DNA of 32,497 nt, from positions 1 to 32,497 of the forward strand of contig JAIULZ010000034.1 of assembly GCA_022565805.1 (NCBI GenBank). The letters are read 5' to 3'. This stretch comes from Balneolales bacterium. Lineage in GTDB: Bacteria > Bacteroidota > Rhodothermia > Balneolales > Cyclonatronaceae. The translations under genes were made by a program, and so were the position numbers. Shown here piece after piece: positions 1 to 32,497 of the stretch. The notes below the pieces were generated by a model. That model searched no databases. It saw nothing but the letters and a program-made list of their open reading frames with translations, and was not told where the DNA came from. The stretch's first letter is position 1. Every line of letters starts with the position of its first letter.

Positions 1-71
1 TTCGAACCCCCGGAGACTTGCGCCTCAACGGTTTTCAAGACCGCCGCATTCGACCGCTCTGCCAACTCTCC
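1..71 (-). tRNA. tRNA-Ser (anticodon UGA), 3' end cut by window edge
   Basis: Read on the minus strand this is a class II tRNA. The D arm closes with GCA/TGC, the anticodon stem GCGGT/ACCGT encloses the loop CTTGAAA, giving anticodon TGA (serine, UCA codons), and a long variable arm (GAGGC/GTCTC with loop GCAA) is typical of tRNA-Ser. The T-arm begins with GGGGG and TTCGAA, then the window ends, so the acceptor 3' strand and CCA cannot be seen. The 5' end at 71 is placed by counting seven acceptor bases before the T8/G9 pair. It lies only 23 bases after the atpG stop codon on the same strand. Confidence 0.93.
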
Positions 72-94
72 GGCAGAATTTTAATATAAGAAAA

Positions 95-979
95 TTATGC
101 ATTCAATGCTTCAGCTCCAGAAACTATTTCTGAAAGTTCTGTAGTAATTGCTGCTTGTCGCGCTTTATTATACTTCAGATTAAGGTGTCCGATAATTTCT
201 TTGGCATTTTCTGTAGCATTGTCCATTGCCGCCATTCGTGCACCTTGTTCAGAGGCATTTGACTCTAACAAAGCTCTCCAAAGCTGCATATTGATATGCA
301 GAGGAAGAATTTTCTTAAGAATCTCAGCTGGATCAGGCTCGAAAATATAATCAATCGCTTGAGCAGAAGTCAAGTCATTTTTTTCATTTTCTACAGCAAC
401 AGGTAAAACTCTGCTGAAAAGCCTGTTTTGGGCTATTACGCTTTTAAACTCATTAAACGCAAGAAATACGCTGTCGTATTTTTTGTTTTCAAAATCGCGA
501 GTAGCCCGGCGCATAATGTCGGCAGTTTTATCGAAATCAAGGTTATCAAAAAAACCAATATGTTTTTCAATAACATTAAAGTTTCTTTTAGAGAAAAACT
601 CTGTGGCTTTTCTCCCAACCGTAATAACCGAAAGCTGACCATTTTTTACCTGCTCTGGATATTTAGCAGCAAGTGTATCGGTAATAAAACGAAAAAGATT
701 ACTATTAAAACCACCACACAAACCACGGTCTGAACTAACAACAATAAGTAGCAAATTTTGCGGGTTTTCTACATCTGTCATGTAGATATTTTCACCCTCA
801 GAACTACTACTCAGCTTTTCAATAACCGCCTGCAAACCAGCCACGTAAGGACGTGTAGACAAAATTGCTTCCTGGGCCTTACGTAACCTGGCTGCGGCAA
901 CCATTTTCATTGCCTTGGTTATCTGCTGGGTACTCTTAACCGATGAAATCCGATCCCGTATTTCGCGCAGATTAGCCAT
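95..979 (-). CDS. atpG: F1Fo ATP synthase subunit gamma
   Basis: Central rotor shaft of F1. The 294-residue protein starts MANLREIRDRISSVKSTQQI, the conserved N-terminal helix, and ends in the matching C-terminal helix (MAAMDNATENAKEII... ITTELSEIV), which together form the coiled coil that turns inside the alpha/beta ring. Length is normal for the family. It is the last protein gene of the minus-strand atp operon: the atpA stop codon is one base upstream of its ATG, so translational coupling is likely. No Shine-Dalgarno site is visible. There is no terminator between its stop and the tRNA-Ser 23 bases downstream. The beta and epsilon genes (atpD, atpC) do not follow, so they must be elsewhere in the genome. 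Confidence 0.98.
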   Translation of the reverse strand: MANLREIRDRISSVKSTQQITKAMKMVAAARLRKAQEAILSTRPYVAGLQAVIEKLSSSSEGENIYMTDVENPQNLLLIVVSSDRGLCGGFNSNLFRFITDTLAAKYPEQVKNGQLSVITVGRKATEFFSKRNFNVIEKHIGFFDNLDFDKTADIMRRATRDFENKKYDSVFLAFNEFKSVIAQNRLFSRVLPVAVENEKNDLTSAQAIDYIFEPDPAEILKKILPLHINMQLWRALLESNASEQGARMAAMDNATENAKEIIGHLNLKYNKARQAAITTELSEIVSGAEALNA

Positions 980-980
980 A

Positions 981-2597
981 TTAGTTATTCAGCGTTGTTA
1001 AAATGTCGTTTTTTGTAGTATTCGCTACATCAATAAACTTCTTTTTGGTCTCGTCGCTTAAAACACCAGTTGAGGAGAGCTCATCCATCTCTTTCTGATA
1101 CTTAAGATGCAAGGCTTCGAGGTATTGCTTTTCAAAGGCCTGAACATGAGTAACCGGTATTTCACCAAGTACTCCTTCGTTATTGGCTAATAAAACAGCA
1201 ACCTGCTCTTCAACGGCAAGCGGTGAGTACTGATTTTGCTTTAGCAGTTCTACAGAACGCTCGCCTTTTTGGAGCTGACGCTGAGTAGAAGCATCAAGAT
1301 CTGAACCGAACTTAGCAAAAGCTTCAAGCTCGCGATACTGAGCAAGATCTAATTTAAGCGTACCGGAAAGCTTTTTCATGGCTTTAACCTGTGCATTACC
1401 ACCCACACGAGATACCGAAATACCTACGTCAATAGCTGGACGTACACCAGAGTTAAACAAATTAGTCTGTAGGAATATCTGACCGTCGGTAATCGAAATT
1501 ACGTTAGTTGGAATATAAGCTGAAACGTCACCAGCTTGTGTCTCAATAATAGGAAGAGCCGTTAACGAACCGCCACCCTTAATCATAGGTTTAAGTTCTT
1601 CCGGTACATCATTCATATTTTGAGCTACAGCCTGGTTTCTGTTAATTTTCGCAGCACGCTCGAGAAGACGACTGTGAAGATAGAACACGTCGCCGGGGTA
1701 TGCCTCACGTCCCGGAGGTCTACGTAACAAAAGTGAAACCTCACGATAAGCTACAGCTTGCTTAGAAAGGTCATCATAAATAATAAGAGCATGTCGTCCT
1801 GTATCTCGGAAATATTCTCCAATAGCGGCGCCGGAGTAAGCGGCAATGTACTGTAAAGGAGCTGGTGCAGTCGCTGAAGCAGATACAATAGTAGTATAAG
1901 ATTTAGCTCCTTCGCGTTCCAATATTTGATTAACCTGAGAAATGGTGGAGTTTTTCTGGCCTATGGCAACGTAAATACAAAAAACGCCATCACCCTTTTC
2001 ATGCGATGCTTTTTGATTTAAAATAGTATCGATCGCAATAGCTGTTTTACCCGTTTGGCGGTCACCAATGATAAGTTCGCGCTGGCCTCGACCAATAGGA
2101 ATCATTGAATCTATCGCCTTAATGCCGGTTTGAAGGGGTTCACTTACAGGCTCACGAAACACAACCCCCGGAGCCTTACGCTCTAGCGGCATGCGAATTG
2201 TTTTGCCTGAAATAGGACCGTTGCCGTCAACAGGATTACCAAGTGGATCTAAAACTCTACCAAGAACACCTTCACCAACTTGTATAGACGCAATTTTTTT
2301 AGTTCTGCGAACGGTATGACCTTCCTGGACTGAATTAGCCATTCCAAAAAGTACGATACCCACATTATCTTCCTCGAGGTTGAGTACCATACCCTGCACG
2401 GGATTTCCAGCTTTATCTCTGGAGTCTGGCAGTTCTACAAGCTCACCTGCCTGAACTTTACTCAGCCCATATACCCGAGCGATACCGTCTCCAACTTCAA
2501 GAACAGTCCCCTCATCATATACTTCAGACTCAGACTGGAAGCCGGAAAGCTGCTTTCTCAGAATGGCTGATACTTCATCGGGTTTAACGTGACTCAT
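981..2597 (-). CDS. atpA: F1Fo ATP synthase subunit alpha
   Basis: Non-catalytic nucleotide-binding subunit of the F1 hexamer. The 538-residue protein has the Walker A loop GDRQTGKT near residue 175, the Walker B region [11 protein letters not shown], and the motif [10 protein letters not shown] that carries the arginine finger reaching into the catalytic site on beta. The N-terminus ([12 protein letters not shown]) binds the delta/OSCP subunit in the family. It is about 25 residues longer than the E. coli protein, with the extra length at the C-terminus. It lies between atpH (39-base gap) and atpG (one-base gap) in the standard order a-c-b-delta-alpha-gamma. Partner subunit beta is not in the window. 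Confidence 0.98.
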
Positions 2598-2636
2598 AAT
2601 AATATTGTGATTAAACTCTTATAAACGATAACGTAA

Positions 2637-3182
2637 TTAGACCGCGGCTCTGAAAAACAAATCTTCAACTTGTTCGAGTTTATGTTTAACAGAACCGTCG
2701 ATAACAGTATCATCAATTTTAATAACTGCTCCGCCGAGTAACTCGGGCTTAAGATGTTGCTCGATAATTACCTTTTTCCCGGTTTTCTTTTCCAATGTAC
2801 TTTGAACCATATCAAGTTGCTTTGCATCAGGCTTTTCTGCAAAGTACACATGAACTACAATAATACCGGAGTGTTTGCGGTAGGAATCAATGAAAGCCTG
2901 TGCGATACCCGGCAACAATTCGAACCGGGCCTTTACTATAAGAACATCTATTAAGGCCCATGTACTGGCAGAAACTTTCTGCTTAAAGAGCGATTCCAGC
3001 GCTGCTTTTTTCTTATCCGTTTTTATGATTGGATTTTTAAGAAAAAGAACTAGTTCACGCGAATGTTGAATTGTTCCATGGATAAGTTCTACATCAGTAA
3101 GAACTGTTTCCAGAACATCATTCTCGATTGCATGACCAAGAAGTGCAGCAGAATACCTACGGGCAGCTTTAACAGGAATCAT
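2637..3182 (-). CDS. atpH: F1Fo ATP synthase subunit delta (OSCP)
   Basis: Peripheral stalk subunit that ties the b dimer to the top of F1. The 181-residue protein has the usual two parts: a helical N-terminal domain (AARRYSAALLGHAIEND) that binds alpha, and a C-terminal segment with the family signature LLGGAVIKIDDTVIDGSV. Length matches the family. It starts six bases after the atpF stop codon. Sequence conservation is low in this family, but position in the operon and the C-terminal signature make the call secure. Confidence 0.96.
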   Translation of the reverse strand: MIPVKAARRYSAALLGHAIENDVLETVLTDVELIHGTIQHSRELVLFLKNPIIKTDKKKAALESLFKQKVSASTWALIDVLIVKARFELLPGIAQAFIDSYRKHSGIIVVHVYFAEKPDAKQLDMVQSTLEKKTGKKVIIEQHLKPELLGGAVIKIDDTVIDGSVKHKLEQVEDLFFRAAV

Positions 3183-3188
3183 GGAAAC

Positions 3189-3698
3189 CTAATTTTTAGA
3201 CAGTTCATCAATAAAGTCATCAACCAGTTTTTTATTTTTCTTTTGGTCGAGTTCTGCGTTCAGAATTCTTCTGGTGGCTTCTATAGCTAATTCAGCTACC
3301 TGATTGCGCAGTTCAAGCATTGCTTTCTGCTTTTCCTGCTCAATAGATTCAAGAATTTGATTTTTCGCAGCCTCGGCCTCAGACCTGGCTTTTTCGATGA
3401 TATCAACACGAATCTTTTCGGCTTCTTCTTTTGCTTCTTTCCGCAGTCTTTGTGCTTCAACTTCGGCTTTCTTTAAAGCTTCGTCGTTTTTTGCAGAGAT
3501 TTCTTCTGCACGTTTCATTGCTTTCTCAGCAGAGTCTAAAGATTCCTGTATACTTTGCTCACGTTGTTCGAGAGCTTTTAGTATAGGACCCCAAGCCAGC
3601 TTTTTAAGAAGAACAATAAAAACCACGAACGTAATAAAGATCCAGATAACAATACCTGGCTCGAAGTTCAGCAATGCGTTTGCAATAACCGGATTCAT
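3189..3698 (-). CDS. atpF: F1Fo ATP synthase subunit b
   Basis: Peripheral stalk subunit of the membrane sector. The 169-residue protein has one N-terminal membrane span (residues about 14-34, GIVIWIFITFVVFIVLL) followed by a long, highly charged helix rich in Glu, Lys and Ala (about residues 45-150) that forms the right-handed coiled coil of the b dimer. The segment LAWGPILKALEQR just after the span is typical. Only one b-type gene is present, so the stalk is probably a homodimer. It lies 82 bases after atpE and six before atpH. Confidence 0.97.
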   Translation of the reverse strand: MNPVIANALLNFEPGIVIWIFITFVVFIVLLKKLAWGPILKALEQREQSIQESLDSAEKAMKRAEEISAKNDEALKKAEVEAQRLRKEAKEEAEKIRVDIIEKARSEAEAAKNQILESIEQEKQKAMLELRNQVAELAIEATRRILNAELDQKKNKKLVDDFIDELSKN

Positions 3699-3780
3699 GG
3701 ATTTTAATTTTTTAGTATCACTGCGACTACAAAACTATGAGCGCTGAATACCAAGTGCATAATGAATTATTGAAACTGAA

Positions 3781-4020
3781 TTAGCCTACGTTGGCAAGGA
3801 TAATACAGATTACAAGTGCGAAAAACGCAGCACCTTCAATAAGACCGGCAGCAATAAGCATTGCGGTACGAACATCACCGGCTGCTTCCGGCTGACGAGC
3901 CATCGCATCCATAGCGCCTTTACCGATCATGCCAATTCCAAAACCAGCTCCAAGAAGGATAATACCAGCTCCAAGACCAGCTGCGAGGTGTGCCATATCG
4001 GCGAATTGTACTACTTCCAT
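3781..4020 (-). CDS. atpE: F1Fo ATP synthase subunit c (proteolipid ring)
   Basis: Forms the ion-carrying rotor ring. The 79-residue hairpin has two membrane helices joined by the polar loop ARQPEA (residues 41-46) that contacts gamma and epsilon. The ion-binding carboxylate is Glu62 in GLIEGAAFFALV. The helix-1 position that is Gln in sodium-binding rings is Ile here (GAGFGIGM), and the residue after Glu62 is Gly rather than Ser or Thr, so the sodium ligands are missing and proton coupling is inferred. The glycine-rich helix 1 suits tight packing of a ring. It has the best ribosome binding site seen among the atp genes, fitting the need for many copies per complex. Confidence 0.98.
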   Translation of the reverse strand: MEVVQFADMAHLAAGLGAGIILLGAGFGIGMIGKGAMDAMARQPEAAGDVRTAMLIAAGLIEGAAFFALVICIILANVG

Positions 4021-4027
4021 AATAATA

Positions 4028-4032
4028 CTCCT
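4028..4032 (-). promoter_or_regulatory. Strong Shine-Dalgarno site of atpE
   Basis: On the minus strand AGGAG stands seven bases before the atpE ATG. The other atp genes here show no comparable site directly before their start codons, so this one probably raises c-subunit synthesis above that of its operon neighbours. Confidence 0.75.
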
Positions 4033-4076
4033 AAACTGTTAAATTTAAGTATTGTTTATATTGTGTATATGAGATT

Positions 4077-5168
4077 TTAGTGCGCTGCGTGTTGTACTTC
4101 TGCACCATGATGTTCGTCGTGATGGCTGTGATCTTCCAGAGCCAAGCCGATAAACAGTGCAGAGAACATGGTAAAGATATATGCCTGAAGGAATGCAGCG
4201 AAAACCTTTAAAGCATAGATAAATAAAGTGAAAGGAACCCAAACCACAGAGGATAATAAACCGAGGGTAGGCCCGTACAAGCCGGCAAAGATAAAAATCA
4301 TTCCAAGCATGCTAAGAATTAGCATTTTCCCGGATAGCATGTTGGCAAACAAACGGATAGCAAGTGCAAATGGTTTTGTGAACAAACCTAATACCTCAAC
4401 CGGTATCATAATAATGAGCATAAACTTTGGAATACCCGGCATTGCAAACACGTGCTTCCAATAATCCTTGGTACCATTCAGATTAACCATCAGGAAAGTC
4501 ATAAATGCGAGGGCAGCCGTAATCGAAATATCGGATGTTGGAGTTTGGCCCCATGGCGCCAAACCGAACAAATTCATGAATAAAATCATGAAAAAACAGG
4601 TTAGCAAATATGGTGCAAACTTCATGTACTTATCGGCACCAACGTTGGATTTAACAACTTCGTCGCGTATGTAGGTAATTAAAACCTCTGCAAAGTTCAT
4701 ACCCGCGCCTTTTGGAGCGCTTTTTTGACCTATACCTGATTTATATTTTGAGGCTAACCGGCCAAAAATAATGAGCGTTAAAAAACCTGCAAGCCAAAAC
4801 CAAATCACGTGCTTGGATAGTGACATATCCAGAAAAATCGGGCTACCATCGGCATGAACCAGTTTATAGGTTACAGGACCAGATACACCTGCTATAAAAG
4901 TACCAGGATTGTCGATATAATATTGATCCTGAAACAAGCCACTATTCATGGCACTTTTTGTACTGCCAAAAACATGAACACCTTCAGACACAATGATACG
5001 TGGCAGGTAAAATGTACCAATCCCTTCAAATTGAATATAGTAGCGATCCCCCAGTTTGCCTATTACGTCGATATCGCCGTAATTTTTTTCTTCTGCAGCA
5101 ATGGCTTTGTTATCAGCCAGTAAAAGCACAAATAATACTAAAAACAGCGTGCGAAGAGCTTTAGTCAT
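4077..5168 (-). CDS. atpB: F1Fo ATP synthase subunit a
   Basis: Stator channel subunit that passes protons to the c ring. The 363-residue protein starts with a likely cleavable signal peptide (residues 1-25, ending AIAA) and about 90 further residues outside the membrane, an extension typical of Bacteroidota-type subunit a and absent in E. coli. The core follows from about residue 120, with the essential arginine at 272 in ALAIRLFANMLSG and the conserved Gln328 in AAFLQAYIFTMF. The C-terminus ends in a histidine-rich tail (residues 347-363, seven His). The first eight bases overlap the end of the preceding AtpI-like gene, so translation is probably coupled. It is followed by atpE after 56 bases. 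Confidence 0.97.
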   Translation of the reverse strand: MTKALRTLFLVLFVLLLADNKAIAAEEKNYGDIDVIGKLGDRYYIQFEGIGTFYLPRIIVSEGVHVFGSTKSAMNSGLFQDQYYIDNPGTFIAGVSGPVTYKLVHADGSPIFLDMSLSKHVIWFWLAGFLTLIIFGRLASKYKSGIGQKSAPKGAGMNFAEVLITYIRDEVVKSNVGADKYMKFAPYLLTCFFMILFMNLFGLAPWGQTPTSDISITAALAFMTFLMVNLNGTKDYWKHVFAMPGIPKFMLIIMIPVEVLGLFTKPFALAIRLFANMLSGKMLILSMLGMIFIFAGLYGPTLGLLSSVVWVPFTLFIYALKVFAAFLQAYIFTMFSALFIGLALEDHSHHDEHHGAEVQHAAH

Positions 5169-5553
5169 TACTAAATGGTTGCGGGTTTTTATCTTTAATT
5201 TTCAATACAAAAATAATTTCCAGTACAGATTTGCTAATATAAGAAATAAACAAACTAATAGTGAAACTTAAAGTTGGCAAATTTGTAAAGAATACGACAA
5301 TCATAACGGCGATCAGCATTATGAGTAATCTTAAGCCCATGCCCCCCATTACCCGAATCATAAATGCATTATTACCTGCATGAATTCCATCTGCGGCAAA
5401 TTTTAGCGCCGCAACCGCATTCGCACTTGTAATGATTAGGGCAAGAACGAATCCGGGGAAAACATTATGCTGAGTATATATCTCAAAAAGCCACGCTGCT
5501 ACAAGTAAAACAGCATTAATGAGCGCCAAGCTAATAAAAAAAGACTTCCACAT
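5161..5553 (-). CDS. Small four-span membrane protein, AtpI-like
   Basis: The 130-residue protein is mostly hydrophobic, with about four predicted membrane spans (around residues 5-24, 33-50, 70-90 and 95-118) and a polar C-terminal tail (KIKDKNPQPFSND). Size, topology and its place directly upstream of atpB match the AtpI/UncI group of assembly or c-ring helper proteins. I see no strong sequence signature, so the assignment rests largely on context. Its end overlaps the atpB start by eight bases. A more cautious name would be hypothetical membrane protein of the atp operon. Confidence 0.7.
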   Translation of the reverse strand: MWKSFFISLALINAVLLVAAWLFEIYTQHNVFPGFVLALIITSANAVAALKFAADGIHAGNNAFMIRVMGGMGLRLLIMLIAVMIVVFFTNLPTLSFTISLFISYISKSVLEIIFVLKIKDKNPQPFSND

Positions 5554-5621
5554 ATACTATCTTCACTAACGAGCTTTAACGAATTTGCCTGTGTACTTTA
5601 TTTAGGTTTTAAGAATCTTAT

Positions 5622-5897
5622 TTAGTGAGTTTCCGAGCCGGGTTCTGTTTCTTTTGTTCTTTTATGCTCGTTTTTCTTTCTCAATTTCTCAATTCTATCG
5701 AGTTCATCCAGCTCATATGATACTTTTATTATACTCCAAAATACAGAAATAAACCCTAGTGCTGCACCTGCTACGAGCAGCCAGGGGCCTGTGCCGTAAC
5801 GGTTATCCAGCCAGAGTCCGGCCAGAACAGGAATCGTCATAGACACGCCAAGCTGTAATCCAAGCTGTATGTAGGCACCATAAGGGCGAATATTCAC
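5622..5897 (-). CDS. AtpZ/AtpI family protein
   Basis: Small membrane protein of the AtpZ type, encoded at the head of many atp operons and thought to help assemble Fo or carry Mg2+/Ca2+. The 91 residues hold two membrane spans (about 10-29 and 38-58) with the family pattern GLQLGVSMTIPVLAGLWLD, then GPWLLVAGAALGFISVFWSI, and a charged Lys/Glu-rich tail. The start codon is GTG (minus strand, 5897-5895); no in-frame ATG gives a better start. A weak GGA lies upstream of it. It is separated from bactofilin by 75 bases, the most likely place for a separate atp promoter. Confidence 0.85.
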   Translation of the reverse strand: MNIRPYGAYIQLGLQLGVSMTIPVLAGLWLDNRYGTGPWLLVAGAALGFISVFWSIIKVSYELDELDRIEKLRKKNEHKRTKETEPGSETH

Positions 5898-5945
5898 GAT
5901 TAGTTTCCAGCCAAGAGGATCATATAATTATTACCCGGTATCATA

Positions 5946-5960
5946 TCATCATTTTGATGA
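5946..5960. promoter_or_regulatory. Dyad and possible promoter before the atp genes
   Basis: The gap between bactofilin and the AtpZ gene holds a perfect six-base dyad TCATCA/TGATGA with a three-base centre. On the minus strand TTGTTA and TATGAT, 16 bases apart, flank it and resemble -35 and -10 boxes. This is a weak match found by eye; promoter consensus in this lineage may differ. Confidence 0.25.
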
Positions 5961-5972
5961 ATAACAATCGAT

Positions 5973-6473
5973 TTACTCTTCGCCGGCTGTTTCTTTAACC
6001 GGCTTACTTACAGACTTTGATTTAGTATCGGCGACGGAACCATTTTTCGGTACGCCATTGAAAGAAGACTTTGCGGGCATTTTGTCGCTAACGGGCTCAT
6101 TGCTCATTTTGCATGCACCTTCAAAGATTGCACCCTCTTCAACAAGAATTACTTTAGTGCGAATATCGCCGGTTACATGAGCCGAACTGCGAAGAATTAA
6201 CCGGTTACCAGTTGTAACCCTACCGTCTACAACTCCGGATATATCGGCATCTAAGGCAACGATATCGCCATTTATTTTTCCAGTTTGGGTAACAATACAT
6301 TTCCCTTTTATTTCGAGCTCCCCATCTACCTGCCCGGATATTCTGAAATCATTTTTTGTTTTAATTATTCCCGAAATTTCAGTTCCCTCGCTGATCATGT
6401 TTACAGCCGGCTGACTACCGGAATATTCCTGTACTGAGGCGTTAGATCTGGCTTTATTATTATTTTTAAACAT
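5973..6473 (-). CDS. Bactofilin (polymer-forming cytoskeletal protein)
   Basis: Bactofilins self-assemble into filaments at the inner face of the membrane and position cell-wall enzymes. The 166-residue protein has the beta-helix core at about residues 24-124, visible as short repeating turns with hydrophobic positions alternating around Gly and Asp (TEISGIIKTKNDFRISGQVDG, cut here to its first repeat, then similar turns through GDIRTKVILVEEGAIF). The tails on either side are polar and unstructured, the C-terminal one rich in Lys and Ser. It starts 14 bases after the M23 peptidase stop codon; this pairing is a known functional module for cell shape. The filament protein itself has no catalytic site. 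Confidence 0.93.
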   Translation of the reverse strand: MFKNNNKARSNASVQEYSGSQPAVNMISEGTEISGIIKTKNDFRISGQVDGELEIKGKCIVTQTGKINGDIVALDADISGVVDGRVTTGNRLILRSSAHVTGDIRTKVILVEEGAIFEGACKMSNEPVSDKMPAKSSFNGVPKNGSVADTKSKSVSKPVKETAGEE

Positions 6474-6487
6474 GTCTTTGATTTACT

Positions 6488-7363
6488 TTAATTGAAATTT
6501 GAGAAATAAATGGACGGATCCAGAGGTAATCCGTGATGCCATAATTCGTAGTGTAAGTGAGGACCACTGCTTATTAAACCTGAGCCGGCGACGGTGCCAA
6601 TTATGTCGCCCCTGCTAACAAAGTCCCCTTTTTCTTTGGTAAGATTTTCACAATGTTTGTAAATACTGGTGTAACCATCGCTGTGCTGCAAGACCACAAC
6701 GTTGCCGTAATTTATGGTAAATCCGCTAAATATGATAACACCTTCTGCAAATGCGGGGATTACCGTTCCTGTTGGTGCCGCGATGTCGATCCCAAAATGC
6801 CCTGTTTCTGGCTCAAAAATACGCGAAACAGAACCAGAAAGCGGGAATTCCACTGGAAACTCCAGTATACTACTAAAAAAGAAAGTGTTCGAAAAAATAA
6901 TTTCATCAGAATATAAGCCCCGAACTGGTTCCCGCATTTCCGAAAAAGAAGTAGGTAACTGAGTCTGAACCGGATCTGCCACTGCCGCCGGGGGCGTAAA
7001 TCCGGTACTTCTTGTTTCGAATGTTGTATCTATACCTGCAGCTAAGGCCATCTTAAAATTCGCAATCTGAACCTCAGATGCAATTAAGGAATCTCGTAAA
7101 ACTTCTACCTGATCCCTTACTTCTAATATCTGGTTCCTTATAGCCTGATCATCTTTATTAAATAGGAAAGTGCCCAATGGAGTAAGATAAAAGAACAAGA
7201 ACACAATAAAAACTACTACCGCGTGAGAAATAATTACGATACCCAGCATTCTTTTGGGATCAATAATATAAGTCTCAGTTTCGTCATGCGTAGACCCCTT
7301 CCATAGAAGAACCGTGAGGTTTTCTTTACTTACCGAAAGGAGCTTTTTAATGAATTCAAACAT
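6488..7363 (-). CDS. Membrane-anchored M23 family peptidase
   Basis: Predicted zinc endopeptidase that cuts peptidoglycan cross-links. The 291-residue protein has a short cytoplasmic N-terminus, one membrane span (about residues 40-62), a coiled-coil stretch (about 70-105), a Pro-rich linker and a LytM/M23 domain at about 170-285. The complete active site is present: His189 and Asp193 in GHFGIDIA, His237 in YKHCEN, and His269/His271 in GPHLHYE, so it should be active rather than a degenerate regulator. The single anchor and cytoplasmic tail would let it contact the bactofilin encoded next to it. This architecture matches the bactofilin-linked hydrolases known from curved or stalked bacteria. 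Confidence 0.94.
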   Translation of the reverse strand: MFEFIKKLLSVSKENLTVLLWKGSTHDETETYIIDPKRMLGIVIISHAVVVFIVFLFFYLTPLGTFLFNKDDQAIRNQILEVRDQVEVLRDSLIASEVQIANFKMALAAGIDTTFETRSTGFTPPAAVADPVQTQLPTSFSEMREPVRGLYSDEIIFSNTFFFSSILEFPVEFPLSGSVSRIFEPETGHFGIDIAAPTGTVIPAFAEGVIIFSGFTINYGNVVVLQHSDGYTSIYKHCENLTKEKGDFVSRGDIIGTVAGSGLISSGPHLHYELWHHGLPLDPSIYFSNFN

Positions 7364-7402
7364 GAGGCTAAATAGTGTTTCTTGTTGGTTTAAACTTGCA
7401 TT

Positions 7403-8716
7403 TTACTTTCTGCTGATTTTGTTTAACACATCAGCAAGAGCAAAAGCAATATTACGACGATTGTATTTTTCGTAGGCTGTATCTGATAATGCCTTTTTTT
7501 TCAGTTCAGACAAGTTTTCAATAATATAAAGAAGTTGTGCCGAAACTGCGGCTGCATCATCCGCAGGTGATCGGAAACCTGCCTTAAGCTGTTCAAGAAG
7601 CTTTGAAGCCTCTCCATTTTCGGGTACAAGTCCTAAAATGACTTTGCGCATGCCAATATATTCAAATATTTTGCCAGGTGTCACCTGTTCAGAGCTTTTT
7701 TTATGGCCTACTACAAACCAAAGTATATCAGCCAAAGCTAAGCCCTTACAAGCTTCTTTATGCGTAAGATATCCGGCATCCTCAATCAAGCTATCTATTC
7801 CTGCCTTTTTAGCCCACACTTTACTTTCCTTGGGTAACCCGCCTTGAAAACGAAGCTTTATTTTTTTGCTCCATTCAGGATGTTGAACAATCAAGCTATG
7901 TACCGCTTCCAAAAAAACATCCGGCTGGTTTTCTCCGTAAAAAATGCCATTATATAAAATTGTAATTTTCGAACCAGACTGCAGTTTATGCGATTCTGCT
8001 TTAATATTTGTGGGATTGGCGGGCAACTCCAGGTCTTCGGGATCATAGCCTTGTGAGATAACCTCAAACAAAAGATCATCCCGCTTATTGCGTTTTTTTA
8101 ATGAATCCAGCATCGCTTTATTTATCGCAATGATGGCATCTGCTTGCTTAAGACACTCTTTTTCTAAACGCAACATTTTACGCTGATGCAGTTTCGTAGG
8201 ATACTTTATAAGATGACTCGCATACCAATCGTCTCTGAAATCCAGCAAAACCGGTATACCATACCTTCTCTTTATTTCGGCAGCAATAAGATGGTTACTA
8301 TATGGAGGAGCTGATGAAAATACGGCATCTATTTTTTGGGTTTCAATTATTTTCGCGGCGGCTTCCAACGCGGGTTTTATCCATGCTTTCTTATTATCCG
8401 GCAAATAAATAGCAGACGAAATTAACCGCAAAGGTTCCATAAGCCAATCAGGCAGATTACCCAATGCTTTGCCACCGCTTCCTTTTATGTGCAATGGCGT
8501 ATTTGCCTGTACTCTATGAACTTCAATTGAAGGCTCAATGCGATTAAGCTCTTCCTCCAAGCTATCATCAAAATGAGTGTAAAAGCCGGGTTCGGGAGCT
8601 ATAACAACTGGTTTCCAACCGTATTTTTGAAGATACTTAATAAACTTAAGTGGTCTTTGCACCCCGGACGAGCCCATGGGCGGGAAGTAATAAATTACAC
8701 ATAGTACAGTTTTCAT
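7403..8716 (-). CDS. Glycosyltransferase, GT4-like (GT-B fold)
   Basis: The 437-residue protein has the two-lobed GT-B arrangement. The N-terminal lobe opens with YYFPPMGSSGVQRPLKF, the glycine-containing acceptor loop common in family 4, and contains DFRDDWYAS. The C-terminal lobe shows ITILYNGIFYGENQ, then a nucleotide-sugar binding region PGKIFEYIGMRKVILGLVP with the glutamate pattern expected of retaining GT4 enzymes. No membrane span is apparent. Donor and acceptor cannot be told; an envelope or exopolysaccharide role is a guess. It lies 40 bases after guaB and 39 before the M23 peptidase gene, on the same strand. Confidence 0.88.
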   Translation of the reverse strand: MKTVLCVIYYFPPMGSSGVQRPLKFIKYLQKYGWKPVVIAPEPGFYTHFDDSLEEELNRIEPSIEVHRVQANTPLHIKGSGGKALGNLPDWLMEPLRLISSAIYLPDNKKAWIKPALEAAAKIIETQKIDAVFSSAPPYSNHLIAAEIKRRYGIPVLLDFRDDWYASHLIKYPTKLHQRKMLRLEKECLKQADAIIAINKAMLDSLKKRNKRDDLLFEVISQGYDPEDLELPANPTNIKAESHKLQSGSKITILYNGIFYGENQPDVFLEAVHSLIVQHPEWSKKIKLRFQGGLPKESKVWAKKAGIDSLIEDAGYLTHKEACKGLALADILWFVVGHKKSSEQVTPGKIFEYIGMRKVILGLVPENGEASKLLEQLKAGFRSPADDAAAVSAQLLYIIENLSELKKKALSDTAYEKYNRRNIAFALADVLNKISRK

Positions 8717-8756
8717 GCATACTCGTTCAAATACCGAAAATAAGGCATTAAACCAT

Positions 8757-10229
8757 CTACCTCATCGAGTAATTGGGAGATTCCTTAGTAATTTGCACAG
8801 AATGAGGATGACTTTCGCGCATCGAAGCTGGAGAAATCTGTACGAAGGTTGCTTTCTGCAGGTCTTTTATAGTTGCAGCACCGCAATAGCCCATTGCGGC
8901 CTTTAAACCGCCATTCATCTGGTACAAAACTTCAGCCAAACTTCCCTTATAAGGTACACGCCCTTCAATTCCTTCGGGTACAAGTTTTTTCACATCATCT
9001 TCCACATCCTGAAAATAGCGGTCTTTGCTTCCTTTACTCATAGCTCCGATACTGCCCATTCCACGATATGTCTTGAACTTACGCCCTTCATAAATAATGG
9101 TTTCTCCTGGGCTTTCATCTACACCTGCAAACATAGAACCGAGCATTACAACATCGGCACCTCCTGCAATTGCTTTGGGTATATCACCGGTTTGTTTTAT
9201 GCCACCGTCGGCAATAAGACCGATTCCTTTTTTACTGGTAAATTCGGCCACTTCCATTATGGCGCTAAGCTGAGGAACCCCTACTCCTGTAACAATTCGT
9301 GTGGTGCAAATAGAGCCCGGGCCAACGCCAACTTTAACAATATCTGCACCGGCTTTATATAAGGCCTCGGCAGCATCGCGGGTAGCAATATTTCCGCCAA
9401 CTATCACAAGGTCCGGAAAATTACTGCGCAGATTCCTTACCATTCGCAGAACACCCTCGGAATGACCGTGAGCGGTATCTACTATGATGCAGTCTACCGA
9501 TGCATTTACCAAAGCCTGAACCCGCTCGGGGGTATCGGCGGCAATTCCCACAGCAGCCCCTACCCGAAGCCGGCCCATTTCATCTTTACAAGCATTGGGA
9601 AAATTTTTCTTCTTTTCAATGTCTTTAAAAGTAATTAGACCAACAAGCGCATTATCGTCGTCTACAATAGGCAGCTTTTCGATTTTATAGTTTTGCAACA
9701 GCTTCTCGGCCTTTTCAAGGGTTGTGCCAACTCTTGCAGTAACCAAATTTTGTGAAGTCATTATTTCAGATAACTTCCTGGAAGGATCTGTCTCGAAGCG
9801 AAGATCCCGGTTAGTTACAATTCCCAGAAGCTGCCGGGCGCCATCAACTATTGGAATTCCCCCAATTTTATGATGCGCCATAAGTTCTCTGGCATCTTGT
9901 ATACGCGCATCAGCGGGGAGCGTAACGGGATCTACAATCATGCCGCTTTCGCTTCTTTTAACAAGCCTTACATGCTCGGCCTGCTCGGCAATAGTCATGT
10001 TTTTATGTAAAATAGCCATCCCTCCTTCTCTTGCAAGCGCAATAGCAAGACGATATTCCGAAACCGTATCCATAGCCGCACTTAATACCGGAATATTAAG
10101 TGTAAGATTTTTAGCCAGAGTTACGCTTGTACTCGTTTCCCGGGGTAATACGGCCGAATGCGCAGGCACAAGCAGTACATCGTCGTAGGTAAGTCCCTGT
10201 CTTTTAATTTTTTCTTCTGGAGTGAACAT
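8757..10229 (-). CDS. guaB: Inosine-5'-monophosphate dehydrogenase
   Basis: Oxidises IMP to XMP with NAD+, the committed step of GTP synthesis. The 490-residue protein is full length for bacterial IMPDH. The barrel begins [13 protein letters not shown]; a pair of CBS domains is inserted at about residues 97-210 (VNRDL-type and FKDIEKKK ends visible as IVTNRDL and LITFKDIEK), which usually bind adenine or guanine nucleotides for regulation. The catalytic loop [13 protein letters not shown] places the nucleophile at Cys308, and the mobile flap carries DRYFQ and EGRVPYKG. It is the first gene of the long minus-strand run that ends with tRNA-Ser. No Shine-Dalgarno site is seen. Confidence 0.98.
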
Positions 10230-10324
10230 AAATGGAGAGTATGGGTGTTGTAGTTTTGAAACCTAAAATAAGGTATTAAACGCAGTTTCGCTTTTATAAA
10301 GATGTAATCATTTTTTAAGCCGGG

Positions 10325-10358
10325 CAGTAAGCTTTATGCTTGCTGAACATTTTTTTTT
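10325..10358 (+). terminator. Terminator-like hairpin with T9 run
   Basis: CAGTAAGC pairs with GCTTGCTG (one G-T pair) around a five-base loop, followed after four bases by nine T. It points along the plus strand, yet no plus-strand gene lies upstream in this gap. It may end a short leader or small RNA, or attenuate the antiporter gene. Confidence 0.45.
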
Positions 10359-10492
10359 GATAGATAAATTTAACATAAGTAAGAACATGTTTTAGCTAAC
10401 TTTCACCCTTAATAAGAGAACTCATGCGTACAGCTGGGGAAGTTTTGGATTTCCTTAACCGCATTTAGCCGATGTCTTCGTAAAGCAAGCAT

Positions 10493-10516
10493 AGCCTTAT
10501 TTAATAAATAAGAGCT
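10493..10516. repeat. AT-rich dyad, possible operator
   Basis: A perfect CTTATTTA/TAAATAAG inverted repeat around a single A, extended by AGC/GCT with one bulged base. The centre is too short for an RNA hairpin, so a DNA-binding site is more likely. It lies about 145 bases before the antiporter start. Confidence 0.3.
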
Positions 10517-10659
10517 CATCATCTTATATTTTAATCCATAATTAAAAAACTACATTTCGTTTAAACAACCGGCATCATATTTTCCCTTCAATTCCTTAGA
10601 TTATCAACCGTTGCAACGCTCTTCGTTAATTGAACTAATTAATAACAAGTAAAGCCATT

Positions 10660-13197
10660 TTGTCAGATTTAATTCAACAACTACAACAGCAGCTTCCTAT
10701 AAGTGATCCGGTACTGATATTCGCTATCGTAATGATCATCATCTTAGTTGCGCCAATTGCTGTTCAGCGATTTAAAATACCCGGATTGGTGGGCACCATA
10801 CTGGCTGGCACAATTGTAGGCCCTAGCGTGCTGGGTTTACTCGAGCGGGATGATACCATTATTCTTCTGGGAACTGTTGGTCTGCTTTACTTAATGTTTA
10901 TGGCAGGGCTAAGCATAGACCTTAATAAATTTGAAAAGAACAGAAATAAAAGTATAGTCTTCGGACTCATCTCGTTCTTCCTGCCCCAATTGGCCTCAAT
11001 CCCAATGGGGATGTATATCTTAGGTTTTTCTCTTGAATCGTCTTTGTTACTTGGTTCAATTGTAGGTTCGCATACCCTTTTGGCCTATCCTATCGCGAAC
11101 CGAATCGGAATCACAAAAAATACTGCCGTTACTATGGCAATGGGTGGTTCTATAGTTACAGATACGCTCTCTCTTATGATTTTGGCCATTGTGGCTAACA
11201 CCATCGCAGAATCGTCTGGGTATACGTTCTGGATTACGTTTATTATTTTGGTAGTAGGATACGTTTTTGTAGTGATTTTTGGCCTGCCAATATTAGGTCG
11301 CTGGTTTTTTAAAAATGTTAAGAACCAGACTAATACAGAATACGTATTTATGATTGCGCTTCTTTTTATAGCAGCTTTTCTGGCAGATGTGGTGGGATTA
11401 GCTCCCATTATTGGAGCATTCCTTGCGGGCTTAACACTAAACAGGCTGGTTCCCGAATCGGGTACTCTCATGAGTCGAATTCAGTTTGTAGGAAATGCTC
11501 TTTTCATTCCCTTTTTCCTTATTTCTGTGGGAATGCTGGTAGATGTAAGCGTTATGGCCGAAAGTCTTGATGTATGGATTCAAACCGCTGTATTTAGCTT
11601 TCTTGTAATCTTTGGAAAAAGCCTGGCCGCTAAAATAACGCAGCTAATTTTCAAAATGACCTCCGACGAAGGCTGGACAATCGCAGGGCTCACAATTCCA
11701 CAGGCCGCTGCTACGCTTGCTGTTACACTTGTTGGTTTTGAAATTGGGTTACTTAGCCAAACATCGGTTAATGCGGTTGTTCTTATGATCCTGATTACCT
11801 GCCTTGTTGGTCCGGCAATGGTGGAAAAATTTGGCCGTAATGTTGCCTTAAAAGATGCTTCCGCGCCTTATAACCCTTTAGATGCACCCGAAAGAATTCT
11901 TGTTCCGCTTGCTAATCCACAAACGGCGGAATCCCTTGTAGATATTGCGCTTATGATAAAACAGCGTAAATCTACAGAACCACTTTTCCCGCTAACCGTT
12001 GCAAGAGATAATGAAAACGTAGATGCGCAGGTAGCCGAAGGTGAAAAAATCTTATCTCATGCCGTTGTGCATGCTGCAGCTGCAGAAGTGGGTGTTTTAC
12101 CGGTAACCCGTGTAGACATGAATGTTACCAATGGAATTGTACGAGCTGTAAAAGAACTCCGGATATCTCATATTGTAATTGGCTGGAATGGCTTCATTTC
12201 TGCGAGGCAAAGAATTTTTGGAACCGTTTTAGACCAGCTATTAGAGCAGGCACAACAGCTAATTGTAGTGGCCAAACTCGATCGGCCTTTGAATATTACC
12301 AAGCGTGTCTTTCTGCTAATCCCTCCTTATCTGGATCGCGAATCAGGATTTTTAGGTGCCTTACTCACATCAAAAAACCTGATTAACGAGATTGGCGCCG
12401 AAGCGGTGGTTGTTACTTCCAGAAACAATAGTTCAACCGTTAAAAAATTAATTCAAACCAAAGAGCCTGCAATTGATTCAGAATTTATTGTACTCGAAAG
12501 CTGGAAAGGATTATTGGGCGATTCAAGACTTGATCTTAAAGAAGCAGAAGACCTTATTCTGCTTATGAGTACAAGGCAGGGCACGGTTTCATGGGATGCG
12601 AGCCTCGAGCGTTTACCTCGTATTATTGTTCAAAATTACCCTTCCATCAATTTTCTTACGATGTACCCCTCAGAAATAACCGGAAACGATGATCCCGGAA
12701 CCATGCACCGAATCAGCTTCGACCGAATGGGTCCTATTCCTGCGGTTAAAACTGAGCATGTTCATTTTAATTTAGATGAAATGGATGCCGAAACTGCTCT
12801 TAAGGAACTTATGATGAAAAAATTCACATCTAATCCTATTGAGCTTACCGAACTAACGAAGCAGGTACTAGCCCAGGATATTGATAACCTGCCCGGTGAA
12901 CTGCCCGGTGTTGTAATTACAAAAACACGCTCGGCAACCATTAATGAACCCACCTTATTTCTGGGAATCAGCAGAAAGGGAATTAACTACCCCGGGGCCG
13001 AAGAAAAGATTCATCTGATTTTTGTACTTATTTCGCCATTTACGATTGGCACTCAGCGGAACCTTAGCGTCTTAGCAAGTCTTGCCCGTATACTCGGTTA
13101 CAACAAAGCATATAAAAAGCTTATGAAAGCCGAAAATATCTCAGATATTACAAGTATCCTCAAAGAAGTTCGCCGGGAAATTGAAGCTCGGGCATAG
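10660..13197 (+). CDS. CPA2-type cation/proton antiporter with USP and EIIA-like domains
   Basis: Predicted Na+ or K+/H+ exchanger of 845 residues. Residues about 15-395 form the multi-span exchanger domain (GLVGTILAGTIVGPSVLGLL; GLAPIIGAFLAGLTLNRLVP). A universal stress protein domain follows (about 410-545) with an intact nucleotide-binding signature G-2X-G-9X-G-T at residues 508-522 (GWNG ... FGT). Residues about 549-690 look like a second, degenerate USP unit. The last part, about 698-840, resembles a PTS EIIA type-2 domain (KIHLIFVLISP, LSVLASLARILG), but the phospho-accepting His is Lys755 (VITKT) and the second conserved His is Asn801. The RCK/TrkA-N domain common in Kef systems is absent. 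The start codon is TTG; the nearest in-frame ATG would cut into the first membrane span. Confidence 0.9.
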   Translation: MSDLIQQLQQQLPISDPVLIFAIVMIIILVAPIAVQRFKIPGLVGTILAGTIVGPSVLGLLERDDTIILLGTVGLLYLMFMAGLSIDLNKFEKNRNKSIVFGLISFFLPQLASIPMGMYILGFSLESSLLLGSIVGSHTLLAYPIANRIGITKNTAVTMAMGGSIVTDTLSLMILAIVANTIAESSGYTFWITFIILVVGYVFVVIFGLPILGRWFFKNVKNQTNTEYVFMIALLFIAAFLADVVGLAPIIGAFLAGLTLNRLVPESGTLMSRIQFVGNALFIPFFLISVGMLVDVSVMAESLDVWIQTAVFSFLVIFGKSLAAKITQLIFKMTSDEGWTIAGLTIPQAAATLAVTLVGFEIGLLSQTSVNAVVLMILITCLVGPAMVEKFGRNVALKDASAPYNPLDAPERILVPLANPQTAESLVDIALMIKQRKSTEPLFPLTVARDNENVDAQVAEGEKILSHAVVHAAAAEVGVLPVTRVDMNVTNGIVRAVKELRISHIVIGWNGFISARQRIFGTVLDQLLEQAQQLIVVAKLDRPLNITKRVFLLIPPYLDRESGFLGALLTSKNLINEIGAEAVVVTSRNNSSTVKKLIQTKEPAIDSEFIVLESWKGLLGDSRLDLKEAEDLILLMSTRQGTVSWDASLERLPRIIVQNYPSINFLTMYPSEITGNDDPGTMHRISFDRMGPIPAVKTEHVHFNLDEMDAETALKELMMKKFTSNPIELTELTKQVLAQDIDNLPGELPGVVITKTRSATINEPTLFLGISRKGINYPGAEEKIHLIFVLISPFTIGTQRNLSVLASLARILGYNKAYKKLMKAENISDITSILKEVRREIEARA

Positions 13198-13259
13198 TGG
13201 GCACTTATTCCATTTTCGCTCCCGGATAAACAGGCATTCTAACAAAAAGATAAAATTCA

Positions 13260-13976
13260 ATGTTTTTCGTATTTGACATCGAATCCATACCAGATTTTAA
13301 TTTTATTCGCACCGTTCTTGGTTCACAAGAAACAGATGAAGACGCTTTACTGGAACGTGCATCAGAAGAACTGGCCCGAAATAAATCCGGCTTTCTGCCA
13401 CCTATGTTCCATCAAATGGTTTCATGGGTTGGTTTATGGATAGACAATACCGGTGAACCCAGAAACAAAGTTTCGTGGAATGGAACCGATGAAAAGGAAG
13501 GCTTAAAGCAGCTTATTCATACCCTTTCTGCCTACAAAGATTTTGGCCTTATACACCACAACGGCAAAGGCTTTGATTTACCATTAATACATTACAGAAG
13601 TCTTAAGCACGGTTTACAGCTACCAAGGCGCCTAAGCCATCACGATATCCGGTATCGGTTTAGCCAGCATAATGTTGATTTGGTTGATGAATTCAGTAAC
13701 TATGGAGCTAGCTCGTGGCCTAAACTAAAACACCTTGGCTTGTTAATTGGCATTCCGTTTAAGCAAATGGGTGAAGGGAATGAGGTTCTTAGTATGTTTC
13801 GCGACAATAAGCTGGATGAAATTGAACACTACTGCTATGAAGATGTAATCGCAACCTATTTAATATGGTTATATTTGAAGCATAATACTGGCGAAATGAA
13901 CGACTTGCAGTTTACGCAGCTTCGGGATCGCGCTATGGCTAAACTTCAGGAAATACAAAATGGTTTGCCCGGATAA
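13260..13976 (+). CDS. Predicted PolB-like 3'-5' exonuclease
   Basis: The 238-residue protein belongs to the stand-alone DEDD exonucleases related to the proofreading domain of family B DNA polymerases (PF10108-like). All catalytic motifs are visible: Exo I FDIES (Asp6, Glu8), Exo II HHNGKGFDLPLI (Asp106) and Exo III YCYED (Tyr191, Asp195, the YxxxD form). No polymerase domain is attached, and length fits the single-domain family. It starts 62 bases after the antiporter gene on the same strand without a terminator between, so they may share a transcript. Its substrate, DNA or RNA, cannot be told from sequence; a role in repair is usual guesswork for the family. Confidence 0.9.
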   Translation: MFFVFDIESIPDFNFIRTVLGSQETDEDALLERASEELARNKSGFLPPMFHQMVSWVGLWIDNTGEPRNKVSWNGTDEKEGLKQLIHTLSAYKDFGLIHHNGKGFDLPLIHYRSLKHGLQLPRRLSHHDIRYRFSQHNVDLVDEFSNYGASSWPKLKHLGLLIGIPFKQMGEGNEVLSMFRDNKLDEIEHYCYEDVIATYLIWLYLKHNTGEMNDLQFTQLRDRAMAKLQEIQNGLPG

Positions 13977-13999
13977 TCGTGCTTTAAGATCTTTTTTAT

Positions 14000-14048
14000 A
14001 AAAAAATCCGCTGCATTTCTGCGTAAATATACAGAATGCAGCGGATTT
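14000..14048 (-). terminator. Hairpin terminator between convergent genes
   Basis: A 16-17 bp stem with one bulged T (arms about 14004-14021 and 14032-14048) around a ten-base loop. Read on the minus strand the stem is followed by seven T, a good intrinsic terminator for glgC. On the plus strand it is followed only by a weak T-rich tail, but it may still stop transcripts from the exonuclease gene. Confidence 0.85.
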
Positions 14049-14090
14049 ATAATGTTTCCTTGTAAATGAAAATGAATCGCTTAAGCTAGC

Positions 14091-15359
14091 TTAAATAACT
14101 GTACCGTCTTTGATAATTGCATTTTTGGGGACAACTACAATGCCGTTTACAACACAATAGTCGTCGTAGGTACCATCCTGCAGATGGCTACCCCCGTTAA
14201 TTCGGACATCATTACCAATACGGGCGTTCTTATCTACAATACAGTTTTGAATGTAACACCTTTCGCCAATTCCTACAGGGGGTTTATTCGAATCGCGATG
14301 CTGGATTTCATCAAGATGCGGGAAATAATCGTTACCCATAATAATACTGTCTACAACTGTAGTGCCGCGACCAACCCTCGACCTTATACCCAACAAAGAA
14401 TGCTCAACACGACTGGCTTCAATAATACAACCTTCTGCGATTATAGATCTTTCCAAAGCAGTACCGCTTACCTTAGATGCAGGTAACATACGGGCACGAG
14501 TGTATACCATTTTGGATGTATCATACAAATTGAAAGCTGGCATACTGTCGGTTAAGGCCAAATTGGCTTCAAAGAAGGATTTAATAGTTCCGATATCCGT
14601 CCAATATCCATTATATATATATGAACTTACCCTTCTGTTAGCGTCAATAGCGCCTGGAATAATTTCTTTACCGAAATCGGTAGCTTCTGGTTTTTCTTCA
14701 AAAAGCTCTGCAAGAACCTTACGGTTAAAAATATAAATACCCATAGAAGCCAGGTAATGATTACCCAACTTTTTCTCTTCTTCGGGTACTTCGGAGGTCC
14801 ACTCAGACAGCTGATCTTTAGATGGTTTCTCTACAAACGATTTAATAGTATGGTTATCGTCTGTTTTCATGATGCCAAAACCTGTCGCATCATCTGCATT
14901 TACAGGTATGGTAGCTATAGTAATTTCGGCCTTCGTACTTTTATGCCTATTCAGCATCTCCCTGAAATCCATCTGGTATAGCTGATCTCCAGATAAAATC
15001 ATTAAGTAATCGAAATCATGATTATTCATATGATGCAGCGATTGCCGAACAGCATCGGCAGTTCCCTGAAACCAGCTCTGGCTGGTAATTGTTTGCTCTG
15101 CCGCAAGAACGTCTACAAAACCGGCATTGAATGCATCAAAACTGTAAGTATTCTTAATGTGTCGGTTTAATGATGCTGAATTAAACTGGGTAAGAACATA
15201 AATCTTTCGAATGTGTGCATTCAGACAATTTGAAATAGGGATATCTACCAAACGATACTTACCACCAATGGGTACTGCAGGTTTTGAACGACTTCTTGTT
15301 AAAGGGTAAAGCCTCGAGCCTTGCCCTCCTCCTAAAATAACAGCTAATACATTATCCAT
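14091..15359 (-). CDS. glgC: Glucose-1-phosphate adenylyltransferase
   Basis: Makes ADP-glucose from ATP and glucose 1-phosphate for glycogen synthesis. The 422-residue protein has the nucleotide-binding signature GGGQGSRLYPLTRSRSKP at residues 10-27, the WFQGTADAV sugar/nucleotide loop near 96-104, the metal-binding Asp125 in LSGDQLY, and the substrate lysine region VEKPSKD. The C-terminal third is a left-handed beta-helix with hexapeptide turns (IIAEGCIIEASRVEHSLLG), as in allosteric bacterial GlgC. The minus strand shows AAGG seven bases before the ATG. It starts 11 bases after the glgA stop, so both are almost certainly one operon, and it ends before a hairpin terminator. Confidence 0.97.
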   Translation of the reverse strand: MDNVLAVILGGGQGSRLYPLTRSRSKPAVPIGGKYRLVDIPISNCLNAHIRKIYVLTQFNSASLNRHIKNTYSFDAFNAGFVDVLAAEQTITSQSWFQGTADAVRQSLHHMNNHDFDYLMILSGDQLYQMDFREMLNRHKSTKAEITIATIPVNADDATGFGIMKTDDNHTIKSFVEKPSKDQLSEWTSEVPEEEKKLGNHYLASMGIYIFNRKVLAELFEEKPEATDFGKEIIPGAIDANRRVSSYIYNGYWTDIGTIKSFFEANLALTDSMPAFNLYDTSKMVYTRARMLPASKVSGTALERSIIAEGCIIEASRVEHSLLGIRSRVGRGTTVVDSIIMGNDYFPHLDEIQHRDSNKPPVGIGERCYIQNCIVDKNARIGNDVRINGGSHLQDGTYDDYCVVNGIVVVPKNAIIKDGTVI

Positions 15360-15370
15360 ATTCTTACCTT

Positions 15371-16807
15371 TTAGTTTAATAGTTGTTTGTACATATCTAA
15401 ATAAGATTGCGCTGAGCTATCCCAGCCGAATTCAAGCCCCATTATACCGGAGCGCACTTTTTTAAACTCTTCTTGCTCTTCATACAAGCCAATAGCTCTG
15501 TAGGTAGCGTGCAGGGCATCATCGAGGGTAAAATAACGAAACCGGATGCCCGACCCGTCTTCTTCACCAATATCTCTAACCGAATCTTTTAGCCCGCCAA
15601 CTTCTCTCACAATAGGAATAGTACCATATCGCATAGCATACATTTGGTTAAGTCCGCAAGGTTCTACCCTAGATGGCATAATTAAGAAGTCTGAACCTGC
15701 ATAAATACGCCGTGAAAGAGTTTCGTTATACTGTATAGAACTGTCAAAGTAACCTGTAAATTCCTTAGACATAATTCGCAGTCTTTCCTGTAGCCAGTGG
15801 TCGCCGGTTCCAAGCACTAAAAAAGAAGCTCTGCCTCCCTGATCTAAAAAATTCGAAATTAAATCGGGCAAAATATCTGCGCCCTTTTCTTTAACTAATC
15901 GTCCTATAAATGAAATAAGCGGATAGTTGGTATTTAGGTTAAAATACTCGCACAACTGTCGCTTATTTTTTTGTTTACCTTTGTTTACGGTTTTGGCTGT
16001 ATAATGATAATCGAGCATTACATCTTTTGCAGGATCCCACACATCCTTATCAATCCCATTGATAATGCCCATACACTTGCCGCTTTCGTGCTTCAAAAGA
16101 CCTTCTAAGCCACCAGCCGATTCTTGCAACTCTTGCATGTACGTCTCTGATACAGTAGTAACCTTCCATGCCTTTCGAATACCTGCAGACAAAGCATTGA
16201 ATCTACCGCCCCAGTCTAAATAACCAGCATGTCCCTCTTTTATTTCAGGGAGGAGATGCCGTTTGTGCATATCATAATTTCCATGATATTCCCCATTATG
16301 AATGGTAAGCACAGACGGTATATTTTGCATATCGTCAAAAATATGGCAGGATGTCATCATGAAAGGAACCAAGGCGGTATGATGATCGTGACAATGAATA
16401 ATGTCGGGTCTGGTTGTAAATGTACGAAGCCATTCCAGCGATGCTATCTGGAAAGAAAGGTATCGCTCAAATTCATCTAAGTAACCATATCCAGAATCAG
16501 GATCTACATAAATGCCTTTGCGATCTAATTTTCCGGGTATATGCACGAGATACAGCGGAAAGCCTAGTTCATCACTTTTTACCTTATGCACTTCAAATTC
16601 AAAGCGCTGCAAACCCATGTAGAAGGCACCCGCATGCACAACCTGCACATCCCTTTGGTTTACCCAATCGTTACTGTAACGGGGCATCACTACCCAGGCA
16701 TCAGCTCCTAAATTTCTTTGATACTTTGGTAAAGATCCTACAACGTCTGCGAGTCCTCCGGTTTTAGCAATCGGGTAGCACTCAAAACTTAGATGTATAA
16801 TATTCAT
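15371..16807 (-). CDS. glgA: Glycogen synthase (ADP-glucose type, GT5)
   Basis: Extends alpha-1,4-glucan chains using the ADP-glucose made by the next gene. The 478-residue protein opens MNIIHLSFECYPIAKTGGLA; the KTGGL loop at residues 15-19 binds ADP-glucose. A second nucleotide-contact region, GRLVKEKGADIL, and the C-terminal signature SRVEPCGLNQMYAMRYG followed by REVGGLKDSV are characteristic of family GT5. Length is normal. The first gene of a glgA-glgC pair; branching enzyme and phosphorylase genes are not in the window. No Shine-Dalgarno site is seen. A long non-coding region lies upstream. Confidence 0.97.
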   Translation of the reverse strand: MNIIHLSFECYPIAKTGGLADVVGSLPKYQRNLGADAWVVMPRYSNDWVNQRDVQVVHAGAFYMGLQRFEFEVHKVKSDELGFPLYLVHIPGKLDRKGIYVDPDSGYGYLDEFERYLSFQIASLEWLRTFTTRPDIIHCHDHHTALVPFMMTSCHIFDDMQNIPSVLTIHNGEYHGNYDMHKRHLLPEIKEGHAGYLDWGGRFNALSAGIRKAWKVTTVSETYMQELQESAGGLEGLLKHESGKCMGIINGIDKDVWDPAKDVMLDYHYTAKTVNKGKQKNKRQLCEYFNLNTNYPLISFIGRLVKEKGADILPDLISNFLDQGGRASFLVLGTGDHWLQERLRIMSKEFTGYFDSSIQYNETLSRRIYAGSDFLIMPSRVEPCGLNQMYAMRYGTIPIVREVGGLKDSVRDIGEEDGSGIRFRYFTLDDALHATYRAIGLYEEQEEFKKVRSGIMGLEFGWDSSAQSYLDMYKQLLN

Positions 16808-16924
16808 ATTTAAAATTATTGGTGAATTTGAAGCATATACGCAAATAACCCATACTCATTAAAAACACAACAGAATACAGATTTTCAGAGAAACTTAAAT
16901 AGCATAATCTTTTTTTATCAAACC

Positions 16925-16941
16925 AAATGGCACCGCCATTT
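16925..16941. repeat. Perfect dyad upstream of glgA
   Basis: AAATGGC and GCCATTT form a perfect seven-base inverted repeat with a three-base centre, 118 bases upstream of the glgA start. It could be an operator or a small hairpin in the glgA leader. Nothing in the sequence identifies a regulator. Confidence 0.3.
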
Positions 16942-17105
16942 TACAATCATTTTAATAAAAAAATATTTACTTACTTTTTGAAAGCTGGCTCTTCAAGATT
17001 TATTTGTACCGCAAGGCGTACTTTACATCATGTCTACACATAGTTAATGAATTGCATGTCTATTGTCTTTTAAGAACGGTTTCAGACATCTTAAAAACTT
17101 CCTGT

Positions 17106-17156
17106 AAGTGCCATGTTCTTGAGCTAATTTCTCGACACTATACATTTCTGGCACTT
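17106..17156. repeat. Separated inverted repeat AAGTGCCA/TGGCACTT
   Basis: Two perfect eight-base arms separated by 35 bases. They could close a structured RNA or be paired protein sites. An A-rich stretch follows the right arm. No function is evident. Confidence 0.25.
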
Positions 17157-17441
17157 CTTAAAAAAAGGAAATGCTGATAAGAAACTGCACTCAGAAGCAA
17201 ACTTGAAAAATAAGCCTTCATTTGCTTGTATTTTTTGTGACCCTATGCGTCGGGTAACTAGTTTAAATACTCCCAAAGTTTCGCTTTCGCATTTCTTTAA
17301 ATCCGATTTTTAAGGCCTACCATATGTAATTATAATGCTAACAGAACAAATATTAAAATTCGGAAAGTAAATTGTTACGAATTTTTATGTTACTAAACTT
17401 TGCAAAAGCATGTTATTGCATCTCTGTAGCTTTACTTAAAT

Positions 17442-17479
17442 AAAAAAAAATATGCCGTTGTGCAACATTTGCGGCCATA
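17442..17479 (-). terminator. Candidate minus-strand terminator inside the gap
   Basis: On the minus strand TATGGCCG pairs with CGGCATA (one bulged C) around a 14-base loop and is followed directly by nine T. It would stop transcripts coming from the 17480-17774 side, where no gene is annotated. It therefore hints at a small RNA or at attenuation of a long glgA leader. Confidence 0.4.
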
Positions 17480-17774
17480 ATCCGAAAAAAGCTCCTAAAT
17501 ACTAATAGACCATTCTAATCCTCGCATATTTTATTCGTTTTCAATAAGCTTGTACCGATATGGGATAGCATTTCAATCTTTAGATTACTTCAATTCGGGG
17601 ATACAGGCAGGTTTCTTTACGTAAATACGAAAAATCGAAGTACTTTCAGTTACTTTTACGACCGGCATCGCAGTATCTGCCGTATAGAATATTCATATTC
17701 ATGTTTCTTAGCAAAAAGAGTTACTACATTACTGCATCTTAAAAAATCATGCTAATTAAAATTAAGCGGTCTTC

Positions 17775-18704
17775 ATGTCTATAATTAAAATCGACTCTAT
17801 TGTGAAACGTTTCGGTGATTTTCTCGCCGTAGATAATGTTTCATTCAATGTAAATGAGGGAAGTATCTTCGGTGTCCTTGGTCCCAACGGCGCCGGAAAG
17901 ACGACAACCATCCGAATGATAAATTACATTACAATACCCGATAGTGGTTCGGTTCTCATTAAAGAACAAAAAGCGGGTCCGCAGAGTCAGCAGCTTATCG
18001 GCTATTTACCTGAAGAAAGAGGATTGTACAAAAAAATGAAGGTTGGGGAGCAGCTTCTCTACCTGGCCCGGCTCAAGGGGATGACCGATAGAGACGCTCG
18101 CGCTTCTTTGCAATACTGGCTCGATCGTTTTGGAGCAATCGACTGGACAAAAAAGAACCTTGGCGACCTGTCGAAGGGTCAGCAGCAAAAAATTCAGTTT
18201 ATCTCTACAATTGCCCACGACCCGGAGATCTGCATTTTTGATGAACCTTTTAGCGGTTTAGATCCTATAAACAGCGAGCTTTTGCGCGAAGTAATTATTG
18301 AACTAAATAAAAAGGGAAAAACCATTTTATTTGCCACACACCGTATGGAACAGGTTGAACAAATGTGCGATGATATCTGCTTGTTTAGTCAAGGAAGCAT
18401 CATACTTACGGGTAGCCTGAGCGATATTAAACGCTCATTTGGTAATAATACTGTTCGAATCGGTTTCCGCGGAGACGACAGCTTTCTCGATGATCTTGAT
18501 CATGTTCGTATAAATAACCGTTCTGCCAACTACGCAGAAATACGGCTACTCGAAGGAATTAATGAGCAACAGGTGTTACGCAAAGCTGTAGACAAAGTGG
18601 AAATTACCCTTTTCGAATTTGTGCAACCCAGCCTTCAGGAAATTTTCATTAGTACTGTAAACGATTCTGTTACCCGTAAAGCTATCCAAAACAAGGTATC
18701 ATAA
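17775..18704 (+). CDS. ABC transporter ATP-binding protein (NatA-like)
   Basis: ATPase half of an ABC-2 type exporter. The 309-residue protein has Walker A GPNGAGKTTT at residues 36-45, a signature loop LSKGQQQK (a common variant of LSGGQ), Walker B ICIFDEPFSGLDP and the H-loop FATHRMEQVEQ. About 80 extra C-terminal residues after the ATPase core match the DUF4162-like tail of NatA-type proteins. The ATG of the permease follows its TAA with no base between, so the two are translated together. Exports of Na+, drugs or antibiotics are known for the family; substrate here is unknown. Stop-start spacing and shared strand mark a two-gene operon. Confidence 0.95.
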   Translation: MSIIKIDSIVKRFGDFLAVDNVSFNVNEGSIFGVLGPNGAGKTTTIRMINYITIPDSGSVLIKEQKAGPQSQQLIGYLPEERGLYKKMKVGEQLLYLARLKGMTDRDARASLQYWLDRFGAIDWTKKNLGDLSKGQQQKIQFISTIAHDPEICIFDEPFSGLDPINSELLREVIIELNKKGKTILFATHRMEQVEQMCDDICLFSQGSIILTGSLSDIKRSFGNNTVRIGFRGDDSFLDDLDHVRINNRSANYAEIRLLEGINEQQVLRKAVDKVEITLFEFVQPSLQEIFISTVNDSVTRKAIQNKVS

Positions 18705-20012
18705 ATGCATTTCAATAAGTTTGCCATCATTTTTAAACGCGAATACCTGAGCCGCGTAACGAGCAAAGCCTATATTATAACCACACTTTTGGCTCCGCTT
18801 ATTTTCCTGTCTTTTTTCCTTATACCCATAGCCGTAATTCTGCTTTCGCCCGATACGCAGCGGGTTGTTGTTGTGGCTGACGAAACCGGCACTATTGCCC
18901 CCCGAATGGCCGAAATGAATCCGGAATTGTTCCTAATTGCCGACGAAACCCAGTCTATAGACAGTATTCGCGAACGCGTTATGCAGGGTGAAATACAGGG
19001 TTATGTGGTAATTACTGAAGATATTATTACCGGTGATCGTAGTCCCGAGCTTATTTATGGCGGAACAGGCGGTATTGGTTTCATTACCGAGATACAAGGC
19101 GCGCTACGAACAAGCATCCGAAATGAAAAGCTGGACCGCGCCGAAGTGCCCGATGAAGTGCGCTCTATTATGACCGAGCGGGTTTCACTAACCACGCGAG
19201 TTCTTACAGAAACCGGAGATGAAGAGCAAGACGCCGGAATGCTCGTATTTCTTGGTATTGGTCTCGGCATGGTTATGTACACCTCTATGTTTATTTACGG
19301 CGGTATTGTAATGCGTGGCGTAATTGAAGAGAAAACCAGCCGTATTGTAGAAGTAATCGTCTCTTCTGTACGGCCATTTGAACTCTTAACTGGCAAAGTT
19401 ATGGGCGTAGGAGCGCTGGCCATAACTCAGTTTGTTTTTTGGGCGCTGGCTATCACCGGAATTTCCGCTTTAAGCGCACCTATTTTACTTTATTTCTTTG
19501 GATCGAATGCATCCGCTGCCGGTGGAGGTGCAGATACTCAGGAAGCTCTGAGAGCTGCCGAGGCAGAGCTTCCCTTCACCATGCCGGAAATTAGCCTCGG
19601 GCTTATGGTTGGCTTCATTGTGTTTTTCCTTCTTGGGTATCTCATGTACAGCGCACTATTTGCGGCAGTAGGCTCTGCACTGGAATCCGAAACCGAGAAC
19701 CAACAGCTTTCCATTATTGTATCGCTTCCTATTATCATCCCGATTTTCTTTCTAAGTCCCGTTTCGACCGATCCGGATTCTACCCTTGCAGTTACGCTCT
19801 CTCTTATTCCCCTGTTTAGTCCTATTATTATGCCGGTTCGAATGGCCATAATGAATGTTCCTTTCTGGGAAATCGGACTCGCCATTGTACTAATGATACT
19901 CACCTTTATCGGGTTGATGTGGCTCAGTAGCAGAATTTACCGCGTTGGTATTCTTATGTATGGTAAGAGCGCTTCCCTAAAAGAACTCATTAAATGGGCT
20001 CGTTATTCCTGA
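18705..20012 (+). CDS. ABC-2 type transporter permease (NatB-like)
   Basis: Membrane half of the exporter encoded with the ATPase just upstream. The 435-residue protein has one N-terminal span (about residues 22-45), a large external domain (about 46-180) and five or six C-terminal spans, the usual layout of ABC2_membrane_3 permeases. The family-typical segment GVIEEKTSRIVEVIVSSVRP, which contacts the ATPase, lies just before FELLTGKVMGVG. A Gly/Ala-rich external loop (SNASAAGGGADTQ) sits between late spans. No truncation is seen. A strong terminator follows about 60 bases after the stop codon. Substrate cannot be assigned. Confidence 0.93.
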   Translation: MHFNKFAIIFKREYLSRVTSKAYIITTLLAPLIFLSFFLIPIAVILLSPDTQRVVVVADETGTIAPRMAEMNPELFLIADETQSIDSIRERVMQGEIQGYVVITEDIITGDRSPELIYGGTGGIGFITEIQGALRTSIRNEKLDRAEVPDEVRSIMTERVSLTTRVLTETGDEEQDAGMLVFLGIGLGMVMYTSMFIYGGIVMRGVIEEKTSRIVEVIVSSVRPFELLTGKVMGVGALAITQFVFWALAITGISALSAPILLYFFGSNASAAGGGADTQEALRAAEAELPFTMPEISLGLMVGFIVFFLLGYLMYSALFAAVGSALESETENQQLSIIVSLPIIIPIFFLSPVSTDPDSTLAVTLSLIPLFSPIIMPVRMAIMNVPFWEIGLAIVLMILTFIGLMWLSSRIYRVGILMYGKSASLKELIKWARYS

Positions 20013-20073
20013 TATGCAGTTCCCAGAACGAAACTCTTTTGAGTATAACCCGGGTTATTTCACATAACTCACT

Positions 20074-20101
20074 AAAAAGCCGGCTGACCACCGGCTTTTT
20101 T
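20074..20101 (+). terminator. Rho-independent terminator after the ABC operon
   Basis: AAAAAGCCGG and CCGGCTTTTT form a perfect ten-base stem around a seven-base loop, and the T run extends to six. The A run on the other side could let it work on the minus strand too, though the facing gene ends 227 bases away. Confidence 0.92.
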
Positions 20102-20327
20102 CATTTTACTTCCTATCCTGCATTATTCAACAAAAAAATTTGGCTTAATCAAAGATTCAATGAAATGGTGGCAGAAACGTACCTGAGCACGTTGAGTAAA
20201 CCATTCACAGAAAACACAGTACAAAAGCAAATTACACTATCAAAGGAGGAACCAAGGGTTTAGGCTATACTTTTCAAAAATAATTGATTCATAGAATGTA
20301 TCGCCATGTTCTTCAGTTAGATGCACA

Positions 20328-22670
20328 TTAAAAGTATTTTTGTAATGCGGCGCGAACACGCGGATCCCGCTCACTGCCATCTACCGTTTCGAGAAGATTA
20401 TTTCGCATATTTTCGCTCAGAATCTCAAAATAACCAACGGCTTCGTAGCGCAAACGGGCATCTGCATCTGTAATTAGCAATGGCATAACTTCGGCTATTT
20501 CTTCGGCTTTACCATGTCTTGCCAGCATTCTTAAGGCCGTGCTGCGCATCGCATACGGGAAATTACTTCGCTCAAGTATATCAAGGCTAGTAAACACAGC
20601 AGTATCCATATCGTCTAGGCGGTATAGTTCTTCAAGAGCAGCAGCCCGAACCGCAGCCGGCCGCGAACCACTTACCAGAATAGAACGGGCGAGTTCGTTA
20701 AACTTTTCTTCGGAAGCAACCCGACGAAAGACGCTGATGGCCGAAACGGCAGCCGGAACATTTTCGGAATTTTGGGCAATCCTTCCAACTGCAGAAATAA
20801 CGGCCTCATTGCCTTTGTAATGCCATAAAGCATCTATAGCGGCCTGAAGCTCTTCTCCTCTGGCATTTCTAGACATTTCTATAAAGACCTGCTGTGTACC
20901 ACTTGCGCCTTCCACGATATCGCTTAAGGAGCGAATCATGGCCGTTCTCACCTCAGAAACGGTTTCCCGACGAATAAAATCCTGCATAGCCAGCTGAATA
21001 TCAGGATCATCGCGGAAGCGCGGCATCATTTTAGCAGCTTCTGCCCTGCGTACAGGGCTTGGATCTGACCTAAGCTGAAAAAGCCACATATCCAGATTTT
21101 TCATTTCAAAAAACCGCAGATCATCGAATACAGACGCGTCTATAACCACATTTTGCGGTGGTGTTTCATAACTGATGGAAAACTCTCCGCCGGTACGGTA
21201 CATGGAAATCATTTTTGTTTTATAATCTCCGCCTCTCTCAAATAAAAGTACGGGCACTTTTAGCGTATCTCGGGTAAGAGGACTTCTAGGCTCTAATACC
21301 AAACGTACCATACTTTTTTCCCTATCAATCTCTATTGCGGCATTCAGAATTCTTTCTGAACCAGGCTCATCCAAACCGTTTATATTCAGTTCCGGAAATT
21401 CAGGAAATGGCACTCCACTTCTGCCATACCAAAATCGCCGGTAATCGTCCCAGCTAAAAATTGCATTCTGCGAACGAATCAAATCCTGAAGAGAATTCTC
21501 GATTATAGATAAATAAGCGCTGTCTAACTTTGCGGCTACAGCATAAACGGCTGGCCAAAGTTGTGGCTCAAGGGAGCTATAGCCTGTAAATGCGTGATCA
21601 GGAGAATCATACATCGAGAAATTACTTATAGAGCCATTGCTAAATGCAAACCTGTAAAGGGCAGCCTGCATAAAAACCTGTGCCCTCATATCGTGTATGG
21701 TTGCCGCTCTCTGACGTACACCAAACCATTGATTAATGAGGCCACGGCGGAGAAGATGCCGGGAATCGGAAGAATTTAGCGGCACAATAACCATAGAAGC
21801 CACCGAAAGTCTGGGCTCCCACATGTGGTCCTGTAAATAGATAACCGATAGGCCGTCTCCCGGTAGCTCGAACCGAAGTTTGCGCTGTAGTTGTGCCACA
21901 TCGTTAATCATTTCCCGCAGCGCCTCGTTTCTTCTTTCCGAAGAAAGTGTACCTGGCTCACTGTAAATTCTTGCGGGTTTAATGCCAATCATGGTTTCGG
22001 AGTACTCCAGATTTCCGGCAAAGAACACCAGATCTGTAGAGGCAATTGGCTGCTCAGATTCGAAACGATAAACTACCCGGCCATCTTCATCAGCACTTTC
22101 CGATGTTTGGATTCCGTTAGATACAAGACGCTTACCCTCGGGTAGAGAAACAGAAAAGATCGTGGAAAACTCATTACGAGGATGCTCAAATACAGGAATC
22201 CAGTCTGCACGTCTTCCCGGTGCGGTACTGGTAAAATGGGTACCGGATGGAGTTACATTAAACACCCCTTTGCTTAGCGAAGCGTAGCTTATTTCCAGCT
22301 CAAAAGACTGCATTGCGGACGTAATATTATCCGGAACAGAAATTTCGAGTATTCCAACTTTATGGGTATGAGAAACTTCTTCACCGTTAACTCTCACCTT
22401 TTTAATATCGAGCGAGCCAGCATGAAGTTCGAGCTTACCAGCACCGGCAATGCGCGGCTGTACCTTATAAAGCACAGATCCATTAACAGATCTGTTTTCG
22501 GGAGAATAGCTCAAATTTGCTTCTAAACTTCTAAACTCATATACCAAACGCGGGTATGGATCAAAATCATCATCATTTACATTAGCAAAACCGGCAAATA
22601 GTCCACCAGAAATAAAAAAAACGGCGGACAGTAATAGAGAAAACTTTAAAATTGTACGAGCAGTAATCAT
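20328..22670 (-). CDS. Secreted M1-aminopeptidase-like protein without zinc site, with HEAT repeats
   Basis: The 780-residue protein has a signal peptide (about residues 1-29) and the fold markers of the M1 family: the beta-rich N-terminal domain with WIPVFEHPRNEFSTIFSVSLP and VSNG, then the catalytic-domain region ending INQWFG. The zinc motif HExxHQWFG is RGLINQWFG here (residues 309-317), so both His ligands (Arg309, Asn313) and the catalytic Glu (Gly310) are gone; the position of the third ligand, 19 residues on, is Val332. The C-terminal part, about 530-780, is a series of HEAT-like helical pairs (SPVRRAEAAKMMPRF, DADARLRYEAVGYFE). It is thus predicted to be a binding or scaffold protein of the periplasm or cell surface. 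Its ATG overlaps the stop of the preceding gene (ATGA). Confidence 0.82.
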   Translation of the reverse strand: MITARTILKFSLLLSAVFFISGGLFAGFANVNDDDFDPYPRLVYEFRSLEANLSYSPENRSVNGSVLYKVQPRIAGAGKLELHAGSLDIKKVRVNGEEVSHTHKVGILEISVPDNITSAMQSFELEISYASLSKGVFNVTPSGTHFTSTAPGRRADWIPVFEHPRNEFSTIFSVSLPEGKRLVSNGIQTSESADEDGRVVYRFESEQPIASTDLVFFAGNLEYSETMIGIKPARIYSEPGTLSSERRNEALREMINDVAQLQRKLRFELPGDGLSVIYLQDHMWEPRLSVASMVIVPLNSSDSRHLLRRGLINQWFGVRQRAATIHDMRAQVFMQAALYRFAFSNGSISNFSMYDSPDHAFTGYSSLEPQLWPAVYAVAAKLDSAYLSIIENSLQDLIRSQNAIFSWDDYRRFWYGRSGVPFPEFPELNINGLDEPGSERILNAAIEIDREKSMVRLVLEPRSPLTRDTLKVPVLLFERGGDYKTKMISMYRTGGEFSISYETPPQNVVIDASVFDDLRFFEMKNLDMWLFQLRSDPSPVRRAEAAKMMPRFRDDPDIQLAMQDFIRRETVSEVRTAMIRSLSDIVEGASGTQQVFIEMSRNARGEELQAAIDALWHYKGNEAVISAVGRIAQNSENVPAAVSAISVFRRVASEEKFNELARSILVSGSRPAAVRAAALEELYRLDDMDTAVFTSLDILERSNFPYAMRSTALRMLARHGKAEEIAEVMPLLITDADARLRYEAVGYFEILSENMRNNLLETVDGSERDPRVRAALQKYF

Positions 22671-23437
22671 GAATAAGTTTTAAAAATATGCAGTAATTTT
22701 TCCTTGTGTTCCGGCGCACACGAAAATCCGTTCCCGCCGTCTATTCTTGCGTTTCCCAGAAGATCAGTAAACGAACCACCTGCCTGTTCTATTACAGGCA
22801 AAAGGGCTGCCGCATCCCAAATACTTAAAACCGGGTCCATCATAATATCGGCGCGACCCGATGCCACCATAAGATGGCCGTATGCATCTCCGTAAGTACG
22901 GTGGGTTCCAACACGGGTAAGCAACTCTTCGAAACTTTTTTTGTATCCGTATTTGGAAAAATATTGCACGTCGGAGGTCATCATACTTAAATCTGCAAAA
23001 TCGCGCCCGGTTCTTACCTTAGCCCGGTTGCCGTTATAGTGTGCTCCGAGGCCGTCTGCAGCGTAAATTATTTCTCCGGTTGCCGGCGCATTAATTACAC
23101 CCGCCACTGCTTTACCGCCCATGGTAATTCCAATCAAATTGGTATATAAAGGAATACCATGAATAAAACCCACTGTGCCATCGATGGGATCCAAAATCCA
23201 TTTCACATCGGCATCATCGTTTATAGTACCAAATTCTTCTCCAATTATACCGTGTTCCGGGAAATGGGAAATAATAAAGTTTCTCATAGCCTCTTCAGCT
23301 TCGCGATCGGCACGGGTTACCGGCGAGTTATCTTCTTTTATAAATACTTCAGGATTTTTTTGAAAATATTGAAGGGTGATCTTTCCTGCTAAGGACGCGG
23401 CTTCCTTTGCAGCATCCAGAATTTCATGTAAGTTCAT
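22667..23437 (-). CDS. hisN: Inositol monophosphatase family protein, probably histidinol-phosphatase
   Basis: Mg2+-dependent phosphomonoesterase. The 256-residue protein has all three metal-binding signatures: GEEFG (residues 66-70), WILDPIDGTVGF (80-91, Asp83 and Asp86) and SIWDAAALLPVIEQAGG near 205-221. The IDGTVGFIHGIPLY stretch and the GDAYGHLMVASGRAD block resemble HisN-type histidinol-phosphate phosphatases more than CysQ or SuhB, but the substrate is not certain, and no other his gene is near. The stop codon overlaps the start of the M1-like gene by four bases (ATGA), so the two are co-translated although no shared function is obvious. Confidence 0.85.
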   Translation of the reverse strand: MNLHEILDAAKEAASLAGKITLQYFQKNPEVFIKEDNSPVTRADREAEEAMRNFIISHFPEHGIIGEEFGTINDDADVKWILDPIDGTVGFIHGIPLYTNLIGITMGGKAVAGVINAPATGEIIYAADGLGAHYNGNRAKVRTGRDFADLSMMTSDVQYFSKYGYKKSFEELLTRVGTHRTYGDAYGHLMVASGRADIMMDPVLSIWDAAALLPVIEQAGGSFTDLLGNARIDGGNGFSCAPEHKEKLLHIFKTYS

Positions 23438-23851
23438 GACGGATAATTCATTTATTTAAACACCTGATTGTGCAGTCTGGTAAATTGCTAATATAATGAT
23501 GCTTTTTGTTACGATCTAAAGCAGTTGGCTGTGTGCGCCCAATTAATCTAAACTTTGTGTTTCATCGTTTAAACAGTACCTGCAAAATCTATGCCTTACG
23601 CATTAAATTCGTACACTCTTCTTCAAATACATTACCAAGGAGGAAAAAGGCTATTTTGTTGAAATTGGGGCAAGTTGCTAATCGCAAATAGCTAACTTGG
23701 GCGCTATCTATTAGAAGACTTTGCAAAACTAGTCTTTTACTCGACTTCTGCCCTGTAGTAAAAATTGAACCCCGGTTTGAATTGATATATTCTGGTATTC
23801 TTATTACAGGAGCAGAACAAGTATTTTTTAAAATACAATTCAGCATGTTGC
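23438..23851. other. Gap between hisN and the signalling cassette
   Basis: This 414-base stretch holds no confidently coding sequence. It contains one doubtful minus-strand ORF (23589-23846, listed separately) and a small AT-only dyad GTATTTT/AAAATAC at about 23821-23836. I find no clear terminator for the signalling cassette. The hisN promoter should be here. Confidence 0.45.
23589..23846 (-). CDS. Doubtful small ORF after the last receiver gene
   Basis: An 85-codon ORF whose ATG lies five bases after the stop of the preceding receiver gene on the same strand, a spacing that would permit coupling. The product is basic with three Cys (MLNCILKNTCSAP; FEEECTNL), has no signal peptide, membrane span or motif that I recognise, and its composition is not clearly protein-like. 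It may be chance or a decayed gene end. I do not assign a function. Confidence 0.2.
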   Translation of the reverse strand: MLNCILKNTCSAPVIRIPEYINSNRGSIFTTGQKSSKRLVLQSLLIDSAQVSYLRLATCPNFNKIAFFLLGNVFEEECTNLMRKA

Positions 23852-24235
23852 TTAAGAATTCAAAATATCAATAACATCTTGTTTGGAAAGTGGTTTGGTA
23901 TAAAACTTTATAATTGCGGGGTAAGATTGGCTTTTGATTCTATCGCTCTCATCGGTAGATGAGGTAACAATATAAAACTGCAGATTATCAATGCTTTTGA
24001 GACTTATTTTTTGCAACTCATCTAAAAAACCCCAAGCATCTAATACCGGCATATTTATGTCTAAAAGCACAATAAGGTGCTCTAACGGGCTTTTAAGGTT
24101 TTTTAGATACGATAAGCCGACTTCTCCGTTTTCAAACTGATAGCAAATAGCAGATGCATCAACAATCTGTATCATTTTCTGTAAAATAATTCTGATTATA
24201 GGGTCGTCATCTATAATCAGTACTGTTTTGTTCAT
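23852..24235 (-). CDS. Single-domain response regulator (CheY-like)
   Basis: The 127-residue protein is a receiver domain alone. The acidic cluster IIDDDP (Asp9-11), the phospho-accepting Asp59 in LLDINMP, the switch residue region IVTSSTDESD and the conserved Lys114 in YTKPL are all present, so it should be phosphorylated. There is no output domain. Its ATG directly abuts the stop codon of the receiver-DHp gene upstream. It is the last clear gene of the signalling cassette. A role as shuttle or sink in a phosphorelay, or binding of a protein partner as CheY does, is inferred. Confidence 0.93.
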   Translation of the reverse strand: MNKTVLIIDDDPIIRIILQKMIQIVDASAICYQFENGEVGLSYLKNLKSPLEHLIVLLDINMPVLDAWGFLDELQKISLKSIDNLQFYIVTSSTDESDRIKSQSYPAIIKFYTKPLSKQDVIDILNS

Positions 24236-24871
24236 TTAATTTATGGTTTGTGCTTCATTAACTATTTTCTGCACCACTTCATCCATTTCGTTGGTGGAGT
24301 TTCTCAAATGTTTTAGCCAAAAAAGCATCTCTTGATGATCTTCTGGGTTTTCCTCAATCAAGTTCATAATTCCTAATATTCTTGCAAGCGGTGCGCGAAC
24401 AACGTGCGACTGAGTCCATGCAATGTTTTTAAGCTTCTCATTTTGTCTTTCAATTTGTCTTACATAGCTGCTCCGGCTTATGGCAAACTCAATACTCTTG
24501 TGTAACAAGGCGGGATTGACCTCATCTTTCACCAGAAAATCGTAGACGCCTAACTCTAAACTTTTTTTGGCAAGGGGCAGGTCTGCATAACCTGTTAAAA
24601 TGATTATTGGAATTAGGGAGCTTAATGAAATCATATTTTTTACTAAGGTAAGCCCGCTTACATCCGGCAAGTTCAAATCGAGTAATATCAGATTACTATT
24701 ATGGTTTTCTTCTTGTAAAAAGTAAGACACTGATTTATAGTCTGTGAATTGCCTGATTGAAATCGATTCAAATTTTTCGATCAGGTAATCTTCAATTAGC
24801 ACAAAATCTCCGGGATTATCTTCAATCACGATAATTGACAATCCCCCGCTGTAATCTTTTTTGCTTTCCAT
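24236..24871 (-). CDS. Receiver domain fused to a kinase-like DHp helix pair
   Basis: The 211-residue protein (ATG start) has a receiver domain at about 11-130, with IEDNPGD, phospho-acceptor Asp65 in LLDLNLPD and Lys115 in FLVKDE, then a helical segment 138-211. That segment contains AWTQSHVVRAPLARILG with His156, an H-box like that of HisKA kinases, but no ATP-binding domain follows. It may thus accept or pass phosphoryl groups rather than autophosphorylate. A longer reading from TTG at 24904 would add 11 residues and overlap the preceding gene by 31 bases; I prefer the ATG, two bases after that gene's TAA. The next receiver gene abuts it. Confidence 0.85.
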   Translation of the reverse strand: MESKKDYSGGLSIIVIEDNPGDFVLIEDYLIEKFESISIRQFTDYKSVSYFLQEENHNSNLILLDLNLPDVSGLTLVKNMISLSSLIPIIILTGYADLPLAKKSLELGVYDFLVKDEVNPALLHKSIEFAISRSSYVRQIERQNEKLKNIAWTQSHVVRAPLARILGIMNLIEENPEDHQEMLFWLKHLRNSTNEMDEVVQKIVNEAQTIN

Positions 24872-24873
24872 AT

Positions 24874-25299
24874 TTAATCTGCTAATGTTGACAACTGTAG
24901 CCAAAAATTCTCGATCTTTAAAATTGCATCCAAAAATTCATCCATATCGAGAGGCTTTTTGACATAGCTGTTACAATGGTTTTCATAAGCTTTGTCTATA
25001 TCCTTTTGGTTAGACGAGGTTGTTAGCATAATTACCGGAATCTTTTTAAGAACATCATCCTGTTTAATTTTGCCCAACACCTCATGCCCGCTAAATATTG
25101 GAATATTAATATCTAACAGAATTAAATCTGGTTTTTTAGATTCTTCAAATTTTCCTTTTCTGAATAAATAGTCTAACGCTTCCTGCCCGTTTCGAACTAC
25201 GCTTATTTTAGTTTTTACTTTACTTTCTTCGAATGCATCAAGGGTAAGGATAATATCTCCCTCATTATCTTCCACTAATAAAATATGTGCTGTCTTCAT
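24874..25299 (-). CDS. Single-domain response regulator (Rcp1-like)
   Basis: The 141-residue protein is a lone receiver of the Rcp1 type often paired with phytochrome and multi-PAS kinases. It shows LLVEDNEGD (Glu10, Asp11, Asp15 region), phospho-acceptor Asp63 in LLDINIP, MLTTSSNQKD and the conserved lysine in YVKKPLDMDEF. The insert after LFRKGKFEES is typical of this subfamily. I start it at the ATG at 25299, four bases after the upstream kinase stop; a longer frame reaching 25386 would overlap the kinase and lacks homology-like sequence. No output domain is attached. Confidence 0.93.
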   Translation of the reverse strand: MKTAHILLVEDNEGDIILTLDAFEESKVKTKISVVRNGQEALDYLFRKGKFEESKKPDLILLDINIPIFSGHEVLGKIKQDDVLKKIPVIMLTTSSNQKDIDKAYENHCNSYVKKPLDMDEFLDAILKIENFWLQLSTLAD

Positions 25300-25303
25300 A
25301 TAA

Positions 25304-26455
25304 TTATATATAAAATCGGTGTTTTGGAATGGTAAAGTAAAACTCTGATCCTTCTCCCGGTTCAGACTCAAGCCATATTTTCCCACCCCAGGATTCCACG
25401 TGCTTTTTAGCTATAGACAGGCCGATACCAGTACCTTCGTACTGCCCTTTGTTGTGTAGTCGTTGAAAAATAACGAAAATCTTTTCATGAAACTGCTGTT
25501 CAATACCAATTCCATTATCAGCTATTTTAAATTCCCAACAACTACTAAGACTATTCACCGATACGGTAATTTTAGGGGTTTGACCTTCTTGGGAGTAATA
25601 AATTGCGTTGTCGAGGAGGCAGTGCAGGGTCTGTATTAATGGTGCCTTGTACGATTGTAATTTAGGCAGACTTTCGCTGTGTATGGCAACCGATTTTTCG
25701 CTAATTACTTTTTTTCTAAGGGCCTTGTAGTTCTCCACCAACTCATTTAAATCTACAGTTACTTTTGCTCCCGTAAACTTTCCCGCTTTGGAATATTCCA
25801 GCAAATCCAAAATAATTTCTCTCATCCTAATTGCACCATCAGTAGCAAAGTTAATGTATTGATGTGCTTTTTCATCCAATTGATTCTGGTATTTTTGCTT
25901 CAATTTATCCATAAAGCTGGTAACCATACGCAGGGGCTCCTGCAAATCATGTGAAGCAATATAAGCAAACTGCTCCAACTCCAGGTTTTTAGACTTTACT
26001 TCGTCAATTGATTTTTTAAGCTCCATATTTGTTGTGCGAACAGACTCAAGCAATTGATTCTTTTCTTCAAGTACTCTTTCTAACTTTGAAAAAAAGAAAG
26101 GAATGATTAAAGAAAACACAGCTGACAAAAACAATACATTTGATGATACGGCAATCCATTCCGTTACGTAGTTTTCATGCATTGCCTGTATTTCCACATA
26201 TTTAATATGAATAAGAAATCCATATAGAGTACAGAATAGCAGCGTAAGTATAAAGGGTACAGATGTTTTTGTACCAGGAAAAAGAAGTAAACTTATTACA
26301 GTGGCAGAGAGCAAGTAAACTAACCCGGGGCCAAAAGAACCTAACTCTTTTAAAGAACATAGGTTGTTAATAATACTAAAGATATCAAAATTATCTTCCG
26401 GGCTTTTACAGATATACCTGGAGCATAACCAACAAAAATTAAGAGCAGTATACAA
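25304..26455 (-). CDS. Histidine kinase, catalytic part of a frameshifted gene
   Basis: Open frame of 383 codons. Only from about codon 34 (LKELGSFGPG, near 26354) does it look like real protein: three membrane spans, a coiled coil, then HisKA with the phospho-accepting His169 in YIASHDLQEPLRM, and HATPase_c with LLDNAI (N box), IADNGIGI (G1) and GTGIGLSI (G2). The first 33 codons overlap the end of another frame (26350-26661) that encodes the missing upstream spans, so both are parts of one kinase broken by a single-base shift. If rejoined, a protein of about 450 residues with six spans and no recognised sensor domain results. Its catalytic core nearly duplicates that of the neighbouring multi-PAS kinase. 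Confidence 0.85.
   Translation of the reverse strand: MYTALNFCWLCSRYICKSPEDNFDIFSIINNLCSLKELGSFGPGLVYLLSATVISLLLFPGTKTSVPFILTLLFCTLYGFLIHIKYVEIQAMHENYVTEWIAVSSNVLFLSAVFSLIIPFFFSKLERVLEEKNQLLESVRTTNMELKKSIDEVKSKNLELEQFAYIASHDLQEPLRMVTSFMDKLKQKYQNQLDEKAHQYINFATDGAIRMREIILDLLEYSKAGKFTGAKVTVDLNELVENYKALRKKVISEKSVAIHSESLPKLQSYKAPLIQTLHCLLDNAIYYSQEGQTPKITVSVNSLSSCWEFKIADNGIGIEQQFHEKIFVIFQRLHNKGQYEGTGIGLSIAKKHVESWGGKIWLESEPGEGSEFYFTIPKHRFYI
25322..25978 (-). repeat. Duplicated kinase core, copy 1
   Basis: This 657-base segment, coding for HisKA plus HATPase_c of the frameshifted kinase, matches 26691-27347 without any length change. By hand the two protein segments differ at about 50 of roughly 215 positions, so about three quarters of residues are identical. 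It points to tandem duplication or gene conversion. Confidence 0.85.
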
Positions 26456-26661
26456 AAGACATCAAACCATAAAATCGAATAGGATTGAGTATGGATGGTA
26501 ATGTATAATGCAGGAATGATAGCTATTAAACTGAGTGGCGCCAGTATAAACACGCACCTCGCAAATACTACCTCACTCCAATACGCCAGTGTTGCTGAAT
26601 CTCTATCTTTAGAAATACAATTCCGTTCTACAATATCCCTCAAGTTTTTTATGATTTTCAT
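26350..26661 (-). pseudogene. N-terminal membrane part of the frameshifted histidine kinase
   Basis: An open frame of 103 codons starting 11 bases after the multi-PAS kinase stop codon. It encodes a short cytoplasmic N-terminus (MKIIKNLRDIVERN) and three hydrophobic segments (about residues 33-56, 64-82 and 90-103), then stops in the middle of the third at YVL. Shifting one base at this point joins it to LKELGSFGPGLVYLLSATV in the next frame, which completes the membrane domain. One T missing from a short T run (plus-strand A at 26352-26354) would explain it. Either the gene is broken, it is expressed as two parts, or the base is a sequence error. Confidence 0.75.
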
Positions 26662-26672
26662 GGGATAGTATT

Positions 26673-29600
26673 TTAAATAGAGAGTTCTTTTTTAGGAATA
26701 GTAAAATAAAATTCAGACCCTTTTCCCGGCACAGACTCCAGCCATAATTTGCCACCCCAGGAATCCACGTGCTTTTTAACTATAGACAGGCCGATACCCG
26801 TACCTTCGTAATGCCCCTTATTATGTAATCGCTGAAAAATAACGAAAATCTTTTGATGAAAGTTTGGGTCAATTCCGATGCCATTATCAGCTATTTTTAT
26901 TTCCCAAAAATCGCTCAAATTGTTCATAGAAACAGTAATTTGGGGTGATTCTGATTCTTTGGAATAAATAATTGCATTGTCGAGAAGGCAGTGCAAGGTT
27001 TGTGTTAATGGTGCCTTGTACGATTCCAGTTTTGACAGTTTATCCATTTTTATCTGAACTGATTTTTCCTGAATTATTTTTCTCCTGAGAACCTGATAGT
27101 TCTCAATTAATTCATTTAAATCGATCGTTTCTGTAGCTTCTGTGAACTTACCCGCTCTGGAATATTCCAGCAGATCCAAAATAATTTTCTTCATTCGCTT
27201 TGCTCCATCGGTTGCAAAGTAGATGTACTGAAGCGCCTTTTCGTCTAATTGGTTTTCGTATTTCCGCTTTAATTGATCCATAAAACTAGATATCATTCTA
27301 AGCGGTTCTTGTAAATCGTGTGAGGCTATATATGCAAACTGCTCTAGCTCTTCATTCGTAAGTTCTAATTCGCGAGCGTGTTTTTTTAGCGAAGCGTTTA
27401 ATTCTAAAAGTTGTTGTTCAAATTGCTTACGCTCAGAGATATCGGTCATTGCACCAACCATTCGTATGGGTTTTCCCTTGTGGTCTCTTATTATAATCCC
27501 TCTGTCTACCACATTGGCATACGAATCGTCGTTTCTTTTATAGCGATATTCGGCAATCCAGTTATAACCGTTCGTTTTTTCAAGTAAATTATTCATTCCG
27601 CGAACAACCCAATCTTTGTCATCCGGATGGATAAAAGCAGTCCATGATGCGATAGTCGGCGGAAGTTTATCAACCTGATATCCAAAAAGGGTTTTGTAAC
27701 CTCCTCCCCAATAGAGCGTATTTTCTGCGATATTCCAATCCCAAATAGCATCATTAGTAGCTTCGGTTACTTTTTCGAAACGTTCGTTCGCTTGTATCAG
27801 ACGAATATCGGCTTCTTTTCGCAAGCTTACATCTTTGAAATAAACAGACAGGCCCTCATCTGTAGGATAAATAGTTACCTCAATCCATTTATTTACAGCA
27901 CTATTGTAATCCTCAAAACTAACCGTTTCTCCGGTTTCCATTGCCTTATGGCTCTGTCTGTAAAAATCTGTATCAACGGCTTCCACAAACAAATTCCAGA
28001 GATTATCTCCAATTAACTCGTCTCTTTTGCGCTCAATAAAGTTTTCGGCTTCTTTATTCCAATAAGTGATGATCCAGTTTTTGTTAACCGTAAAAAAAGC
28101 ATCTCCAATACTTTCCAGAATCTTGTTTTTTTCTTCATAGGCTTTTTCAAGATTTTGCTTGGCCTTTTTCCGCTCATCGATATTTTTAAAATACGCAGAA
28201 ACTCCCCCCTGAAAAGGATATGCATTGATTTCATACCATTTTTCATCACCGGGGTAAAAATATTCGAATGATTCTGACTTTCCGGTTTCGCTCACATTAT
28301 AATACACTTTTTGAATGAGCGTACCTTTTGCTGCAGGGAATAACTCCCAAATATTTTTCCCCAGTACATCATCAGCTTTTCGTTCAAGCAGGTTCTCCGC
28401 TTCCTTATTGAAATATGTGAAGTTCCAGGCTTTGTCCATAGCGTAAAAAGCATCTGATATACTTACCAGAATTTCCCGAATCTTTATTTCAAGAGATTTA
28501 GAAGTATGTATGTCCTGAAAGCTTCCATAGATTTTTACACATTTACCATTAACCCGTTCGCTTTTGCCGATACACCTTATCCATTTTTCTTTTCCGGAAG
28601 AGGTAACAATAAGAAGCTCTTCATCAAATTCTCCTCCTTCCTGAATTAATTTTTCGACCGCTTTTTGGATACGCTGCTTATCCTCCTCTGTGTAGAATTC
28701 AAACCCTGCGGTGAGGGATGGATTATAATTTTCGTCTACTTCCAATATTTCCCTGGTCATGGCAGACCAATACATATTTTCATTCTCGTTGGAGATCAAA
28801 TCCAGTTCCCAGCTGCCTATTTTTGCCATTTCACTTGCTTGCTCTAAAAGGGCTTCATTTTGGGCTTCTTGCGTAATATCTAATACAACTGAGTTGTATA
28901 ATACAGTACCATCGGCCATAAAAATTGGGGTACCAGTTCCCAGGAGTGTTCTAATTTTACCACTTGGAGAAATACTCTTGTATCGCGAAACCCACTTCGA
29001 TTTCGTTTTAATTGATTCTCTGATACTTTGCTTTACATCATCAAAATCACCACCGGCCTTAGTTTGATCCCACACTAAATCAATATTTGCCATTACCTCC
29101 TCAGGGCTGTATTCCCAAATCTCATAGGCTCCTTTAGTAACATATTTAAGGGCATCTGTGCCATCGGGATACACAAAGTATTGAAATACCACACCCGGCA
29201 AATTATCTGCCAGAGACTGCAGGCGTAGCTCAGCTTCTTTTCTTTCGTTGATATCCTGAAAGCTACCGTATATACGTTGGCACCTCCCATCTATCATTTC
29301 GGCATTACCAATTGCCCTTACCCATTTTTCATTTTGTTTAAGGGTTACCAAGACTGCTTCAAAATCGAAAGGAACACCTGTTTTAATAGAATTTTGCACT
29401 AATTCTGCTACTTTTTCCCGAAAATCTTCCCGGTATAAGTTAATGGCCGTTTCCAAGTCTGGTCTAAATTCTTTTGGGGAGGTCTCGTGAAGCTCATAAA
29501 CCATATCTGACCAGAACAGGCTTTTTTGGGTTACACCAATTTCCCAACTGCCAATTTTGGCCAATTTGGAGGTCATACGGTTAAGCTCTCTTAGTTTGTT

Positions 29601-32366
29601 TTCTTCGGTAATATTTTTAGCAGAAGCGTATATGAGCCCTTCTTCTAACGCAGAATTACAGGTCCAGCTCAACCAAACAATCTCTCCTGTTTTGGTAATG
29701 TAGCGGTTTTCAAATTTGAATATTCTTTTACCCGCAGCCAGATTCATCACTTCATTAAAAGAAAGATCCTTATCCTCGGGATGCACAAATTCATTAAAAG
29801 AATTATATAGAATTTCTTCCTCAGAATACCCCAGCAATGTACACCCTGCCTTGTTAATTTTTAAAAACCTGCCTCTGAAATCCGTCAAGCAGAGTATATC
29901 AGGTATAGCCTCATACATATGGCTTAAGTCATTTTCTAACCGTTTACGGTTTATCTCAGAACCAATAAACGGCTCCAGTTCCTTAAAAACGCCTACGTAA
30001 CTTTTAAGGCAACTTACCTTAAGCCTCGAACCAATTACCAAAACCCCAACTACACTTTGGCTAAAAAGTAAAGGCAATCCTAAAGCCGTATTTATCCCTG
30101 CTTTTCTGGCTGCTACTTTTCGGATAAAGTCATTCTTTTCAGACACGTCTTCCCATAAAAGCATCGACCTTGTTTGTAAAACATTACCTTGTAATCCGGC
30201 AAAGATAGGAGCAGAGCTTATCGAATTACTTTCTCTATAAAATAATTCAGCGTTTTCGGACGTAGCATTTTGAGCAGTCAGCAAGATTTGCGTGTTCTCA
30301 ACATTAGGTAGCCATAGCTCAGCAAAATCGAAGTCTCCAAATTCACTTATTGTTTTACAAAGGTTACCGGCAGACGTTAGCAGGTCGTTTTCAAATGAAA
30401 AATCCCTGCTAATTTTATGTAAAATCTCTTTCTTAATTTCATTATTTTTTTGCTCCGTTACATCTCTTTCGATAGCTATCCAATGTGTGTAGCATCGTTT
30501 TTTGTCTGCAACAGGAGTTACAGTAAAGTTGATCCAAAACTCTTCGCCATTCTTTTTATAGTTAATCGTAGTGATTTCACAAGATTCCCAATTTCTAATG
30601 GCTCTGCCAAGCCTTGCCAGTTCTGATTTATCTGATTTTGGACCCTGTAAAATTCTTGGAGTTTTCCCAATAACTTCATCGGCAGTGTAACCTGTCATTT
30701 TAGTAAATGCTTCATTTACATACAGAATTCTTGGGCCGGGCAGATCAAAAGGCTCCGCTTCTGTTATTAAAATTGAATCTTTCGTGTTTGTGATAACACT
30801 TTCCAGCAGTTTTAATCGGTGCTCTTCCTCTTTTTGTGATGTGATATCTTCGCAGATAGCCACAGTGCGATAAGGTTTGCCTTTCTCATCTCTGATAAAC
30901 GCAACGTGAAGCCGAACCCAAACAATGCTGCCATCTTTTTTTATGTATCTCTTATCGTTTCTGTATTCCGATTCACCGCGCATAGCTTTTGAAAAAATTT
31001 CCCAATCTTTTTCCCTATCGTCGGGGTGGGTAAGTTCTACAAAGCTCATTTTATGGAGTTCTTCCCTTGTATAGCCTGTAATAATCTCATAATAGGAATT
31101 CACCAAAATAATTTGGCCATTCGAGGGGTTAACTTGTGCAATGCCGAGAGATGCTATCTCAAAAATAGTTCTGAATCTTGCCTCACTTTCGCGCAAAGCC
31201 TTTTCAACTACTTTACTTTTTGTTATATCCTGTGTAAGTATAGCTATATCATTACCCATAGGCACAATTACCAGCCGGAGCCATGTAGGAACCGAAACGA
31301 TATCTCCCACATAAACTTCATCTATTATCTTGGATTTACCTATGTTTGCAACATCTTTGTAAGCTTGAAAAAGTTCTGTTTCATAGTGTGCAGGGAAGAC
31401 TTCCAGAAGCCGTTTACCAACTGCGTTAGCTGGTTCAATACCGTTAATTCGCGCAATAGCCTCGTTCTGATAAACCCATGTAAAGTCGATAATCTCCTGT
31501 TTTTCATTACGCAGAGGATGCATTATAGTAAATCCATCGGGAGATATTTCCTGAGCAATTCTGAACCTTTTCTCACTATCCCTAAGTTTTTCACTTATTT
31601 CGTTCAGTTGCAGCTCGGCTTCTTTATGTTTGGTAATATCCTGAACGGTTCCCTCTATGGCTGTAGGTTTTCCATTTTCATCCTTAACCAATCGTCCTAG
31701 TTCATGCACCCATCTAATACTTCCATCCGGCAAAATTATCCGATGGATAAAATTGAGCTCCTTTTCACCGGCAACCGCTACGTCCTGCTCCCTTAAGAAT
31801 GCTTCTCTGTCATCAGAATATATAGTTTGGAAAAAGTTCTCGAAATGAATTGTAAATAAATCTCTTTCTCTGCCCCAAATCCTGTAGACTTCATCTGACC
31901 ATGAAAGCGTGTTGGCAGCGAGTTCCAGCCGCCAGTATCCCAATTTGGCAATTGCTGAAGCCGCCTTTAGGCGTAGCTCAGATTCTTTAAGCTGCCTTAC
32001 ATGCTCTTCTTCTATGGTTACATCCTTACAGATCACCATCATACAGATCTTATCTATATAAGATACTTTATGACCATTGATTTCCATCCGGATTAGTTCA
32101 CCATTCTTTTTCTGATGGGTGAAAATACCAAAGAAAATATTCCCTTCCTTTTTATCAATATCTACATGGGCTGCAACCAATTTAGGAATTTCTCCGGTTG
32201 GCCGAAGATCTTTTAGGGTAAACGTTAAAAACTCTTTTTTTGAGTATCCATAGTGCTTAGTGGCAGCCTCATTTACATCAAGAATTCGAAAAGTATCCAA
32301 ATCATACACCCAGGAAGGTATAGGATTAAGGTAAAATAGACTGCTGTAATTTGGCTGTTTATCCAT
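26673..32366 (-). CDS. Soluble multi-PAS/GAF sensor histidine kinase
   Basis: A 1897-residue kinase without membrane spans. By eye the domains are: PAS at about 5-130, 131-256, 257-393, 394-518 and 519-646; GAF at 647-815; PAS at 816-929, 930-1049, 1050-1175, 1176-1296, 1297-1415, 1416-1528 and 1529-1650; then HisKA with phospho-accepting His1683 (YIASHDLQEP) and HATPase_c with Asn1797 (LLDNA) and the G box at 1827 (DNGIGI). That makes twelve PAS and one GAF domain. Many PAS units end in the DIT-type linker (VQDITKHK, CEDITSQK, FQDINERK). PAS 5 has GKTPRILQGP, like LOV domains but without the flavin-binding Cys. No receiver is fused to it, so phosphate probably goes to the receivers encoded downstream. 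The next gene starts 11 bases after its stop. Confidence 0.94.
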   Translation of the reverse strand: MDKQPNYSSLFYLNPIPSWVYDLDTFRILDVNEAATKHYGYSKKEFLTFTLKDLRPTGEIPKLVAAHVDIDKKEGNIFFGIFTHQKKNGELIRMEINGHKVSYIDKICMMVICKDVTIEEEHVRQLKESELRLKAASAIAKLGYWRLELAANTLSWSDEVYRIWGRERDLFTIHFENFFQTIYSDDREAFLREQDVAVAGEKELNFIHRIILPDGSIRWVHELGRLVKDENGKPTAIEGTVQDITKHKEAELQLNEISEKLRDSEKRFRIAQEISPDGFTIMHPLRNEKQEIIDFTWVYQNEAIARINGIEPANAVGKRLLEVFPAHYETELFQAYKDVANIGKSKIIDEVYVGDIVSVPTWLRLVIVPMGNDIAILTQDITKSKVVEKALRESEARFRTIFEIASLGIAQVNPSNGQIILVNSYYEIITGYTREELHKMSFVELTHPDDREKDWEIFSKAMRGESEYRNDKRYIKKDGSIVWVRLHVAFIRDEKGKPYRTVAICEDITSQKEEEHRLKLLESVITNTKDSILITEAEPFDLPGPRILYVNEAFTKMTGYTADEVIGKTPRILQGPKSDKSELARLGRAIRNWESCEITTINYKKNGEEFWINFTVTPVADKKRCYTHWIAIERDVTEQKNNEIKKEILHKISRDFSFENDLLTSAGNLCKTISEFGDFDFAELWLPNVENTQILLTAQNATSENAELFYRESNSISSAPIFAGLQGNVLQTRSMLLWEDVSEKNDFIRKVAARKAGINTALGLPLLFSQSVVGVLVIGSRLKVSCLKSYVGVFKELEPFIGSEINRKRLENDLSHMYEAIPDILCLTDFRGRFLKINKAGCTLLGYSEEEILYNSFNEFVHPEDKDLSFNEVMNLAAGKRIFKFENRYITKTGEIVWLSWTCNSALEEGLIYASAKNITEENKLRELNRMTSKLAKIGSWEIGVTQKSLFWSDMVYELHETSPKEFRPDLETAINLYREDFREKVAELVQNSIKTGVPFDFEAVLVTLKQNEKWVRAIGNAEMIDGRCQRIYGSFQDINERKEAELRLQSLADNLPGVVFQYFVYPDGTDALKYVTKGAYEIWEYSPEEVMANIDLVWDQTKAGGDFDDVKQSIRESIKTKSKWVSRYKSISPSGKIRTLLGTGTPIFMADGTVLYNSVVLDITQEAQNEALLEQASEMAKIGSWELDLISNENENMYWSAMTREILEVDENYNPSLTAGFEFYTEEDKQRIQKAVEKLIQEGGEFDEELLIVTSSGKEKWIRCIGKSERVNGKCVKIYGSFQDIHTSKSLEIKIREILVSISDAFYAMDKAWNFTYFNKEAENLLERKADDVLGKNIWELFPAAKGTLIQKVYYNVSETGKSESFEYFYPGDEKWYEINAYPFQGGVSAYFKNIDERKKAKQNLEKAYEEKNKILESIGDAFFTVNKNWIITYWNKEAENFIERKRDELIGDNLWNLFVEAVDTDFYRQSHKAMETGETVSFEDYNSAVNKWIEVTIYPTDEGLSVYFKDVSLRKEADIRLIQANERFEKVTEATNDAIWDWNIAENTLYWGGGYKTLFGYQVDKLPPTIASWTAFIHPDDKDWVVRGMNNLLEKTNGYNWIAEYRYKRNDDSYANVVDRGIIIRDHKGKPIRMVGAMTDISERKQFEQQLLELNASLKKHARELELTNEELEQFAYIASHDLQEPLRMISSFMDQLKRKYENQLDEKALQYIYFATDGAKRMKKIILDLLEYSRAGKFTEATETIDLNELIENYQVLRRKIIQEKSVQIKMDKLSKLESYKAPLTQTLHCLLDNAIIYSKESESPQITVSMNNLSDFWEIKIADNGIGIDPNFHQKIFVIFQRLHNKGHYEGTGIGLSIVKKHVDSWGGKLWLESVPGKGSEFYFTIPKKELSI
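26691..27347 (-). repeat. Duplicated kinase core, copy 2
   Basis: Second copy of the 657-base kinase core, at the 3' end of the multi-PAS kinase gene. The similarity starts at LEQFAYIASHD and stops at TIPK, so it covers exactly the catalytic module and not the sensor parts on either side. Confidence 0.85.
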
Positions 32367-32497
32367 TGTAAATTAATTGAAAATATTTTTCACAGAAGGC
32401 TTTGAAAAACCTTCTATTTTGTTCGTATTCTACGCCGGAGCGAAAATAAAACCGGAGTATAGGCTATCTATTCGAGGATTTTATTTTTGATCCAAGG
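32367..32497. other. Upstream region of the multi-PAS kinase, with hairpin
   Basis: 131 bases to the window edge without a coding frame. An inverted repeat AGAAGG/CCTTCT (32394-32415) with a ten-base loop lies 28 bases before the kinase start and could form a leader hairpin near the ribosome site. No Shine-Dalgarno site or confident promoter is seen. Confidence 0.35.

Follow-up and report, generated by a model that had tools for sequence, protein, structure and literature searches.

A five-gene phosphorelay-type cassette from a Balneolales bacterium and a DHp subfamily without a CA domain in Bacteroidota

A CA domain is taken to be indispensable for histidine kinases, whose DHp domains dimerise. 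To our knowledge, the known kinase-derived phosphotransferases retain a CA remnant. Receivers of the Rcp1/RcpA family are the terminal partners of phytochrome kinases. Phosphate shuttling by a kinase-derived protein has a precedent in the relay that runs from the Paks through SdrG and PhyT to PhyR (PMC5898713); that source cites Spo0B and ChpT as further precedents. An acidic residue at H+1 of the phospho-accepting histidine serves autophosphorylation, and Thr, Asn or Glu at H+4 serves phosphatase activity, which Ala at H+4 diminishes; the Cph1/DrBphP-type core follows the rule of an acidic H+1, Glu at H+4 and Arg at H+7 (PMC8292422).

The window, that is, the whole stretch of 32,497 nucleotides analysed here, is the entire contig C34 of a Bacteroidota genome of 4.47 Mb. 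Its minus strand carries, from 32366 to 23852, the consecutive genes HK1, HK2 (broken), REC1, REC-DHp and REC3, with all parts on the same strand and intergenic gaps of 11, 4, 2 and 0 bases. This agrees with an earlier note on the same DNA, which had described a single-strand cassette at 23852-32366 with gaps of at most 11 bases. The features are as follows:

26673..32366, minus strand: HK1, a cytosolic histidine kinase of 1897 aa with 12 PAS, one GAF, HisKA and HATPase_c, core of Cph1/DrBphP type (Pfam domain scans, sequence)
26350..26661, minus strand: first HK2 fragment, 103 aa, the initial part of the MASE11 membrane domain (MASE11 positions 1-72), then a stop
25304..26353, minus strand: second HK2 fragment in a different frame, with the remaining MASE11 (78-168), a coiled coil, and HisKA and HATPase_c matches
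24874..25299, minus strand: REC1, a lone receiver of 141 aa, Rcp1/RcpA (phytochrome response regulator) type by its match to PDB 1k68 RcpA (E 8.8e-33)
24236..24871, minus strand: REC-DHp (P0003), 211 aa, the receiver REC2, a continuous helix and a bare DHp hairpin (His156), without PAS and without CA (domain scan, alignment, AlphaFold2)
24404..24406, minus strand: codon of the predicted phospho-accepting His156, motif AWTQSHVVRAPLARI, invariant in an alignment of 26
23852..24235, minus strand: REC3, a lone receiver of 127 aa that directly abuts REC-DHp, of the type that is a conserved neighbour of CA-less DHp proteins (domain scan, locus comparison)

In HK1, ten segments match the PAS model when tested singly and two more are covered by the whole-protein scan, and the GAF domain scores 28.0 bits, just below the Pfam cut-off of 28.6; the twelve PAS and one GAF reported earlier are thus present. 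The idea that the module may integrate many signals is drawn from this PAS count. The cores of HK1 and HK2 both carry SHDLQEPLR, with Asp at H+1, Glu at H+4 and Arg at H+7, together with HATPase_c matches, which by the residue rule assigns both to the Cph1/DrBphP type. The same Asp and Glu occur in all 36 readable Cph1-type kinase cores of the module loci. At 76% identity, the HK1 and HK2 cores are each other's closest relatives in the sample, the next ones (67-69%) coming from a Flavobacterium MAG, and this points to an origin by local duplication or conversion.

The second kinase, which the earlier note had read as one gene with a membrane sensor, carries a disrupting frameshift within MASE11 at about 26353. 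A stop at 26350-26352 closes the 103-aa frame, and the rest of MASE11 and the kinase core resume in the other frame, in an ORF ending at 25304; on the intact MASE11 kinases of two relatives (L048 and L049), the halves cover adjoining stretches. The frameshift represents either real decay or a sequencing or assembly error. Programmed frameshifting is unlikely, as the junction (GTT CTT TAA AAG) is not an in-frame X XXY YYZ slippery site, and an RF2-type +1 shift would give the wrong frame. Because the gene is frameshifted, a working membrane sensor input is not supported. A second broken kinase occurs in a module of this type at L080, where an in-frame TAA (8217-8219, genome G258) lies within the kinase core of the PAS kinase.

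The catalytic residues, as read from the sequences, are complete in REC1, REC2 and REC3. By its similarity to solved Rcp proteins, its full set of catalytic residues and its lack of an output domain, REC1 is classed as an Rcp1/RcpA receiver. Domain scans found no effector domain in any cassette protein, as had been claimed. Read in the direction of the genes, the contig starts 131 bases upstream of HK1, so that the far operon side lies beyond its edge; within those 131 bases, each of the three forward frames contains a stop.

The relatives of REC-DHp in the alignment are REC-PAS-DHp proteins of 327-362 aa, with two more of about 585 aa that carry extra PAS domains. The window protein is the only one among them without a PAS domain, which is missing in frame and with alignable flanks, and by this comparison it derives from the REC-PAS-DHp type through loss of the PAS. 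The CA domain reported as absent is genuinely so: the chain ends 55 aa past His156, and no CA or HATPase_c domain is present. An AlphaFold2 model built from 26 sequences (pLDDT 92.8) shows alpha5 of the receiver continuing into DHp helix 1 (residues 120-157, a kink, then 159-174), followed by helix 2 (179-208). The assignment as a DHp hairpin is based on this predicted hairpin and kink, on the phospho-acceptor His, which is invariant in 26 of 26 aligned proteins, and on a profile match to DHp chains of kinases in the PDB (E 3.5e-7). At H+1 the protein has Val, not the acidic residue of HisKA kinases. The first PDB match in a Foldseek search was LvrB (8vc9), a REC-DHp-CA kinase; the VIA-align coverage lay mainly in the REC half, and missing matches to other DHp domains are uninformative there. 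After beta4, REC2 and its relatives show [T/S]GY in 20 of the 26 sequences (counted by eye in the alignment), a motif that is not exclusive to intermediary receivers. A similar FATGUY-like motif after beta4 has been reported in intermediary receivers (PMC9981736).

What is new here is mainly the subfamily to which this DHp belongs. A DHp profile (A4) was run on 15 genomes, and the complete sequences of most matches were read alongside the module loci. Of the distinct proteins matched, 66 have a readable SH motif and score above 40 bits. Every one of these ends 51-85 aa after the histidine; six weaker matches (32-38 bits) continue for at least 207 aa, which leaves room for a CA domain. Since the profile was built from CA-less proteins, it is biased toward them, and the point of this count is that the DHp subtype coincides with CA loss. 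By these measures the DHp of the window belongs to a separate subfamily, in which the chain stops just behind the hairpin and CA is absent. In these 66 proteins, H+1 is acidic in 15 and non-acidic in 51, H+4 is Thr, Asn or Gln in two, and H+3 is Arg in every one. With the CA domain and the autokinase and phosphatase residues mostly lost, and the histidine and the H+3 Arg kept, phosphotransfer is the activity that the anatomy allows. Most likely, the CA-less DHp would pass phosphate along and would not use ATP.

The N-termini of the CA-less proteins comprise REC-PAS, PAS/GAF arrays, and TPR or propeller repeats. In a sample of the phylum, 36 of 392 Bacteroidota genomes had a DHp match at E <= 1e-14; strong matches number four in the genome of the window and up to 11 in one sampled genome. 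A REC3-type receiver directly follows 23 of the 66 proteins, and these 23 include a few that are not of the REC-PAS-DHp type. Such a receiver also stands behind the CA-less DHp proteins of L139 (1-1740) and L140 (1492-3015), whose N-termini are of the propeller/Y_Y_Y or TPR type. At L033 (9932-10183), an 83-aa open frame encodes almost the DHp hairpin alone, and stand-alone bare DHp proteins may thus exist. We found no description of CA-less DHp proteins of Bacteroidota in a search of open-access literature.

The gene order also recurs in relatives, where the earlier note had proposed to look for it. A PAS kinase, an Rcp1-type REC1, a REC-(PAS)-DHp protein and REC3 lie in this order on one strand in the window and at 14 further Bacteroidota loci, or 13 when a nearly identical pair from Mesonia is counted as one, which is beyond chance. 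These loci are L030, L031, L032, L035, L080, L082, L083, L106, L107, L109, L110, L111, L112 and L116, and further loci show the order in part. Two or three tandem kinases occur at L082, L083, L108 and L111, and at L048 and L049 a MASE11 kinase stands between the PAS kinase and REC1. In about thirteen loci, a REC-PAS-DHp gene has no adjacent REC3 on the same strand. Five loci (L041, L042, L044, L048 and L049) have a longer REC-PAS-containing protein in the REC-PAS-DHp slot. Where Pfam was run (L041, L042 and L048), this third-slot protein carries HisKA_2 and HATPase_c after its REC and PAS domains, so a CA-less protein is not a feature of all clusters of this kind.

Neighbouring genes of the relatives vary by locus and include oxidoreductases, an ABC transporter, Wzi, a Na+/H+ antiporter and DUFs. 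No output-domain regulator was found beside the module in ten Pfam-scanned flanking genes of relatives or in the flank survey, and the notion of an output-less module with a conserved order withstood this examination; neither of the two counter-cases named in the earlier note, an output-domain regulator in the operon and a gene order missing from relatives, turned up in the DNA covered. In contig C124 of the genome of the window (L034), a REC-PAS-DHp paralogue (4269-5345) overlaps or adjoins the gene of a Na+/H+ antiporter (PF03553, 2468-4300). The same pair is found in the congeners G004 and G005 (L045 and L046), in which the receiver lacks the phospho-accepting Asp, so that phosphate entry via REC2 is impossible there. 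The antiporter was rejected as a general output because it follows REC-PAS-DHp in C124 and in G004/G005 but not at the four-gene modules.

In a concatenated tree, the window module falls in a clade with Flavobacteriaceae modules with 100/100 support, away from the module of the congener G003, and within what was examined the other four congeners have no four-gene module. Horizontal transfer of the window module is likely on this evidence. The GC content of the cassette is 0.377 versus 0.416; third-position GC overlaps that of other genes and is nearly the same as elsewhere in the window. Base composition was therefore dropped as evidence, and the transfer argument rests on the tree.

Taken together, we infer a direction of phosphate flow, its partners and its output, and assign a probability of roughly 0.5 to a branched phosphorelay without an output domain of its own, in which kinase phosphate would reach both REC1 and REC2 and then pass from REC2 through the DHp histidine to REC3. 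HK1, and the HK2 core if it is made, would autophosphorylate and phosphorylate REC1 and the REC2 of REC-DHp. REC2 would give its phosphate to the histidine of the bare DHp hairpin, which would hand it to the lone receiver REC3, and REC1 and REC3 would act by binding to proteins encoded elsewhere. If the relay ran in reverse, the DHp and kinase phosphatase activity would drain REC3. Since REC1 is Rcp1-like, the kinases match the Cph1/DrBphP type and REC3 follows CA-less proteins, the pairings of the kinases with REC1 and REC2 and of the DHp with REC3 are likely. The family-wide CA loss and the REC3 adjacency lend further weight to a role of the receiver-DHp protein as a hub, as suggested earlier, or as a shuttle. 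Gene order is a matter of association, not of the direction of flow, and common descent, as opposed to independent events, accounts for part of the conserved adjacency.

Two other readings are unlikely. REC1 itself may be the shuttle, taking phosphate from the kinase to the DHp and thence to REC3, as from Spo0F to Spo0B or from SdrG to PhyT, with REC2 serving as an allosteric gate only. In most loci REC1 is a lone receiver encoded beside REC-DHp, the DHp is retained in L045 and L046 despite the Asp loss in their receivers, and PhyT offers a precedent (PMC5898713); however, REC1 is a member of the Rcp1/RcpA family, has no [T/S]GY motif and, unlike REC2, is not physically fused to the DHp. Alternatively, the CA-less DHp may be a pseudo-kinase that carries no phosphate and acts by binding to receivers or to kinase dimers, by titration or in heterodimers. 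The absence of CA, the lack of autokinase and phosphatase residues in most members, the degenerate receivers of some relatives and the pseudokinase precedents in the literature fit this reading, but a pure binding module would need neither the invariant histidine nor the H+3 Arg.

That the copy in the window represents inserted foreign DNA undergoing decay, which may do little in this strain, is quite improbable. The HK2 frameshift, the PAS loss in REC-DHp and the fully supported grouping with Flavobacteriaceae apart from G003 would suit such a fate; against it, HK1, REC1, REC-DHp and REC3 have intact frames with no catalytic residue missing, the PAS domain was lost without a change of frame, the break in HK2 may stem from faulty assembly and the third-position GC is hardly distinct. 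Mixed dimers in which the CA domain of HK1 or HK2 would phosphorylate the bare DHp directly, for which the capacity of DHp domains to dimerise and the encoding of all partners in one tight cluster might speak, are very improbable, given that the kinase DHp (SHDLQEPLRM) and that of REC-DHp (SHVVRAPLARI) differ greatly and that the prevalent non-acidic H+1 would slow ATP-driven phosphorylation (PMC8292422).

Beyond the branched relay, a wider proposal is tentative: some Bacteroidota may possess a layer of "gated phosphotransferases", in which sensors wired to a bare, ATPase-less DHp would govern how phosphate moves between receivers and not how it is produced; the module of the window would be a member gated by a receiver alone. 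The sensor types found on bare DHp hairpins are receivers, PAS arrays of up to about 1,500 residues, and TPR or propeller domains. If this proposal is true, the CA-less subfamily means that phosphate transfer can itself be a target of sensing. The PAS-less window protein of 211 residues is a small and convenient object for an in vitro test and for structure determination.

Among known systems, Spo0B, ChpT and PhyT share with the window protein a kinase-like DHp that moves phosphate between receivers without ATP-driven phosphorylation (PMC5898713, PMC3433190); for the window protein this activity is predicted. Unlike them, the window family keeps no degenerate CA-like domain and has no residues left for one, and its DHp is fused to a receiver here and to PAS or a long PAS array in relatives. 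The modelled continuous helix between REC and DHp resembles that of LvrB, a Rec-controlled histidine kinase (PMC13269768), but LvrB possesses CA and is capable of autophosphorylation. The SHDLQEPLR box of the kinase cores and the matches of REC1 to RcpA (E 8.8e-33) and Rcp1 (1.4e-29) recall the Cph1-Rcp1 and DrBphP-DrRR pairs, but the inputs are PAS/GAF and MASE11, with no phytochrome photosensor found, and REC-DHp and REC3 are added. In canonical HPt phosphorelays (His-Asp-His-Asp), the chemistry would be the same, with an HPt four-helix domain in the place that a DHp-type hairpin would take here.
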